Assembly (NCBI RefSeq): GCF_002356355.1
Contig: NZ_AP018052.1
Coordinates: forward strand, 2,728,001-2,792,000
DNA: 64,000 nt
Reading direction: 5' to 3'
Origin: Thiohalobacter thiocyanaticus
GTDB lineage: Bacteria; Pseudomonadota; Gammaproteobacteria; Thiohalobacterales; Thiohalobacteraceae
Part shown: in pieces, positions 1-64,000 of the stretch
Numbering within the stretch: the stretch's first letter is position 1
Layout: every line of letters starts with the position of its first letter
The notes under the pieces: generated by a model
Seen by the model: the letters and a program-made list of their open reading frames with translations, nothing else
Databases searched by the model: none
What the model was told of the DNA's origin: nothing
Program-made: the position numbers and the translations under genes

Positions 1-171
1 GGGCTGGTCGGGCGGTCCCATGGGTGGACTGGCATAGAGGCTGGATGCGTGCAGCAGGTAGGTCGCCTCGATGGCGTCGAGCTCATCCAGGGCACGGCTG
101 ACCTGCGCCACCGGGTCGTCGAGATTGCTGCCGAGGCCGATCCAGGCGGTCGCGGTATCGATCTCACCCAT
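1..171 (-). CDS. folK: 2-amino-4-hydroxy-6-hydroxymethyldihydropteridine pyrophosphokinase, N-terminal part
   Basis: Only the first 57 codons are inside the window; the gene runs off the left edge. The reading shows the family's opening GLGSNL motif at about residues 12-17 and, at the cut, SSLYASPPMGPPDQP, which matches the conserved SSLYxTxPxGxxDQP region of HPPK. The enzyme transfers pyrophosphate from ATP to 6-hydroxymethyl-dihydropterin in cytoplasmic folate synthesis. The ATG overlaps the end of pcnB by 8 bases (ATGGGTGA), so the two are translationally coupled; pcnB-folK is a standard gammaproteobacterial pair. The identification is secure even though the gene is partial. Confidence 0.93.
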   Translation of the reverse strand, partial: MGEIDTATAWIGLGSNLDDPVAQVSRALDELDAIEATYLLHASSLYASPPMGPPDQP

Positions 172-1459
172 GCTCGGATCTGGGCTTGCGCCGCCGCGGC
201 CGGCGGCGTTTGCGCGGGCGACCTGCGGTCACCCGCTCGGCGCGCGCCTCCGGCGCCTGCGTCTGGATCTCGGTCCACCAGTCGCACAGTTCCTGCTCCA
301 CCTCGCCGGCGGCGCACCGCAGCAGCAGAAAGTCATAGGCGGCGCGAAAGCGCGGATGCTCCAGCAGTTGCAGGGCCCGGCGGCCCTGGCGGCGCTGGAA
401 CCGCGGCTGCAGCGACCAGATCTCGCGCATCGGCAGACTGAACCGCTTGGGGATGGAAACATGCCGTGCCTGCTGCGTGACCACCCGCGCGCCGCCGATC
501 TGGATCGCCTGGATCTCGCTCATGTCGGGCTGGTCCGGGTCGGGCATCTCGCGGCGCATCGGCTCCCACAGCAGGGCGGCGAACATGAAGGCCGGCGTCA
601 CCGGTTTGCCCTCGGCCACCCGGGCATCGGTATTGGCCAGGGCATGACTGATCAGGGTGTGGGGAAAGTGATTCTCCTCCTCGGCCAGCACCGCCTCGGT
701 CAGCGGGAACAGGGGCTCGAACAGGTGATAGTGACGCAGCATTTCGAAGGTATTGAGCGCCACCCCGCCGTGGAACAGCTTGAGCACCTCCTCGTAGAGG
801 CGCGCCGGGGCGATATCGTGCAGCAGGGGGGCCAGTCGGGGGATCAGCGCCTGCAGTTCGGGGTCCAGGGTGAAGCCGAGCTTGGCGGCAAAGCGCACCG
901 CACGCAGCATGCGCACCGGGTCTTCGCGAAAGCGCGCCTCCGGATCGCCGATGATGCGCAGCCGGCCGGCCTCCAGATCCTCCATGCCGCCGACATAATC
1001 GCGGATGCTGAAGTCGCTGATATCGTAATACAGGGCATTGACGGTGAAATCACGCCGCCACGCGTCCTCTTCGATGCTGCCGTAGACATTGTCGCGCAGC
1101 AGCCGCCCGGCATCGTTGACCTGGGTCTCGTCGTCCTCGTCCGGATCGGAAGCGGCACGGAAGGTCGCCACCTCGATCACCTCGCGCCCGAACAGCACAT
1201 GGGCCAGGCGGAAACGGCGACCGATCAGGCGACAGTTGCGGAACTGCTGGCGGATCTGCTCCGGGGTGGCATCCGTGGCGACATCGAAATCCTTGGGCTC
1301 GCGGCCCAGCAGCAGGTCGCGCACCCCGCCGCCGACCAGGCAGGCCCGGAACCCGGCCTGGTTCAGCCGGTTGAGCACCTTGAGGGCGTTGGGGCTGATC
1401 AGGGAGCGCGAGATCCCGTGTTCCGGACGCGGGATGATATTGAGTGACTGAGCGCTGAT
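164..1459 (-). CDS. pcnB: Poly(A) polymerase I (polynucleotide adenylyltransferase)
   Basis: Adds poly(A) tails to RNA 3' ends and so promotes decay. The nucleotidyltransferase core is clear: VGGGVRDLLLG followed by DFDVATDATP supplies the catalytic carboxylates, then CRLIGRRFRLAHV. The C-terminus is arginine-rich, as in other PcnB proteins. The first conventional start codon, a GTG at 1378, cuts into conserved sequence. In-frame DNA upstream encodes IIPRPEHGISR then LISPNALKVL, the usual PcnB N-terminus. No ATG, GTG or TTG occurs between 1378 and an in-frame TAG at 1475-1477. An AGAAGGA ribosome-binding site at 1476-1470 lies 10 bases before an ATC codon at 1459, taken here as a tentative start (431 aa). 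E. coli pcnB is known to start with AUU, which makes a rare start believable. Function is certain; the exact start is not. Confidence 0.9.
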   Translation of the reverse strand: MSAQSLNIIPRPEHGISRSLISPNALKVLNRLNQAGFRACLVGGGVRDLLLGREPKDFDVATDATPEQIRQQFRNCRLIGRRFRLAHVLFGREVIEVATFRAASDPDEDDETQVNDAGRLLRDNVYGSIEEDAWRRDFTVNALYYDISDFSIRDYVGGMEDLEAGRLRIIGDPEARFREDPVRMLRAVRFAAKLGFTLDPELQALIPRLAPLLHDIAPARLYEEVLKLFHGGVALNTFEMLRHYHLFEPLFPLTEAVLAEEENHFPHTLISHALANTDARVAEGKPVTPAFMFAALLWEPMRREMPDPDQPDMSEIQAIQIGGARVVTQQARHVSIPKRFSLPMREIWSLQPRFQRRQGRRALQLLEHPRFRAAYDFLLLRCAAGEVEQELCDWWTEIQTQAPEARAERVTAGRPRKRRRPRRRKPRSEHG

Positions 1460-1531
1460 AGTGGATGGATCCTTCTAAATCGAATGCAACCGGCCGGGGC
1501 CTGTCCGGCACGCACGACCCGACAGCGGTGA

Positions 1532-1559
1532 TTGTTTCCCCGCCGACTCTGCGTATAAT
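1532..1559 (+). promoter_or_regulatory. Sigma-70 promoter of tRNA-Glu
   Basis: A perfect TATAAT at 1554-1559 is preceded, 16 bases upstream, by TTGTTT at 1532-1537. The -10 lies about 40 bases before the tRNA, a normal leader length. It lies within the divergent gap between pcnB and the tRNA. Confidence 0.6.
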
Positions 1560-1599
1560 ACACCACCTGCGTCCTGCCCCGCAGGATGCGGACAACGTC

Positions 1600-1675
1600 G
1601 CTCCCTTCGTCTAGTGGCCTAGGACACCGGCCTCTCACGCCGGTAACAGGGGTTCGAGTCCCCTAGGGAGCGCCA
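1600..1675 (+). tRNA. tRNA-Glu (anticodon CTC)
   Basis: A complete 76-base cloverleaf. The acceptor arms GCTCCCT and AGGGAGC pair perfectly. The anticodon stem CCGGC/GCCGG encloses the loop CTCTCAC, giving anticodon CTC, which reads GAG. The T arm contains GGTTCGAGTCC. The discriminator G is followed by an encoded CCA at 1673-1675. It stands alone. Confidence 0.97.
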
Positions 1676-1706
1676 ATCACCCCGCCCCGCGGCCGGTCCA
1701 ACAGGC

Positions 1707-2039
1707 CTAGTAGCTCGCGGCCTCGTTGAGTTCCTGCATCACCTCGTTGACCGAGCCTTCCGCCGTGTCCAGCAGACAGACCAGGTTGCCCACGCTGCAC
1801 ACCGTGCCCTGCGCGGCGCGCACGATCCAGCCGCGCGGCGGCGTCCAGCCGCGCATCTGGGTGAACATCGACAGCTGATCGGCATTGCCCTGCACGATGC
1901 GTTTGTACTCCAGCGCGAAGCGCGCCAGGTGTTCCATCTGCGGCTGATCCAGCAGGCCGTAGCCTTCCACGAAGGCGCCGTCATCGCGGAACTGGCAGAT
2001 GGCGTTGACCCCGTCCAGCGCAAGTAATCGCTTGAGCAT
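1707..2039 (-). CDS. DUF2173 family protein (third of three tandem paralogues)
   Basis: A 110-residue cytoplasmic protein without signal peptide or membrane segment. It resembles the DUF2173 family of small, probably Roadblock/LC7-like proteins of unknown role. The conserved C-terminal half reads RGWIVRAAQGTVCSVGNLV followed by SVNEVMQEL. It is last in a head-to-tail series with the genes at 2048 and 2435, only 8 bases after the stop of the middle one, so all three are probably one transcript. The G-rich stretch just before the ATG serves as ribosome-binding site. It is closer to the first copy (shared RGW.V, VC..., S.NEVM pattern) than to the middle copy. No biochemical function can be stated. 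Confidence 0.75.
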   Translation of the reverse strand: MLKRLLALDGVNAICQFRDDGAFVEGYGLLDQPQMEHLARFALEYKRIVQGNADQLSMFTQMRGWTPPRGWIVRAAQGTVCSVGNLVCLLDTAEGSVNEVMQELNEAASY

Positions 2040-2047
2040 GCCCCCCC

Positions 2048-2386
2048 CTACGCCGACAGGGCGTCAAAGGCCGCCTCGTAATCGGCCTGATCGTTCTGCA
2101 GCACCACACCGCAGTTGCCGCGGGCGACCGCCGACCAGTCGAAGCCGATCATGGTGAAGCCCTCGATGGGATAGAAGCCGGACTGGCCGGTCGTCTTCTC
2201 CCAGCCTCTGGCCTGCATGGTGGCGATGGCGGTATTGGCCACCAGCACATGGGCCAGCAGATCCAGCACCTCGGCATCCAGATTGCTGCCTTCGGCAATA
2301 TTGTGCTCAGCCAGTTCGCCGCGGTCATTGAAACAAAAGGCGGCCAGGGCGCCGTTGAGCTGCATCAGTTTGCTCAGATCGTTCAT
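2048..2386 (-). CDS. DUF2173 family protein (middle, divergent paralogue)
   Basis: A soluble protein of 112 residues, the most divergent of the triplet. It keeps the overall length and a ...LMQLNGALAAFCFNDRGEL... opening like its neighbours. It replaces the RGWxV segment with GQSGFYPIEGFTMIGFDW and has a single cysteine in GNCGVVLQ. The start is placed at the ATG at 2386 because a strong GAGGGGAAGG ribosome-binding site (2397-2388) stands before it; another ATG lies 15 bases upstream without one. It probably forms homo- or hetero-oligomers with the flanking paralogues, by analogy with Roadblock proteins; that is inference. Confidence 0.7.
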   Translation of the reverse strand: MNDLSKLMQLNGALAAFCFNDRGELAEHNIAEGSNLDAEVLDLLAHVLVANTAIATMQARGWEKTTGQSGFYPIEGFTMIGFDWSAVARGNCGVVLQNDQADYEAAFDALSA

Positions 2387-2434
2387 GCCTTCCCCTCGCA
2401 TATTATTGGTTTGTGTCCGGCAATCAGACAGCGA

Positions 2435-2791
2435 TCAGATGAGATCGTCCGTGGCATCAGCCAGCGCGTCACTCATGTGACTCATAACTTCATTTAGCGA
2501 TCCGCTGGTGTTATCCATGAAACAGAAGACGTTGTAGAGCACGCAGACCGTGAAACGCGGCCCCTTGACCACCCAGCCACGGGAAGGGTCAACGCCGGTA
2601 TTGGCACGAAAACTCGCCAGGATGTCGGTCTGCATGTGCACGCCCATGGTGGTGGCCCGGCACATGATCGAGGCCATACGGGCGTATTCCTCGGTCAGCT
2701 GGCCCTTGTAGGAGAAGCGGTCACCGCGATAGGAATATTCACCCGCAGCGATAACGCCCGGCATCTCGGCCAGATCGGCTACCAGAGACAT
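2435..2791 (-). CDS. DUF2173 family protein (first of three tandem paralogues)
   Basis: A soluble protein of 118 residues and promoter-proximal gene of the triplet. It begins MSLVADLAEMPGVIAAGEY, the typical DUF2173 opening in which a short helix leads to a strand. It ends with SRGWVVKGPRFTVCVLYN and SLNEVMSHM, shared with the 1707 gene. A GAGGGAGGTGAC ribosome-binding site directly precedes the ATG. The AT-rich gap to the right (2792-2933) must carry its promoter and that of the divergent RDD gene, but no convincing -35/-10 pair was assigned. The family is frequent in sulfur-oxidising bacteria; its role is unknown. Confidence 0.75.
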   Translation of the reverse strand: MSLVADLAEMPGVIAAGEYSYRGDRFSYKGQLTEEYARMASIMCRATTMGVHMQTDILASFRANTGVDPSRGWVVKGPRFTVCVLYNVFCFMDNTSGSLNEVMSHMSDALADATDDLI

Positions 2792-2933
2792 GTCACCTCC
2801 CTCTCGCTATCGTTGTAATTGTTTATCGTGTTTGTATCTCTCTGTTTACACAAAAACGCGGGAGGTGTCACGGTTGCGATGCAACGGGGGTTCTGCTAAC
2901 AATGTATCCTTTGTCTGATCCGCTAAAGCCCGC

Positions 2934-3374
2934 ATGCACCCCGTCGATGCCGATCTCCCTCGCGCCGGCCTCCTGCGTCGCCTCGCCGCCATCCTGTATG
3001 ACAGCCTGCTGGCAGGCGCCGTGCTGTTCCTGGCCGCCGCGCTGGTACTGCCGCTGACCGGCGGCGAGGCGGTCGCGGCCGGCAACCCGCTGTTCACGGC
3101 CTATCTGTTCCTGGTGCTGTTCCTGTTTTTCGCCTGGTTCTGGATCCACGGCGGTCAGACGCTGGGTATGCGTGCCTGGCGACTGCGGGTGCAGACCCGG
3201 GACGGTCGCCCCATCAGCTGGGGTCAGGCCATGCTGCGTTACCTGATGGCCTGGGTGTCATTGCTGGCCGCTGGAGCGGGCTACCTGTGGCTGCTGCTGG
3301 ATCGTGAGCGCGGCACCTGGCACGACCGTTTCTCGGAAACCGTGATCGTCGTCCTGCCGAAGAAGCGCCGATGA
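2934..3374 (+). CDS. RDD family membrane protein
   Basis: A 146-residue inner-membrane protein with the RDD architecture: a cytoplasmic start ending LRRLAAILYDSLLAGAVLF (the Arg/Asp signature is LRR...YD), two hydrophobic helices at about residues 18-42 and 54-72, a GGQTLGMRAWRLRV loop, and a third helix at about 100-118 followed by RERGTWHDRFSETVIV. The family is thought to move ions or small solutes; no substrate can be named. It converges on lptG with only 22 bases between stop codons, and faces away from the DUF2173 genes. The next-to-lptFG position is common in gammaproteobacteria. Confidence 0.85.
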   Translation: MHPVDADLPRAGLLRRLAAILYDSLLAGAVLFLAAALVLPLTGGEAVAAGNPLFTAYLFLVLFLFFAWFWIHGGQTLGMRAWRLRVQTRDGRPISWGQAMLRYLMAWVSLLAAGAGYLWLLLDRERGTWHDRFSETVIVVLPKKRR

Positions 3375-3396
3375 ATCGGCCCGGCCCGCCCGCCAC

Positions 3397-4464
3397 TCAC
3401 CCGCCCACGCGCCGCAACTGGATCGCCCCCCAGAGCAGAAACAACAGCGGCGGCGCCAGCACGCTCAGCAGCGGCGGCAGACCGTAGACCTGCCCGGTAT
3501 GGCTCAGGGTCTGGGTCAGCAGGTAATACCCCAGCCCCACCAGCACCCCGATCAGCAGCCGCTGTCCGGCGCCCCGATCCCGCAAGGGACCGAACACGAA
3601 AGGCACGGCGAGAAACAGCATCACCAGCGAGGTGAAGGGTGCAACCAGCCGTTGCCACAGCGCCAGTTCGTAGCGGGCGGTCTCCAGTGCGTTCTGACGC
3701 CGGTATTCGACGTAGCGATACAGATCGCGCGCGGACAGGCTGCCGGGCTCGATCATGACGACGTTCAGCAGCGCCGGATCGAGCAGTGTCTCCAGCTGCA
3801 GCCGACTGTCCTGCACCAGCTGCAGCCGCCCTTCCCCGATACGACCGCCGGTCACGCCCTGCAGATGCCAGCGGCCGTCGACATGCTCGGCCGCGCGGGC
3901 ACGATAGGCCGATGCCAGCCGGCCGTCTTCACCCAGCTGGAATACCTCGAGGCTGCCCAGGCGGCCATCGGGATGCACCTCACGAATGCGGATGAAGAGG
4001 TTGCCGTCCCGGGCCCAGAAGCCGTAGGGACTGAAATGGGTGATGCGCTGGCTCTGGGCCTGGCTGCGCTGCTGCTGCGCCAGCTGCTCGGCGGCCGGCG
4101 CAACCCATTCACCAATCCCGCCGGCCAGCACCAGCAACACCAGGCCGGCCTTGATCACGCCCACCAGGATCCGCCCCACCGAAACGCCCGCGGCACGGAT
4201 CGCCACCAACTCATGCCCGGCGGCCAGATTGCCCAGTCCCAGCAGGGTGCCGAGCAGGGCCGCCATCGGAAACAGTTCATGGATGCGCCCGGGCACGCTC
4301 AGCCCCAGGTAGATCAGCACGTCGCCCAGACCATAGCTGCCGCGGCCGATGTCCTGGATCTCGTTGATGAAACCGAAGAAGAGGTCGATCGCCAGCAGCA
4401 CCAGCAGAGCCAACAGGCTGGCGAGGATCACCACCCGCCCGAGATAGCGATCCAGCACCTTCAT
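3397..4464 (-). CDS. lptG: LPS export ABC transporter permease LptG
   Basis: One of two permeases of the LptB2FG complex that lifts lipopolysaccharide out of the inner membrane and drives it along the Lpt bridge. The 355-residue protein has the YjgP/YjgQ layout: about three transmembrane helices at the N-terminus (around residues 13-33, 60-80, 100-120), a periplasmic beta-jellyroll at about 130-260, and three C-terminal helices. The start is the ATG at 4464 (MKVLDRYLGRVV). It overlaps the lptF stop as ATGA; longer readings run into lptF-encoded sequence. It is co-transcribed with lptF upstream. Confidence 0.95.
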   Translation of the reverse strand: MKVLDRYLGRVVILASLLALLVLLAIDLFFGFINEIQDIGRGSYGLGDVLIYLGLSVPGRIHELFPMAALLGTLLGLGNLAAGHELVAIRAAGVSVGRILVGVIKAGLVLLVLAGGIGEWVAPAAEQLAQQQRSQAQSQRITHFSPYGFWARDGNLFIRIREVHPDGRLGSLEVFQLGEDGRLASAYRARAAEHVDGRWHLQGVTGGRIGEGRLQLVQDSRLQLETLLDPALLNVVMIEPGSLSARDLYRYVEYRRQNALETARYELALWQRLVAPFTSLVMLFLAVPFVFGPLRDRGAGQRLLIGVLVGLGYYLLTQTLSHTGQVYGLPPLLSVLAPPLLFLLWGAIQLRRVGG

Positions 4465-5546
4465 GCCGGCGGTCTCCGCGGCAGGCGCGGCCGCATCTGT
4501 CGGAACAGCCACCCCGCCGCGGCCAGCGGCAGCAGGTGCACCCACCACAGGCCGATCAGCCCCGGCAGCTGGCCCTTCTCCAGCCACATCCGGGCCGTGC
4601 CCAGCAGGTTGTAATAGATGATGAACAGCAGAATGGCGAGAAACAGCCGGGCATAGCGCCCCTGCCGGGGGCTGGTGCGGCTGAGCGGCACGGCCAGGAT
4701 CAGCAGCACCACCACGGCCAGCGGCAGGGCAATGCGCCAGTGCAGTTCGGCCAGCTCCCGCGGGCCGCCGCCGGCCAGCAGTTCACGGGTCGGCACCGCG
4801 TCCTGCTTGAGGCGGACCTCGGGCCGGGCGTCCTGATCCATGCGGATGCCGTGGTGTTCGAATTCCAGCACCCGGAACACCGGATCCCCGGGAAACCCTT
4901 GGTAGCGCTGCCCCTCCTCCAGCACCAGGTAGCGCACGCCGCTGTCCGGGTCGCGTACGGGCCGGGCCCGTTCGGCAGTCACCAGCATGGGGGGGTCGGT
5001 CTGCAGATTGCGCACGAACACCTGCCTGAGATGACTGGCATCGGGCGCCACCTCGCGGGCATAGATGACGATGCGCCCGCCACGCGCCTCCTGGAAGCGC
5101 CCGGCGCTGACCGCCTCGATGGTGGCCCGGTGTTCGGCATCGGCCTCGACCCGGTAGCCCAGTTCCGCCGTGCGCGGCACCACCAGCAGGGTGAGCAGCA
5201 GCAGTATGCCGGCCACCAGCCCGGCCAGCACCAGCAGCGGGCGGTACAGCCGGCGGTAACCCACCCCGCAGGCCGCCAGCGCGGCCATCTCACTGTCCCG
5301 GTACAAGCGACCCAGGGCGAGCACCACGCCGAGATAGAGCGACAGCGGCACCAGGGTGGCGAGATAGGCCACTGATTTCAGCCCGATCAGGGTGAGGATC
5401 ATACTGCCGGCCAGTTCGCCGGCCGCCGCTTCGCCCAGGTAGCGCACCAGGCGGTTGGTGACCACGATGGCCCACAACACCAGCATCACCGCCAGCCAGT
5501 TGGCAATGACCTCCTTGAGCAGATAGCGATCGAGGACTGACAGCAT
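4461..5546 (-). CDS. lptF: LPS export ABC transporter permease LptF
   Basis: Partner permease to LptG. The 361 residues show N-terminal helices (about 12-32, 55-75, 98-118), a periplasmic domain with GRFQEARGGRIVIYARE, and a C-terminal helix bundle ending in a basic tail. The start at 5546 (MLSVLDRYLLKEV) matches the family; upstream in-frame codons read as GC-rich leader. It is divergent from pepA, sharing a gap of about 170 bases that must contain both promoters, the usual gammaproteobacterial arrangement. Translationally coupled to lptG. Confidence 0.95.
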   Translation of the reverse strand: MLSVLDRYLLKEVIANWLAVMLVLWAIVVTNRLVRYLGEAAAGELAGSMILTLIGLKSVAYLATLVPLSLYLGVVLALGRLYRDSEMAALAACGVGYRRLYRPLLVLAGLVAGILLLLTLLVVPRTAELGYRVEADAEHRATIEAVSAGRFQEARGGRIVIYAREVAPDASHLRQVFVRNLQTDPPMLVTAERARPVRDPDSGVRYLVLEEGQRYQGFPGDPVFRVLEFEHHGIRMDQDARPEVRLKQDAVPTRELLAGGGPRELAELHWRIALPLAVVVLLILAVPLSRTSPRQGRYARLFLAILLFIIYYNLLGTARMWLEKGQLPGLIGLWWVHLLPLAAAGWLFRQMRPRLPRRPPA

Positions 5547-5716
5547 CGGGCGGTTTCGGGAAGGGCGGACCGGGAGCCCGACGGGCCCCATGCCCCCGGT
5601 GTAAATTCACATCGCTTCCAGTAGACTGGTGAGTCAGGTCCAGGCGATGCGCGTGCCCGCATCATACCGCCATCGCGGCCTGCCCGGCCAGCGAGCACAA
5701 CCCAGTGGAGTCAAGC

Positions 5717-7213
5717 ATGGAATTCAGCGTCAAAAGCGGCAGCCCCGAGAAGCAGCGCACCGCCTGTCTGGTGGTAGGCGTGTATGAGTCCCGGCGCCTG
5801 TCTCCGGCGGCCCGCAGCCTGGACAAGGCCGCCGGCGGCTATCTGAAAAACGTCCTCAAGCGCGGCGACATGGACGGCAGGTGCGGCCAGACCCTGCTGC
5901 TGCACGACGTGCCCGGCACCGCTTGCCAACGCCTGCTGCTGGTCGGCTGCGGTCAGGAACGTGAACTCGATACGACCAAATACCGCAACGCGGTGGCGGC
6001 CGCGGCGCAGCGTCTGAACGAGACCGGGGCCTCTGACGCGGTCAGCTACCTGGCCGACCTGCACGTCAAGGGCCGGGATACGCACTGGAAGCTGCGCCAG
6101 ATCGTCGAGGCGACCGAGGCCGCGCTGTACGTCTTCGACCAGCTGAAAAGCGAAAAGGACAAGGTCCGCCGCCCCCTGCGCAAGCTCGCCCTGGGCGTGA
6201 CCGACAAGAAAGACGCCGGCAACGCCCAGGCCGCCATCACCGAGGGCCGGGCCATCGCCGCCGGCGTGCGCCTGGCCCGCGAGCTTGGCAACCTCCCCGG
6301 CAACATCTGCACCCCGACCTATCTCGGCGACCAGGCCCGCGAACTGGCCAAAGGCAAACGCAAGGTCAAGGCCACTGTCCTGGATCGCAAGGACATGGAA
6401 AAGCTCGGCATGGGCGCCCTGCTGGCCGTGGCCCGCGGCACGGACGAGCCGCCGAAACTCATCACCCTGGAATACCAGGGCGGGAAGAAGGGCGACAAGC
6501 CGGTGGTACTGGTGGGCAAGGGCGTGACCTTCGACACCGGCGGCATCTCGCTCAAGCCCGGCGCGGCCATGGACGAGATGAAGTTCGACATGTGCGGGGC
6601 GGCGAGCGTGCTCGGCACCCTGGCCGCGGTGATCCGGATGGAACTGCCGCTCAACGTGATCGGCGTCATCCCCGCCACCGACAACATGCCCAGCGGCAAG
6701 GCGATCAAGCCGGGCGACATCGTCACCAGTCTGTCCGGCCAGACCATCGAGATCCTCAACACCGACGCCGAGGGCCGGCTGATCCTGTGCGACGCCCTGA
6801 CCTACGCCGAGCGCTTCGAGCCGGACGCGGTGATCGACATCGCCACCCTGACCGGCGCCTGCGTCATCGCCCTGGGCAGCCACGCCGCCGGTCTGCTGAG
6901 CAACCAGCCGTCGCTGGCGCACGACCTGCTGCAGGCGGGCGAGGCCGCCTCCGACCGCGCCTGGCAGCTGCCGCTGTGGGACGACTACCAGGGTCAGCTC
7001 GACAGCAACTTCGCCGACATGGCCAACATCGGCGGCCGCGAGGCCGGCACCATCACCGCCGCCTGCTTCCTGTCCCGGTTCACGAAGAAATATCACTGGG
7101 CCCACCTGGACATCGCCGGCGTGGCCTGGAAACAGGGCAAGGAGAAGGGCGCGACCGGCCGCCCGGTGCCGCTGCTGACCCAGTATCTGCTGGATCGGGT
7201 GGCGGATAAGTAG
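5717..7213 (+). CDS. pepA: Leucyl aminopeptidase (M17, cytosol aminopeptidase PepA)
   Basis: A two-metal exopeptidase removing N-terminal residues from peptides, active as a hexamer in the cytoplasm. PepA can also bind DNA at cer/xer and carAB sites in enterics. The 498-residue protein has the M17 signature NTDAEGRL, with upstream metal ligands in VGKGVTFDTGGISLKP and the KFDMCGAASV segment. The start is the ATG at 5717, with GGAG six bases before it, rather than an in-frame GTG 12 bases earlier. Downstream are holC and valS, the classical order, here separated from holC by a 284-base repeat-filled gap. Confidence 0.96.
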   Translation: MEFSVKSGSPEKQRTACLVVGVYESRRLSPAARSLDKAAGGYLKNVLKRGDMDGRCGQTLLLHDVPGTACQRLLLVGCGQERELDTTKYRNAVAAAAQRLNETGASDAVSYLADLHVKGRDTHWKLRQIVEATEAALYVFDQLKSEKDKVRRPLRKLALGVTDKKDAGNAQAAITEGRAIAAGVRLARELGNLPGNICTPTYLGDQARELAKGKRKVKATVLDRKDMEKLGMGALLAVARGTDEPPKLITLEYQGGKKGDKPVVLVGKGVTFDTGGISLKPGAAMDEMKFDMCGAASVLGTLAAVIRMELPLNVIGVIPATDNMPSGKAIKPGDIVTSLSGQTIEILNTDAEGRLILCDALTYAERFEPDAVIDIATLTGACVIALGSHAAGLLSNQPSLAHDLLQAGEAASDRAWQLPLWDDYQGQLDSNFADMANIGGREAGTITAACFLSRFTKKYHWAHLDIAGVAWKQGKEKGATGRPVPLLTQYLLDRVADK

Positions 7214-7217
7214 ATCT

Positions 7218-7476
7218 TTTCAACGCAGAGACGCAGAGGCGCGAAGTCAGAGTAAATATGAGTGGCGCTTGAATCGGCAGGATTTCAGTTTCTCCATCAT
7301 TCCCGCGAAGGCGGGACAAAAGCGCGGAGCGCGTTGAACGCCCGTAGGGCGGCCCGAAGGGCGAACGCAGCGAGTAATCCAGTGACCGCAGCGGCATCTG
7401 GATCCCGGCCTTCGCCGGGATGACGGAATTACATATGATTTCCATGCGGCCTTTGCGCCTCTGCGTTGAGGTTTCA
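7218..7476. repeat. Family E inverted-repeat element enclosing a family A element
   Basis: The pepA-holC gap is one composite repeat. Outer arms AACGCAGAGACGCAGAGGC (about 7222-7240) and its inverse GCCTCTGCGTTG (about 7458-7469) belong to family E. Inside, 7297-7426 is a family A element: TCATTCCCGCGAAGGCGGGA on the left and CGGCCTTCGCCGGGATGACGG on the right. Its middle (about 7317-7380) is longer than in other A copies and holds several GC-rich inverted segments. The right arm ends about 25 bases before the holC start. Confidence 0.85.
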
Positions 7477-7497
7477 ACCAGGCTCAACGACTGAAGC

Positions 7498-7926
7498 ATG
7501 ACAAGGATCGATTTCTACATCCTGCCCCAGGCCGCCGAACGCGAACGGGCCCTGTTTGCCTGCAAACTGGCGGAGAAGGCCTGGCAGCAGGACTACCGCA
7601 TCTTCATCCACACCGGCTCCGATGCCGCGGCGCGGGAACTGGACGAACTGCTCTGGACCTTCCGCGCCGGCAGCTTCCTGCCCCATGCCCTGGCCGACGC
7701 CGACCCCGGAGCGTTTCCGCCGCCGGTCCTGATCGGCCATGACCGCGAGCCGCAGACCCACACCGATCTGCTGATCAATCTGGCGCCGGAGGTCCCGACC
7801 TTCTTCAGCCGCTTCGCCCGCCTGGCCGAGGTCCTCGACCAGCAGCCGGAGCTGCTCACCGGCGGCCGCGAGCGCTACCGTTTCTACCAGGAGCGCGGCT
7901 ACCCCCTGCACTCGCACAAGCTGTGA
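7498..7926 (+). CDS. holC: DNA polymerase III subunit chi
   Basis: Chi links the clamp-loader to single-strand-binding protein during replication, through psi. The 142-residue reading begins TRIDFYIL and has the family's features: a CKLAEKAWQQ helix, YRIFIHTGS, LDELLWTF (the SSB/psi-contact region), SFLPHAL, and PVLIGHD. Length is normal. It stands between pepA and valS, its standard place. The start ATG lies just past a family E repeat arm, so part of the 5' leader consists of repeat sequence. Confidence 0.93.
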   Translation: MTRIDFYILPQAAERERALFACKLAEKAWQQDYRIFIHTGSDAAARELDELLWTFRAGSFLPHALADADPGAFPPPVLIGHDREPQTHTDLLINLAPEVPTFFSRFARLAEVLDQQPELLTGGRERYRFYQERGYPLHSHKL

Positions 7927-8042
7927 GCCCCTAAGCAACACTGGAACATAAAGCACACAAAGATTTCCCTGCCATTGTCGTGGCGCGGCGCGCCCGGCAA
8001 TGCATGACCGGAGATTTTCGTGGGTTTCGTGGCCATCCCGGG

Positions 8043-8073
8043 TTTCACGCCCTGCACCTCCCGCCTGTATAAT
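8043..8073 (+). promoter_or_regulatory. Candidate promoter of valS
   Basis: TATAAT at 8068-8073 preceded by TG is the best -10 in the holC-valS gap, about 38 bases before the valS ATG. The only -35-like hexamer, TTTCAC at 8043-8048, is 19 bases away and poor, so the promoter would depend on its -10. Confidence 0.4.
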
Positions 8074-8111
8074 CCCGCCTTTGCCCGCAACGGCCCGGAG
8101 ACGTCGGATCC

Positions 8112-10919
8112 ATGGACAAGACCTACAGCCCCCACGCCATCGAGCAGCGCTGGTACCAGACCTGGGAGGACAAGGGTTATTTCGCCCCCGGCGGCGAGGG
8201 CGCGCCCTTCTGCATCATGATCCCGCCGCCCAACGTCACCGGCAGCCTGCACATGGGCCACGCCTTCCAGGACACCATCATGGATGCCCTGACCCGCTTC
8301 CACCGCATGCGCGGCGACAATACCCTGTGGCAGGCCGGCTCCGACCACGCCGGCATCGCCACCCAGATGGTGGTCGAGCGTCAGCTCAACGCCGAGGGCA
8401 GGACCCGCCACGACCTGGGCCGCGAGGCCTTCATCGAACGCATCTGGGAGTGGAAGGCCGAGTCCGGCAACACCATCACCCGCCAGCTGCGGCGCATGGG
8501 CGCCTCGCTGGACTGGTCGCGCGAGCGCTTCACCATGGACGCAGGGCTGTCGGAGGCCGTGCGCGAGGTGTTTGTCCGGCTGTACGAGGACGGCCTGATC
8601 TATCGCGGCCAGCGGCTGGTGAACTGGGACCCGGTGCTGCACACCGCTGTTTCCGATCTGGAGGTCATCTCCGAGGAGGAGCAGGGCCATATGTGGCACA
8701 TGCGCTACCCGCTGGCTGACGGCTCCGGGCACGTCATCGTCGCCACCACCCGGCCGGAGACCATGCTCGGCGATACCGCCGTGGCGGTGCACCCGGAGGA
8801 CGAACGCTACCGCAACCTCATCGGCAAGACCATTTCCCTGCCGCTGACCGGGCGCGAGATCCCGGTCATCGCCGACGACTATGTCGACCCCGAGTTCGGC
8901 AGCGGCTGCGTGAAGATCACCCCGGCGCATGACTTCAACGACTACGAGGTCGGCCGCCGCCACGACCTGCCCCTGATCAACATCTTCACCGTGGATGCGG
9001 CCATCAACGCCAACGGGCCGGAGAAATACCGCGGCCTGGACCGCTACGAGGCCCGCGACGCCATCATCCATGATCTGAAGGAACTCGGCCTGCTGGAGAA
9101 GATCGACGACCACAAACTGATGGTCCCCAGAGGCGACCGCTCCGGCGTGGTCATCGAGCCCTACCTCACCGACCAGTGGTTCGTGGACCTGACCCGCGAT
9201 GAGCAGGCCGACGGCCGCCCCGGCGGCCGGGCACGCATCACCCTGCCGGCCATCGAGGCGGTGGAATCCGGCCGCATCCGCTTCGTGCCGGACAACTGGA
9301 AGAACACCTATTACGAGTGGATGCGCAACATCCAGGACTGGTGCATCTCGCGCCAGATCTGGTGGGGCCACCGCATCCCCTGCTGGTACGACGAGGCCGG
9401 CAACGGCTACGTCGCCCGCAGCGAGGAAGAGGCGCGGGAGAAGTACAAGCTCGACGCCGACGTGGCACTGGAGCAGGACAGCGACGTGCTCGACACCTGG
9501 TTCTCCTCCGCCCTGTGGCCCTTCTCCACCCTGGGCTGGCCCGGGCGGACCCAGGCGCTGCAGACCTGGTACCCGACCTCGGTGCTGGTCACCGGCTTCG
9601 ACATCATCTTCTTCTGGGTCGCGCGCATGGTGATGATGGGCCAGTACTTCATGCAGGACGTGCCCTTCCGCGAGGTCTACATCCACGGCCTGGTGCGCGA
9701 CGCCCACGGCCAGAAGATGTCCAAGTCCAAGGGCAATGTGCTTGACCCCATCGATCTGATCGACGGCATCGAACTCGACGCCCTGGTGGAAAAGCGCACC
9801 CGCGGCCTGATGCAGCCGCAGATGGCGAAAAAGATCGAGCAGCAGACCCGCCGGGACTTCCCCGACGGCATCCCCGCCTTCGGCACCGACGCCCTGCGCT
9901 TCACCTTCGCGGCGCTGGCCTCCACCGGGCGCGACATCAACTTCGACCTCGGCCGCATCGAGGGCTACCGCAACTTCTGCAACAAGCTGTGGAACGCCGC
10001 CCGCTACGTGCTGATGAACACCGAGGGTCAGGACTGCGGTCAACTGGAGGAGAAGGAAGTCGAGCTCACCGTGGCCGACCGCTGGATCCTGGCCCGGCTG
10101 CAGCAGGCCGAACAGGAGGTGATCGAGTCGATCCGCACCTACCGGCTCGACCATGCCGCCCAGGCCATCTACGAATTCACCTGGAACGAATACTGCGACT
10201 GGTATCTGGAACTGTCCAAACCGGTGCTGACCCACCCGGACAGCCCCGCCGCGCGCCAGCGCGGCACCCGCCGCACCCTGGTGCAGGTACTGGAGACCCT
10301 GCTGCGCCTGGCCCACCCGTTGATGCCCTTCATCACCGAGGAGATCTGGCAGCGGGTCGCGCCGCTGGCCGGGGTCGCCGGCGAGACCGTCATGCGCCAG
10401 CCCTTTCCGGAACCGGATGACGGCCTGGTGGACACCGCCGCCATCGAGGACATGGACTGGGTCATGCAGTTCATCCTGGGCGTGCGCAGGATCCGCTCCG
10501 GCTACGACCTCAAACCCTCCCAGCCGCTGCCGGTGGTACTGGAGAACAGCTCCGCTGCGGACCGCGCCCGACTGGAATCCAACCGTCACTACCTCGAGTT
10601 CCTGGCCCGCACCGAATCCATTACCCCGCTGGCACCGGAGGCCGAGCCGCCCGAGGCCGCCACCGCGCTGGTGGGCGAAATGAAGGTGCTGATCCCGCTT
10701 GCCGGACTCATCGACAAGGCCGCCGAACTGGAGCGACTGGCAAAGGAAATTGAGAAAAAAGAGCAGGATCTGGAGCGTGTCTCGAAAAAACTCGAGAACG
10801 GGAACTTCGTCAACAAGGCCCCCGAGGCCGTGGTGCAGAAGGAGCGCGAAAAGGCAGAAGAGACTCGAACCGCACTCGCCAACCTCATGGCACAGAAGGA
10901 AAAAATCGCCGCACTCTGA
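8112..10919 (+). CDS. valS: Valyl-tRNA synthetase
   Basis: Class I synthetase charging tRNA-Val. The 935 residues show the HIGH-type motif in [12 protein letters not shown] (about residues 38-49), the CP1 editing domain with [13 protein letters not shown] (about 213-225), the KMSKS motif in [10 protein letters not shown] (about 535-544), an anticodon-binding helical domain, and the C-terminal coiled coil (about 865-930, [18 protein letters not shown]) that is typical of ValRS. Length is normal. It is followed at once by a strong intrinsic terminator, so the pepA-holC-valS unit ends here. Confidence 0.98.
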
Positions 10920-10937
10920 GCATCGGCCAGGCCTGAC

Positions 10938-10977
10938 AACGCCGCGTCGCCCGCACCCGGGCCGCGGCGTTTTTTTA
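10938..10977 (+). terminator. Rho-independent terminator after valS
   Basis: Stem ACGCCGCG (10939-10946) pairs with CGCGGCGT (10963-10970), and the loop can add GC pairs. Seven T residues follow. It begins about 20 bases after the valS stop. Confidence 0.9.
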
Positions 10978-11039
10978 TTCAAGGATCAGCGCCTTCTGTC
11001 CGATATTTCCTCTTGCCTGTGTAAGTATCGACCTACGGG

Positions 11040-11069
11040 TTGCATTATCAATCAGATATCTCGTATTCT
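11040..11069 (+). promoter_or_regulatory. Candidate sigma-70 promoter of the HD-GYP regulator gene
   Basis: TTGCAT at 11040-11045 and TATTCT at 11064-11069 are separated by 18 AT-rich bases, in contrast to the GC-rich surroundings. The predicted transcript would have a leader of about 125 bases before the ATG at 11203. Confidence 0.45.
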
Positions 11070-11202
11070 TCACAGGCACAGGGAGGAGTACCCGCTAACA
11101 GGCGGCACAAGGAAGGAAACGCAGGTTCCCCACGGATCAGGACGCATGCAGCAAGGGGGGCGTCCGGGGAGCCCGATAACAAAAACTGGCACAGGAAACT
11201 CG

Positions 11203-12285
<1,083 letters not shown>

Positions 12286-12337
12286 TCCCGCCTCTCCGCT
12301 CCCCTCCGGCGTTGTGTCGACGCCTGTATCACTTGGG

Positions 12338-12343
12338 TATACT
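12338..12343 (+). promoter_or_regulatory. Candidate -10 element of hemH
   Basis: TATACT at 12338-12343 is the best -10 in the gap before hemH. No good -35 is seen at the right distance. The transcript would cross the family C repeat before reaching the gene. Confidence 0.35.
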
Positions 12344-12358
12344 TCCCCTGAACAACAG

Positions 12359-12446
12359 GTAGGATGGGTGAAGGCGCGCGGCGCCGTAACCCATCACCCG
12401 GCCGGCGGACAACGATGGGTTGCGCTGTGCTTCACCCATCCTACCC
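12359..12446. repeat. Family C inverted-repeat element
   Basis: Left arm GTAGGATGGGTGAAGG and right arm TTCACCCATCCTAC are inverse copies. A second pair, GTAACCCATC and GATGGGTTGC, is nested inside. The element forms most of the leader of hemH and would fold into a long hairpin in its mRNA. Other copies lie at 21212-21293, 53218-53300 (degenerate) and 55076-55155. Confidence 0.85.
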
Positions 12447-12476
12447 ATCACCCCAACAGCGCAGGGCAGGGACCCC

Positions 12477-13589
12477 ATGAACCGCTACCTAGGCGAAACC
12501 GACTTCCACCACGACGCGCACGAACGGCTGGGCGTACTGATCACCAATCTGGGCACCCCGACGGCACCGACGCCCCGGGCCGTGCGCAGATATCTGGCCG
12601 AATTCCTCTGGGATCCGCGCGTGGTGGAGATCCCGCGGCCGCTGTGGTGGCTGATCCTGCACGGGGTGATCCTGCGCTTCCGCCCAGGCAGGGTGGCCCA
12701 CGCCTATGCCTCGGTCTGGGAGGAAGACGGCTCGCCCCTGCTCAACATCGCCCGGCGCCAGCGCGAAGCGCTGGAGTCCCAGCTGCTGGCGCGCCTGCCC
12801 GGACCGGTCAAGGTCAGCCTCGGCATGCGCTACGGCGAGCCATCACTCGCCGAGGCCCTGGAGGAACTGCGCCAGGCCAATGCCCGGCGCATCGTGGTGC
12901 TGCCGCTGTATCCGCACTACTCGGCCAGCACCACCGCCTCCACCTTCGACGCCGTAACCGATATCCTCAAGCGCTGGCGCTGGGTCCCGTCGCTGCGCTT
13001 CGTCACCCACTATCACGATCAGCATGCCTATATCGAGGCCCTGGCGACGAGCGTGCGCGAGCACTGGGAGGCGCATGGCCGTGACAACGCCCGTCTGCTG
13101 ATGTCATTTCATGGCCTGCCGCGGCGCTACCTGGACCAGGGCGACCCCTATCACTGCCAGTGCCACAAGACCGCGCGGCTGCTGGCCGAGGCGCTGCAGC
13201 TGAACGAGGACCAGTGGCAACTCGCCTTCCAGTCGCGCTTCGGCCGCGAGGAGTGGCTGAAACCCTATACCGACGCCACGCTGAAGGAATGGGCCGAAAC
13301 CGGCGTGGAACGGGTGCAGGTCATCTGCCCCGGCTTCAGCGCCGACTGCCTGGAGACGCTGGAGGAGATCCAGATGCAGAACAAGGCCCTGTTCCTGGAG
13401 CACGGCGGCAAGCGCTTCGAGTATATCCCGGCACTGAACGAACGCACCGATCACATCGAGGCCCTGACCCAGATCGTGTGCAACGAGGTCAGCGGCTGGC
13501 CGGAGGCCGGCAACTGGAGCAGCGAGGCCTACGCCACCATGCGCCAGGGACGCCTGCGCCGGGCCAAGGCGCTGGGCGCGGAGAGATGA
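12477..13589 (+). CDS. hemH: Ferrochelatase (protoporphyrin/coproporphyrin ferrochelatase)
   Basis: Inserts Fe2+ into the porphyrin ring, the final step of haem synthesis. The 370-residue protein reads through the family: LGVLITNLGTP, GMRYGEPSL, VLPLYPHYSASTTAS, LMSFHGLPRRY with the conserved His, CHKTARLLAE, and QSRFGREEWLKPYTD. The metal-pocket residues around SFHGLP are present. The start is the ATG at 12477, ahead of the family's core; upstream in-frame codons are repeat sequence. It stands alone, with repeat elements on both sides. Confidence 0.96.
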   Translation: MNRYLGETDFHHDAHERLGVLITNLGTPTAPTPRAVRRYLAEFLWDPRVVEIPRPLWWLILHGVILRFRPGRVAHAYASVWEEDGSPLLNIARRQREALESQLLARLPGPVKVSLGMRYGEPSLAEALEELRQANARRIVVLPLYPHYSASTTASTFDAVTDILKRWRWVPSLRFVTHYHDQHAYIEALATSVREHWEAHGRDNARLLMSFHGLPRRYLDQGDPYHCQCHKTARLLAEALQLNEDQWQLAFQSRFGREEWLKPYTDATLKEWAETGVERVQVICPGFSADCLETLEEIQMQNKALFLEHGGKRFEYIPALNERTDHIEALTQIVCNEVSGWPEAGNWSSEAYATMRQGRLRRAKALGAER

Positions 13590-13593
13590 TTCA

Positions 13594-13930
13594 AAAAGCG
13601 CCACGGAATACACGGAAAGCACGGACAGTACAAATGAATCAGCCCAGCTTCTGTCTGACACTTTACCCGTCATCCCCGCGCAGGCGGGAATCCAGATACC
13701 GCTGCGGTCACTGGATCCCCGCCTGCGCGGGGATGACGATGACGGTTACGACAACCGCAATTCATGCCATGATTGGGCCAGCCATGCAGGTCGGGTTAGC
13801 GCAGCGTAACCCGACACTCGCGGCAGGCACGTCGGGTTACGCCCGTTCGGGCTAACCCGACCTACGGAGGAACTGCATGGTTTCTGCAACAATCCTTTCC
13901 GTGCTTTCCGTGTATTCCGTGGCGCTTTTT
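13594..13930. repeat. Family D element enclosing one A and one B element
   Basis: Outer arms CGCCACGGAATACACGGAAA (13600-13619; the arm runs 13594-13628) and its inverse (13898-13930) are family D. Between them lie a full family A element (13669-13738, CATCCCCGCGCAGGCGGG paired with CCCGCCTGCGCGGGGATG) and a full family B element (13787-13867, CAGGTCGGGTTAGCGC paired with GGGCTAACCCGACCTACG). The right D arm ends at the ribosome-binding site of the next gene. The composite fills the whole hemH to DUF523 gap. Confidence 0.9.
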
Positions 13931-13944
13931 AAAGAAGGATGACC

Positions 13945-14910
13945 ATGCCGCACGAGGAAACAGACCGCCTGCCCATCCGCATCGGCATCAGCAGCTGTCT
14001 GGTCGGTCAGCGGGTGCGTTTCGATGCCAACCACAAGCAGGACAACTATATCCTGGGCACCCTGGGCGAGTTCTTTGAATTCGTGCCGGTCTGCCCCGAG
14101 GTCGCCATCGGCATGGGCGTGCCACGGCCGACCATCCGGCTGCTGGGCGCGCCGGAGGCGCCGCGCGCGGTCGGGGTGAAGGATGCCTCCCTCGACGTCA
14201 CCGACAAGCTGGTCCGCTACGGCCGCCGGCAGGCGCGGGAATTGACGGACCTCACCGGCTACATCTTCAAGAGCAAATCACCGAGTTGCGGCATGGAGCG
14301 GGTCAAGCTCTACACCGACAAGGGCGGCGTTAGCAGCCAGGGCGTGGGCCTGTATGCGCGTGAATTCATGGCCGCCCATCCGCTGCTTCCCTGCGAGGAG
14401 GAGGGCCGGCTGGGCGACCCGATGCTGCGCGACAACTGGCTGGAACGGGTCTTCGCCTGGCGGCGCTGGCAGGAACTCAACCGGCAGCGACTGACCGTCC
14501 GCGCCCTGATCGATTTTCACACCCGCCACAAGCTGGCGCTGATGGCGCACGGACCGAAGTATTACAAGGAACTCGGTCAGCTGGTCGCCGATGCCGGCAA
14601 GGGACCGCTGCGCCCACTGGCGGATGCCTATATCGGGAAATTCATGGGCGCCCTGCAGGTGCGCGCCACGGCCAAACGCCATACCAACGTCCTGCATCAC
14701 CTGATGGGCTATCTGAAGCGGCAGCTCGACAGCGACGACAAGCAGGAACTGCTGGAACTCATCGAAGCCTACCGACTGGGACGGGTACCCCGTATTGTAC
14801 CCATCACCCTGCTGAATCATCATTTCCGCCGGTTTCCGAATGACTATATCGCCAACCAGAGCTACCTGCACATGTGTCCGGAGGAACTGAAGCTGCGGAG
14901 CTATTATTAG
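13945..14910 (+). CDS. DUF523 and DUF1722 (YbgA-like) domain protein
   Basis: A 321-residue cytoplasmic protein with two fused domains. The N-terminal DUF523 part (about 1-150) has the conserved cysteines in SSCLVGQ, PVCPEVAIG and KSPSCGM. In the related thiouracil desulfidase TudS such cysteines hold a [4Fe-4S] cluster that removes sulfur from thio-nucleobases. The C-terminal DUF1722/YbgA part (about 180-315) contains DFHTRHKLALMAH and ends in MCPEELKLR. The start is placed at the ATG at 13945, six bases after AAGAAGG; the ATG at 13939 abuts the ribosome-binding site. A sulfur-related role is plausible, not shown. Confidence 0.88.
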   Translation: MPHEETDRLPIRIGISSCLVGQRVRFDANHKQDNYILGTLGEFFEFVPVCPEVAIGMGVPRPTIRLLGAPEAPRAVGVKDASLDVTDKLVRYGRRQARELTDLTGYIFKSKSPSCGMERVKLYTDKGGVSSQGVGLYAREFMAAHPLLPCEEEGRLGDPMLRDNWLERVFAWRRWQELNRQRLTVRALIDFHTRHKLALMAHGPKYYKELGQLVADAGKGPLRPLADAYIGKFMGALQVRATAKRHTNVLHHLMGYLKRQLDSDDKQELLELIEAYRLGRVPRIVPITLLNHHFRRFPNDYIANQSYLHMCPEELKLRSYY

Positions 14911-14913
14911 TCT

Positions 14914-14994
14914 CGTAGGTTGGGTTAGTGCAGCGCAACCCGACAGCTCAATGACTGACGTCGGATTACGCCCTCCGGGCTAATCCGACCTACG
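14914..14994. repeat. Family B inverted-repeat element (somewhat diverged)
   Basis: CGTAGGTTGGGTTAGTGC on the left mirrors GGGCTAATCCGACCTACG on the right. It starts four bases after the stop codon of the DUF523 gene. Confidence 0.8.
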
Positions 14995-15018
14995 ATACTA
15001 TTATTAGCGTTTGCGGCA

Positions 15019-15055
15019 ATAACGCGGAGAACGCGAAGACGCAGAGGCGCAAAGT
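15019..15055. repeat. Single arm of a family E element
   Basis: The stretch around CGAAGACGCAGAGGCGCAAAG is one family E arm. No inverse partner is found nearby, so this is a half or decayed copy. It lies just before the TIGR03790 gene. Confidence 0.6.
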
Positions 15056-15083
15056 GTTTGCATATCATGTACAAGCCCGGACC

Positions 15084-16358
15084 ATGAAAAAATCAGCGAT
15101 CCGTACACTCAACACATTCCTTACCCTTCTGTTCGTTGTCGTCACGACCCAGGTCCGGGCGGAGGGTGCGAAACCCGAGATCCTGATGCCCAAGGCCCGC
15201 ATCCTGCCGCAGGAGTTGGGCGTGATCGTAAACGACGAGGACCCCTTGAGCGTACGCATTGCCGAATACTACCGGCAGGCACGCGACATCCCCGAGCAGA
15301 ACCTGATCCATGTACGCATCCCGACCGGACGCAAGCAGATCGGCGACCGGGAATTCGCCTCCATTCAGGCCCGGATCGCGGCGCAGACCCCTGATTCCGT
15401 CCAGGCCTATGCCCTGACCTGGGTGGAACCCTATCGCGTCAAGTGCATGTCCATCACCACCGCCATTGCCTACGGCGGCTTCGATGAGAAGTGGTGTTCG
15501 GAGCGCGGCAGCAAATGCACCCCGACGGCGCAGGGCGAGTACTACAACAGCCCCAGCCTCCAGCCCTGGCAGGATCACAATCTGCGCCCCACCCTGTCCA
15601 TCGCCGCTCTGGATTTCGATGCCGCAAGGGTGCTGATCGACCGCGGGGTCGCCAGCGATGGCAGCTGGCCGTCGGGTACGGCCTATCTGCTGGACACCTC
15701 GGACAAGGCGCGCACCATCCGTGCCGCATTTTTCCCACGCATTCATGAGGTGTTCGGCAACTATCTGCGGATCGAATCGCTGCAGCAGGACCATCTGTAC
15801 GACCGCGATGACGTGCTGTTCTATTTCACCGGCCAGAAACGGGTGCAGGGCCTGGATACCCTCGGCTTCGTTCCCGGCGCCATCGCCGATCACCTGACCT
15901 CGGGCGCCGGCCAGCTCACGGCCGGCTGGCAGATGAGCGCCCTGCGCTGGCTGGAGGCCGGCGCGACCGGCAGCTTCGGCGCGGTCAAGGAACCCTGCAA
16001 TTACATCGGCAAGTTCCCCAATCCCGGTATCCTCATGGCCTACTACCTGCAGGGCGCGACCCTGCTCGAGGCCTACTGGAAGAGCGTGGCCATGCCCGGG
16101 GAGGGCATCTTCATCGGCGAGCCGCTGGCCGCCCCGTTCAGCGGCTACCGCCTCCACGACGCCGGCGACCACTGGCAGCTGCAGACCCGCCAACTCGCTA
16201 CCGGCAACTACCGCCTGATGACGGCACCCAGCCGGATCGGACCGTTCCGGACCGAAGACTTCATCCTCCAGGTGCGTCCGGGCGAGCAGCATTTCCGGCT
16301 GCCCAGACTGGAGCGCGCGGTCTATCGGCTGCAGCCGCAGGCACCGCCGCAGGACTGA
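15084..16358 (+). CDS. TIGR03790 family secreted protein
   Basis: A 424-residue exported protein of unknown function. The start at 15084 gives a signal peptide (MKKSAIR, a hydrophobic core to about residue 25, cut near VRA-EGA). The mature part matches the TIGR03790 pattern: VIVNDEDPLSVRIAEYYRQARDIP near the start, a central region with several cysteines (C118, C136, C143 region), and GATGSFGAVKEPCNYIGKFPNP followed by LLEAYWKSV. The family's C-terminal half recalls caspase-like or gingipain-like folds, but no catalytic pair is claimed. It stands alone with a weak ribosome-binding site. Confidence 0.8.
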   Translation: MKKSAIRTLNTFLTLLFVVVTTQVRAEGAKPEILMPKARILPQELGVIVNDEDPLSVRIAEYYRQARDIPEQNLIHVRIPTGRKQIGDREFASIQARIAAQTPDSVQAYALTWVEPYRVKCMSITTAIAYGGFDEKWCSERGSKCTPTAQGEYYNSPSLQPWQDHNLRPTLSIAALDFDAARVLIDRGVASDGSWPSGTAYLLDTSDKARTIRAAFFPRIHEVFGNYLRIESLQQDHLYDRDDVLFYFTGQKRVQGLDTLGFVPGAIADHLTSGAGQLTAGWQMSALRWLEAGATGSFGAVKEPCNYIGKFPNPGILMAYYLQGATLLEAYWKSVAMPGEGIFIGEPLAAPFSGYRLHDAGDHWQLQTRQLATGNYRLMTAPSRIGPFRTEDFILQVRPGEQHFRLPRLERAVYRLQPQAPPQD

Positions 16359-16469
16359 GTGGACACTCGACAGGCGCGCACACCGCGGCAACGGGCTTCT
16401 CAGCCGCGCGTGTGTATGCATTAATAATCCTTCCGGGGCTGCCGCTACCCTGACAGGGAGGACATCCGC

Positions 16470-17126
16470 ATGCAGCTGCGCCACCTGCAATCTCTGCTGG
16501 AACAACTCTACGAGATCGACATCGGGCTGGATGTCGAGGATTTTCTCATCACCGACCAGCGGCTGGCTGCCCTGCTCGACCGCAGCCCGCGGCCACGGGA
16601 TATCCCGGAAAAGCTGTTGATCGAACAGTCAGGCGAAGACATCGACGTTTCGCTCTACCTGCACCAGGTCATCGTGGAGCGCCTGCGCGCCCAGAACCCG
16701 CTGCACTCACTGCACCGTGGCAACCTGAACGAATTCCTCACTGCGCTGGAAGGGGTGAGTCACTTCGTCTACCTGGCCTGGAACCTCGGCCACGACCGGC
16801 CCATTTCGCAACTGGAGATGGAGCTGCAGGCCGAGGTGGACAAGTACTGCCTGGCCGCGGCCCTGTTCGCCCGCCAGCTCGGCGGCATCCCGGACGAACT
16901 GCATCCGCTGCTGTTCGAGCGGGTGCGCTACAGTCCTGAACTCGACCGCAGTGAACATCAGCGCTACAGCACCGCCAATCACCATGCCAAGCGCTACTGC
17001 CGCAGCCTCTACGAGCGGTTCCTGCGTCCCTGCCGCGGTCAGCGTCTCACCCGTGAACTGCGGCACTTCTACCGCCTCTGGCACCGGCACAAGATCGAAC
17101 GCATCGAGGCCTTCTGCGCGGCCTGA
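16470..17126 (+). CDS. Conserved hypothetical protein, helical, soluble
   Basis: Not recognised. The 218-residue protein has no signal peptide or membrane segment and is predicted to be largely helical: LRHLQSLLEQLYEIDIGLDVEDFLITD at the start, then a central region with LYLHQVIVERL and EFLTALEGVSHFVYLAW, and a basic, His/Arg/Tyr-rich C-terminus with YRLWHRHKIERIEAF. A strong GGAGG stands nine bases before the ATG. It precedes the SYLF gene by 29 bases and may be co-transcribed with it. Confidence 0.75.
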   Translation: MQLRHLQSLLEQLYEIDIGLDVEDFLITDQRLAALLDRSPRPRDIPEKLLIEQSGEDIDVSLYLHQVIVERLRAQNPLHSLHRGNLNEFLTALEGVSHFVYLAWNLGHDRPISQLEMELQAEVDKYCLAAALFARQLGGIPDELHPLLFERVRYSPELDRSEHQRYSTANHHAKRYCRSLYERFLRPCRGQRLTRELRHFYRLWHRHKIERIEAFCAA

Positions 17127-17155
17127 ATCTGACCTATTCACATACGAGGCACGTC

Positions 17156-17716
17156 ATGAAGAACCTGCTCAGACCCTTACTGCTGCTCATCTGCCTGCTG
17201 CCGGCCCTGCCGGCCCAGTCCGGCTGGAATCCGCTGGCAAAGGAGAAGGATGCGGACCAGCCGGGTGATGACGCCGGGGTGCACGAAGCCATCGCCGCCT
17301 TCAAGAACAGGGACCCGAGCATGCAGGTCTTCTTCGACCAGGCCCATGGCTATGCCGTCTTCCCCACCGTCGGCAAGGGCGGCATGGGTATCGGGGGCGC
17401 CTACGGCAAGGGCCGGGTATTCCGGCAGGGCGGCGCCATCGGCAGCGTCACCCTGACCCAGGTCACCCTCGGCTTTCAGCTGGGCGGCCAGGCCTACCGC
17501 GAGATCATCTTCTTCAAGGACAAGGCCATGCTGGATGACTTCACCTCGGGCAACTTCGAGTTCAGCGCCCAGGCTTCCGCAGTGGCCGCCACCGCGGGCG
17601 CATCGGCCGATGCCGACTACAACAACGGAGTGGCCGTGTTCACCCTGGCCAAGGGCGGGCTGATGTACGAGGCGTCCATCGGCGGCCAGAAATTCAGCTT
17701 CACGCCGGCACAGTGA
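17156..17716 (+). CDS. SYLF (Ysc84-type) lipid-binding domain protein, secreted
   Basis: 186 residues with a signal peptide (residues 1 to about 22, cut after AQS-G). The SYLF domain covers about 45-185: MQVFFDQAHGYAVFPTVG, GIGGAYGKGRVF, LGFQLGGQAYREIIFFKD, and a terminal VFTLAKGGLMYEASIGGQ. SYLF domains bind phosphoinositides in eukaryotes; bacterial homologues are exported proteins of unknown role. The 29-base spacing suggests co-transcription with the preceding gene. Confidence 0.88.
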   Translation: MKNLLRPLLLLICLLPALPAQSGWNPLAKEKDADQPGDDAGVHEAIAAFKNRDPSMQVFFDQAHGYAVFPTVGKGGMGIGGAYGKGRVFRQGGAIGSVTLTQVTLGFQLGGQAYREIIFFKDKAMLDDFTSGNFEFSAQASAVAATAGASADADYNNGVAVFTLAKGGLMYEASIGGQKFSFTPAQ

Positions 17717-17899
17717 CCCTGTCACGACGCTGGCAACCGTCCGGGCGCACCAGAACAACCTGTGAAGATTGATTCACGCACGGGTTCGGTGCGCCGCGCG
17801 GGTCAAAACCGCATCACTGGCGCCTCTCCTGCACCCCCCGCTCCCGGCAACAGCGAAATTGCTCTTCCCTTCATGGGGTTGAAAAAACCCCCTTCGCAC

Positions 17900-17915
17900 C
17901 GGCATGGGGCTTGCT
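17900..17915 (+). promoter_or_regulatory. Candidate sigma-54 promoter upstream of glgC
   Basis: CGGCATGGGGCTTGCT has GG (17901-17902) and GC (17913-17914) exactly ten bases apart, and closely fits the -24/-12 consensus TGGCAC-N5-TTGC. Transcription would start near 17926, about 80 bases before the glgC ATG. A small hairpin (GGGGTT...AACCCC, about 17876-17891) lies just upstream. No activator site is assigned. Confidence 0.5.
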
Positions 17916-18005
17916 AAGCTTCAGCTACCGATGCTTGCGATCTGTGCGCGGGCACGGATACAGCCCGGTGCACTTCAATCACGCATACATGCAGGACCTT
18001 GCCAG

Positions 18006-19235
18006 ATGCTGGAACAGACCCTGACCATACTCCTCGCCGGCGGCGTCGGTTCACGCCTTCAGCCCCTGACCTCGGACCGGGCCAAGCCCGCCGTCCCCTT
18101 CGGCGGCAAATACCGGATCATCGACTTCTCGCTCAGCAACTGCCTGCACTCGGGCCTGCGCCGCATCCTGGTGCTGACCCAGTACAAGTCGCATTCGCTG
18201 AACAAGCATCTGCGCGACGGCTGGTCCATCTTCAATCCCGAACTGGGCGAATATGTCACGGCCGTACCGCCGCAGATGCGCACCGGCGAACGCTGGTACG
18301 CCGGCACGGCCGATGCCATCTACCAGAATCTGTATCTGCTGGAACGCAGCGGCGCCGAGCAGGTCCTGATCCTGTCCGGAGATCATATCTACCGCATGGA
18401 CTATGCCGCCATGCTGCGCCGGCACCGGGAAACCAATGCCGATGTCAGCATCGCCTGCATGCAGGTGCCGCTGGCCGAGGCGGGCAGTTTCGGCGTGGTC
18501 AGGGTGGATGCGGGGCAGCGCATCACGGATTTTCAGGAAAAGCCGGCACAGCCCGCAGCCGTCCCCGGGCACCCGGATCTTGCCCTGGCCTCCATGGGCA
18601 TCTATGTCTTTTCCATGGAACTGCTGCAGCGCACACTGCAGGAGGATCATCAACGGGAGGATTCCAGTCACGATTTCGGCAAGGACATCCTGCCGCGGTT
18701 GCTGGCGGAGCACCGGGTGCAGGCCTACCCCTTCGGCGGCGAAACGGGGCGGGTACTGCCGGACCGCTACTGGCGCGACGTGGGCACCATCGACGCCTAC
18801 TACGAGGCCAACATGGAACTGCTCAAGCCGCTGCCGGCCTTGAACCTGTACCAGGACGACTGGACCATTCGCAGCTACCAGCCGCAGACACCGCCGGCAC
18901 GCACCGTTCCGGGCAGTTCCGGCAACGAGGGAATCTTCATCAACTCCATCGTCGCCGGCGGCGCAGTCATTGCCGGCGGCAGCGTGCAACACTCCATTCT
19001 GTTCCCGCACGTCTTCATTGACGACGAGGTCCAGATCCAGGGCGCCATCCTGTTCGACCGGGTCCGCGTCGGTGAAGGGGCGCAGCTGCGCAACTGCATC
19101 GTCGACAAGGATGTGCGCATTCCGCCGCAGGAGCGCATCGGCTATGACGCCGAAGCCGATCGCAGGCGCTTCAGCGTCTCGCCCGGCGGCATTGTAGTGG
19201 TACCCAAGGGCTATCGCTTCGAGGATCTGCCCTGA
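18006..19235 (+). CDS. glgC: Glucose-1-phosphate adenylyltransferase (ADP-glucose pyrophosphorylase)
   Basis: Makes ADP-glucose from ATP and glucose-1-phosphate, the committed step of glycogen synthesis. The 409-residue reading shows the nucleotide-binding start LAGGVGSRLQPLTSDRAKPAVPFGGKYRIIDF, WYAGTADAIYQN, SGDHIYRMDY, the substrate-binding FQEKP, and a C-terminal left-handed beta-helix with SIVAGGAVIAGG repeats. The start at 18006 (MLEQTLTILLAGG) has AGGA ten bases upstream. No other glg gene is adjacent. A sigma-54-type promoter lies upstream. Confidence 0.96.
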   Translation: MLEQTLTILLAGGVGSRLQPLTSDRAKPAVPFGGKYRIIDFSLSNCLHSGLRRILVLTQYKSHSLNKHLRDGWSIFNPELGEYVTAVPPQMRTGERWYAGTADAIYQNLYLLERSGAEQVLILSGDHIYRMDYAAMLRRHRETNADVSIACMQVPLAEAGSFGVVRVDAGQRITDFQEKPAQPAAVPGHPDLALASMGIYVFSMELLQRTLQEDHQREDSSHDFGKDILPRLLAEHRVQAYPFGGETGRVLPDRYWRDVGTIDAYYEANMELLKPLPALNLYQDDWTIRSYQPQTPPARTVPGSSGNEGIFINSIVAGGAVIAGGSVQHSILFPHVFIDDEVQIQGAILFDRVRVGEGAQLRNCIVDKDVRIPPQERIGYDAEADRRRFSVSPGGIVVVPKGYRFEDLP

Positions 19236-19245
19236 TCCGGACCGG

Positions 19246-19276
19246 AAATAAAAAAGAGGGATGCATGGCATCCCTC
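19246..19276 (-). terminator. Rho-independent terminator facing left
   Basis: GAGGGATGC (19256-19264) pairs with GCATCCCTC (19268-19276) around a three-base loop. On the minus strand it is followed by TTTTTTATTT. It could end the prfC transcript or a separate small RNA that starts in the prfC-glgC gap. Confidence 0.85.
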
Positions 19277-19345
19277 AAGTCAGTAGTAGAGGAGAGACAA
19301 TGGCTGCATGCGCGTGACTGCACCTGCAGACAGTCAGCCTCTTTC
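19246..19345 (-). ncRNA. Candidate small RNA with anti-Shine-Dalgarno motif
   Basis: Read on the minus strand, the last 100 bases before the terminator fold into a stem (GGCT 19339-19336 with AGCC 19305-19302, inner GACTG 19335-19331 with CAGTC 19320-19316). A pyrimidine-rich single-stranded stretch with UCUCCUC (19295-19289) follows, then the terminator hairpin. This is a typical sRNA layout. No clear promoter was found: a perfect TGGCACG at about 19358 lacks the GC expected of a sigma-54 -12 box. The RNA could instead be the 3' end of the prfC transcript. Confidence 0.4.
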
Positions 19346-19461
19346 AGGTTTCGTGCCAGCTTTGGGTATCAAGCAAAAACATGAGGTTGGGATAAGCGCA
19401 CCGGCAGACGCTGCCACGGCTTCGCACCAGCGGCGCTCATCTGTGCCAGTTCAAGGTGCAT

Positions 19462-19543
19462 GCAGGTCGGGTTAGCGGAGCGTAACCCCACATGACCGCA
19501 GTGGCTTTCGGGTTACGCCCTGACGGGCTAACCCGACCTACGG
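19462..19543. repeat. Family B inverted-repeat element
   Basis: CAGGTCGGGTTAGCGGAG mirrors GGGCTAACCCGACCTACGG. It ends about seven bases before the prfC stop codon and makes up part of the prfC 3' region. Confidence 0.85.
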
Positions 19544-19549
19544 GCTGTC

Positions 19550-21130
19550 TCAGTGCTCGCGGGTGGCGTGAAACTCCACCTCGGGGAAGCGCTCCTGGGC
19601 CATCTGCAGATTGACCCGGGTGGGTGCGATATAGACCAGTTCATCGCTCTGATCCAGGGCCAGGTTCTCGTAGGCCTTGTCGCGGAATTTCTGCATCAGC
19701 TTGTCGTCTTCGCACGCGACCCAGCGCGCGGTTGCCACCGAGATCGGCTCGAAGGCGCATTCCACCTTGTATTCGTCGCGCAGGCGCTGGGCGACCACCT
19801 CAAATTGCAGCACGCCGACCGCCCCCAGGATCAGGTCGTTGTTGCGCAGCGGGCGGAACAACTGGGTCGCGCCCTCCTCGCACAGCTGATCCAGCCCCTT
19901 CTGCAATGCCTTCATGCGCATCGGGTCCCTGAGCACGGCGCGGCGGAACAGTTCCGGGGCGAAGTTAGGGATACCGGTGAATTTCAACTCTTCGCCCTGG
20001 GTGAAGGTGTCGCCGATGCGGATGGTGCCGTGATTGTGCAGTCCGATGATGTCACCCGGATACGCCTCCTCCACCTGGCCGCGCTCGGCGGCCATGAAGG
20101 TCATGGCATTGGCCACCTGCACATCGCGGCCGATGCGTACCTGGCGCATCTTCATGTTGCGGGTATAGCGGCCCGAGCATACGCGCAGGAAGGCGATGCG
20201 GTCACGGTGCTGCGGATCCATGTTCGCCTGGATCTTGAATACGAAACCGCTGAACTTCTCCTCCTCCGGCTCCACCACCCGCGCATCAGTCACATGCGGC
20301 TGCGGTGCAGGGGCGTACTCGACGAAATAATCCAGCAGTTCCTGCACCCCGAAATTATTGATGGCCGAGCCGAAGAATACCGGCGTGAGCTCGCCTCGCA
20401 GGTAGGCCGCGACATCGAATTCATTGCTCGCGCCCTTGACCAGTTCGATCTCGTCGCGCAACTCCGCAGCCTGGGACCCGAGCACGGCATCCAGTTCGGG
20501 ATTGTCCAGCCCGGGGATCTCGGTCACATCCTGGCGGGTGCTGCCCTTGCCCGGCTGGTACAGGTGCACCGTATCCTCGAGCAGGTGATACACGCCCTTG
20601 AAGCGCCGGCCCATGCCGATGGGCCAGGTCACCGGGGCGCAGCGGATGCCCAGCACCTCCTCCACCTCGTCCATCAGTTCGATCGGTTCGCGGCCCTCGC
20701 GGTCAAGCTTGTTGATGAAGGTGAAGATGGGCGTGGTGCGCAGCCGGCACACCTCCATCAGCTTGATGGTGCGCGCCTCCACGCCCTTGGCCACGTCGAT
20801 CACCATCATGGCCGAATCGACCGCGGTCAGGGTGCGGTAGGTGTCCTCGGAGAAGTCCTCGTGTCCCGGCGTGTCCAGCAGGTTGACGATACGGTCCTTG
20901 TAGGGGAACTGCATGACCGAGGAGGTCACCGAGATGCCGCGCTGCTGTTCCATCGCCATCCAGTCGGAGGTGGCGTGGCGGGTGGACTTGCGCCCCTTGA
21001 CGGTACCGGCGAGCTGAATGGCGCCGCCGAACAGCAGCAGCTTCTCGGTCAGGGTGGTCTTGCCCGCGTCAGGGTGGGAGATGATGGCGAAGGTACGGCG
21101 GCGGGCCGCCTCCTGGGCGATATTCGACAT
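19550..21130 (-). CDS. prfC: Peptide chain release factor 3 (RF3)
   Basis: A translational GTPase that releases RF1/RF2 from the ribosome after peptide release. 526 residues with the G1 motif [13 protein letters not shown], switch/G2 around [11 protein letters not shown]3 DTPGHEDF, G4 NKLD (in [10 protein letters not shown]), then the EF-G-like domains II and III ending in [10 protein letters not shown]. Length is normal. It is followed by a family B repeat and, about 275 bases on, a leftward terminator. To its right a family C repeat separates it from rimI. Confidence 0.97.
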
Positions 21131-21211
21131 ATGATTCGGGGTCTTCTCGATGCTGGTGCGGAAAGATATCTATTGTACCGGTGCGGCCGACGCCACCCAA
21201 GAGGAGAACGG

Positions 21212-21293
21212 GTAGGATGGGTGAAGGCGCGGGCGCCGTAACCCATCGCGGATGCCCGCTGATGGGTTACGCTTTGCTCCACCCATCCTACCC
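21212..21293. repeat. Family C inverted-repeat element
   Basis: GTAGGATGGGTGAAGGCGC on the left mirrors CTCCACCCATCCTACCC on the right, with an inner GTAACCCATC / GATGGGTTAC pair. It lies in the gap between the rimI stop and the prfC start, within the prfC leader. Confidence 0.85.
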
Positions 21294-21311
21294 GTACTAC
21301 CCGATGCAGGA

Positions 21312-21779
21312 TCAGTTCAGCGGGCGGGCCATCACGATGGCGTCCTCCCGCCCCTGGTGGCCGGGATAGTAGGCCCTGCGCAGCCCGACCTCGCTGAAGT
21401 CGAGCTTCTCGTACAGGGCCAGGGCCGGCTTGTTGGACGGGCGCACCTCCAGGAACAGGGTATCGCCCCCCAGACGACCGGCGGTGATGATCACATGCTG
21501 CAGCAGGCGGCGGCCGACCCCCTGACTGCGGACCTCGGGGCGCACGCACAGGTTGAGCAGGTGGGCCTCGCCCGCCGCCACGGACAGGATCGCATAGGCC
21601 TGGATGACCTGATCGCGCTCATAGACCCAGCAGCTGTAACCCACGCGCAGGCAGTCGCGCATGATGCCGGCGGTCCAGGGATGCGGATAGCACCGCCGCT
21701 CGATCTCCATCACCGCCATCAGGTCGTCCGAGGTCATGGGCCGGATCCGCCCGGACTCGAAACAGGGGACGGCGCTCAC
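21312..21779 (-). CDS. rimI: Ribosomal protein S18-alanine N-acetyltransferase (RimI-type GNAT)
   Basis: GNAT acetyltransferase of 155 residues; RimI acetylates the N-terminus of S18. The acetyl-CoA site reads VRPEVRSQGVGRRLLQHV, followed by LEVRPSNKPALALYEKLDF and the RimI-typical YYPGHQGREDAIVMARPL end. The start is a GTG at 21779 overlapping the previous stop as GTGA, so it is coupled to the uracil-DNA glycosylase gene. An ATG 14 codons downstream would remove the first strand. Confidence 0.9.
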   Translation of the reverse strand: MSAVPCFESGRIRPMTSDDLMAVMEIERRCYPHPWTAGIMRDCLRVGYSCWVYERDQVIQAYAILSVAAGEAHLLNLCVRPEVRSQGVGRRLLQHVIITAGRLGGDTLFLEVRPSNKPALALYEKLDFSEVGLRRAYYPGHQGREDAIVMARPLN

Positions 21780-22534
21780 TGCCGCGCCGCCTCCGCCGGC
21801 TCGCGGATACTCTGCATGGCCAGCTGCAGATCCTCCCAGACCTTGCGCTTCTCGCCGGGCGAGCGCAGCAGATAGGCGGGGTGGTAGGTCACCACCAGCG
21901 GGATACCGGCCTCGCCCCAGCGATGCACCCGCCCACGCAGCCGACCGATGGGCTGGTCCGTGGCCAGCAGGTGCTGGGCGGCGATGCGGCCCACGGCCAG
22001 GATCAGGCGCGGCCGGATCAGCGCAATCTGGCGGGCCAGATAGTCCTGGCAGCAGCCGATCTCCTCCGGCTCCGGGTCGCGGTTATTGGGCGGCCGGCAT
22101 TTCAGGATATTGGCGATATAGGCGCTTGTGCGGTCCTGACCGGCGGCCCGGAGGATGGCATCGAGCAACTGCCCGGCACGGCCGACGAAGGGCTCGCCGC
22201 GCCGGTCCTCCTCGGCGCCGGGCGCCTCGCCCACGATCAGCCAGTCGGCCTCCGGGTTGCCCACCCCGAACACCGCCTGGGTGCGGCTGGTGTGAAGCGC
22301 GCAGGCGGTACAGCCCAGCACCCGCTCGCGCAGCGCCTCCCAGCCCAGCGTCGCCACTGCATCATTATCGGCAGCTGCGGTTGCGGCTGCCGGTTCCGGT
22401 TCAGGGCCCGGCGTTGCCTCGACAACCGGCTCCGGCGCGATCGCCGGCGATTCGGCCGCCGGCGGCACCCGCCGCACCCAGGCCTCGATGCCCATGCGCT
22501 GCAGGTAGGCCAGCTGCCGGGCCCGCTCAGGCAT
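21776..22534 (-). CDS. Uracil-DNA glycosylase, family 4 (Fe-S type)
   Basis: Removes uracil from DNA in base-excision repair. The 252-residue protein has an alanine/proline-rich N-terminal stretch (about 22-58), then a family-4 UDG core: the cluster cysteines in [11 protein letters not shown] (C75, C78) with the later pair around LKCRPP and CCQDY, the active-site [20 protein letters not shown] (from residue 102), and the HPAYLLR motif near the end. Its ATG shares one base with the leuA stop (TGATG), so leuA, this gene and rimI form one coupled unit. Confidence 0.92.
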
Positions 22535-24081
22535 CAGACATCGCCCAGCTGCGGATGCTCGCGCTCGCCGGGCTCCATCACCTTGTTGAGCGCATTCAGA
22601 TAGGCCTTGGCCGAGGCGATGACGATATCGGTGTCCGCACCCTGACCGTTGACGATGCGTCCGGCCCGCTCCAGCCGCACTGTCACCTCGCCCTGGGCAT
22701 CGGTGCCGCTGGTGATGTTGTTCACCGAATACAGCTGCAGCTCGGTACCGCTGTTCACGATGGACTCGATGGCGCGGAAGGCCGCGTCCACGGGACCGCC
22801 GCCGGTCTCGCTGGCCTTGTACTCCTTGCCGTCGATGGCCAGGGCGATGTCGGCCCGGGGCGTCTCGCCCGTTTCCGAGCATACCCGCAGGGCGACCAGC
22901 TTGTAGCGCTCGTTGATCGCCTCCAGGTTGGCCTCGGTGACGATGGCCTGCAGATCCTCGTCATAGATCTCGTGCTTCTTGTCGGCCAGATCCTTGAACC
23001 GGGCGAAGGCCTCGTTGAGCGCCTCCTCGGATTCGAACTCCATGCCCAGTTCGTGCATGCGGCTGCGGAAAGCGTTGCGGCCCGAGTGCTTGCCCAGCAC
23101 GATGCGGTTGGCCGACCAGCCCACGTCCTGGGCCTGCATGATCTCGTAGGTTTCGCGGCTCTTGAGCACGCCGTCCTGGTGGATACCGGACTCGTGGGCG
23201 AAGGCATTGGCCCCGACGATGGCCTTGTTGGGCTGAACCACGAAGCCGGTGATGCCGGAGACCAGCCGCGAGCAGGGCACGATCTGAGTGGTGTCCAGAT
23301 CCACGTTGCAGGGGAAGATGTCCTGACGGGTGCGCACCGCCATCACGATCTCCTCCAGCGCGGCGTTGCCGGCGCGCTCGCCCAGGCCGTTGATGGTGCA
23401 TTCAACCTGGCGGGCGCCGTTCATGACTGCCGACAACGAATTGGCCACGGCCAGCCCGAGATCGTTGTGGCAGTGCACCGAGAACACCGCCTTATCGGCG
23501 TTGGGCACGCGCTCGATCAGGGTGCGGATCAAATCGCCGAACTGGGCCGGAACGTTGTAGCCGACCGTGTCCGGGATGTTGATGGTGCCGGCGCCGGCAT
23601 CGATGACCGCCTCGATGATGCGGCAGAGGAAATCGATCTCGGAGCGCCCGGCGTCCTCGGGGGAGAATTCCACATTGTCGGTGTGCTGACGCGCACGCTT
23701 GACTGCACGCACGGCCTGCTCGACCACCTGGTCGGGCTCCATGCGCAGCTTCATCTTCATGTGAATCGGCGAGGTGGCGATGAAGGTGTGGATGCGCGCA
23801 CTGTTGGCGCCCCTGAGGGCCTCGCAGGCGCGGTCGATGTCCTTGTCCAGGGCGCGGGCCAGGCCGCACACGGTGCTGTCCTTCACCGACTCGGCGACGG
23901 CCCTGACCGCCTCGAAGTCGCCGGGGCTGGCGATGGGGAAGCCGGCCTCGATCACGTCCACGCGCATCTTCTCCAGCGCCTTGGCGATGCGGATCTTCTC
24001 TTCCCTGGTCATGGACGCGCCGGGGCTCTGCTCGCCGTCGCGCAAGGTCGTGTCGAATATGATTAACTTGTCTTGGCTCAT
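22534..24081 (-). CDS. leuA: 2-isopropylmalate synthase
   Basis: Condenses 2-ketoisovalerate with acetyl-CoA, the first committed step of leucine synthesis. 515 residues: the HMGL-like catalytic barrel with [12 protein letters not shown] (about 9-20), [10 protein letters not shown] and [11 protein letters not shown], then the C-terminal LeuA allosteric domain (about 385-505) that gives leucine feedback. In many related bacteria leuA directly follows pssA; here a 6-kb block of unrelated genes lies between them. A TATAGT at 24141-24136 (minus strand) is a possible -10 of its promoter. Confidence 0.97.
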
Positions 24082-24432
24082 GTCTGTTCACCGGGAATCA
24101 TGCTGTATATCGCCCCCCCCGCGTGGCGAACGCGCACTATAGCAGAGCATTATGGACTCTGCCCGCCGCGGGGGCCAGGTGAGGGTGTTCAGTGATCTGT
24201 GGGAAGTGAGATTAGCTGCCTGACGGCAGCAGCAGACGCAGCACAAGAACCAGGTCCGCAGCGGGGGCCCGGTTGAAGCCGTTCAGATTGTGGATGGCGG
24301 CTGTGTGCATCTCGAAGGATCGGTACGCTTTCTCGACTGTGAGCCTCGAATATATCCCAAGCGCTCCGGCCTGACAAGTCGGGCCGGGCGATCGCGGCAG
24401 GGAGCCCCTGCTCCCCCGTCAGCGGGTTGAAT
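24082..24432. other. Gene-free gap between the PEP-CTERM gene and leuA
   Basis: No convincing gene is seen. Towards leuA, a TATAGT (24141-24136, minus strand) and a run of C's (about 24113-24120) lie in its probable leader. The middle has lower GC than the flanks and a possible 33-codon minus-strand frame with no ribosome-binding site. No terminator hairpin with a T tract was found after the PEP-CTERM gene. Confidence 0.5.
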
Positions 24433-25035
24433 TCAGGCGGTAGCGCGCCTGCGGGCAACCCCGACCAGCCCCAACAGGCCGGAACCGAACAGCCAGACAG
24501 CAGCGGGAACCGGCACCGGCGCCGTGGTCCCCAGCAACGAAGGCACGGCGCTGGCACCACTGATATCGAGCCTGACTCCGCTGAAGGTACCGCTGAAACC
24601 ACTCAGATCAATGGTCGCCGCATAGATACCGTAGAGGGTTTCGCCCTGCTCCGAATTATGTCCGGTATAGTTCTCGCCATCGGCAATGCTGAAACCGGCG
24701 GAACTGCCCCCGCTACTGCCCCCGAGCAGAGTGACGGTACCGGCATGACCGCCGTCGCCGACGAAAAGCACGGTGAGATCGACTTCACTGACATCGAACA
24801 TGTCGCCACCGAAGGAGACGTCAACACTGGCCGGGGCGTCATTGCTCCAGATATAGGAAGCTGCGTTTCCATCCACGATCGAACCCGTACCACTCACCGA
24901 GTTGGAATTGAAGCTGCCTGTAGAGGCGTCCAGCACATCAGCGATATCGACAAAATCGATGCCGGCCACCGTGCTCGCCGCAAAGGCCTGCTGACCAAAA
25001 CACAGCGCAAATATAATTATCAGCAATTGCTTCAT
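24433..25035 (-). CDS. PEP-CTERM (VPLPA-type) sorting domain protein
   Basis: A secreted protein of 200 residues. It has a signal peptide (MKQLLIIIFALCFGQQAFA, cut near residue 19), a glycine/serine-rich, beta-rich middle, and a C-terminal exosortase signal: VPVPAAVWLFGSGLLGL followed by VARRR. Such proteins are processed by an exosortase at the inner membrane and are linked to exopolysaccharide and biofilm matrix. No exosortase gene is in the window. A GGAGGGG ribosome-binding site precedes the ATG at 25035. It lies 110 bases after the proline-rich gene and is probably co-transcribed with it. Confidence 0.88.
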   Translation of the reverse strand: MKQLLIIIFALCFGQQAFAASTVAGIDFVDIADVLDASTGSFNSNSVSGTGSIVDGNAASYIWSNDAPASVDVSFGGDMFDVSEVDLTVLFVGDGGHAGTVTLLGGSSGGSSAGFSIADGENYTGHNSEQGETLYGIYAATIDLSGFSGTFSGVRLDISGASAVPSLLGTTAPVPVPAAVWLFGSGLLGLVGVARRRATA

Positions 25036-25145
25036 GGAACCCCTCCTCACGTACCCCTTTGAGATCGAAACGTCGGGACGCAACGCTGGATTGTCACGAC
25101 GCCATACCCGGTTGCGTGCTTTCTGTCTCCTGCCTGCAAGCCGCC

Positions 25146-25571
25146 TCAACCCCTGGGCCCACCGGATGGCGGCGGCGCGCCGGGAGGATTCGGCACCACA
25201 ACGGGTTCGCCATCTCCCTGAGGACTCGTACGCGGATCCCCCACCGGCGGCGGCGAACCCGGCGGATTCGGCACCACCACTGGCTCCTCTATCTGCGTCG
25301 GCGGCTCATTGCCTCCACCGCCCCCGGTCGGATCGACTGCCTGGAATCGCGGCGTCAGGGTCGCGGCATCGCCGGGCCGCAATTCCACGCCGGATTCGAC
25401 CTGCACGGCCGTGAGCGCCGGCATGCCGCCAGCCGCCGGGGCCAGCACTTCCCAGCGTCCCCAGGAATACACGGAATCCTCTTCCTGCCCGGATCCGGCG
25501 GCCTGAACCGCTCCGGTCAGGGCCGGCAACAGGCCGGAACAAAGGGTGACAAGCTTCAAGTACCGCCGCAT
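25146..25571 (-). CDS. Secreted protein with a duplicated proline-rich motif
   Basis: Not recognised. 141 residues: a signal peptide (MRRYLKLVTLCSGLLPALTG, cut near VQA-AG), a short folded-looking middle (SVYSWGRWEVLAPAAGG), a Gly run, and a C-terminus with two copies of EPVVVPNPPGxPPPxG (about residues 96-111 and 124-139). The start at 25571 is chosen because GGAGG lies eight bases before it; an ATG two codons earlier is too close. A sigma-54-type promoter lies about 60 bases upstream. It may be a cell-surface or matrix protein of the same unit as the PEP-CTERM gene. Confidence 0.7.
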   Translation of the reverse strand: MRRYLKLVTLCSGLLPALTGAVQAAGSGQEEDSVYSWGRWEVLAPAAGGMPALTAVQVESGVELRPGDAATLTPRFQAVDPTGGGGGNEPPTQIEEPVVVPNPPGSPPPVGDPRTSPQGDGEPVVVPNPPGAPPPSGGPRG

Positions 25572-25628
25572 GGACATATCCTCCGGGGACCGCGGGCTGC
25601 GGTCCTGCGTGTTATCTGCCAAACATCA

Positions 25629-25643
25629 GCAACTGGCATGCCA
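25629..25643 (-). promoter_or_regulatory. Sigma-54 promoter of the PEP-CTERM unit
   Basis: On the minus strand TGGCATGCCAGTTGC fits the RpoN -24/-12 consensus, with GG and GC ten bases apart. Transcription would start near 25617, about 45 bases before the ATG at 25571. PEP-CTERM genes in other proteobacteria are known to be driven by RpoN with the PrsK/PrsR two-component system, which supports the call. Confidence 0.65.
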
Positions 25644-25837
25644 TCGAAATTATAATAAGTGATTTCAATAAGTTGGAAATAACGACCGGACCAGCATCTG
25701 CGGCTATGTAATATATTTCGACATTCGCACAGAGGCGGATTATACTTAACTATTTGTTTTTTATAGATAAGTAAAAATCTATATTTTCACTACCTCTGAA
25801 ATGCGCTCGCCAATACGTAAACTTTTTCGACATTAGA
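25644..25837. other. AT-rich gap between the proline-rich gene and the TPR/barrel gene
   Basis: This is the most AT-rich stretch in the window. On the minus strand there is a perfect TATAAT (25744-25739) and another at 25654-25649, either of which could give a sigma-70 start for the proline-rich gene. A weak hairpin (ATAGAT...ATCTAT, about 25766-25785) may end the TPR/barrel transcript. The composition contrasts with the GC-rich coding DNA on both sides. Confidence 0.4.
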
Positions 25838-27118
25838 TCACAATTCGAAGTCCCGCCGGAATGTCAGGCTGACCTGGCTGCGGCTGTATTCGAACAGCCC
25901 CACGTTGGACCGGTTCAGTACCCGGTTGTACTCGCCGGTCATCCGCCAGTCGTCCAGCCAGCCGCGGGCGAACCGGTGGGTGAAACCGAGCACCAGCCGC
26001 CGCTCGCGTTCGTCGCGGGCCTCGCCGAAAGGCGGAAAGGTCCCGTCATAATCGAGGTTGCGCTGCACCGCACGGGCATACAGTCGGCCCCGCGGCCAGG
26101 CCCGATAGGCGGCGGCCAGCATGAACTCGGGGCCGTCATAGGTCCAGCGCGGCGCATCGGCATCGAAATCCAGGTAATGCAGACCGGCCTGCAGCGACAG
26201 GCGCCGGTTGAGGAAGAAGCGCGCCAGGGTCGCACCGAAGGCGGCATAGTCACCTTCGCGGTCCGCGTCGATGGCCTGCTCATAACGGCGGTGGCTCCAG
26301 GCGGCGTCCAGGGTGAACTCGCCGCCATCGAACTGCCAGGTCACGTAAGGCTGGAGGGTGCTGAACAGGGCGAGGTCATCGCCGCCCAGACGGATGTGAT
26401 CCAGAGTCAGGTTGAGTCCGGCCCGCCACCGCTGCAGCACCACCAGCGCCGGCCCGGTACTGAAGGTGGTCACGCCCAGGTTGAAATCGTCCTCGTCGTG
26501 ATACTCACGGTGGTACAGGGACAGTTGCGATTGCCACAGCAGGCTGGCCACCTGCTCGCCCAGGTCGAGACGTACACCGGGATTGTAGGTGTGGCTGAGA
26601 CCGGGCTGCAGGAACAGGGCATTATTGCTGCGTTCGGTCGCCCCGGGCAGCAGGCGGATGTTGTCCGCCAGGAGCTCCGAAGACGGGCCCACATTGACAT
26701 TGGAGTCGTGCATTGCGCCGAAGGCGAGCGAGGCGCGCCAGGTATGGCGTCGATTGAAGCGGGCGCGGTCGGCCGCAACCTGGGCCAGGAAGGCAGTAAT
26801 GGTCACGCGCACCTGGGGCGGCGTCGCCGGATCCTCCAGTACCTGGCGGGCCAGTTCCTCCGCCTGCTGGTAATCGAGCATGCGGTAGTAGGCCACGGCC
26901 AGTTCCAGGCGGGCACGATGCAGCGTGGGCTCGATACTGAGGATGGTCTGAAAGGCCTCACGCGCACTCTGCAGTCGCTCGTCCTCCAATGCCTGCATAC
27001 CTTCCTGGAACAGGGCCTCGACATCCGTCTCCTGCGCCGCCCCCGGCGGCATGAAACCCAGCTGGCCTGCCAGCAGCAGTAATCCTGCCCGCACAGCGGT
27101 GCAGCCGCGCATCCCCAT
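25838..27118 (-). CDS. Exported TPR protein with C-terminal outer-membrane beta-barrel (Slam/DUF560-like)
   Basis: 426 residues. A signal peptide (about 1-29, cut near GAA-QET) is followed by tetratricopeptide-like helices (about 30-135: LFQEGMQALEDERLQSAREAF, LARLELAVAYYRMLDYQQAEELA). The rest is strand-rich with alternating hydrophobic residues and ends SQVSLTFRRDFEL, a terminal aromatic/leucine strand typical of outer-membrane barrels. This order, periplasmic TPR then barrel, is that of surface-lipoprotein assembly modulators (Slam, DUF560). It may help export or anchor a surface protein. It is divergent from the LapG-like protease gene, 180 bases away. Confidence 0.75.
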   Translation of the reverse strand: MGMRGCTAVRAGLLLLAGQLGFMPPGAAQETDVEALFQEGMQALEDERLQSAREAFQTILSIEPTLHRARLELAVAYYRMLDYQQAEELARQVLEDPATPPQVRVTITAFLAQVAADRARFNRRHTWRASLAFGAMHDSNVNVGPSSELLADNIRLLPGATERSNNALFLQPGLSHTYNPGVRLDLGEQVASLLWQSQLSLYHREYHDEDDFNLGVTTFSTGPALVVLQRWRAGLNLTLDHIRLGGDDLALFSTLQPYVTWQFDGGEFTLDAAWSHRRYEQAIDADREGDYAAFGATLARFFLNRRLSLQAGLHYLDFDADAPRWTYDGPEFMLAAAYRAWPRGRLYARAVQRNLDYDGTFPPFGEARDERERRLVLGFTHRFARGWLDDWRMTGEYNRVLNRSNVGLFEYSRSQVSLTFRRDFEL

Positions 27119-27298
27119 ATCGCCTCCCCAATGCTTGTTCCGCTGGAGCCGCAGCCGGACGGCTGCGCAAAAGTCCGCCGATGTTACTGGAAAAATGCCC
27201 GCCCATACAATCCGGGCCGCCGGATGGCATTGGCGTACATGCTGTTGAACTGATAGGCTTGTATCTTGTTTTGCCCAGCAATTACAGACAGATATCCC

Positions 27299-27928
27299 AT
27301 GCCGCGCCATATCCTTCCGAGTCTTCTGCTGCTGTTGTGCCTGCCGGCTGCAGCATCCGGCACGGGGCTGTTCGGCTACCGGGAAGTGCCGCAGGCGGAC
27401 GTCAGCCAGTTCGGACAGTGGGTCAGTGTGATGGAGCGGCATCTGCTGCAGGACCGGCCCGAGACGGAGGATTGCGGCAGTCCCGCGTTCAACGCCTGTC
27501 ACCTGCATGAATGGCGGGAATTCCTGGCATCGCTGCGCGACCTGCCGCGCGCCGAACAGATCAGCGCCGTCAACCGCTATGCCAACCGCAAGGACTATGT
27601 ACTCGACATCGACAACTACGGGGTGGAGGACTACTGGGCGATCGCGCGCGAGTTTCTGGCCAATCACGGCGACTGCGAGGACTACGCCCTGACCAAACTG
27701 TTCTCGCTCAAATGGCTGGGCTGGCCGGTGGAACGGATGCGCCTGGTGATCCTGCAGGACACCAATCTGCGTGTCCCCCATGCCGTACTGGCGGTGTATC
27801 AGGACGAGCGCATTCTCATTCTCGACAATCAGATCGACCAGGTGGTGGACCATCGCAGCATCGTGCACTACGTGCCGGTCTACTCCATCAACGAAACCGG
27901 CTGGTGGCTGTACTCGCCCGCCGGCTGA
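27299..27928 (+). CDS. Periplasmic transglutaminase-like cysteine protease (BTLCP / LapG family)
   Basis: 209 residues with a signal peptide (MPRHILPSLLLLLCLPAAAS). The catalytic triad is clear: Cys126 in NHGDCEDYALTK, His161 in VPHAVLAV, and Asp176 in ILDNQID. The acidic residues beside the cysteine (D125, E127, D128) match the Ca2+ site of LapG. LapG cuts large adhesins near their N-terminus so that they leave the cell surface, under control of the cyclic-di-GMP receptor LapD. Here the next gene, 15 bases downstream, is not a GGDEF-EAL LapD but a membrane HD-GYP protein. No large adhesin is in the window. Confidence 0.9.
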   Translation: MPRHILPSLLLLLCLPAAASGTGLFGYREVPQADVSQFGQWVSVMERHLLQDRPETEDCGSPAFNACHLHEWREFLASLRDLPRAEQISAVNRYANRKDYVLDIDNYGVEDYWAIAREFLANHGDCEDYALTKLFSLKWLGWPVERMRLVILQDTNLRVPHAVLAVYQDERILILDNQIDQVVDHRSIVHYVPVYSINETGWWLYSPAG

Positions 27929-27943
27929 CATGGGGACGAACAC

Positions 27944-30001
27944 TTGTTCAAGGCATTGAAACACCCGCTCTGGCTGGGGCTGGGCGTCCTGACCCTGATC
28001 ATAGCCATCGGTCTGGTGCTGATCTTCCAGTATCTCGCGCTCGAGCAGCAGCGGGATCTGCGCCAGTGGCAGCTGCGCCTGGGCGTGGTGGCCGAAACCC
28101 GCGCCGAGACCGTCGACGGCTGGCTGGGTGAGCGTTTCGCCGATCTGGAGGAACTGGCCGGCAACGCCTCGCTGCAGATGTATCTGACCCAGGTCGGCAC
28201 GGCCGAGGGCGAGACCGAGGCACGGCAGGCCACGCTGGGTTATCTGCGCAATCTGATCCTGGCCGCGGCCCAGCGCAGCGGCTTCCAGGGCAAATCCCCG
28301 GGGGGCAACATCCCCGCCAACCTGCCGCGCAGCGGGCACGCCGGCCTGGCGCTGTACGATCGCAGCGGACAGACACTGGTGAGCACCCCGCACATGCCCG
28401 CCGCCGATGACCGGACCCGGGAACAGATCGAGGCGGTGCTTGCCAGCGGTGAACGCCGGCTGCAGGACATCTTCCTGGGGGCGGACCGGCATGCCCTGGT
28501 CGGCTTCGCCGTGCCGGTGTTCGCCGTCCAGGGCATGGAAGCGGCCCGCCAGCCACACCCGGTCGGCGTGCTATATGGCGTGCGCGACGCCGAAGCCGAA
28601 CTCTTCCCCCTGCTGGCGTCACGGGAACCGCAGGCGCAGGGCGAGACCCTGCTGGTCGCCGAGCAGGACGGCCTGGCCGTCTATCTCTCGCCCCTGCGTG
28701 ACGACACCCCGCCCACCCAGCGCCGCCTGACCCTGCAGATCCAGCAGCTCGCCGCGACCGAGGCGCTGCACGCGCCCGGCGAATTCCGCCGGGTGCCGGA
28801 CTATCGCGGCGAGGAGGTACTCATGACCAGCCGCGCCCTGGAGCACGCGCCCTGGGTCATGCTGCACAAGGTCGACGCCGACACCGCCCTGAGCGAGTCA
28901 CGCGAACATCGCCGCTTCCTGCTGAGCGTATTTCTGCTGACCCTGTTCCTGGTCAGCGCCGCCCTGGTGGCGGCCTGGCGGCACGGCACCAGCCTGCGCG
29001 CCCAGCGCATGGCCGCCGAGCTGGCCGCACGGCGGCGGGAGCTGGAGGAACAGGGCCGGCTGCTGCATGCGGTGACCGACAATGTCACCGATTTCCTGTT
29101 CCTGCTCGATCCGGAACTGAAATTCCTGTTCGCCAACCGGCCGCTGGCCAATACCATGGCGATCCCGGTCGAGGACATCCCGGGCAAAAGCCTGGCCAGC
29201 GTGCTGGGTACCGACATGGCCGGGGCCCTGAGTGGATTTCTGCAGTCACGCACCGACAACCCGGCCAGCCGCCTGCTGGACCTGCAGATCGCCGGGCACC
29301 AGCGCCGATTCGAATGCCGGGTGCTGGAGTTGCCGGAGCGGGCCGGACTGGAACGCACCACGCTGGTGGTCCTGCATGACGTCACTGCCCTGCACCGGGC
29401 CCAGCAACAGCGGGCACAGACCCTGCAGCAGACCATCCAGGCGTTGATGCGCGCGGTGGATACCCACGATCCCCACTCCGCCGATCACTCCGCCCGCACC
29501 GCGGCGGTGACAGCTGCCGTCGCCCGGGCGATGCAACTGCCCGAGGAGGAGCGGCGGGCCCTGGACATGGCAGCGAATCTCGCCAACGTGGGCAAGATCT
29601 TCCTGCCCAGGGAAATCCTGACCAAGACCGGCCCCCTGAGCGAGGCGGAACAGGCACAGCTCAGGCAGCACGTGCAGTATTCACTGGATATCCTGTCGAA
29701 CCTGGAATTCGACGGCCCGGTGCTGGAGATCATCGCCCAGAAACAGGAGCACCTGGACGGCTCAGGCTATCCCAACGGGTTGCAGGGGGAGCAGATCCGC
29801 CTCAGCGCCCGCATCCTGGCCGTGGCCAACGCCTTTGTCGCCCTGGTCAGTCCCCGCGCCTGGCGCGAACGGCTGACACCGGAAGCCGCGCTGGACCAGT
29901 TATTGAAAGGCGCCGGCAGCAGCTACGACCGCCAGGTGATCGCGGCCCTGTTTCACGTGGTGGAAAACGACGAGGCCCTGGAGGCAGCGCCAGGGGAGTG
30001 A
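27944..30001 (+). CDS. Membrane sensor protein with PAS and degenerate HD-GYP domain
   Basis: 685 residues: TM1 (about 8-30), a large periplasmic sensor of dCache-like layout (31-323, with LALYDRSGQTLVSTP), TM2 (324-345), a coiled linker, PAS (about 372-490) and a HD-GYP domain (about 495-675). The HD-GYP domain is recognisable (EHLDGSGYPNGLQGEQI at 602-618) but the metal ligands are changed: HD is AN (547-548, LANVGKI), the HH of HHE is KQ (600-601), and the later Asp is Asn629. It should bind rather than cleave cyclic di-GMP, if it binds at all. The start is a TTG at 27944 after GGGG. It is directly behind the LapG-like protease gene. Confidence 0.88.
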   Translation: MFKALKHPLWLGLGVLTLIIAIGLVLIFQYLALEQQRDLRQWQLRLGVVAETRAETVDGWLGERFADLEELAGNASLQMYLTQVGTAEGETEARQATLGYLRNLILAAAQRSGFQGKSPGGNIPANLPRSGHAGLALYDRSGQTLVSTPHMPAADDRTREQIEAVLASGERRLQDIFLGADRHALVGFAVPVFAVQGMEAARQPHPVGVLYGVRDAEAELFPLLASREPQAQGETLLVAEQDGLAVYLSPLRDDTPPTQRRLTLQIQQLAATEALHAPGEFRRVPDYRGEEVLMTSRALEHAPWVMLHKVDADTALSESREHRRFLLSVFLLTLFLVSAALVAAWRHGTSLRAQRMAAELAARRRELEEQGRLLHAVTDNVTDFLFLLDPELKFLFANRPLANTMAIPVEDIPGKSLASVLGTDMAGALSGFLQSRTDNPASRLLDLQIAGHQRRFECRVLELPERAGLERTTLVVLHDVTALHRAQQQRAQTLQQTIQALMRAVDTHDPHSADHSARTAAVTAAVARAMQLPEEERRALDMAANLANVGKIFLPREILTKTGPLSEAEQAQLRQHVQYSLDILSNLEFDGPVLEIIAQKQEHLDGSGYPNGLQGEQIRLSARILAVANAFVALVSPRAWRERLTPEAALDQLLKGAGSSYDRQVIAALFHVVENDEALEAAPGE

Positions 30002-30006
30002 GCCGC

Positions 30007-30792
30007 TCAGGAGGTCCCCTTGCGGGTCCGCCGGCGCTGGCGCAGTCGCCAGATGGTAATCACCGGCCCGGACAGCACATAGAGCATGAAGCCCGTAAAC
30101 AGGAAGGTGGGCGGATCGATGGAGACGAACACGAACAGCAGTACCACGATCAGCAGCACCACGAACGGAACCCGGTTCTTGAAGTCGACTTCCTTGAAGC
30201 TGTAATAACGCAGATTGCTGACCATGAGCAGCCCGGCTGCGGCGGTGATCAGCAGGGCCAGGGGCCAGATGTCGGCGCCCTCGATGCCGGCATCCGCTCC
30301 CAGCCAGACCATGCCGGCCACCAGGGCGGCCGCCGAGGGGCTGGGCAGGCCCTGGAAATAGCGCTTGTCCGCCACTTCCACCTGGGAGTTGAAACGCGCC
30401 AGCCGCAGTGCGGCCGCGGCGGTGTAGATGAAGGCCCCCAGCCAGCCGAGTTTGGCCCAGACCCAGCCATGTTCCAGCATGCCGTGCAGCGACCACTCGT
30501 ACATCACCAGCGCCGGCGCCAAGCCGAAGCTGACCATGTCCGAGAGGCTGTCGTACTGGACGCCGAAGTCACTCTGGGTGTTGGTCAGACGCGCCACCCG
30601 GCCGTCGACGCCGTCCATCAGCATGGCCACGAAGATGGCGATGGCAGCGGCCTCGAAGCGGTCCGTGGTGGCGGAGACGATCGCATAGAAGCCGGCGAAC
30701 AAGGCCGCCGTGGTAAACAGGTTGGGCAGCAGGTAGATACCCCGCGGGCGGCGGTTGGATGGAGTCGAATGCGAGTGCTGATCGTTCATCAT
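30007..30792 (-). CDS. pssA: CDP-diacylglycerol--serine O-phosphatidyltransferase
   Basis: Makes phosphatidylserine from CDP-diacylglycerol and serine, the substrate of Psd. The 261-residue membrane protein carries the CDP-alcohol phosphatidyltransferase motif DGVDGRVARL...GVQYDSLSD (DGxxAR-x8-GxxxDxxxD) near residues 60-83 and about seven hydrophobic helices. It is the type-II (Bacillus-like) membrane enzyme. The start ATG is doubled (30792, 30789); either is possible. It follows psd by 14 bases and converges on the HD-GYP gene, whose stop is five bases away. Confidence 0.95.
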   Translation of the reverse strand: MMNDQHSHSTPSNRRPRGIYLLPNLFTTAALFAGFYAIVSATTDRFEAAAIAIFVAMLMDGVDGRVARLTNTQSDFGVQYDSLSDMVSFGLAPALVMYEWSLHGMLEHGWVWAKLGWLGAFIYTAAAALRLARFNSQVEVADKRYFQGLPSPSAAALVAGMVWLGADAGIEGADIWPLALLITAAAGLLMVSNLRYYSFKEVDFKNRVPFVVLLIVVLLFVFVSIDPPTFLFTGFMLYVLSGPVITIWRLRQRRRTRKGTS

Positions 30793-30806
30793 GCCACGCT
30801 GTCCGT

Positions 30807-31451
30807 TCAGGAGATCGCCCGGTCGGTCTTGTGCACCAGCACCCCCAGCAGGTCGGCGCCGGCATGGATATGGCTGCCCGGCCTGATCTCGATGCGACTG
30901 TTGGCCGGCAGGTAGACCTCCAGCCGCGAGCCGAAATTGATGAAGCCGCAGCGCTGGCCCTGGCCGACCCGCTCGCCGCATTGCACGAAGCAGCGTGGCG
31001 GATTACCCAGCCGGCCGCGCCCCATCACGATAACGATATCGTCGCCCTCGTCGGTCTTGATCCAGACACCGTGCGCGGCAGACTCGTCCTCACCCTCGCC
31101 CGCGGCCTGCAGCATGTCCATGACCTTGCCCTCGACCGGGCTGCGGGTGGTGTAGACGTCACCGCCGCGCATGGCCAGCACGATCCGAACGGCATCGCGC
31201 TGTAGAAAGGGATCATGAACGGTATCGACACTCTCCACAAGCCCATCGGCGGGACTGACCACGCCCAGCGGGGTGGACGGGATCTGGCGGTAGGGGTCGC
31301 GGAACAGCCAGGCGATGAGCGTGGCCAGCACCAGCAGCGGCAGCGCCCACAGCAGGGCGAGGAAATACCAGATCAGGCCGGCCACGACGAGCGTGACTGC
31401 GATGGGCAGCCAGGCCTGGCGGGCAACAAGGGGATAACGGGAACGGGCCAT
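30807..31451 (-). CDS. psd: Phosphatidylserine decarboxylase, short type
   Basis: A pyruvoyl enzyme converting phosphatidylserine to phosphatidylethanolamine at the inner membrane. The 214-residue proenzyme has hydrophobic helices at about 14-50, FRDPYRQIP and VVSPADGLV, and the self-cleavage site at Gly174-Ser175 in FGSRLEVYLP, as in the short PSD subfamily (rather than the LGST of the long E. coli type). Paired with pssA in one unit downstream of ilvC, a conserved arrangement in many proteobacteria, though a terminator after ilvC separates the transcripts here. Confidence 0.94.
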   Translation of the reverse strand: MARSRYPLVARQAWLPIAVTLVVAGLIWYFLALLWALPLLVLATLIAWLFRDPYRQIPSTPLGVVSPADGLVESVDTVHDPFLQRDAVRIVLAMRGGDVYTTRSPVEGKVMDMLQAAGEGEDESAAHGVWIKTDEGDDIVIVMGRGRLGNPPRCFVQCGERVGQGQRCGFINFGSRLEVYLPANSRIEIRPGSHIHAGADLLGVLVHKTDRAIS

Positions 31452-31463
31452 GCTTGCGAATGT

Positions 31464-31486
31464 AAAAAGCGCCCCGTGGGGCGCTT
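31464..31486 (-). terminator. Rho-independent terminator after ilvC
   Basis: On the minus strand AAGCGCCCC / GGGGCGCTT forms a tight hairpin followed by TTTT. It begins 10 bases after the ilvC stop and lies about 13 bases before the psd start. It may be partial, allowing read-through into psd-pssA. Confidence 0.85.
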
Positions 31487-31495
31487 GTGATTGTC

Positions 31496-32533
<1,038 letters not shown>

Positions 32534-32569
32534 CTACCGATTTTTGATGAAAACCTTAAAAACCTTTCT

Positions 32570-32678
32570 GAACCGCCAAGGCGCCAAGAACGCCAGAGAA
32601 ATACATTCATGAAATATACCCTTTGGCGCTCTTGGCGCCTTGGCGGTTCAATGCATATCTTGGCGTCTTGGCGGTTTT
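32570..32678. repeat. Family F inverted-repeat element
   Basis: ACCGCCAAGGCGCCAAGA (from 32572) is mirrored by TCTTGGCGCCTTGGCGGT (to about 32647). A second imperfect inverse copy, TCTTGGCGTCTTGGCGGT, follows to 32676. The duplicated right arm suggests slippage or two insertions. It sits between ilvN and ilvC, so any transcript covering both must carry it. Confidence 0.85.
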
Positions 32679-32687
32679 CAGCTCTAT

Positions 32688-33179
32688 TTAAATAGTCAGC
32701 GCCTTCTCGCCGCGGGCGATGCCGGACACGCCCGAGCGCACCACCTCGATGATCTTGCCGGTATCCACCGCCTGCAGGAAGGCGTCGAGCTTGGCCGAAT
32801 CCCCGGTCAGTTCGATGACATAGGTGGACTCGGTCACGTCGATGATGCGGCCGCGGAAGATGTCGGCCAGGCGCTTGAACTCCTCACGCTGTCCGGCCTC
32901 GGCCCGCACCTTGGCCATCATCATCTCGCGCTCGATGTGCGGACCGTCGGTCATGTCCATCAGCCGCACCACATCGACCAGCTTGTTCAGCTGCTTGGTG
33001 ATCTGTTCGATGATCTCCTCGGTGCCCGTGGTCACGATGGTCATGCGCGACAGCGAGGGATCCTCGGTCGGCGCCACGGTCAGCGATTCGATGTTGTAGG
33101 CACGCGCGGAGAACAGCCCCGCCACCCGTGACAGGGCACCGGCCTCGTTCTCCATCAGAATCGATATGATATGTCGCAT
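32688..33179 (-). CDS. ilvN: Acetolactate synthase, regulatory (small) subunit
   Basis: 163 residues. The N-terminal ACT domain reads ISILMENEAGALSRVAGLFSARAYNIESLTV, the valine-binding signature; the second half (about 80-160) matches the C-terminal domain of IlvN/IlvH (ELTGDSAKLDAFL). It activates the catalytic subunit and confers feedback inhibition by valine. It lies between ilvB and ilvC, with repeat elements in both gaps. The first residues MRHIISI are the family's usual start. Confidence 0.96.
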   Translation of the reverse strand: MRHIISILMENEAGALSRVAGLFSARAYNIESLTVAPTEDPSLSRMTIVTTGTEEIIEQITKQLNKLVDVVRLMDMTDGPHIEREMMMAKVRAEAGQREEFKRLADIFRGRIIDVTESTYVIELTGDSAKLDAFLQAVDTGKIIEVVRSGVSGIARGEKALTI

Positions 33180-33197
33180 GATCGATCAACCCTTAAT

Positions 33198-33411
33198 GCA
33201 GCGGCGCAAAGACACAGAGGCCGCAAAGCGCAACGTTGCCCCTTGCGCAGGCATCTGACAGATTTTCCGTCATCCCGGCGCAGGCCGGGATCCAGAAACC
33301 GCTGCGATCTGTGGATTCCGACCTGCGCCGGAATGACGGATGAAATAAAAGGGTATCATTCATCAATATTCATCCTTCGCGCCCTTTGCGCCTCCGCGTT
33401 GAGGTTTCAAC
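33198..33411. repeat. Family E element enclosing a family A element
   Basis: Outer E arms lie at about 33198-33233 (GCGCAAAGACACAGAGG) and 33376-33411 (GCCTCCGCGTTGAGGTTT). The A element inside is 33268-33339 (CGTCATCCCGGCGCAGGCC mirrored by GACCTGCGCCGGAATGACGG). The composite fills the ilvB-ilvN gap; ilvB ends three bases to the right. Confidence 0.85.
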
Positions 33412-33414
33412 CGG

Positions 33415-35109
33415 CTAAATCAAAATCATCTCGTTCTGGCCCGCCCCGGCCGGGATCATCGGGTAGACGTTCTCGTTCTGGTCGGTGATGAAGTCCAGGA
33501 ACACCAGCCGGTCCTTGAGCTGCATCGCCTCCTTCAGAGCGCCCTCCACGTCCTGCGGCTTGTCGATCTGCATACCGACATGGCCATAGCTCTCGGCCAG
33601 CTTTACGAAATCCGGCAGGGATTCCATGTAGGACATGGCGTAGCGCTTCTGATAGAAGAACTCCTGCCACTGGCGCACCATGCCCAGATAGCGGTTGTTC
33701 AGATTGATGATCTTGACCGGCAGCCCGTACTGCAGACAGGTGGACAGTTCCTGAATGCACATCTGGATGCTGCCCTCGCCGGTGATGCAGCACACGGTCT
33801 CGTCCGGGTAGGCCAGCTGCACGCCCATGGCGGCCGGGAAACCGAAGCCCATGGTGCCGAGCCCGCCGGAGTTGATCCAGCGCCGCGGCTGGTCGAACTT
33901 GTAGAACTGAGCGGCCCACATCTGGTGCTGGCCCACGTCGGAGGTGACGAAGGCATCGCCATTGGTGACCTTGTACAGCGTCTCCAGTACGTACTGCGGC
34001 TTGACCAGTTCACTGTCGCGGTCGTACTTCAGACAGTCCAGGCCGCGCCATTCCTCGATCTGTTCCCACCACGCGGCCAGCGCCTCGGGGTCGGGGCGTT
34101 CCTTGCCGGCCTTGATCAGCTTGATCAACTGTTCCAGCACGTTGCCCACCGAGCCGACGATGGGCACGTCGACCTTGACGTTCTTGGAAATGCTGGCCGG
34201 ATCGACATCGATGTGAATGATCTTCGCCGAGGGGCAGAATTTCTCGATGTTGCCCGTCACCCGGTCGTCAAAGCGCGCACCCACGGCAACGAGCACGTCG
34301 CAGTTGTGCATGGCCATATTGGCCTCGTAGGTGCCGTGCATGCCGAGCATGCCCACGAACTGGCGGTCGGTGGCCGGATAGGCGCCCAGGCCCATCAGGG
34401 TGTTGGTGATGGGGAACCCGAGCATCCGGGTCAGCTCGATAAGCTGCTCGGAGGCATTGTCCAGGATCACGCCGCCGCCGGTATAGAGCATGGGCCGGCG
34501 GGCCTGCAGCAACAGGTCCACGGCCCGCTTGATCTGACCGGCATGGCCCTTGACGGTCGGATTGTAGGAGCGCATCCGGACCTTCCTGGGGTAGCTGTAT
34601 TCGCAGCGCGCCGCACTCACGTCCTTGGGAATGTCCACCACCACCGGGCCGGGCCGGCCGGTGGTGGCGACATAGAAGGCCTTCTTGATGGTCACGGCCA
34701 GATCGCGCACGTCCTTGACCAGGAAATTGTGCTTCACGCAGGGCCGGGTGATACCGATGTTGTCGACCTCCTGGAAGGCGTCGTTGCCGATCAGACTGGT
34801 CGGCACCTGACCGGTGAACACCACCAGGGGGATGGAATCCATGTAGGCGGTGGCGATGCCGGTAACGGCATTGGTCGCGCCGGGACCGGAGGTGACCAGC
34901 ACGCACCCCGGCTTGCCGGTGGCCCGGGCATAGCCGTCGGCGGCATGGGTGGCCGCCTGCTCGTGCCGCACCAGGATGTGCTGGACCTTGTCCTGCTGGT
35001 ACAGGGCGTCATAGATGTGCAGCACGGCACCGCCCGGATACCCGAACAGAAGCTCCACACCCTCATCCTGCAGGCAGCGAACGAAGATCTCGGCGCCGGT
35101 CAGTTCCAC
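33415..35109 (-). CDS. ilvB: Acetolactate synthase, catalytic (large) subunit
   Basis: TPP enzyme making acetolactate / acetohydroxybutyrate, first common step for valine and isoleucine. 564 residues: TPP PYR domain with [21 protein letters not shown] and the catalytic Glu in [16 protein letters not shown], a central FAD-type domain, and the C-terminal TPP-PP motif [12 protein letters not shown]...NLNNRYLG. The E of GEG (usual GDG) is common in related proteobacterial IlvB. The start is a GTG at 35109 with GCAGGAGA before it, since the family begins ELTGAEIFV. First gene of ilvBNC. Confidence 0.97.
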
Positions 35110-35334
35110 GAAATGTCTCCTGCGATTGCCCTGCCCGTGCACTGGCGCCACATGGCCAGTGCCGTTGAATGACCGCCACCAAACCAACGAACCCCTGGGC
35201 CGGACCAACGCGGGCGCGCGGCCTGCCCAGAGGTTCCCATGCCCCTGCGGGGCCGGTGGAGACGGAAAGGGTTAGAAACTACTTATATTATGCAGACAGG
35301 TCAAGTCGAACGCCCCGAATGTGACCACCGCCAC

Positions 35335-35358
35335 GCCGGCGGGCTTGTTCCCGCCGGC
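35335..35358. promoter_or_regulatory. GC-rich hairpin in the ilvB / DUF4124 divergent gap
   Basis: GCCGGCGGG and CCCGCCGGC are perfect inverse copies around a six-base loop. No T tract follows on either strand, so it is not a plain terminator. It may act in the ilvB leader or as an operator; no leader peptide rich in Ile, Leu or Val was recognised. The rest of this gap (35110-35401) holds AT-rich TTATATTATG near 35283-35292 as possible -10 sequence for both directions. Confidence 0.4.
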
Positions 35359-35401
35359 CAAACCCCCTACCGTAGACCTGACAGAATAAAGGGGATTGAA
35401 T

Positions 35402-35851
35402 ATGAAATCGCTTCTGCGTGCCCTGCTCCCGCTGACCCTGCTGTTCAGCACCGGCCTGCCTGCGGCCATGTACAAGTGGGTGGACGAAAACGGCCAGACC
35501 CATTATTCCCAGTACCCGCCGCCGGACCGCGAATACGAGGCGCTGACCCCGCCCCCGCCGCCCGCCAGTGATGCCGGCCAGGCCCAGCAGGAACTCGAAC
35601 AGTTGCTCCAGCGTCAGGACGAGCAGCGCCAGGCCCGGGAGCAGGCCGAGCAGGAAGCCGCCGCCGCCGAACAACAGGCCGAGCAGCGCCAGAAGGCCTG
35701 CGCGGCCGCCCGCCACAACCTGCGGATCCTGACCACCACTGGCCGCGCACGCATCACCGGCCCCGACGGCGTGGCCCGTTACCTGCCCGAGGAGGAACGC
35801 CAGGCGAAGATCGCCGAGGCGCAGCAGCAGATCGAGGAATACTGTGACTGA
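35402..35851 (+). CDS. DUF4124 domain protein, exported
   Basis: 149 residues with a signal peptide (MKSLLRALLPLTLLFSTG, cut near LPA-AM). The DUF4124 domain follows at once: AAMYKWVDENGQTHYSQYPPP. A proline stretch and a Glu/Gln/Ala-rich coiled coil (about 60-105, QQELEQLLQRQDEQRQAREQ) lead to a C-terminal part with a cysteine pair (KACAAARHNLRIL ... EEYCD) that could form a disulphide. The role is unknown. The ATG at 35402 has AGGGG seven bases before it. The layout is common in gammaproteobacterial envelope proteins. Confidence 0.88.
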   Translation: MKSLLRALLPLTLLFSTGLPAAMYKWVDENGQTHYSQYPPPDREYEALTPPPPPASDAGQAQQELEQLLQRQDEQRQAREQAEQEAAAAEQQAEQRQKACAAARHNLRILTTTGRARITGPDGVARYLPEEERQAKIAEAQQQIEEYCD

Positions 35852-35890
35852 ATGGGGAATGTAACCGATGGACCCTCATTTCACCCCAGA

Positions 35891-35962
35891 CGTCATCCCG
35901 GCGCAGGCCGGGATCCAGTGGCCGCAGCGGTATCTGGATCCCCGCCTGGGCGGGGATGACGG
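35891..35962. repeat. Family A inverted-repeat element
   Basis: CGTCATCCCGGCGCAGGCC on the left is mirrored, imperfectly, by CCCGCCTGGGCGGGGATGACGG on the right, with GATCCAG / CTGGATC between. It lies between the DUF4124 gene and proS. After it, 35975-36030 holds a CTCCTCACTCCT-type pyrimidine run, an echo of which is at about 54876-54890. Confidence 0.85.
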
Positions 35963-36073
35963 CTGAAACGGAATGCCCTTACCTCCTCACTCCTGACTCC
36001 TCACTCCTCACGCTTCACGCCCCCCGCCCCAGCCGTTACAATCCGGCCTTTCTCCACCAGCCCGGACACCGAC

Positions 36074-37768
<1,695 letters not shown>

Positions 37769-37772
37769 GTGC

Positions 37773-37876
37773 TGTCAACGCAGAGGCGCAGAGACGCAGA
37801 GAACGCAGAGCACTTCAATATTCAGATATTGAATGCTGTCTTTGCGACCTTCGCGTCTCTGCGCCTCTGCGTTAAT
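37773..37876. repeat. Family E inverted-repeat element between convergent proS and aspS
   Basis: AACGCAGAGGCGCAGAGACG on the left is mirrored by CGTCTCTGCGCCTCTGCGTT on the right; a small central palindrome AATATTCAGATATT lies between. Each arm is over 30 bases, so RNA from either side would form a long stem. Confidence 0.9.
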
Positions 37877-37900
37877 CCTTGAAACTATCCGACAGAACCA

Positions 37901-39706
37901 CTACCCGGCCGCTTCGCCGCCCGCGGCCGCCGGCGGCTTGCGCAGGCGGATGCCGAGTTCCTTCAGTTGGCGCTCGCCGGCCTCGCCCGGGGCCTGGGTC
38001 AGCGGGCAGCTGGCGGTCTGGGTCTTGGGGAAGGCCATGACATCGCGGATCGAGGGCGAACCGGTCATCAGCATCACCAGCCGGTCCAGGCCGAAGGCGA
38101 GCCCCCCGTGCGGCGGGCAGCCGTACTTGAGCGCGTCCAGCAGGAAGCCGAACTTCTCGCGCGCCTCCTCCTCACCGATGCCGAGGATGCGCAGCACCTC
38201 GGCCTGGACCTGCGGACGGTAGATACGCATGGAGCCGCCGCCCAGTTCGGTACCGTTGAGCACCATGTCGTAGGCGCGCGAGTGGCAGCTGCCGGGGTCG
38301 GACTCCAGCAGTTCCAGATGCGCTTCCTTGGGCGAGGTGAAGGGGTGGTGCAGGGAGAACCAGCGGCCCTCCTTCTCGTCCCACTCGAACATGGGGAAGT
38401 CCACCACCCACAGCGGTCGCCAGCCGTGCTCGACCAGGCCGCGGTCATGGCCGAGCTTCACCCGCAGCGCGCCCAGGGCTTCGTTGACAACGGTGGCTTT
38501 GTCGGCACCGAAGAAGATGAGATCCCCGTTTTCGGCATTGGTGCGCTCGAGGATGCCCTGCACGGCACTGTCGGGCAGGAATTTGAGAATCGGGGACTGC
38601 AGACCCTCGCGGCCCTGGGCGACATCATTGACCTTGATATAGGCCAGACCCTTCGCCCCGTAGCGGCCGACGAATTTCGTATAGTCGTCGATCTCCTTGC
38701 GGGTCAGTTCACCGCCCTGCGGCAGGCGCAACGCAGCCACCCGCCCCATGGGATCACTCGCCGGACCGGCAAAGACCTTGAATTCCACCTCACTCATGAG
38801 ATCGGCCACGTCGACCAGCTCCAGCCCGATGCGCAGGTCCGGTTTGTCCGAACCGAAACGCTGCATGGCCTCGGCATAGGTCATGCGCGGGAAGGGATCG
38901 GGCAGCGCGACCTCCAGCACCTGGGCGAACAGCTGGCGGATCATCGCCTCCATCAGGCCCATGATGTCGTCCTCGTCGAGGAACGAGGTCTCGATATCGA
39001 GCTGGGTGAACTCGGGCTGACGGTCGGCCCGCAGGTCCTCGTCACGGAAGCAGCGCACGATCTGGTAGTAGCGGTCGATGCCGCTCATCATCAGCAGCTG
39101 CTTGAACAGCTGCGGCGATTGCGGCAGGGCGAAGAAGTGGCCGGGATGGGTGCGGCTGGGCACCAGGTAGTCGCGCGCCCCCTCGGGCGTGGTCTTGGTC
39201 AGCATGGGCGTTTCCACGTCCAGGAAACCGTGCTCGTCGAGGAAGTAGCGCAGCCGCCGGGTGATCTCGCTGCGCAGACGCAGGCGCTCGAACATCTCCG
39301 GCCGGCGCAGATCGATATAACGATAGCGCAGCCGCAACTCCTCGCTGATCTCGTCCTCGTCGACCTGGAACGGCGGCGTCTCGGCCGCGTTCAGGATGGT
39401 CAGCGTCTGCCCCAGCACCTCGATCTGCCCGGTGGGCATGTCGGGATTCTCGGTCCCCTCGGGCCGGCGCCGCACCCGGCCGGCGAGTTGGAGCACGTAT
39501 TCGCCGCGCACCCGCTCGGCCACCTGGAAGGAATCCGGCGTGTCCGGGTCGAATACCACCTGGGTAATGCCGCTGCGATCGCGCAGATCGATGAAGATGA
39601 CCCCGCCATGGTCACGCCGGCGATGGACCCAGCCGCACAGCCGGATCTCCTGGTCGATATGGGTCTCGTTCAGCTCCCCGCACATGTGGGAACGCATGGC
39701 ACTCAT
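37901..39706 (-). CDS. aspS: Aspartyl-tRNA synthetase
   Basis: Class II synthetase; 601 residues. N-terminal OB-fold anticodon domain (about 1-110: [21 protein letters not shown]), catalytic core with [30 protein letters not shown], the GAD insert (about 295-420), and motif 3 in [16 protein letters not shown]. The start at 39706 ([12 protein letters not shown]) follows AGAGG by ten bases; the ATG nine bases on is an alternative. Non-discriminating or discriminating type cannot be told without more analysis. Confidence 0.96.
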
Positions 39707-39825
39707 GGGTGGCAAACCTCTGACAGATGCGTGAAAGGCGGCAATGTTACGGCCTCCCCGGAAGGGACGCAACCGAGCCGCGGCCCCGGAGCGGGACGGA
39801 CAATTCAGGGAGATATGGGAGGAAA

Positions 39826-39859
39826 CGGACCGGTCCGGACCAGAACCGGACCGGTCTGG
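39826..39859. repeat. Short inverted repeat between fmdB-like gene and aspS
   Basis: GGACCGGTCCGG and CCGGACCGGTCTGG are near-perfect inverse copies, each itself partly palindromic. No T tract follows, so a terminator is doubtful. It lies nine bases beyond the stop of the fmdB-like gene. Confidence 0.6.
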
Positions 39860-39868
39860 CGAAGGGGT

Positions 39869-40156
39869 TCAGTGACAGCCGCAGCCGCCGGAGCCGCAGC
39901 CGCCGGCGGCCTTCTTCTCGGGCTTGGACGAGGACTCGGAGTTGGACGAGGATTCGGCAACGTTCTTCCTGCTGCCGCTCTTGAAGTCGGTTTCGTACCA
40001 GCCGCCGCCCTTGAGCCGGAAGCCGGCCGCGGAGACCAGCTTCTGCAGGGCCGCTTCGCCGCATTCCGGGCAGTCGGTCAATGGCGGATCACTGATCTTC
40101 TGCAGATTCTCCAGTTCGTGCCCGCACTTGGTGCACTGATATTCATAGATCGGCAT
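39869..40156 (-). CDS. FmdB family zinc-ribbon protein
   Basis: 95 residues. The FmdB zinc ribbon occupies about 1-42: MPIYEYQCTKCGHELENLQ then LTDCPECGEAALQKLVS, two CxxC knuckles. A second conserved part, GFRLKGGGWYETDFK, follows; then a Ser/Lys linker and an unusual Cys/Gly tail, GGCGSGGCGCH. Family members are named after a formamidase regulator but have no firmly known role; a location next to aspS is common in gammaproteobacteria and suggests co-transcription. Confidence 0.9.
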   Translation of the reverse strand: MPIYEYQCTKCGHELENLQKISDPPLTDCPECGEAALQKLVSAAGFRLKGGGWYETDFKSGSRKNVAESSSNSESSSKPEKKAAGGCGSGGCGCH

Positions 40157-40276
40157 CTTGAGTCACCCCAAACAAAATCAACAAGTTAAAACCGGCTCGC
40201 GCCGGGACAGCGCTGGCGTGAAACATGGGGCCTGTTCCACGAAAAGTCAAGCATTCCGGGGGCTAGGGGGAGCGGA

Positions 40277-40558
40277 TCAGGCCGAGGAGGTCAGGCCGAA
40301 GTCCTGGGTGTCCGCGCCCGCCTCCTTCGCCTCGCCGCGTCGGGCCGCCTCGATGGCCCGCACCAGCTGGCGGTGCTCGCCCTCGTCCTGGCCGAAGCCG
40401 ACAAAACGCTCGGCATGCAGGAACACCGGTTCCAGGCGCTCGCAGTGACGCTTGAGATAGAGCAGGGTCAGCGCCAGGGCGTCCGGGTCCTCGCCGCGTT
40501 CGCGCATGGCTTCGGCGGCGGCGAGCGCGCTGCGGATCTGTTCGGGGGTGGGTTTCAT
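40277..40558 (-). CDS. Small conserved hypothetical protein
   Basis: Not recognised. 93 residues, soluble, helical, rich in Ala, Glu and Arg: MKPTPEQIRSALAAAEAMRERGEDP, then LALTLLYLKRHCERLEPVFLHAERFVGFG, ending GADTQDFGLTSSA. GGAGA stands seven bases before the ATG. It is divergent from the ABC transporter gene (116 bases apart). The orderly codon use and ribosome-binding site make it a real gene; a role cannot be given. Confidence 0.75.
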   Translation of the reverse strand: MKPTPEQIRSALAAAEAMRERGEDPDALALTLLYLKRHCERLEPVFLHAERFVGFGQDEGEHRQLVRAIEAARRGEAKEAGADTQDFGLTSSA

Positions 40559-40673
40559 TGCTGTCTCCGTCGGAATCTGTGCTACCGGTATACCCCTTTG
40601 ATCGGCCGGGCAAACTGTTGTCTGAAGCCGGTTTTTGCCACAATGGCCGGATCGATCCCAACCGGTTGAAAGT

Positions 40674-42488
40674 ATGCGCACCTACGCCCGCGCCACCGAG
40701 CTGCCCGAGACCCGGCGCAGCGACCTGAAGACCCTCAAATCCCTGCTGCCCTTCCTGTGGCAGTACCGGGGGCGGGTGGCGCTGGCGCTGGGCTTCCTGA
40801 TTCTGGCCAAGGGTGCCAACGTGGCCGTGCCGCTGGTGCTCAAGGGCATTGTCGACAGCCTGGACGCGGGCACCACGACCGAACTGACCCTGCCGCTGGC
40901 CCTGCTGGTCGGCTACGGTCTGCTGCGCCTGAGCACCGCCCTGTTCAACGAGTTGCGCGACTCGGTCTATGCCCGGGTCCGCCACGGCGCCATGCGCAGC
41001 GTTTCGGTGCGGGTGCTGGAGCATCTGCACCGGCTGTCCCTGCGCTATCACCTGGAGCGCAAGACCGGCGGCGTGTCACGCGACCTGGATCGCGGCACGC
41101 GGGCGGTCAGTTCGCTGCTCAACTACATGGTGTTCAACATCATCCCCACCCTGGTGGAGGTGCTGATGATCACCGCCATCCTGCTGGGCAAGTACAGCCC
41201 CTGGTTCGCCGTGGTGACCCTGGGCGCGGTGGTGATCTACATCCTGTTCACCTTCTGGATCACCGAGTGGCGCATGCAGTTCCGGGTGCGCATGAACGAG
41301 ATGGACTCCATGGCCAACACCCAGGCCGTGGACAGCCTGATCAACTACGAGACGGTGAAATACTTCGGCAACGAGCGCCATGAGCTCACGCGCTACGACC
41401 ACAGCCTGGCCGACTGGGAGGAGTCCGCGGTCAAGAGCCAGACCTCGCTGTCGGCGCTGAACGTGGTCCAGTCGGGCATCATCGCCGTCGGCGTGACCGT
41501 CATCATGGTGATGGCCGCACGCGGCGTGGTCGCCGGCAGCATGAGCATCGGCGACCTGGTGCTGGTCAACGCCTTTCTGCTGCAGCTGTTCATCCCGCTG
41601 AACTTTCTCGGCATCGTCTACAGTCAGCTCAAGCATGCCCTGACCGATCTGCGCCGCATCTTCGATGTGCTGCATACCGAGCCGGAAATCCGCGATGCCG
41701 ACGACGCCGTCGAACTGGACCCCGGCCAGGGCGGCGTGCGCTTCGAGCAGGTCAGCTTCGGCTACGACCCTGAGCGGCCGATCCTGCACCAGGTCAGCTT
41801 CGAGGTGCCGCCCGGACGCAAGGTCGCGGTGGTCGGCCCGAGCGGGGCCGGCAAGTCCACCCTGGCACGGTTGCTGCTGCGCTTCTACGAGGTCGACAGC
41901 GGCCGCGTGCTCGTCAACGGCACCGATATCCGCCGCGTCACCCAGGACAGCCTGCGCCGGGCCATCGGCATCGTCCCGCAGGACACGGTGCTGTTCAATG
42001 ACACCCTCTACTACAACATCGCCTATGCCCGGCCCGAGGCCAGCCGCGAGGAGATCATTGCAGCGGCCCGCCACGCCAACATCCATGACTTCATCGCCCA
42101 GCTGCCCAGGGGCTACGACACCCTGGTGGGCGAGCGCGGCCTGAAGCTGTCGGGCGGCGAGAAGCAGCGGGTGGCGATCGCCCGCGCCATCCTCAAGGGC
42201 CCGCGCATCCTGATCTTCGACGAGGCCACCTCCAGCCTGGATTCGCAATCGGAGCAGGTGATTCTAGACTCGCTGCGCCAGCTGGCGGCCGAGCATACGA
42301 CCCTGGTGATCGCTCACCGGCTGTCCACCATCATGGACGCCGACACCATCCTGGTCATGGAGCAGGGGCGGATCGTGGAAAGCGGCACCCATACCGAACT
42401 GCTCGGGCAGGACGGCGTCTATGCCCGGCTGTGGGCGTTGCAGCAGGAGGAGAAGCGGCAGGAACAGCTGGCCGCGGTGGAGGTTTGA
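40674..42488 (+). CDS. Atm1-type ABC half-transporter (ABCB7/HMT1 family)
   Basis: A 604-residue half-transporter with six N-terminal helices (about 20-320) and a C-terminal ATPase: Walker A GPSGAGKSTL, signature LSGGEKQRV, Walker B ILIFDEATSSLD, and H-loop IAHRLST. The sequence NYETVKYFGNERHE with YFGNE is diagnostic of the Atm1/ABCB7 subfamily, whose members export glutathione-bound sulfur or metal species across the inner membrane. The start at 40674 (MRTYARATELPE) fits the family; an in-frame ATG 39 bases earlier is possible. It stands alone. Confidence 0.9.
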   Translation: MRTYARATELPETRRSDLKTLKSLLPFLWQYRGRVALALGFLILAKGANVAVPLVLKGIVDSLDAGTTTELTLPLALLVGYGLLRLSTALFNELRDSVYARVRHGAMRSVSVRVLEHLHRLSLRYHLERKTGGVSRDLDRGTRAVSSLLNYMVFNIIPTLVEVLMITAILLGKYSPWFAVVTLGAVVIYILFTFWITEWRMQFRVRMNEMDSMANTQAVDSLINYETVKYFGNERHELTRYDHSLADWEESAVKSQTSLSALNVVQSGIIAVGVTVIMVMAARGVVAGSMSIGDLVLVNAFLLQLFIPLNFLGIVYSQLKHALTDLRRIFDVLHTEPEIRDADDAVELDPGQGGVRFEQVSFGYDPERPILHQVSFEVPPGRKVAVVGPSGAGKSTLARLLLRFYEVDSGRVLVNGTDIRRVTQDSLRRAIGIVPQDTVLFNDTLYYNIAYARPEASREEIIAAARHANIHDFIAQLPRGYDTLVGERGLKLSGGEKQRVAIARAILKGPRILIFDEATSSLDSQSEQVILDSLRQLAAEHTTLVIAHRLSTIMDADTILVMEQGRIVESGTHTELLGQDGVYARLWALQQEEKRQEQLAAVEV

Positions 42489-42498
42489 GCCTGCAGCC

Positions 42499-42638
42499 CT
42501 TAGGGAACCTCTGATTTATCCGTCATTGCGAGGCGCGTAGCGCCGTGGCAATCTCCAAGCGATTGATCCTGCTGTACGAGATTGCTTCGCTTCGCTCGCA
42601 ATGACGAGGTTAAGTGAATTAATCAGAGGTTCCTTAGA
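42499..42638. repeat. Family G element with nested palindromic core
   Basis: Outer arms AGGGAACCTCTGATTTAT (from 42502) and ATTAATCAGAGGTTCCT (to about 42636) enclose a different palindrome, 42521-42606: CGTCATTGCGAGGCG on the left mirrored by CGCTCGCAATGACG on the right, with CAATCTC / GAGATTG inside. Two repeat types are again nested. A half-degenerate family B-like piece (CAGGTCGGGCTTCACC) follows at about 42645-42660. Confidence 0.85.
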
Positions 42639-42713
42639 TGCTATACAGGTCGGGCTTCACCGCGTTCAGCCCAACCGATGCCCTGCAGGACGAACTGCAG
42701 GGAAAACCCGGGA

Positions 42714-43418
42714 TCAGACCTTGATGTAGGACCAGCCCTCACGCAGACGGCGCACGGCGTGTTCGACCGCACTCTCGTCCGTGCGCGTCCCTTCGAAGAA
42801 CACCGGCGTGATACCGGACTCACGCAGCCGATCAACGGCGTTATTGCAGGCAACCAGGCGGAAATTCTCATACCGATTGAGAATACTGGCGATGCGCTGC
42901 GCATAGGGCGAGGTATCCGCCCGCAGCAGATCCAGCCCGGAACTGTTGGCCAGTATCTCGACCTGGATACCCCGGTCCCGGTATTCACCCAGCAGCCGCT
43001 CCGACTGCAGCAGCACCTGTTCGAACTTGCGCGGGTCGGCCTCGTCGATGTGCAGCACCACCCGATAGCCGCTGGTTTCGATGTTCTCGATCATGGCGCT
43101 GTACAGATCCGGCATCTGCACCGGGCGCGCCAGCCAGCCGGCAGCGAAGGCGGCCAGCAGCAGCAGCACCGACGCTGCCATTCCGCATCGCGACACCCAG
43201 CGCGAGTGCTTCGCACTGACCTCGCAACGCTCGGCAGGCGGCTCGGCATCCTCGAAAGCGGACTGCATCCACTGCTTGGTCCGCTGCAGTTCGCACACCC
43301 GGGAGGCCAGCGCCCCATCGCATTCCATGGCTTCCAGCAGCGCCTGCTTGCGATCGGCGGCCAACTCGCCGTCGATATAGGCGTGCAGATCAAAATCGGT
43401 AAAACGCTCGGACTTCAT
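42714..43418 (-). CDS. Membrane anti-sigma factor with C-terminal DsrE-like domain
   Basis: 234 residues. The N-terminal part (1-75) has an anti-sigma opening, FTDFDLHAYIDGELAADRK, without the HxxxCxxC zinc motif. A single membrane helix follows at about 79-96. The rest (about 115-234) is predicted to be periplasmic and resembles the DsrE/DsrF-like fold: YRVVLHIDEADPRKFEQVL, a middle with VEILANSSGLDLLR, and LVACNNAVDRLRE with Cys191 at the family's conserved cysteine position. It would hold the sigma factor until the outer domain senses a signal, possibly sulfur. The ATG overlaps the sigma stop (ATGA). Confidence 0.82.
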   Translation of the reverse strand: MKSERFTDFDLHAYIDGELAADRKQALLEAMECDGALASRVCELQRTKQWMQSAFEDAEPPAERCEVSAKHSRWVSRCGMAASVLLLLAAFAAGWLARPVQMPDLYSAMIENIETSGYRVVLHIDEADPRKFEQVLLQSERLLGEYRDRGIQVEILANSSGLDLLRADTSPYAQRIASILNRYENFRLVACNNAVDRLRESGITPVFFEGTRTDESAVEHAVRRLREGWSYIKV

Positions 43419-43966
43419 CGTACTCTCCGCAACAACGCCACGTCCGGCTCGACCTCGGGATTCATGCGCCGCAGCGTCTGCTGCAGCGCCTTGCGCGCCC
43501 GATTGAGCCGACTCATGACCGTGCCGATCGGGATCTCCAGTATTTCCGCGACATCGGCATAGCTGAAGCCTTCCAGGTCAACCAGCGAGATCACCTCGCG
43601 CTGCCCGACCGACAGGCGGAACACGGCCTGGCGCACGTCCTGCACGATCCGCTGACGCTCGACCTGCTGCTCCAGCGTCGTTTCGCAGGCCAGGGAATCG
43701 GGTTCGCAGCCAGAATCGGGCTGCTGGCTGCGCAGATGCCGGCGCCAGCAATTGTTCAGGATACTGTAGAGCCAGGGATAGAGTTTCTCCAGATCGCGCA
43801 GCTGATGCCCCTTGCTCAGGCCGATGGCGATGGCCTCCTGCACCAGGTCGTCGGCCAGCATGCGGTCCCCGGTCCAGGCCAGGGCGACCTTGTAGAGCCG
43901 GCCACGGCTGCCGCCCACGCGCTCGCGCACGGCCAGGGTGGTACAGATTCTGCTGACAATCTTCAT
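43415..43966 (-). CDS. ECF-type RNA polymerase sigma factor
   Basis: 183 residues with sigma-70 region 2 (about 24-90: RLYKVALAWTGDRMLADDLVQEA, LYPWLYSILNNCWRRHLR) and region 4 (about 118-165: LSVGQREVISLVDLEGFSYADVAEILEIPIGTVMSRLNRARKAL). No region 3, hence ECF. It is coupled to the anti-sigma gene and divergent from the DsrE-porin unit. The ATG at 43966 is chosen; an in-frame ATG at 43984 lies upstream of the predicted -10 box and would not be transcribed from that promoter. This would make the mRNA nearly leaderless. Confidence 0.88.
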   Translation of the reverse strand: MKIVSRICTTLAVRERVGGSRGRLYKVALAWTGDRMLADDLVQEAIAIGLSKGHQLRDLEKLYPWLYSILNNCWRRHLRSQQPDSGCEPDSLACETTLEQQVERQRIVQDVRQAVFRLSVGQREVISLVDLEGFSYADVAEILEIPIGTVMSRLNRARKALQQTLRRMNPEVEPDVALLRRVR

Positions 43967-43975
43967 CCTTACCCG

Positions 43976-44002
43976 TAGATGCACCGCGCGGCCGTTTTAT
44001 TC
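43976..44002 (-). promoter_or_regulatory. Predicted ECF promoter of the sigma/anti-sigma unit
   Basis: On the minus strand GAATAAA (44002-43996), 15 bases, then ATCTA (43980-43976). The same motif with the same spacing occurs on the other strand before the DsrE gene. Divergent, matching promoters around an ECF gene are the usual sign of autoregulation. Confidence 0.65.
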
Positions 44003-44040
44003 AATTTTTTTTCACCGTCACCTGGCAGACCCGGCGGATG

Positions 44041-44067
44041 GAATAAAGCCTCACCGGCACCGCTCTA
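44041..44067 (+). promoter_or_regulatory. Predicted ECF promoter of the DsrE-porin unit
   Basis: GAATAAA (44041-44047), 15 bases, then CTCTA (44063-44067). Compare the minus-strand copy at 44002-43976. The transcript would start near 44074, about 45 bases before the DsrE start codon. Confidence 0.65.
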
Positions 44068-44119
44068 GGAAAACGGGTAGCCACGCTGCCCATCACCCAT
44101 CACACATCAGGAGGCTACC

Positions 44120-44578
44120 GTGATATCCAAACAACCCTGGCATCTCAGACTGTGGGCCGCCCTGCTCCTCGGCCTGCTGTCCACCGGCGCCCTGGCCGCA
44201 GGCAATCCGGACAAACCCTTCGCCGAAAAGCACGTGGTGCTGCAGATCAGCGACCCTGACCCGTTCAAGCAGACCCTGGTGCTGAATGTGGCCGGCAATC
44301 TGGTCAAGCACTATGGACCTGACAAGGTGGACGTCGAGATCGTCGCCTTCGGACCAGGCCTGCGGCTGCTGTTGGATGACAACGTCAATGCCGGACGCAT
44401 CGACAATCTGGTCGAATCCGCGCAGGTCAGATTCAGTGCCTGCGAAAACACCCTGGCCAAGTACACCCAGAACCTGGGGCACGAACCTGCACTCAATGCG
44501 CATGCCACGCATGTCTCCGCCGGCGTAGTGCGTATTCTCGATCTGATCGACCAGGGTTACACCCTGATCAAGCCATAA
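44120..44578 (+). CDS. Exported DsrE family protein
   Basis: 152 residues starting at a GTG with AGGAGG eight bases before it. A signal peptide covers 1-27 (cut near ALA-AGN). The mature domain is DsrE-like: KHVVLQISDPDPFKQTLVLNVAGNLVKHYG, VEIVAFGPGLRLLLDDN, and VRFSACENTLAKY with Cys108 at the position where sulfur-carrying members have their active cysteine. Cytoplasmic DsrE proteins move persulfide sulfur; exported ones are little studied. It heads a unit with the porin gene and is probably driven by the nearby ECF sigma factor. Confidence 0.88.
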   Translation: MISKQPWHLRLWAALLLGLLSTGALAAGNPDKPFAEKHVVLQISDPDPFKQTLVLNVAGNLVKHYGPDKVDVEIVAFGPGLRLLLDDNVNAGRIDNLVESAQVRFSACENTLAKYTQNLGHEPALNAHATHVSAGVVRILDLIDQGYTLIKP

Positions 44579-44606
44579 GTTATAACTATCCAGAGGGAGG
44601 ATTCAC

Positions 44607-45953
44607 ATGTATAACACCAGAACATGCCTTGCCGCCGTGATCGCGGCAACCGGACTTGCTGCCGCCCTGCCGTCACAGGCCGCCAACTGGCTCATGCTCC
44701 AGGGCACCGAACCGGCCGGCGCGGCCGAACGTGCCCGCATCTGGGGTTTCATCCAACCGGAGTTCCAGTACACCGAGGGCACCAAACTCGAGGCCGGCCC
44801 GTTCAGCGGCCAGGACGCCATCTTCAACACCATCGGCCCGGACCGGGACGCCAGTTCCCAGTTCAACATCCGCCGTGCCCGTCTGGGCCTGCGCGGCCAG
44901 GGCTTTCCGCTGGACAGCAACACCAACTACTTCTTCCTGGTCGAGGCCGGCAACAACGGCATCACCAAGCCCGGCGGGGGCCTGGGCAGCCTGAAGCTGA
45001 CCGACGCCAGCGTGACCTTCAATCACTTCGATGCCGCGCGGGTCCGGGTGGGCCAGTTCAAGACACCGGGATCGGAAGAAGGCCTGAAGGCGATCCATGT
45101 GTTCGACTATGTCAACTTCACCAGTGTCACCGACGGCGTACTGCTGGAACGCTATATCGACGCCGACGGCAGCGCCCCCAATGACCCCAACGGCCCCAAC
45201 GGCCCGGTGGGGGCCTTCCGCGACATCGGCATCCAGCTGTTCCAGTCCTTCCGTCAGAACGACTGGGAGCACTCCTATGCCGTGATGGTCGGCAACGGCA
45301 ACGGCCTGGCCCGATCCGACAACAACAACGAGAAGGACATCTACCTGTACCTGTCCACGGAGAAGGTCTTCGGCGGCAAGGGCCCGCGCCGGCAGGGTTG
45401 GAAGGGCTTTGTCTGGTACCAGCAGGGTGATCGCACCCTTACCCTGGCCCAGGGCACGGACAGCACCGCCGATGACGTCGAGGAGGATTTCGAGCGCAAG
45501 CGCTGGGGTGTGGGCACCACCTACCTGAACGGCAAATACCGGGCGGCAGCGGAATACATCGTGGCCGACGGCATGATCCGCAACGGCAGCGACGGCGGCG
45601 CCGTGGTCGGCGCCCTGTCGAACAACGGCCTGTCCCGCGCCAGCCTGAACGTACTGCCGGAAGACGAGGCCGACGGCTGGTATCTGGATTTCGGCTACAA
45701 GATCCGGCCGGACATCGAACTGGACATCCGCTACGACCGCTTCAACCGGGCCACGGACACGGATCCGGCCGAACGCCGCTTCGACACCCTCACTCTGGGG
45801 GCGCAGTACTTCTTCAACAAGAAGACCCGCCTCATCTTGAACTATGAGTTCCGCGAGGCGGAGGCCCCGAACCTGCCCTCATCGCATCCTGCCAACCAGA
45901 TCCTGGACGGCATGGATGACCGCATCTCGGCCCAGATCCTGGCCATATTCTGA
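44607..45953 (+). CDS. Porin of the OprO/OprP (phosphate-selective porin) type
   Basis: 448 residues with a signal peptide (cut near SQA-ANW) and a strand-rich barrel. Typical family segments are FNIRRARLGLRGQ near the start (about residues 90-102), VRVGQFKTPGSEEGL, and a C-terminal strand ending ISAQILAIF with a terminal Phe. The start has GGAGG before it, 28 bases after the DsrE stop, so it is co-transcribed. The solute is unknown; oxyanions such as phosphate or sulfur species are possible. Followed by a terminator. Confidence 0.88.
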   Translation: MYNTRTCLAAVIAATGLAAALPSQAANWLMLQGTEPAGAAERARIWGFIQPEFQYTEGTKLEAGPFSGQDAIFNTIGPDRDASSQFNIRRARLGLRGQGFPLDSNTNYFFLVEAGNNGITKPGGGLGSLKLTDASVTFNHFDAARVRVGQFKTPGSEEGLKAIHVFDYVNFTSVTDGVLLERYIDADGSAPNDPNGPNGPVGAFRDIGIQLFQSFRQNDWEHSYAVMVGNGNGLARSDNNNEKDIYLYLSTEKVFGGKGPRRQGWKGFVWYQQGDRTLTLAQGTDSTADDVEEDFERKRWGVGTTYLNGKYRAAAEYIVADGMIRNGSDGGAVVGALSNNGLSRASLNVLPEDEADGWYLDFGYKIRPDIELDIRYDRFNRATDTDPAERRFDTLTLGAQYFFNKKTRLILNYEFREAEAPNLPSSHPANQILDGMDDRISAQILAIF

Positions 45954-45962
45954 GATGGTTCA

Positions 45963-45996
45963 CCCGGCGACAGGGATGTCGCCGGGCAGTTTCATT
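45963..45996 (+). terminator. Terminator after the porin gene
   Basis: CCCGGCGAC (45963-45971) pairs with GTCGCCGGG (45978-45986) around six bases; a T-containing stretch (CAGTTTCATT) follows. It ends the DsrE-porin unit and reaches the stop of the convergent PilZ gene. Confidence 0.7.
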
Positions 45997-46609
45997 CTCC
46001 GTTACCGCCTTCCTGTTCCTGCTCGCGACGTTCGCGCAGCCGTTCCGCCTCACGCGCCATGATGTGGCTGGCGATCAGGTCACGATCACTTTCCCGGATA
46101 TATTCGTACTCCACCGCCACCTGCCAGGGCAGGCCGTTGCCTTGGGCGCTGCGTTCACAATAGATCACGCGCACTATTGCCAGGATACCCGTCATGGCCG
46201 GCAGCAGGGCCAGGCGCAGTTGCAGCATGTCGTCCGGACTGAATTCGGTGGTCGAAGGGAAAACCAACCCCCCCGCACTCAGATTGACCTGCGTGACCGA
46301 GTGCTCACCGGCGTTCATCTCCTCGATCACGAACAGGCGTGCCAGCTGATTGAGCTTCTGATCCATCATCTTGAGGTATCGCGCCAGGTCCGGCTGCCCG
46401 GCGGAGAAGCTGCTGAGTATCCGCGACATGGTGCGCGAACTGGTGGCGAAGGTCGCTGCCACGGTGAAGCGATCCACGATCCGGTCGAAGATCCGCTCCC
46501 GCAGCGCGGCGATCTGCGTCTCGTCGACCCGCGCATAATCCAGCAGTACCTCGTCATCGAGCCGGAAGTATTCGCGGCGGTCATCGGACTTTATGGTTTC
46601 GTGTTCCAT
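45992..46609 (-). CDS. PilZ domain protein with an internal helical insertion
   Basis: 205 residues. Both cyclic-di-GMP-binding motifs are present but far apart: RxxxR at 12-16 (DDRREYFRLDD) and NxSxxG at 109-114 (VNLSAGGLVF). About 90 mostly helical residues between them (ERIFDRIVDRF, LARYLKMMDQKLNQLA) recall tetrameric PilZ proteins of the XC6012 type. The C-terminus is a charged helix. The gene follows the stator gene motB with a four-base overlap if the GTG at 46615 is used; the ATG at 46609 is preferred here. It probably adjusts motility to cyclic di-GMP. Confidence 0.85.
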   Translation of the reverse strand: MEHETIKSDDRREYFRLDDEVLLDYARVDETQIAALRERIFDRIVDRFTVAATFATSSRTMSRILSSFSAGQPDLARYLKMMDQKLNQLARLFVIEEMNAGEHSVTQVNLSAGGLVFPSTTEFSPDDMLQLRLALLPAMTGILAIVRVIYCERSAQGNGLPWQVAVEYEYIRESDRDLIASHIMAREAERLRERREQEQEGGNGE

Positions 46610-46611
46610 AG

Positions 46612-47736
46612 TCACTGCTCTTCCTGTTCCGCCACTCCGGCTGTCGATTGCACCAGGGGCTCGGATTGCGCTGCCGGTTCCGGCAACGCTTCCCCGGCCG
46701 GTGCCGCAGCCCCGGCCTCCGGGGACTGCGGGCCTGCGGAAGCATCCGGCACCGGCACCAGCCCGCTGCTGATGCCATGGCTGGCCTCCAGGTCCTCGCC
46801 CTGCTTCAGAATGATCTCCACCCGGCGGTTGCGGGCCCGGTTGGCGGGTGTGTCGTTGTCCACCAGCGGCTGGGTCTCGCCTGCGCCCTGCACCGAGAAG
46901 CGCGCCGGATCCAGTTGTACCGATTCCAGCATGCCATGCAGCACCGAGACCGCCCGCGCTGCCGACAGATCCCAGTTGGATCGGAACAGACCCTCGGCCA
47001 TGGGCACATTGTCCGTATGCCCCACTATGGCGATCCGGCCCGGGGTATCCTGCAGAATCTGCGCCACCCGCACCAGCACCGGCCGGAAGCTGTCGCGCAG
47101 ATCCACCCCGCCGGAGGCGAAGGAAGCCTTCTCGCGGATACGGATGACGATCTTCTCGTCCTCGGTCTCGATGTCGATCTGACCGCCTTCGATCTCCTTT
47201 GCCAGCGCCGCCCGCATCTGCGCCGCTGTCTGTTCCAGCCGCTGGCGACGCTCGGCGCGCTCGCGCGCCTTGATGATTTCCTCGGCTTCCGCCTTCGGCA
47301 TCACCACCAGCTGGTCATCGGGTGCCTTGAGCGCGTCGTCACGGTGGCGGTCGGCAGCGTCCTTGCCGCTGTCGCTGTGCTGTTCGGCGCCGTCGCTCTT
47401 CTTGAGCCGTTTGTCACCGGTATCGAGATTGCGCTTCATCTCGTCGGTGGTCATCTGCTCCATGACGTTGAAGGGCGTCGGGTCCGGCCGACCGGCGCTG
47501 AATTCCTTGGCGATGACGTTGATGCCCTTGGGCGGCTCCTTGACCCGGTACTTGCGCTGTACGCCGAAGGCCTCGCGCATGGAGCCGGCGATCTGCTTGT
47601 ACTTGGCCACGTCCATCTCGGAAAACGACAGCAGCAGCACGAAGAAGGACAGCAGGATCGACATCAGGTCGGCGAAGGTCATCACCCAGCCGGGTGCGCC
47701 TGCGCTCTTCTTCTTCCTTGACGCTGCCGTATCCAT
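46612..47736 (-). CDS. motB: Flagellar stator protein MotB/PomB
   Basis: 374 residues. A single N-terminal helix carries the ion-binding Asp (D23) in PGWVMTFADLMSILLSFFVLLLSF. A long charged periplasmic linker (about 60-185) and an OmpA-like peptidoglycan-binding domain (about 190-310: AIVGHTDNVPMAEG, NWDLSAARAVSV, NRARNRRVEI) follow. After that comes an Ala/Pro/Glu-rich tail of about 55 residues. The helix sequence and the PomA partner suggest sodium rather than proton coupling. Thirty bases after pomA. Confidence 0.92.
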   Translation of the reverse strand: MDTAASRKKKSAGAPGWVMTFADLMSILLSFFVLLLSFSEMDVAKYKQIAGSMREAFGVQRKYRVKEPPKGINVIAKEFSAGRPDPTPFNVMEQMTTDEMKRNLDTGDKRLKKSDGAEQHSDSGKDAADRHRDDALKAPDDQLVVMPKAEAEEIIKARERAERRQRLEQTAAQMRAALAKEIEGGQIDIETEDEKIVIRIREKASFASGGVDLRDSFRPVLVRVAQILQDTPGRIAIVGHTDNVPMAEGLFRSNWDLSAARAVSVLHGMLESVQLDPARFSVQGAGETQPLVDNDTPANRARNRRVEIILKQGEDLEASHGISSGLVPVPDASAGPQSPEAGAAAPAGEALPEPAAQSEPLVQSTAGVAEQEEQ

Positions 47737-47766
47737 CCAACCTGCCCCCTGGCCTCAAATCGCCTG

Positions 47767-48534
47767 TCAGGCCGCTTCCTGCTCTTCCTCTTCCCGCTGA
47801 CTCGGCGGGAGATAGGTCTTGAGCAGTTCTTCCATGACCCGGGGATTGATACCTTCCTGAATGCCGTTGATCGCCTCCAGGATCAGCTGCTTGTTCAACC
47901 GCTCCTCCATGGTGCGGTGCTCGAGCTTGTCGGCGATGGGCAGGGCGATGGCATTGGCGATGATGGCACCGTAGAGAGTGGTAAGCAGAGCGATGGCCAT
48001 GGCCGGACCGATCTTCTTCGGATCGTCCATGGAGGAGAGCATCTGCACCAGGCCGATCAGGGTGCCGATCATGCCCATGGCCGGCGCGACATCGCCGATC
48101 GCCTTGAAGATGGCCTGACCGCGCTCGTGGCGCTCGATGGTCAGGTCGATGTCCTTGTTCAGCATACTGCGCACGAACTCAGGCTCGTGACCGTCGACGC
48201 AGAAATTGATGCCGCGGCGCAGGAAGCGGTTGTTGATCTCCTGGTTCTCCAGGCCCAGCACGCCTTCCTTGCGCGCCACATTGGCCAGGGCTACGCCCTC
48301 ACGGATCAGATCGGCAGGGTCCTCGCTCTTGTGCACGAAGGCCTTCAGCGCCACCTTGAAGGCGCCCAGAAAATGCGCCAGGGGGAATTTCACCAGCACG
48401 GCCATCATGGTGCCGCCCATCACAATCAGGAAGGACGGCACATTGAGAAAGATCAGCGCGCTGCCGCCGACGAAGATCGCCGCCGTGATCACGCCGATGG
48501 CGCCGATCAGACCGATGAGTGTCGCGAGATCCAC
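47767..48534 (-). CDS. pomA: Flagellar stator protein MotA/PomA
   Basis: 255 residues with four membrane helices (about 5-25, 33-50, 150-170, 183-203). The family loop LKAFVHKSEDPADLIREGVALANVARKEGVLGLE and the proline-bearing VAPAMGMIGTLIGLVQML with DDPKKIGPAMAIALLTTLYGAI are clear. Length and helix sequence match PomA of sodium-driven motors. The start is a GTG at 48534 with GGAGA eight bases upstream. No other flagellar gene is nearby. Confidence 0.93.
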   Translation of the reverse strand: MDLATLIGLIGAIGVITAAIFVGGSALIFLNVPSFLIVMGGTMMAVLVKFPLAHFLGAFKVALKAFVHKSEDPADLIREGVALANVARKEGVLGLENQEINNRFLRRGINFCVDGHEPEFVRSMLNKDIDLTIERHERGQAIFKAIGDVAPAMGMIGTLIGLVQMLSSMDDPKKIGPAMAIALLTTLYGAIIANAIALPIADKLEHRTMEERLNKQLILEAINGIQEGINPRVMEELLKTYLPPSQREEEEQEAA

Positions 48535-48855
48535 TGTCTGTTTCTCCGGGGTAGCGTCAAATCAAGCACAGCAGGACGGGGCCCGCGCCCATGCGGGCGG
48601 GCCAGTGGACCGGATTATTCGGGCAGTTCCCTGTGTCCAGCCTGGACAGGCCCATGCGGCCGTCTCCCTGGGTCCCTTCAACTATATGAATTCGATGAAT
48701 TTATTGATTTACCCACAAATCCATCGGTCCCTGACCCTGTATCGCCCCCCGCCGGGTATTCTTGAGCGCGGAAATGCGTGCCGTACGCGGGCGGCGCAGC
48801 ACCCGAGCCGGGGCGGATCGGTTACAATGTGTGCCGGCGCAAGCGGGAAGGACGC
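48535..48855. other. Divergent gap between pomA and the AMP-phosphorylase-like gene
   Basis: The pomA side holds a very GC-rich hairpin (GGCCCGC at 48580-48586 with GCGGGCC at 48596-48602), which lies in the pomA leader. The centre (about 48680-48715) is AT-rich and likely carries promoters. TTACAATG at 48830-48837 may be the -10 for the rightward gene. No small gene or RNA was recognised. Confidence 0.4.
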
Positions 48856-50421
48856 ATGAATAAACAGAAGGTTGAAGCCAGCCCGGTGCACAATGGCGAA
48901 CTGGCCCTGAAACGGGTCGCCATCGACACCTACCGGGAGAACGTCGCCTATCTGCACCGCGACTGCCACGTCTACCGGGCCGAGGGTTTCCAGGCCCTGT
49001 CCAAGATCCAGATCCGCCATGGCGAGCACCGCATCCTGGCCGTGCTCAACGTGGTCGATGACGAGGCCATCGTCGATCCGGGCGAACTGGGGCTGTCGGA
49101 GCAGGCCTTCGCCCAGTTCGGCGCCGAGGCCGGCGCCCGGGTCAGCGCCGCCCATGCCGAGCCGCCGCGCTCGATGGAGGCCGTACGGCGCAAGATGAAC
49201 GGCGAGATCCTGGGCGAAGCGGACTTCACCGCCATCGCCCGCGACATCAACGACCATCTCTACTCCAAGACCGAACTGGCCGCCTTCCTGGTCGCCTCCG
49301 GCCAGACCGGACTGGACCGCGACGAGATCCTGTATCTGACCCGCGCCATGTTCGAGACCGGCGAGCGGCTGAACTGGGAGGAGCCGCTGGTCGCCGACAA
49401 GCACTGCATCGGTGGCATTCCCGGCAACCGCACCTCGATGCTGGTCGTACCCATCATCGCCGCCCACGGCATGCTCATCCCCAAGACCTCCAGCCGCGCC
49501 ATCACCTCGCCCTCGGGCACCGCCGACACCATGGAGGTGCTGGCCAACGTCGAGCTCTCGCCCGAGGCGCTGTACCACCTGGGCCACCAGCACCGCGGCT
49601 GCCTGGCCTGGGGCGGCACCGCGCACCTGGCGCCGGTCGATGACATCCTGATCTCGGTGGAACGCCCGCTGGGACTGGACTCGCAGGGCCTGATGGTGGC
49701 CTCCATCCTGTCCAAGAAACTGGCCGCCGGCTCCACCCACCTGCTGATCGACATCCCGGTCGGCCCCACCGCCAAGGTCCGGCACATGCGCCAGGCCCTG
49801 GCGCTGCGCAAGCTGTTCGAATTCGTCGGCGATCACCTGGGCATCCACCTGGAGGTGGTCATCACCGACGGCCGCCAGCCGGTCGGGCGCGGCATCGGCC
49901 CGGTGCTGGAGGTGCGCGACGTGCTTCAGGTGCTGGAGAACGATCCCGACGCCCCGGCCGATCTGCGTCAGAAGTCCCTGCACCTGGCCGGGCGCATCCT
50001 GGAATTCGATCCCGACGTGCGCGGCGGCTTCGGCTACGCCATTGCCCGCGACATCCTGGAATCGGGCCGGGCGCTGGAAAAGCTTCAGGCCATTATCGCC
50101 GCCCAGGGCGCCCGCGAGGCCGACCTGGAACCCGGACCGCTGAATTTCGAGATCAAGGCGCGGGAGGACGGCATCGTCACCGCCATCGACAACTACCGCC
50201 TGGGCCGCATCGCCCGCCTGGCCGGCGCGCCCATGGGCAAGGGTGCCGGCGTGGATCTGCTGGTCAAGGTCGGTGATCGGGTGCGCGCGGGCGAGCCGCT
50301 GTATCGCGTCCACGCCGAGGTCAAGGCCGATTTCGAGTTCGCCCGCCAGCTGTGCGAACGGGACTCGGGCTACAGCCTTGGCGATCATCCGCCGCCGGCC
50401 CAGATCGAGCCGTTCAATTGA
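48856..50421 (+). CDS. AMP phosphorylase / thymidine phosphorylase-like protein
   Basis: 521 residues in the nucleoside-phosphorylase (PyNP) superfamily, of the long AMP-phosphorylase type. An N-terminal beta domain of about 85 residues is followed by [18 protein letters not shown], the phosphate-binding region [19 protein letters not shown] and [18 protein letters not shown], and a C-terminal barrel-sandwich ending with [16 protein letters not shown]. Archaeal members split AMP into adenine and ribose-1,5-bisphosphate. It is next to a PRPP synthetase gene, fitting nucleotide salvage. AGG lies eight bases before the ATG. Confidence 0.88.
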
Positions 50422-50425
50422 CTTC

Positions 50426-50649
50426 GGCCACGGAATACACGGAAAGCACGGACACTTCAATAATCAAGGAAACTGTGGTTATCCTTCTTCCCGTCATTCC
50501 CGCCAAGGCGGGAATCCAGATGTAGGTCGGGTTAGCGCAGCGTAACCCGACACAACCGCGGCCCAGTGTCGGGTTACGCCCTGTCGGGCTAACCCGACCT
50601 ACGTTGCTGATCATTGGAGTGTCCGTGCTTTCCGTGTTTTCCGTGGCCA
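50426..50649. repeat. Family D element enclosing half of an A element and a complete B element
   Basis: D arms: GGCCACGGAATACACGGAAA (from 50426) and TTTCCGTGTTTTCCGTGGCC (to 50648). Inside, only the left half of an A element is present (50492-50520, CGTCATTCCCGCCAAGGCGG) and a complete B element begins directly after it (50522-50603). The order suggests B inserted into A and the right half of A was then lost. Confidence 0.88.
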
Positions 50650-50662
50650 ATGAAATTTCGCA

Positions 50663-51565
50663 ATGGAGCTGATGTTGAGCACACCCCTGCTGCTGAGCTT
50701 CCCCGACAGCCAAACTCAGGCACAAGCACTGGCCGAAACGCTCGGCCTCGAACACGCGGCCATCGACCGCCACGTCTTTCCCGACGGCGAATCCCGGCTG
50801 CGGCTGCCGGCGGAACTGCCGCGGCGGCTGCTCCTCTACCGCAGCCTGCACTATCCGAATGACAAGCTGGTCGAGCTGCAGCTGGTCACCGCCGCCGCCC
50901 GCGCCACCGGCGTGCAGCACATCACCCTGGTCGCGCCCTACCTGTGCTACATGCGCCAGGACACGGCCTTCCAGCCCGGCGAGATCATCAGCCAGACCCA
51001 CATCGGCCGCTGGCTGGCCGGCCAGATCGACGCCCTGATCACGGTCGATCCGCACCTGCACCGGGTGCATCATCTGGCCGACGCCGTACCGGTCGAACCC
51101 GCGCTGAGCCTGTCGGCCGCCGGTCTGCTGGGCGCCTACATCGCCGGCCGGTGCGAGAACCCGCTGCTGCTGGGACCGGACGAGGAATCCGCCCAGTGGC
51201 TGGACCAGGCCGCCCAGGCCGCCGGCGCCGAGGCGGCGCTGGCACACAAGCTGCGTCGCGGCGACCGGGAGGTCCGCATCACCCTGCCGGAGCGCGACTT
51301 CAGCGGCCGCGAGGTGGTGCTGATCGACGATATCGCCAGTACCGGCCACACCCTGGCCGAGACCGCTGCCGCAATACTGGCCCGCGGCGCGCGCTCGGTG
51401 GATGCCGCCCTCACCCATGCGCTGTTCGCCGGCGATGCCCTGGAGCGGCTGCGGGCCGCCGGCATCCACCGGGTCTGGAGCACTGACAGCATCCCGCACC
51501 CGAGCAACGTGATTCCGCTTGCACCGCTGCTGGCCACGGCCCTGCGCGAACGCCGGCTGGCCTGA
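50663..51565 (+). CDS. prs: Ribose-phosphate pyrophosphokinase (PRPP synthetase), short type
   Basis: 300 residues. The pattern is that of Prs: FPDGESRLRLP, DKLVELQLVTAAARATG, VAPYLCYMRQDTAFQPGE, then the PRPP-binding motif VVLIDDIASTGHTLAETA and a terminal THALFAGDALERL. It is shorter than the usual 315-residue Prs and closer to archaeal-type enzymes. It probably acts with the neighbouring AMP-phosphorylase-like enzyme rather than as the main cellular Prs. The start is uncertain: ATG at 50663, ATG at 50672 or TTG at 50675 are all possible, with GGAG between. Confidence 0.85.
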   Translation: MELMLSTPLLLSFPDSQTQAQALAETLGLEHAAIDRHVFPDGESRLRLPAELPRRLLLYRSLHYPNDKLVELQLVTAAARATGVQHITLVAPYLCYMRQDTAFQPGEIISQTHIGRWLAGQIDALITVDPHLHRVHHLADAVPVEPALSLSAAGLLGAYIAGRCENPLLLGPDEESAQWLDQAAQAAGAEAALAHKLRRGDREVRITLPERDFSGREVVLIDDIASTGHTLAETAAAILARGARSVDAALTHALFAGDALERLRAAGIHRVWSTDSIPHPSNVIPLAPLLATALRERRLA

Positions 51566-52215
51566 TGCCGCTGCACCTGCTGCCCTTTCTGTTCCTGCTC
51601 CTGCTGCTGCTGGCGGTGGTCCAGGTCGGCGCGCTCACGCTCGCCTTCGACAAACTGGGCCTGTCGCCTGCCGGCGGTTTCATCCTGCTCACCGCCTCCA
51701 TCCTGGGCAGCCTGATCAATCTGCCCCTGGCGCGCATCGATACCGGCCGGGTGGAACCGCTGCCGCGCAGCTGGTGGGCGCACGGCTTTCTGCGTCACCC
51801 GCCGGCCTTCACCGGCACCACCCTGGTCGCAGTCAATGTGGGCGGCGGCCTGATCCCGGTCGCCTTCTCGCTCTATCTGCTGCTGACCCAGCCGGTCAGC
51901 CTCGGCGCTGCCCTGCTGGCCGTGGCCGCCGTCAGCCTGATCAGTTTCGCCTTCAGCCGGCCGGTGGCCGGACTGGGCATCGGCATGCCCATCTTCATCG
52001 CCCCGGTCACGGCTGCACTGGTCGCCCTGCTGATCGACCTGGAACAGGCCGCGCCGCTGGCCTACATCGGCGGCACCCTCGGGGTGCTGGTCGGCGCCGA
52101 CCTGCTGCGGCTGGGGGATATTCGCCGGCTCGCCACTCCCATCGCCTCGATCGGCGGCGCCGGCACCTTTGACGGCATCTTCATTACCGGCATCATTGCA
52201 GTGTTGCTGACGTAA
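51565..52215 (+). CDS. DUF1614 domain membrane protein
   Basis: 216 residues, with about seven hydrophobic helices and no signal peptide. The DUF1614 signature appears at AVNVGGGLIPVAFSLYLL and at the end, ASIGGAGTFDGIFITGIIAVLL. The ATG shares one base with the stop of the PRPP synthetase gene (TGATG), so they are coupled. Function is unknown; coupling to a PRPP synthetase and an AMP phosphorylase suggests a link with nucleotide or ribose-phosphate use. Confidence 0.85.
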   Translation: MPLHLLPFLFLLLLLLAVVQVGALTLAFDKLGLSPAGGFILLTASILGSLINLPLARIDTGRVEPLPRSWWAHGFLRHPPAFTGTTLVAVNVGGGLIPVAFSLYLLLTQPVSLGAALLAVAAVSLISFAFSRPVAGLGIGMPIFIAPVTAALVALLIDLEQAAPLAYIGGTLGVLVGADLLRLGDIRRLATPIASIGGAGTFDGIFITGIIAVLLT

Positions 52216-52257
52216 TCTCACAACGATCGGGAAGAATTGACGACAGTACCGAAAAAG

Positions 52258-52330
52258 CCGTCATTCCCGCGAAGGCGGGAATCCAGTGACCACAGCGGTG
52301 TCTGGATCCCGGCTTTCGCCGGGATGACGG
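52258..52330. repeat. Family A inverted-repeat element
   Basis: CGTCATTCCCGCGAAGGCGG mirrored by CCGGCTTTCGCCGGGATGACGG, with GAATCCAG / CTGGATCC inside. A single full-length copy between the DUF1614 and SDR genes, not nested in another family. Confidence 0.88.
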
Positions 52331-52367
52331 AAAACCGGATCGCGCCCCGACCGACACTGGATAACCT

Positions 52368-53207
52368 ATGAAAGACAACAGCAACCGCCCCATCCTCATC
52401 ACCGGCTGTTCCAGCGGCATCGGCGAACACTGCGCATCCGGGCTGCAGGCACGCGGCTACCGGGTGTTCGCGACAGCGCGCAAACCGGAAGATGCAGCAC
52501 GCCTGGAGGCTCAGGGCCTGGAGGCGCTGCAGCTGGATCTGGACGACAGCACCTCCATCCGGGCAGCAGCAGAGGAGGTGCTGTCGCGCACGGACGGTCG
52601 TCTCTACGGCCTGTTCAACAATGCCGGCTACGGCCAGCCCGGCGCGGTCGAGGATCTGTCGCGGGAGGCACTGCGCCGGCAGTTCGAGACCAATGTCTTC
52701 GGCACCCTGGAACTGACCAATGCCCTGATTCCCGCCATGCGCCGCCACGGTGAAGGCCGCATCGTCCAGAACAGTTCGGTACTGGGGCTGGTCGCGCTAC
52801 GCTGGCGCGGCGCCTACAACGCCAGCAAGTTTGCGCTGGAAGGCTTCTACGACACCCTGCGGCTGGAGCTGCAGGGCAGCGGCATCCACTGCGTACTGAT
52901 CGAACCGGGCCCGATCCGCTCGAACTTCCGGGCCAACGCCCTGGCCCGCTTTCGCGAGCATATCGACAGCGAGCACAGCGCCCACCGGGCGGCCTATGCC
53001 GCCGTGCTGGAGCGCCTGACCCGGGCGGGGCCGGCGGCACCCTTCACCCTGGGCCCCGAAGCGGTGCTGGACAAGCTGGTCCTGGCTCTGGAACAGCCAC
53101 GCCCGCGGCCGCGTTATTACGTGACCGTGCCGACATATCTGTTCGGGTATCTGAAACGGCTGCTGTCGACCCGGATGCTGGACCGGGTGCTGGCAAGGAT
53201 TGAATGA
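52368..53207 (+). CDS. Short-chain dehydrogenase/reductase
   Basis: 279 residues, classical SDR: NAD(P)-binding TGCSSGIGEH (about 13-22), NNAGYGQPGAVED (about 85-97), the catalytic Ser in VQNSSVLGLVA and YNASK with Tyr and Lys (about 154-158), and PGPIRSNF after it. An Arg in FATARKPED after the second strand points to NADP. The C-terminus is longer than usual (about 210-279) and basic. Substrate unknown. It stands alone. Confidence 0.9.
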   Translation: MKDNSNRPILITGCSSGIGEHCASGLQARGYRVFATARKPEDAARLEAQGLEALQLDLDDSTSIRAAAEEVLSRTDGRLYGLFNNAGYGQPGAVEDLSREALRRQFETNVFGTLELTNALIPAMRRHGEGRIVQNSSVLGLVALRWRGAYNASKFALEGFYDTLRLELQGSGIHCVLIEPGPIRSNFRANALARFREHIDSEHSAHRAAYAAVLERLTRAGPAAPFTLGPEAVLDKLVLALEQPRPRPRYYVTVPTYLFGYLKRLLSTRMLDRVLARIE

Positions 53208-53217
53208 ATACGGAAAT

Positions 53218-53300
53218 GCAGGATGGGGGCAGGCGCTGACGCTGCAACCCCTCAATCACTCGGGAAAAGATGGGTTGCGCTTCGCTCCACCCATCCTACG
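53218..53300. repeat. Degenerate family C element
   Basis: The right half is intact (GATGGGTTGCGCTTCGC then TCCACCCATCCTACGG), but the left half is eroded (GCAGGATGGGGGCAGGCG). It overlaps the 3' flank of the SDR gene and the end of the next, leftward small gene region. Confidence 0.65.
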
Positions 53301-53301
53301 G

Positions 53302-53520
53302 TCAGGCCCTGACGTCGAGATTGCGACCGACCCGGGCCTCGGGATCCGGGGCCGGGCGCTCCGGGGCGACGGGTTCCGGTGCGGACTCGACCGGCTGTCG
53401 GGCACTCTGCGCCTGGAGTTCGCCGGCCTTGTTCAGCGTCTTCACGGCACTGGCCGTGTCGGGAGCCGCCGTGCGCATGACGGATTCGATCACGCTGCTG
53501 CCACTGCCATTGATATCCAT
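53302..53520 (-). CDS. Possible small protein, YjfB-like
   Basis: A 72-codon frame that begins MDINGSGSSVIESVMRTA and contains DTASAVKTLNKAGELQAQSA, then a Pro/Glu-rich tail. The opening MDI and the Ala/Lys helix recall small putative motility proteins (YjfB type), but the match is weak. The ribosome-binding site is poor. It lies alone in a 460-base gap between the SDR and phosphodiesterase genes. The remaining sequence to the right (53521-53667) shows nothing recognisable. Confidence 0.45.
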   Translation of the reverse strand: MDINGSGSSVIESVMRTAAPDTASAVKTLNKAGELQAQSARQPVESAPEPVAPERPAPDPEARVGRNLDVRA

Positions 53521-53667
53521 TGCGATTACTCTGCGGTCTGCGGGTCTACCGAGTTTAACGGCCGGCCGGCCGCAGGCTTTAACGGCGGCTGGGATTGCTG
53601 CCGCAGGACTGTATAACACAATGATTTCATTGATAAGGACCGACCCGGATCAGGGCCGCTGTCCACA

Positions 53668-54831
53668 TCACCCGCACGGCTGAACGATCAGCGGAACCTC
53701 CATCTCCTCCCGACTCGCACCGCTGTGCACACCGGCGAAGCTGAAAGGCCTTTCATCGCCCAGGGTATCCTTGATGACATAGTTGTCCTTCATCAGCAGC
53801 ACATAATCGCCCAGGCGGCTGTCGAGCTCCGGATGCGACTCGCCCGGCCCCAGCCAGCCCTGCGCCACCAGATCGGCGGCCGGCAGCAGGGTGCAATACC
53901 CGGCCAGTTGGGTGGTGACATAGTCCTCGAAACGCTGCCGGGCACGCGGGCGCACATAACAACTGGCCGCACGCGGCTCACCGCACAACGGCAGGGTCAG
54001 GCAGTCGCGCAGTTCGGGATGCTGCTCCAGGCGCACATGACGATCCGCAGCCGTATCGATGTGGCCATGATCCGCGGTCAACAGCACCAGGCTATCGGTG
54101 CCGGCCAACTCCCGCGTCAACCCGACCCACCACTCATCAAGCGCCTCGAACAGCACCGCCGTCGCGGGACTGGCCACGCCCTCATGATGAATGCAGCTGT
54201 CGAGTTCCGGCCAGTAGATCCAGGTCAGGCTCGGTTCCGGCTGCAGGCGCAGCTGCTGCACCAGGCCTTCGCCCAGTCGTTCCAGCGAGGCATAGCCGGT
54301 GCGGACGGCCGGCGCGGTCAGGGTGGTACTGTAGGGGGAATTGACAATGGCCTCGGGCAGCCAGGCACGGCAGGTCCGCTCGACATCGGCCAGGAAGGGA
54401 CGGGTGTCGATCACCTGCGGCACCGACAGTCCCAGCTTGCGCAGATCCACGCCGCCGGCCCGGGTTACGAAGGGCAGAATGGTCGCGACGACCCCGGCCT
54501 CGCGCAGCCACTGGAACCAGCCGGTCACAGCATGCTGACGCGGCGGCCGGCCGGTGAGCAGGCTGGTGATGGCGCTGGCGGTAGTGGTGGGAAACACCGA
54601 GGTCAGAATACGGCGCGAGGCCCGGGCCAGGCTGGAATCGGGGAACTGCCGCAGTACGTTCTCGCCCAGGCCATCGATGACGACCAGCAGGATGTGACGG
54701 GCCGCCGCCAGTTCCTTCAGGTCCAGCCCGGTCAGCGGCAGGCATGCATCCGACCCGCCCGTCCCCAGCGCGGCGCGCAGGCTCTGCATCAGGTTCACCA
54801 GGCTGCCGCCATGATAGTCCGGCTTGATCAT
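53668..54831 (-). CDS. Alkaline-phosphatase-superfamily phosphodiesterase / nucleotide pyrophosphatase
   Basis: 387 residues without signal peptide. The type I phosphodiesterase fold is marked by metal ligands in LLVVIDGLGENVL (about 47-59), the nucleophile Thr in SVFPTTTASAITSLLTGRPP (about 77-96), WPELDSCIHHEG (about 207-218), TADHGHID (about 253-260), and the C-terminal His in FAGVHSGASREEME. Substrate is unknown; nucleotides or phosphodiester lipids are possible. It begins about 65 bases left of a terminator, so it needs its own promoter there or read-through. Function class is firm, specificity is not. Confidence 0.85.
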   Translation of the reverse strand: MIKPDYHGGSLVNLMQSLRAALGTGGSDACLPLTGLDLKELAAARHILLVVIDGLGENVLRQFPDSSLARASRRILTSVFPTTTASAITSLLTGRPPRQHAVTGWFQWLREAGVVATILPFVTRAGGVDLRKLGLSVPQVIDTRPFLADVERTCRAWLPEAIVNSPYSTTLTAPAVRTGYASLERLGEGLVQQLRLQPEPSLTWIYWPELDSCIHHEGVASPATAVLFEALDEWWVGLTRELAGTDSLVLLTADHGHIDTAADRHVRLEQHPELRDCLTLPLCGEPRAASCYVRPRARQRFEDYVTTQLAGYCTLLPAADLVAQGWLGPGESHPELDSRLGDYVLLMKDNYVIKDTLGDERPFSFAGVHSGASREEMEVPLIVQPCG

Positions 54832-54895
54832 ACCGGCACCTTACGCCGGGGACAGCAACGGGTTCAAGACACCCCCCTCACTCCTCACTCAAGAC

Positions 54896-54923
54896 AAAAA
54901 AAGCCCCGCGGGGGACACGGGGC
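54896..54923 (-). terminator. Rho-independent terminator facing left
   Basis: On the minus strand GCCCCG (54923-54918) pairs with CGGGGC (54908-54903), and a run of seven T follows. It could serve clpB, whose stop is about 300 bases to the right, but a separate promoter and stem-loop lie much closer. Confidence 0.88.
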
Positions 54924-55003
54924 ACGCCTGACTTGGCGAGGTAATGTCACCAGTATCAGGTGGAGGAGTCTCACAGTTCCAACCATTTCCAGGTTCAAAC
55001 TGT
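54896..55003 (-). ncRNA. Candidate small RNA, possibly FNR-type regulated
   Basis: About 108 bases on the minus strand. The 5' end forms a stem-loop (ACAGTT 55003-54998 with AACTGT 54978-54973; inner AACC with GGTT). A single-stranded stretch follows with CUCCUCC (54968-54962), a perfect complement of a Shine-Dalgarno sequence. A short hairpin (CACC/GGTG, 54962-54948) and the terminator complete it. A -10-like TAATAT (55013-55008) precedes the stem, and an FNR-type box lies just upstream. No reading frame with a ribosome-binding site is seen. The exact 5' end is uncertain. Confidence 0.5.
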
Positions 55004-55026
55004 ATAGATATTAGATAGACCCTGCG

Positions 55027-55040
55027 CTGATCTAAATCAA
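55027..55040 (-). promoter_or_regulatory. FNR/Anr-type box
   Basis: TTGATTTAGATCAG matches the FNR consensus TTGAT-N4-ATCAA at nine of ten positions. It lies 13 bases before TAATAT and 20 bases before TATACA; the latter spacing fits an FNR-activated promoter better, the former fits the predicted RNA 5' end better. The two options cannot be separated by eye. Confidence 0.5.
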
Positions 55041-55075
55041 GTCCGGACAGGTAAATCTATTGAAACAATCCGACG

Positions 55076-55155
55076 CCGTAGGATGGGTGAAGCGCAGCGT
55101 AACCCATCGCTTCTCAGGCAATGATGGGTTCCGCTTTGCTTCACCCATCCTACGG
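55076..55155. repeat. Family C inverted-repeat element
   Basis: CCGTAGGATGGGTGAAGCGC is mirrored by GCTTCACCCATCCTACGG; inner GTAACCCATC / GATGGGTTCC. It lies between the FNR-type box and the end of clpB. Confidence 0.88.
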
Positions 55156-55226
55156 CAATGACGCAAATGCGCGTCGGGTCCGCCGCCGCATAAGCAGTTT
55201 TCACCTATGCCGCACACATCCGGCCA

Positions 55227-57827
<2,601 letters not shown>

Positions 57828-58075
57828 GATTTTCGTCTCTCCACTCGCCTGATTTCTGATTACCCTACAGATGGGGCGGCAACGGGAACATTTCAAGCCA
57901 TGCTGGCGGCTCCCGGCGGCCTGTTTTCTGTCAGATATAGCAGATAGCGGCGGAAACGCATTGATTCAACTCAGCAGAACGTGACCCCGGCGGCTGTCTC
58001 GCGGGCGGCGGGATGGGTATGATCGGCCCCACGGGCGGCTCGACCGGGCATCGCCGGCAAGCGGAGGAACGGCTT

Positions 58076-58669
58076 ATGAATCAGATCGGCAAGGCATTCC
58101 TGCAGGGCCTGGCGACCGTGCTGCCGGTGACCCTGACCCTCTACCTGGCCTGGCTGCTCGCCATGGGCGCGGAACGCATCATGGGGCGGGCAGTACGGCT
58201 GCTGCTGCCGGAGGGCTGGTACTGGCCGGGCACCGGACTGGTGCTGGCCCTGATCGTCATCACGATCATCGGCCTGGTGGTGCGGCTGCCGCTGATGAAG
58301 CTGCTGCTGCGGCTCAACGACGCCGTGTTCCGCCGAATTCCCATCATCAAGACGCTCTACTCCACCATCAGCGACTTCACCGATTTCGTTGCCCATATGC
58401 AGGACCGTCAGGACACCGGGCGACCGGTGAAGGTCAGGCTCTGGGATGATACCGAAGTGATCGGCCTGGTCACGGACCCGGATCCGAAGCTGGCAAACAA
58501 CGCGGAGGGCGGCGACAGCCAGCGGGTGCTGGTCTACCTGCCCATGAGCTACCAGCTCGGTGGCTACACGCTGCTGATCAACCGCGACCGGCTGGAGCCG
58601 GTGGACATGCCGATGGAGGATGCGCTGCGGTTCGTCATCACCGCGGGGGTGAAGGGTGGGGAGAAATGA
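58076..58669 (+). CDS. DUF502 domain membrane protein
   Basis: 197 residues. Two membrane helices (about 8-28 and 58-78) and the DUF502 pattern: FLQGLATVLPVTLTLYLAWLL at the start, RIPIIKTLYSTISDFTDFV in the middle, and VLVYLPMSYQLGGYTLLINRDRLEPVDMPMEDALRFVITAGV at the end. Function unknown. GGAGGAA precedes the ATG. It is convergent with def, with a family D repeat filling the whole gap. Confidence 0.9.
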   Translation: MNQIGKAFLQGLATVLPVTLTLYLAWLLAMGAERIMGRAVRLLLPEGWYWPGTGLVLALIVITIIGLVVRLPLMKLLLRLNDAVFRRIPIIKTLYSTISDFTDFVAHMQDRQDTGRPVKVRLWDDTEVIGLVTDPDPKLANNAEGGDSQRVLVYLPMSYQLGGYTLLINRDRLEPVDMPMEDALRFVITAGVKGGEK

Positions 58670-58807
58670 AGTTCAAGAGCGCCACGGAATACACGGAAAA
58701 CACGGAAAACACGGACATGAGAATATCAATATGTTGCCCCGACGCTGCGCGCCGGGCAACAGGCCGGCATTGTCTACACGCAATTTTCCGTGTATTCCGT
58801 GGCGCTC
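58670..58807. repeat. Family D inverted-repeat element between two stop codons
   Basis: Left arm AGAGCGCCACGGAATACACG begins almost at the DUF502 stop; right arm CGTGTATTCCGTGGCGCTCT ends at the def stop. The two arms match over more than 20 bases. The 138-base element is exactly the intergenic region. Confidence 0.9.
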
Positions 58808-59317
58808 TCAGGATTTTTTGTACACCTTGCGCCGGAACAGGTCGTTGCGCCGGCTGACCAGCCGGTCGAGGAACAGCAGCCCGTCCAGGTGGTCCATCTC
58901 GTGCTGCACGGCGCGTGCCTCGAACCCCTCCATGTCGAAGGTCAGCGGATTGCCGTCGGGATCGCACGCCTCCAGGTGGACGCGTTCGGCCCGGATCACG
59001 TTGCCGGTGTAGTCCGGCACCGACAGGCAGCCTTCCCGCCCCAGGGCATAGCCCTCCCACTCGGTGATTTCGGGATTGACCAGCACCAGGTAGCCGTGAT
59101 TCGGCACCGGCTTTTTCATCTGCGACACATCCACGATCACCACCCGGATGAACTGTCCCACCTGCGGCGCGGCGATGCCCACCGCCCCGGGACCGGTGCG
59201 GCGGGTCTGTTCCAGATCGGCGATGAAGTCACGCAGCGACTGATCGAACGCGGCCACCGGTTCGGAGACCTGCTTCAGGCGCTCGTCGGGATAGGTCAGG
59301 ATGTCAAAAACAGCCAT
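58808..59317 (-). CDS. def: Peptide deformylase
   Basis: Removes the formyl group from nascent proteins. 169 residues with the three PDF motifs: AVGIAAPQVG (about 45-54), EGCLSVP with the metal Cys (about 96-102), and QHEMDHLDG with HExxH (about 138-146). Length is normal for type 1. It is not next to fmt here, but follows the ACT-domain gene by 25 bases on the same strand and probably shares its transcript. Confidence 0.96.
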   Translation of the reverse strand: MAVFDILTYPDERLKQVSEPVAAFDQSLRDFIADLEQTRRTGPGAVGIAAPQVGQFIRVVIVDVSQMKKPVPNHGYLVLVNPEITEWEGYALGREGCLSVPDYTGNVIRAERVHLEACDPDGNPLTFDMEGFEARAVQHEMDHLDGLLFLDRLVSRRNDLFRRKVYKKS

Positions 59318-59342
59318 GCTTGGGTTCCGGGTAAACGCTGCC

Positions 59343-59864
59343 TCACCCGATCAGCGTCTCGATCGGCTCGATGTCCACGTCCATGCCCTCGCGATGCACG
59401 ATCTCCAGCGCCGAGCGCAGCGCCTCGATGCCCTCGCGGGCCCGACCCTCGATGGTCATGACATAGAGCGGTTCGGTCTCGCTGCCGCCGACGTCGGACT
59501 GCAGATCGGTGATATCCAGGCCCGCCTCGGCCAGGGCCGAAGTGACCTGGGCAACGATCCCGGCGCGGTCGGCGCCGTAGACGGTCACCCGCACATCCGG
59601 AATATGGTGCCGATGCAGACCGCCCTCGATCCGGTCCACATGCAGACGCAGACCGAGTGATTCGGCCTCGTTGTCCAGCAGCGACTGCAGCTGCTTCACA
59701 CTGCCGCCGAACCTCACCATCAGCATGATGGTGAAGTTGCCGCCCAGGCGCATCATCGAGGCCTCGCCGAGGTTGGCCCCGCCCTCGAACAGGGCCGAGG
59801 CCACCTTGGCCACGATCCCGGCCCGGTCCGCGCCGACCAACGTCACCATGAACCATCCGCTCAT
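59343..59864 (-). CDS. Double ACT-domain protein (GcvR-like)
   Basis: 173 residues with two ACT domains: MVTLVGADRAGIVAKVASALFEGGANLGEASMM (about 6-38) and VTVYGADRAGIVAQVTSALAEAGLDITDLQSD (about 92-123). GcvR-type proteins regulate the glycine cleavage operon by binding GcvA, but many family members have other or unknown roles. The start at 59864 follows GGAGAAAC. It lies upstream of def. Confidence 0.9.
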   Translation of the reverse strand: MSGWFMVTLVGADRAGIVAKVASALFEGGANLGEASMMRLGGNFTIMLMVRFGGSVKQLQSLLDNEAESLGLRLHVDRIEGGLHRHHIPDVRVTVYGADRAGIVAQVTSALAEAGLDITDLQSDVGGSETEPLYVMTIEGRAREGIEALRSALEIVHREGMDVDIEPIETLIG

Positions 59865-59883
59865 AAGTTTCTCCGTAAAAAAT

Positions 59884-60060
59884 GGCCACGGAAAGCACGG
59901 AAAATATGAAGTCAATGATGCGTAGGTCGGATCAGCCCGCAGGGCATAACCCGACACACGAACCGCGGACTGCGTCGGGTTACGCTTCGCTAACCCGACC
60001 TACAGATGCTGCAGCAAGCAACCAGCAATTGTCCGTGTTTTCCGTGTATTCCGTGGCGCT
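59884..60060. repeat. Family D element enclosing a family B element
   Basis: D arms GGCCACGGAAAGCACGG (59883-59899, missing the ATACACGG unit) and CGTGTATTCCGTGGCGCT (to 60060) flank a B element at 59921-60003 (CGTAGGTCGGATCAGCC...GCTAACCCGACCTAC). The left D arm is shortened by one internal unit. Confidence 0.85.
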
Positions 60061-60068
60061 CTTTCTCC

Positions 60069-60863
60069 TCAATGCAACGTCGCGTGGGCGGCGTAGATGA
60101 CCAGCACGCCGGCGGCGATCAGGACCACCTGCTGGGCGGTGGCGGCAGCGTGCACCCGCTTGTGCAGGCCCGGGATCAGGTCGGCCACGGCGACATAGAT
60201 GAAGCTGGAGGCGGCAATGGCCAGCACAAAGGGCAGTGCGGCCTCGGCCTGCTTGAGGCTGACATAGGCGATCACGCCGCCGACCAGGGTCGCCAGGCTG
60301 GAAATGATATTGAAGACGAAGGCCCGCAGGCGGCTGTAGCCGTTGTTGAGCAGGATGGCGAAATCACCCACCTCCTGCGGGATCTCGTGGGCGGCCACCG
60401 CCAGGCTGGTCACGATTCCCAGATGAATATCGGTCAGGAAGGCCGCGCCGATCAACACGCCATCGACCAGGTTGTGCACGGCATCGCCGACCAGTATCAG
60501 GGTGCCGGCGGCCGGGCTGTGGCCGTGGTCGTGCGCCTCGGGCTCGTCGACGGCATGGACCTCGCAGTGGGCCTCGTGGCAGTGGCGCCACAGCACCAGT
60601 TTCTCCAGCAGGAAAAAGCCCAGTACGCCCAGCAGCACAGTGCCGGAGATGATGTGGTAATCGTCGATCCCGGGCGAGGCCAGGGCATGCGGCAGCAGGG
60701 CCAGGAAGGCCGCGCCCAGCAGGGCGCCGATGGCGAAGCTGACCAGGTGCGGCAGCAGGGCCGTTCTGACCCGCTCGGGGAACAGCAGGTAGGCGCCGGC
60801 GGCAATCACGCTCAGCGCGCCGCCCAGCAGGCAGAACAGCAGGATCCAACTCAGTAACGGCAT
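60069..60863 (-). CDS. ZIP family metal transporter
   Basis: 264 residues, eight predicted helices. A His-rich loop (about 94-116, HCHEAHCEVHAVDE, HDHGH) precedes the metal-binding helices LVGDAVHNLVDGVLIGAAF (H and D/N ligands, about 123-141) and AVAAHEIPQEVGDFAILL (about 156-173), the ZIP signature. It imports zinc or related divalent metals. Single gene, between repeats. Confidence 0.93.
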   Translation of the reverse strand: MPLLSWILLFCLLGGALSVIAAGAYLLFPERVRTALLPHLVSFAIGALLGAAFLALLPHALASPGIDDYHIISGTVLLGVLGFFLLEKLVLWRHCHEAHCEVHAVDEPEAHDHGHSPAAGTLILVGDAVHNLVDGVLIGAAFLTDIHLGIVTSLAVAAHEIPQEVGDFAILLNNGYSRLRAFVFNIISSLATLVGGVIAYVSLKQAEAALPFVLAIAASSFIYVAVADLIPGLHKRVHAAATAQQVVLIAAGVLVIYAAHATLH

Positions 60864-60937
60864 GGCATCGACATTATTCTACGGCGAAACCGGGATCATA
60901 CCGCAGCGGGCGTGCGGAGTAATCCCGGGGTGGCGGC

Positions 60938-61132
60938 GTGAACGCAGAGGACGCGGAGGCGCAGAGACGCAGAGGAACTATGATCCATTTCCATTTCGTC
61001 ATCCCGGCGAAGGCCGGGATCCAGAGGGTTAAGACATACAGATACCGGCCTTCGCCGGCATGACGGAGAAATCAGGGCCTTCATGAATATAAAAAATCTC
61101 TGCGTCTCCGCGCCTCTGCATCCTCAGCGTTA
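60938..61132. repeat. Family E element enclosing a family A element
   Basis: E arms AACGCAGAGGACGCGGAGG (from 60941) and CCTCTGCATCCTCAGCGTT (to about 61131) flank an A element at 60997-61066 (CGTCATCCCGGCGAAGGCC mirrored by CGGCCTTCGCCGGCATGACGG). With flanks this fills the gap between the ZIP gene and pgeF. Confidence 0.88.
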
Positions 61133-61150
61133 TTGTCACCGCTGCCCGGC

Positions 61151-61885
61151 TCATCCACCCAGCCAGATCAGGCTGGCCATGCGCCCGGTGGCACCGTCGC
61201 GGCGGTAGGAATAGAAGTGTTCCGGTTCGCTCCAGGTGCAGCGACCGCCGCCGTAGATAGCCGTCACGCCGCGCGCCTCCAGGCGCTGACGTGCCAGCGC
61301 ATAGAGATCGGCATACAGTTCACCATCCCGGTGCTGAAACGCCTGCGCGGCATGGGGATCCTGGCTGACGAAGGCCTCCCGCACCTCTTCACCCACGGCG
61401 AAGGCCGCCGGACCGATGGCCGGCCCCAGCCAGGCCAGCACCGATCCGCCCGGCACATCCAGGCGCTCCAGCCCGGCCTCGATCACTCCGGCGGCGAGGC
61501 CGCGCCAGCCGGCATGGACCGCCCCGACCCGGTCAGCGTCGCGCGAGCACAGCAGCAACGGCAGACAGTCGGCCGTCATCACCACACAGACCCGCCCCGG
61601 CCCGGCCACGGCCCCGTCGGCCGGACCGGGTGCGGCACTGTCCAGGTCGAGGATGCCGGTACCGTGTACCTGTTCCAGCCAGGCCGGCTCCGTCGGAAGT
61701 GAGAGGGCTTCGCGCAGGCGGGCGCGATTGGCGGCAACCGCCGCCGGATCGTCCCCGACATGCCCGGCCAGGTTCAGACTGGCATAGGGCCCGGTGCTCA
61801 CACCGCCGGCACGGGTGGTGCTCACTGCCTGCACGCCGGCCGGGGCCGGCCAGTCGGGGACGATCCAGTCATGACCGCGCGTCAT
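61151..61885 (-). CDS. pgeF: Peptidoglycan editing factor PgeF (polyphenol oxidase family, YfiH)
   Basis: 244 residues of the DUF152/laccase-domain family. The metal-site motifs are present: VMTADCLPLLL with Cys (about 112-122), VGAVHAGWRGLAAG with His (about 131-144), and GRCTWSE near the end. Family members act on purine nucleosides or UDP-MurNAc mis-incorporated precursors. The ATG overlaps the rluD stop (ATGA), the standard rluD-pgeF coupling. Confidence 0.95.
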   Translation of the reverse strand: MTRGHDWIVPDWPAPAGVQAVSTTRAGGVSTGPYASLNLAGHVGDDPAAVAANRARLREALSLPTEPAWLEQVHGTGILDLDSAAPGPADGAVAGPGRVCVVMTADCLPLLLCSRDADRVGAVHAGWRGLAAGVIEAGLERLDVPGGSVLAWLGPAIGPAAFAVGEEVREAFVSQDPHAAQAFQHRDGELYADLYALARQRLEARGVTAIYGGGRCTWSEPEHFYSYRRDGATGRMASLIWLGG

Positions 61886-62856
61886 GAGGCCTCCCGGTCC
61901 GCGTCCAGCACCTCGATCAGACGCTGCATGTCCCCGGGCATGGGCGCCTGCCAGGCGCAGGCCTCACCGGTTGCCGGGTGCACCAGGGCCAGGCGTTCGG
62001 CGTGCAGGGCCTGGCGGCGAAAGCCCTGCAGCGCGGCGCGCGCCGCCTCACCGGCACCGGCCGGCAGTTTCATCCGCCCGCCATAGACCGGATCACCGAC
62101 GATGGGGTGGCGGAGATGCGCCATATGCACCCGGATCTGATGGGTGCGCCCGGTCTCCAGCCGCACCCGCAGCAGGGTGTGACCGCGGAAACGCCGCTCG
62201 ACCCGGTAGTGGGTCACGGCCGGCTTGCCGCCGTTGCGGCGCACCGCCATGCGCTTGCGGTCCACCGGGTGGCGGCCGATGTTGGCCTCCACCGTGCCGC
62301 CGGCCGTCAGCACGCCCTGCACCAGGGCCAGGTATTCGCGGGTCACGCTGCGCGCCTGCAACTGCGCGACCAGGGCGTGATGGGCCGGCAGGGTACGGGC
62401 GACCACCATCAGGCCGCTGGTGTCCTTGTCCAGCCGGTGCACGATACCGGCCCGCGGCAGGTGCGCCAGCGCCGGGTCATGGTGCAGCAGGGCATTCTGC
62501 AGGGTACGGTCGGGATTACCGGCGGCCGGGTGCACCACCAGGCCGGGCGGCTTGTTGATCACCAGCAGGGCCGCATCCTCGTGCACGATCTCCAGCGGGA
62601 TGGCCTGGGCCTCGACCGGCCCGACCCGGGGCAGCTCGGCAGCGATCTCGACCCGCTCGCCGCCCGCCAGACGCTGGCGCGGCAGCGCGCATACGGCTCC
62701 GTCCAGCCGCACCTCGCCGGCACGGATCCACTGCTGGATGCGGCTGCGCGAGTAGTCAGCGAAGACCTCGCTCAGGATCTGGTCCAGGCGCTTGCCGGCC
62801 GCCTCCGGCGGCAGGATCGCCTGCAGTTGTATGCGTTCGTTCACCGCTGCTTCCAT
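61882..62856 (-). CDS. rluD: 23S rRNA pseudouridine(1911/1915/1917) synthase
   Basis: 324 residues. S4-like RNA-binding domain (about 15-75), then the RluA-family catalytic core with the Asp in GIVHRLDKDTSGLMVVA (about 141-157), VNKPPGLVVHPA before it, and RTHQIRVHMAHLRHPIVGDPVYGG. Modifies helix 69 of 23S rRNA, important for ribosome assembly. Divergent from bamD (82 bases), as in most gammaproteobacteria. Confidence 0.97.
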   Translation of the reverse strand: MEAAVNERIQLQAILPPEAAGKRLDQILSEVFADYSRSRIQQWIRAGEVRLDGAVCALPRQRLAGGERVEIAAELPRVGPVEAQAIPLEIVHEDAALLVINKPPGLVVHPAAGNPDRTLQNALLHHDPALAHLPRAGIVHRLDKDTSGLMVVARTLPAHHALVAQLQARSVTREYLALVQGVLTAGGTVEANIGRHPVDRKRMAVRRNGGKPAVTHYRVERRFRGHTLLRVRLETGRTHQIRVHMAHLRHPIVGDPVYGGRMKLPAGAGEAARAALQGFRRQALHAERLALVHPATGEACAWQAPMPGDMQRLIEVLDADREAS

Positions 62857-62893
62857 TTCCCGCCCACGGGCGACGAGGCGATACCGATTCAGT

Positions 62894-62899
62894 TATACT
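62894..62899 (+). promoter_or_regulatory. Candidate -10 element of bamD
   Basis: TATACT at 62894-62899, about 40 bases before the bamD ATG. The -35 region is poor (CGACGA at about the right distance). Confidence 0.35.
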
Positions 62900-62938
62900 G
62901 CCGGTTCGTCACCCAGCAGGCCAGCGAGTCCGACATCC

Positions 62939-63691
62939 ATGCTGCGAAAAATCCTCTGCCTCCTCGTCCTGATCAGCCTGACGGCCGGCTGCGGCCTGCT
63001 GCCCGACAAGATCGACAAGACCCGGGACTGGTCGGCGCAGAAGCTCTACACCGAGGCCCGGGACTCGCTGCAGAGCAAGAATTACGAGCAGGCCATCGAC
63101 CTGTACGAGAAGCTCGAGGCCCGCTACCCCTTCGGCCGCTACGCCCAGCAGGCGCTGCTGGAGTCGGCCTACGCCTATTACAAGTATGACGAGCCGGACT
63201 CGGCCATCGCCACCCTGGACCGCTTCATCAAGACCTACCCACGCCATCCGCACCTGGATTATGCCTACTATCTGAAGGGACTGGCGAACTTCAACCGCGG
63301 CCGCAACATCATCGACCGGATACTGCCGCAGGACGAATCCGAACGCGACCCGGGCGCGGCGCGGGATTCCTTCTTCGACTTCCAGGAACTGGTCCGGCGC
63401 TTCCCCGACAGCCGCTACGCCGAGGATGCCACCCTGCGCATGCGTCACCTGCGCAACAACCTGGCCCAGCACGAAGTGAATGTGGCCGATTACTACATGC
63501 GCCGGGGGGCCTATGTCGCCGCGGTCAACCGCGCCGAACGGGTGATCAGGAATTTCCAGAACACCCCGGCAATCCCCGGGGCGCTGGAGATCATGGTACG
63601 GGGCTATCGCAAGCTGGGGCTGGACGAACTGGCCGCGGACACCCTGCGCATCTATCGCCTGAACTATCCGGAGCGGGCGGCGGAGCTGTAA
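62939..63691 (+). CDS. bamD: Outer membrane protein assembly factor BamD
   Basis: 250-residue lipoprotein: signal peptide with lipobox LTAGC (Cys18), then five TPR-like repeats (YTEARDSLQSKNYEQAIDLYEKLEARYPFGRYAQQALLESAYAYYKY onward, sequence given only in part here as EQAIDLYEKLEARYPFG). BamD is the essential partner of BamA in outer-membrane protein folding. Length and the LPDESERDPG-type loop (ILPQDESERDPGAARDSFFD, about 131-150) are typical. Faces away from rluD. Confidence 0.97.
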   Translation: MLRKILCLLVLISLTAGCGLLPDKIDKTRDWSAQKLYTEARDSLQSKNYEQAIDLYEKLEARYPFGRYAQQALLESAYAYYKYDEPDSAIATLDRFIKTYPRHPHLDYAYYLKGLANFNRGRNIIDRILPQDESERDPGAARDSFFDFQELVRRFPDSRYAEDATLRMRHLRNNLAQHEVNVADYYMRRGAYVAAVNRAERVIRNFQNTPAIPGALEIMVRGYRKLGLDELAADTLRIYRLNYPERAAEL

Positions 63692-63693
63692 AG

Positions 63694-63886
63694 AGCAAGA
63701 GCGCCACGGAATACACGGAAGGCACGGAAGATTTCATGTTGCCCGTTTCGGGACATGTAGGTCGGGTTAGCGCAGCGTAACCCGACAGGCCTGGCAGCTA
63801 CGTCGGGTTACGCCCTTCGGGCTAACCCGACCTACGGATGCATCCTGATCACTTTGTCCGTGTATTCCGTGGCGCTCTTGAACTTC
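63694..63886. repeat. Family D element enclosing a family B element, between convergent genes
   Basis: D arms AAGAGCGCCACGGAATACAC (from 63697) and GTGTATTCCGTGGCGCTCTT (to 63880) flank a complete B element (63757-63837, GTAGGTCGGGTTAGCGC mirrored by GGGCTAACCCGACCTAC). The composite fills nearly all the DNA between the bamD and PII stop codons. Confidence 0.9.
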
Positions 63887-63888
63887 CT

Positions 63889-64000
<112 letters not shown>

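Follow-up and report, generated by a model that had tools for sequence, protein, structure and literature searches.

Downstream of a LapG-like protease gene in the stretch of DNA analysed here (the window, 64,000 nucleotides) lies a gene for a membrane receptor whose HD-GYP domain appears catalytically dead, and the locus raises the question of how such a receptor could govern the protease and which protein the protease cuts. Homology, predicted structures and gene neighbourhoods point to an inside-out switch of the DvhG/DvhD type, the most likely main substrate of which is a neighbouring secreted protein, exported by an outer-membrane barrel and released by cleavage at a PAAG site; this reading is given a probability of about two-thirds.

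The protease gene (27299-27928, + strand) encodes 209 residues with an N-terminal signal peptide. Its product scores 68.8 bits against the Pfam Peptidase_C93/BTLCP family (cut-off 27), and its closest PDB chains are the LapG structures 4u65 and 4fgo. The product has the Cys-His-Asp triad of the BTLCP fold (C126, H161 and D176) and its D-C-E calcium site around the cysteine (D125-C126-E127); C126, H161, D176 and D125/E127/D128 are unchanged in an alignment of 11 relatives, which bears out the description of an intact protease given in an earlier note on this DNA. With the NCBIfam LapG equivalog model it reaches 86.9 bits, far under the cut-off of 320, and it is therefore called here DvhG/LapG-like rather than LapG proper. 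The source genome, that of a sulfur bacterium and complete in one contig of 3.23 Mb, encodes no C93 protease other than this one.

The receptor frame (27944-30001, + strand; 685 residues) opens with a TTG codon exactly 15 bases past the protease stop. In its AlphaFold2 model (mean pLDDT 89.1) two transmembrane helices flank a large two-lobed periplasmic domain and are followed by a PAS domain, a stalk and an HD-GYP domain, an architecture that, apart from the stalk, the earlier note had already read from the sequence; Pfam gives HD_5 152 bits and PAS_4 28.8 bits. The periplasmic domain, dCache-like in the model and in its best Foldseek match, comprises about residues 31-322 (28034-28909, + strand), and the PAS domain, delimited by PAS_4 and by the DvhD structure 9rc0, residues 379-485 (29078-29398, + strand). 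The degenerate HD-GYP domain (about residues 500-675; 29441-29968, + strand), placed by Pfam, the 9rc0 match and alignment, has an intact DGSGYP loop and altered metal ligands: the HD pair is replaced by A547 and N548, the HH pair by K600 and Q601, and the equivalent of D305 by N629. These residues had been numbered correctly in the earlier note, which counted at least five changed positions; a sixth is H511, where PmGH has E185. The receptor thus lacks the intact metal ligands of an active HD-GYP phosphodiesterase. The nearest named relative is Thiohalobacter thiocyanaticus, whose receptor is 81% identical.

The best PDB sequence match of the receptor is 9rc0, the PAS/HD-GYP part of DvhD (7.5e-47 with the single sequence, strengthening to 4.4e-80 with a family profile), with 9rbz second. 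The AlphaFold2 model likewise has the three DvhD structures (9rc0, 9rbz and 9rc2) as its best PDB matches, and 9rc2, the DvhD periplasmic domain, tops the Foldseek matches of the periplasmic domain (E 5.6e-10, TMt 0.78). In Desulfovibrio vulgaris, DvhG performs a calcium-dependent cleavage of adhesins at [T/A/P]AAG (Font et al. 2026, PMC13090378), the Desulfovibrio substrates being large RTX adhesins. DvhD, which carries a periplasmic dCache domain and has its HD changed to SQ and its double His to Met-Asn, is inactive, in that it does not hydrolyse c-di-GMP, though it binds it at about 0.1 micromolar (PMC13090378); the same paper describes c-di-GMP-dependent control of DvhG in an earlier reconstitution and an inside-out action of DvhD in cells. 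The receptor described here shares with DvhD the homologous PAS/HD-GYP region, the dCache domain between two transmembrane helices and the loss of the HD and HH ligands (AN and KQ). Among the residues of the DvhD nucleotide site, L565, Y609, R638, R641 and P555 are kept, L634 and W640 are conservative replacements, and H511 and Q570 differ. Judged by homology, protease and receptor are members of the DvhG/DvhD type, and by analogy the receptor would bind c-di-GMP and control the protease. The earlier proposal that a dead HD-GYP domain serves as a LapD analogue is thus supported by the homology to DvhD, but it is not new, and trapping of the LapG type is not established even for DvhD. Publications of 2024 and 2026 describe this receptor/protease type in Desulfovibrio, and the present pair adds members to it in other classes; Fig. 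9b of PMC13090378 deals with the class distribution of DvhDG, and its authors may already have seen gammaproteobacterial pairs.

The same pair recurs in other genomes. The ten nearest neighbours of the protease, found by a protease search within the class sample and hence an unbiased set, all precede an adjacent receptor of this kind, degenerate in every case, so that the adjacency is not due to chance. In a larger set of 82 receptor homologues, biased because the patterns that fetched the loci contain N548 or N629, the HD motif is intact in none, its Asp is replaced by Asn in 82/82 and the D305 equivalent is Asn in 81/81, and 80-82 of the 82 retain the equivalents of the DvhD nucleotide contacts L577, R650, R653 and P567. 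Orthologous pairs with intact HD ligands, which by the earlier note would have spoken against its reading, are found in neither set, and the other C93 loci examined have no HD-GYP neighbour of the receptor's family. Alphaproteobacteria retain the pair in other orientations, adjoining a large open reading frame identified, in the cases scanned, as that of an RTX adhesin (HemolysinCabind, laminin-G), which is the classical arrangement. In a tree of the proteases, 81 receptor-paired members split from 30 LapD-type ones with a support of 1.0, by one change. The LapD_MoxY_N domain is absent from the receptor, and a search positive in 13 of 22 genomes did not detect it in the source genome, where a canonical lapD had been a concern, nor in eight other genomes with the pair (9/11). 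All 11 genomes with a conventional C93 protease only carry it, in or beside the C93 locus. Genome G216 holds both systems, on separate contigs, and G210 has one LapD_MoxY_N match, in a 254-residue frame whose contig does not carry the C93 protease of that genome.

Clustering of the neighbours of these loci shows that the commonest gene besides the pair, present at 54 loci, is divergent from the protease gene. Its representative in the window (25838-27118, - strand) is separated from the protease gene by an intergenic region of 180 bp (27119-27298), and the divergent arrangement is conserved. The AlphaFold2 model of its product (pLDDT 87.8) combines N-terminal helical repeats with 14 long strands, the TPR and 14-strand architecture of type XI secretion system (T11SS) barrels, which are described as 14-stranded (PMC8406197). 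Foldseek gives its best TMt values to 14-strand OmpG and CymA, and no Slam structure is among the PDB matches listed. Family scores are all sub-threshold, with 21.5 bits to TPR_Slam for the window barrel (cut-off 35.2) and 33.9 for its best relative, which scores 19.2 with SlipAM (cut-off 22), and the protein is referred to here as Slam/T11SS-like. This gene and that of the candidate substrate lie outside the coordinates of the earlier note, which does not mention them.

Downstream of the barrel gene, a small secreted protein of 143 residues (25146-25577, - strand) consists of a signal peptide followed by DSVYSWGRWEVLAPAAG and a Pro-rich tail. Its motif segment reads EEDSVYSWGRWEVLAPAAGG, with the core D-S-V-Y-S-W-G-R-W-E-V-L-A-P-A-A-G at 25428-25478 (- strand), and the PAAG (25428-25439) matches the LapG/DvhG consensus [T/A/P]AAG (PMC13090378). 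The same motif, with the consensus [D/E]-S-[VAI]-x-x-W-G-x-W-x(4,5)-P-A-A-G, occurs in signal-peptide proteins encoded downstream of the barrel gene. It was observed in 47 open reading frames, against 0.25 in composition shuffles, and its Ser, Trp-Gly and Trp are identical in 47/47, the search pattern itself fixing the Trp residues and the AAG. At 43 of 48 testable barrel loci it is encoded close behind the barrel gene, and four of the remaining five show a variant (PSAG, PAAM, PAGG) or have the gene further off. A motif profile detects it once in each of 8 of the 276 class genomes (E 1e-11 to 1e-15), the very eight that have both pair and barrel; seven of them had gone into the profile and G220 had not (E 3.2e-13), and since related genomes are not independent the co-occurrence is given no probability. 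Three genomes with the pair (G173, G052 and G270) have neither a close barrel nor the motif. A PEP-CTERM (VPLPA-CTERM) protein, encoded in the window at 24433-25035 (- strand), recurs beside short motif proteins; it follows the cargo here, and many relatives show the same order.

Four of the longer cargos (L077, L039, L095 and L090) contain above cut-off the TbpB_B_D domain, the barrel of Slam cargos; Pfam recognises no TbpB barrel in the window cargo, which is short and mostly Pro-rich. Ahead of the motif the mature window cargo has only some 10 residues, so that a folded retention domain like those of LapA and DvhA is absent. Most cargos have no lipobox after the signal peptide (L102, which looks like a lipoprotein, is an exception), so that another anchor would be needed, for which the WGxW segment could serve.

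Natural variants help to separate the two halves of the motif. At locus L066 the same kind of barrel stands beside LapG and LapD of the canonical kind (the latter with LapD_MoxY_N, HAMP, GGDEF and EAL), and the small cargo reads DSVYQWGHW followed by KKIAEGADPSDVTEAPEAG, which resembles the LapA cleavage site QQAIAAGVDPTTALESTAAG (Table 2, PMC3032553). The complete genome G031 encodes a close barrel but lacks a C93 protease, and its FecR-type cargo, reading SPYSWGPWTVTDIANP, keeps SWGPW without a PAAG. Taken together, these two cases suggest that WGxW goes with the barrel and that the Ala-Ala-Gly or LapA-like site goes with the protease. Since WGxW is also present in FecR cargos of barrel paralogues that have no C93 neighbour, this half of the motif may have nothing to do with the protease. 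A search for further loci with LapD and barrel in three genomes of the taxonomic order that includes G142 returned G142 itself as the sole match.

The most probable mechanism is the following. At high cytoplasmic c-di-GMP, the dead HD-GYP domain would bind the nucleotide, and a shift of the stalk, transmembrane helices and dCache-like domain in the bound receptor would keep the periplasmic protease inactive, until a drop in c-di-GMP freed it. The Slam/T11SS-like TPR-barrel would carry the cargo to or through the outer membrane, with the N-terminal WGxW segment retaining it at the periplasmic side of the barrel; a cut at PAAG would then detach this segment and set the exposed part free. From homology, the pattern of lost catalytic ligands and conserved binding residues, linkage, and the motif and its co-occurrence, as read from sequences and models, we infer c-di-GMP binding at this locus, control of the protease, PAAG cleavage, export by the barrel and WGxW retention. 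That a c-di-GMP-gated protease of the DvhG/DvhD type controls in this way the surface retention of the cargo of a Slam/T11SS-like exporter, through an N-terminal WGxW-PAAG segment, is judged slightly more probable than its negation.

An ordinary DvhG/DvhD system acting on an unlinked large adhesin, with the barrel and the small protein merely co-inherited neighbours, is unlikely, if far from negligible. The large RTX adhesins of Desulfovibrio (PMC13090378) and those beside alphaproteobacterial pairs would fit it, as would the one LssB-like ABC transporter of the source genome, which has a neighbour of 1444 residues. Searched by family and profile, however, this genome yields no LapA-type adhesin (giant repeat, retention module, T1SS), and the large repeat adhesin with an N-terminal Ala-Ala site that the earlier note had suggested seeking did not appear: the retention-module family (NF033682, retention_LapA) gives a weak match to a FecR-type protein only, and the 1444-residue protein at the T1SS locus (L184), devoid of an N-terminal site, has its sole [T/A/P]AAG at the C-terminus. 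The joint presence of motif, barrel and pair in 8 of 276 genomes also speaks against mere co-inheritance. That the whole WGxW...PAAG segment is no protease site but a signal by which the barrel recognises its cargo for export or docking is distinctly unlikely. Such a signal would agree with the position of the motif close behind the signal peptide, with WGxW in the FecR cargos of paralogues without a C93 neighbour, and with the FecR cargo L223, which reads WGRWNAAAG in a genome without C93, a weak counterexample to a protease site; yet PAAG is missing from the cargo of G031, where the barrel is close but the genome encodes no C93, and L066, under LapD-type control, keeps WGHW with a LapA-like DP...EAG site in place of PAAG.

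Small molecules are the usual ligands of dCache domains, and the receptor model also matches the chemoreceptor domains CtaA, PctA and McpH, so that an outside-in sensor might be envisaged, in which a dCache ligand acts on a cytoplasmic partner and the protease is under some other control. This is quite improbable, as no conserved cytoplasmic output gene adjoins the receptor, whereas the periplasmic protease is conserved there and DvhD acts inside-out in cells, as PMC13090378 describes. An exopolysaccharide porin of the PelB/BcsC/PgaA kind, with the small protein as a matrix accessory, is suggested by PelBC and BcsC among the Foldseek matches of the barrel; it is very improbable in view of the 14 strands and short TPR region, as in T11SS and in contrast to the 16-stranded PgaA, the best TMt to 14-strand OmpG/CymA, the sub-threshold matches to Slam families and the cargos with TbpB_B_D. 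Membership of the domain family and the intact GYP loop would suit an active phosphodiesterase, which is barely conceivable given six changed metal-ligand positions, the loss of HD throughout the 82 homologues and the inactivity of DvhD with comparable losses. The sub-threshold Slam scores, the Pro-rich cargo without a TbpB barrel or a folded retention domain, the three pair genomes that lack close barrel and motif, and the WGxW of FecR cargos count against the main reading.

No coupling of a T11SS-like exporter with a LapG-type cargo site was found in the literature searched (subscription papers lay outside its scope), and the two T11SS surveys compared do not mention LapG, HD-GYP or c-di-GMP. 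If the c-di-GMP-gated release of barrel-exported cargo is correct, it would constitute a third export route under LapG-type proteolytic control, after T1SS and two-partner secretion, and shedding of surface proteins under c-di-GMP control would not be bound to giant adhesins of T1SS. One kind of protease, working with one or the other of two unrelated receptor types (LapD or DvhD), would be coupled to a Slam-like exporter and small cargos, in a combination that spans Gamma- and Betaproteobacteria, among which sulfur bacteria are numerous. For T11SS, about whose cargos and regulation little is known, this would provide a testable regulator and substrate motif, and the DvhD receptor type, from sulfate reducers, would be extended to Gamma-, Beta- and Alphaproteobacteria.

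Compared with LapG/LapD/LapA of Pseudomonas fluorescens, the proposed system has the logic, the protease fold and the cleavage consensus [T/A/P]AAG in common, whereas LapD is built as LapD_MoxY-HAMP-GGDEF-EAL and the receptor here as dCache-PAS-HD-GYP, and LapA, a T1SS substrate, is a giant adhesin that carries a retention module, the linked candidate here having 143 residues. The likeness to DvhG/DvhD lies in a BTLCP protease adjoining a dCache-PAS-HD-GYP receptor that has lost its metal ligands and kept its c-di-GMP contacts; W640 here takes the place of DvhD Y652, and H511 that of Y523. The context differs as well, in the bacterial classes and in a TPR-barrel with a small PAAG cargo where no T1SS or giant adhesin adjoins. 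With PmGH and other HD-GYP phosphodiesterases the receptor shares the fold and the GYP loop, without the metal-ligand residues. CdrA/CdrB of P. aeruginosa is another case of LapG-type control over a protein that is not a T1SS substrate, although CdrB belongs to the two-partner (type Vb) transporters and is not a TPR protein with a 14-strand barrel. Slam/T11SS systems offer a TPR and 14-strand barrel adjoining signal-peptide cargos, some with TbpB_B_D barrels; the present family differs from them in its sub-threshold scores, in cargos that are mostly not lipoproteins and in the N-terminal WGxW-PAAG segment.

The window also encodes a PEP-CTERM protein (24433-25035), which recurs 3' of short proteins carrying the PAAG motif, and a second HD-GYP protein (10693-12282) whose HD and GYP motifs are both intact and which is probably an active phosphodiesterase. 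Elsewhere in the same genome, a second TPR-barrel protein (L002, G000:C1:2630554-2633727) is followed by a 592-aa FecR-domain protein, and FecR-type cargo is repeatedly found alongside the barrel paralogues.

The pair formed by the C93 protease and its degenerate HD-GYP receptor is present in duplicate in Sulfuricella sp. T08 (L077) and a related MAG (L151), where a single barrel and its cargo lie between two complete pairs. A MAG labelled Desulfocapsa (L087) harbours a Gamma-type set of pair, barrel and PAAG cargo, which may reflect transfer or a binning error. Degenerate-receptor pairs in three genomes (G173, G052 and G270; L040-L042) have no close barrel and no PAAG cargo nearby. Alphaproteobacterial pairs are adjoined in nine loci (L123, L125, L130, L131, L135, L136, L138, L139 and L149) by a large ORF of one cluster, identified in the locus scanned, L138, as an RTX protein with laminin-G domains; protease and receptor are divergently oriented in most of these loci.

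One genome (G216) possesses both systems on separate contigs, a protease with a DvhD-type receptor and LapG with LapD (L039, L068). In L066 (7830-12240), a barrel of the same family adjoins a canonical LapG-LapD pair, and the small cargo combines WGHW with a LapA-like DP...EAG site; the type of receptor thus seems exchangeable.

Follow-up and report, generated by a model that had tools for sequence, protein, structure and literature searches.

A DsrE-like periplasmic domain in an ECF26-like anti-sigma factor: a likely sensor of reduced sulfur in sulfur-oxidising bacteria

Introduction

What could a sulfur-carrier fold be doing on the far side of the membrane in an anti-sigma factor? Canonical DsrE is encoded together with dsrF and dsrH, resides in the cytoplasm and hands sulfur to DsrC. 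In the window, by which we mean the whole 64,000-nucleotide stretch of DNA analysed here, a minus-strand gene (42714..43418) encodes from its ATG a protein of 234 residues that, according to sequence matches and a structural model, is an anti-sigma factor with a DsrE-like periplasmic domain. Accounts of how gamma- and betaproteobacterial sulfur oxidisers sense extracytoplasmic thiosulfate or sulfide seem few, and the fusion protein is likely a sensor of reduced sulfur outside the cytoplasm in such organisms. As a specific candidate for extracytoplasmic thiosulfate and sulfide sensing, the fusion family would extend the ECF anti-sigma factors by a new sensor type and turn DsrE, familiar as a carrier of sulfur in the cytoplasm, into a receptor.

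An anti-sigma domain, one membrane helix and a DsrE-like fold

The AlphaFold model (16 sequences) has three anti-sigma helices in residues 8-56, a membrane helix at residues 80-96 and a C-terminal alpha/beta domain, the last with a pLDDT of about 90. The three-helix domain (43251..43397) is placed on the cytoplasmic side, and the N-terminal part matches the anti-sigma factor adjoining S. meliloti RpoE4 over columns 1-58 (hhalign, E=8.6e-10). The single membrane helix of the model (43131..43181) coincides with a hydrophobic run that has Arg and Lys on its N-terminal side, and the DsrE-like domain, which is of the MTH1491 type by both sequence and structure matches, comprises residues 117-234 (42717..43070); all these parts are encoded on the minus strand. 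The first-pass annotation had described an anti-sigma opening, one membrane helix and a C-terminal half resembling DsrE, a layout borne out by hhalign, AlphaFold, phmmer and VIA-align. A zinc-binding (ZAS) anti-sigma factor was considered and is ruled out by the absence of the H-x3-C-x2-C motif from the window protein, as judged by reading its sequence; zf-HC2 reaches E=0.11 for this protein, below the cut-off, and is weak in 15 of 62 relatives.

In a plain phmmer search, residues 117-233 match MTH1491 (PDB 1L1S) with E=2.6e-11, and a profile of 27 DsrE-like domains retrieves 1L1S at 4.5e-22, with ST0148 second. Folds were compared using VIA-align, plus Foldseek. In VIA-align the modelled C-terminal domain reaches a Z of 15.6 with 1L1S, 14.9 with ST0148 and 12.2 with YchN, and A. 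vinosum DsrE (2hy5_A, Z 10.9) and TusD (2d1p_A, Z 10.8) are found as well. The top ten are all DsrE/YchN-type folds, with Z from 10.7 to 15.6, and unrelated folds begin at 6.9. The comparison with DsrEFH and TusBCD that had been suggested for the predicted structure therefore returns a DsrE fold. A chance likeness or a shadow open reading frame is ruled out by family-wide orthologues together with the significant match in sequence and structure. Pfam and NCBIfam give the 234-residue protein no family name, and the Pfam DsrE profile search, also suggested at the outset, left the window protein undetected: PF02635 does not match it and matches 4 of 62 relatives weakly. This miss looks like a limit of the model, since more sensitive searches do detect the DsrE domain.

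Strand 186-190 of the model stops directly ahead of Cys191 (codon 42846..42848, minus strand), and the conserved cysteine stands after the third core strand of the DsrE-like fold. The nearest solved structures, MTH1491 and ST0148 (PDB 1L1S, 2PD2), align over the whole domain and have their cysteine at the Cys191 position. Both of these stand alone as proteins of unknown function, whereas the window protein has its domain attached to a preceding membrane helix and anti-sigma domain. DsrE of DsrEFH and TusD of TusBCD have the same fold (Z about 10.9), and DsrE carries its sulfur on the conserved Cys78 (PMC3397948). Both are subunits of cytoplasmic sulfur-transfer complexes, whereas the fusion domain is predicted to be periplasmic and regulatory. 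Furthermore, the fusion gene has neither dsrF nor dsrH beside it, and a membrane helix precedes its DsrE domain, unlike in canonical DsrE.

Distribution, conservation and origin of the fusion family

Cys191, singled out in the first-pass annotation as the residue that orthologues should keep, is invariant: it is present in 119 of 119 full-length relatives, and just one glycine and one aspartate are equally fixed. The fusion protein is found in all 11 genomes of the window's taxonomic family, and its closest named relative is Thiohalobacter thiocyanaticus (83% at the anti-sigma/DsrE protein). A scan of one genome per species returned 111 relatives of the fusion protein, the best 80 of which belong to Thiohalobacter, Thiobacillus, Sulfuricella, Sulfuriferula, Hydrogenophilales, Thiogranum, Pandoraea, Cupriavidus and unnamed MAGs. 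Full-length fusions are encoded by 66 of the 369 sampled genomes of the class, about a fifth. In a phylum-wide sample, full-length copies occur solely in the window's class, the remaining matches consisting of the DsrE part and the stretch before it, and a plasmid collection yielded only DsrE-type proteins without the anti-sigma part. The family is thus widespread and concentrated in sulfur-oxidising Beta- and Gammaproteobacteria.

The DsrE domains of the anti-sigma factors form one clade with 100/99 support, separate from the exported DsrE proteins, in a tree of 126 columns whose inner branching is weak. A single fusion event fits this clade, and the family has an apparent single origin on sequence grounds. 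Repeated borrowing of DsrE from a local exported gene is ruled out by the same single clade standing apart from the exported proteins.

The sigma factor partner and its relation to ECF26

The partner is an ECF sigma factor (43415..43966, minus strand) with sigma-70 regions 2 and 4 recognised by Pfam and NCBIfam, and its stop codon overlaps the start of the anti-sigma gene (ATGA). As its start, the ATG at 43966 is preferred over a GTG at 43984, from comparison with the orthologue in locus L006 and from the position of the promoter, which ends about 10 bases before that ATG. All 79 loci that offer enough sequence have, by tblastn, a sigma gene immediately upstream of the fusion gene and in the same orientation. 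The window sigma factor is 37% identical to S. meliloti RpoE4, and by its sequence the sigma/anti-sigma pair appears ECF26-like.

The S. meliloti pairs RpoE4-EcfR4 and RpoE1-EcfR1 likewise consist of a sigma factor followed by a one-helix membrane anti-sigma factor with a homologous anti-sigma domain, and the ECF26 pairs of that organism share the promoter type and the tie to inorganic sulfur oxidation (PMC3511301, PMC6180224, PMC6527743). The targets differ, being sulfite oxidase for S. meliloti ECF26 and, by prediction, the exported DsrE/porin and sox genes here. The RpoE4-related anti-sigma gene of S. meliloti sits between the RpoE4-type sigma gene and sulfite oxidase genes. In hhalign, the periplasmic part of the RpoE4-linked anti-sigma factor gives no alignment with the DsrE domain, and for the C-terminal domains of the four ECF26 anti-sigma factors of S. 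meliloti the published comparison is with RsiW, not with DsrE (PMC6180224). The open-access literature searched contained no text tying DsrE to an anti-sigma sensor. This kind of system is already known, and a DsrE sensor domain within it has no precedent in the literature searched.

The divergent operon and the predicted regulon

On the plus strand, a conserved divergent operon encodes an exported DsrE-like protein of 152 residues with a signal-peptide-like N-terminus (44120..44578) and an outer-membrane porin of the Porin_O_P type (44607..45953). The DsrE part of the fusion protein matches this exported partner at 28% over 116 residues (E=2e-8). The first-pass annotation had placed Cys191 (VACNNA) where the partner has Cys108 (SACENT; codon 44441..44443, plus strand), and in the alignment the two cysteines do coincide. 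The exported partner alone matches 1L1S at 1e-5. A domain profile finds a divergent DsrE-like gene beside the sigma pair in 61 of 80 loci. A hydrophobic N-terminal stretch is common to all 75 of the DsrE-like ORFs counted, and a porin gene adjoins the pair in 41 of 81 loci.

Thiobacillus and Hydrogenophilales loci (L064-L131) contain several sequence types of exported DsrE, at times two in one locus, and types 1 and 2 split in the tree. Downstream of the anti-sigma gene and convergent with it, 25 loci have a conserved gene that by eye looks to encode a protease of the HtrA/Deg type (for example, Thiobacillus L092:8546-9724, minus strand); this neighbour possibly reflects mere synteny with a cytochrome bc1 region.

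The sigma/anti-sigma operon is preceded by an ECF26-like promoter, GAATAAA-N16-TCTA (43976..44002, minus strand), and the exported DsrE/porin operon by a divergent one, GGAATAAA-N16-TCTA (44040..44067, plus strand). Intergenic regions of 79 loci were searched for GAATAA-N15-19-CGTC/TCTA, TCTA being allowed beside CGTC. Sites point towards the sigma gene in 61 of the 79 loci, towards the divergent gene in 61 and in both directions in 53, the expectation from shuffled sequences being 0.65 and 1.1 loci. These sites, of the form GGAATAA...CGTC/TCTA, resemble the published ECF26 consensus, given as GGAATA/GT (PMC6180224) and as GGAAT/CGTC (PMC6527743), with a -35 of GGAAT(A) and a -10 of CGTC/GT expected at autoregulated and target promoters. 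The window's genus has a variant -10 element, ATCTA or CTCTA.

The exact pattern GAATAAA-N16-TCTA has four matches in the 3.23-Mb window genome (G000), and the reversed control pattern has none. The four sites lie at the sigma operon, the exported DsrE operon, a paralogue locus and an unlinked exported DsrE gene (G000:1860393); none is at the sox operon of this genome. The unlinked gene (L039:1588-2064, near G000:C1:1860480, plus strand), behind its ECF26-like promoter, encodes an exported DsrE of a second type (EKQKVVYHIN...), and two other Thiohalobacter genomes also have an unlinked exported DsrE behind the same promoter. The unlinked site was reached with a pattern derived from a single locus, and the gene behind it again encodes a DsrE-family protein, which independently supports an exported-DsrE regulon.

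Association with sox genes

Of the 66 fusion genomes 65 encode SoxB, as do 86 of the 303 that lack the fusion (Fisher p 9e-29, relatedness ignored), and the fusion genomes are spread over 40 family codes of the sample. The association with dsrA, present in 52 of the 66 fusion genomes, is also positive; it is weaker than that with SoxB and weakens within SoxB genomes. In the genome sample soxC has no association with the fusion (odds ratio 1.0), which speaks against a difference between SoxCD-containing and SoxCD-lacking oxidisers.

The linkage is also physical. A single strand carries the genes for sigma, anti-sigma, soxX, soxY, soxZ, soxA and soxB, in this order, in two genomes. Pandoraea terrae and Cupriavidus sp. 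BIS7 have a sox cluster led by soxC, with the divergent promoter about 230-265 bases ahead of that gene, and in Pandoraea an exported DsrE gene is inside the cluster. A further genome has a promoter of the ECF26-like form directly ahead of soxX. SoxX, Y, Z, A, B and C were named by NCBIfam above the cut-off where scanned, and soxZ outside Pandoraea and soxY of Cupriavidus by motif and position; the gene between soxC and soxY has no NCBIfam family match and would be soxD by position only. A TsuA/YeeE-like homologue of thiosulfate transporters, which scores under the family cut-off, is encoded (L128:1521-2666, minus strand) in a locus that also has sox genes, an exported DsrE and the fusion.

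A candidate sensing mechanism and its alternatives

We consider it probable that the ECF26-like pair senses periplasmic reduced sulfur via the DsrE cysteine. The sigma factor and its membrane anti-sigma factor would form a transmembrane switch, the DsrE domain being the periplasmic sensor. At rest, we infer, the N-terminal helices of the fusion protein would keep sigma at the membrane. Periplasmic processing of thiosulfate, sulfide or polysulfide would then lead to modification of Cys191, presumably as a persulfide or thiosulfonate, with sulfur reaching the residue directly or via the exported DsrE or another carrier. The changed DsrE domain would let sigma go through a conformational change or proteolysis, and free sigma would act on its own operon, on the exported DsrE/porin operon and, in some lineages, on the sox operon. 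The idea is readily testable through one residue (Cys191) and two short promoters.

That Cys191 accepts sulfur and so frees sigma, as first suggested from the window sequence, is plausible by analogy. In A. vinosum, DsrE-Cys78 specifically binds sulfur, which is then passed on (PMC3397948), and an archaeal DsrE (DsrE3A) carries thiosulfonate (PMC4175335). The sulfur-binding Cys78, the invariance of Cys191 and the sox association strengthen the proposed acceptor role. A. vinosum DsrEFH shows no direct uptake of sulfane sulfur from thiosulfate or glutathione persulfide (PMC3397948), so direct small-molecule sensing may not work, and sulfur could reasonably come by way of a donor protein, perhaps the exported DsrE. 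Sulfur handed over by this partner is one of several possible inputs. Because the two divergent operons have facing promoters of a single type, the exported protein could serve as input, as output or in both roles. The invariant cysteine could instead be structural or redox-active.

A transmembrane persulfide relay is possible, although we are doubtful of it: sulfur from periplasmic thiosulfate/sulfide oxidation would go from exported DsrE carriers to the fusion DsrE, and this transfer between proteins would itself signal the release of sigma and the induction of sulfur-oxidation genes. The exported protein might also act by contact, without chemistry: mixed oligomers with the fusion DsrE would let its supply or sulfur load set the state of the anti-sigma factor, as a feedback. 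The DsrE family does form hetero-oligomers (DsrEFH, TusBCD), and this reading suits the frequent divergent gene (61 of 80 loci) with its hydrophobic N-terminus and shared promoter type. However, contact would not require an invariant cysteine, and group B paralogues have no divergent exported DsrE at their own locus, and we regard contact sensing as unlikely.

Sulfite is a still less likely signal. If the pair behaved as the S. meliloti RpoE4 relatives, the cysteine would form an S-sulfonate; RpoE4, with which the sigma factor shares 37% identity and a common promoter consensus, answers to sulfite-generating compounds and controls SorT (PMC3511301). However, the anti-sigma factor linked to RpoE4 has an unrelated domain in the periplasm, so that the signal need not be common, and loci examined gene by gene have thiosulfate (sox) genes as neighbours instead of sulfite oxidases of the SorT type. 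A sensor of general thiol-redox or metal stress (for oxidants, copper or selenite/tellurite) that has a DsrE fold by happenstance would fit the single candidate reactive cysteine of the periplasmic domain and the weak, below cut-off match of the porin to ExtI of a selenite/tellurite operon, but is highly improbable given the very strong restriction to SoxB genomes, the sox linkage and the DsrE proteins as main predicted targets.

Sensing of reduced sulfur through the DsrE cysteine, the reading we prefer, would have counterparts in the sulfane-sulfur-responsive regulators SoxR and sHdrR (Hyphomicrobium denitrificans), which likewise exert sulfur-sensing control of thiosulfate oxidation (PMC12423496). 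These two are ArsR-type repressors (PMC12423496), whereas the fusion protein would do its sensing in the periplasm, as a transmembrane anti-sigma switch.

A paralogous pair and a candidate small RNA

The window genome encodes a second sigma/anti-sigma-DsrE pair outside the window (G000:C1:631937-632683, locus L002, minus strand), with a fusion protein 39% identical to the first and the cysteine motif FFACQTA. This pair adjoins a pilU-like gene and has no exported DsrE beside it. The divergent ECF26-type promoter at the paralogue locus has no clear gene behind it (L174:3460-3614; G000:C1:633459-633613, plus strand). The locus includes a stretch of about 130 nucleotides with a GTACTCCTCCACCCC element and a strong intrinsic terminator, which is kept in four genomes and partly in a fifth. 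Its Rfam matches, to anti-hemB, ar14, Betaproteobacteria toxic sRNA, SorX and Hrs13, are weak and sub-threshold, and they suggest a sigma-controlled small RNA.
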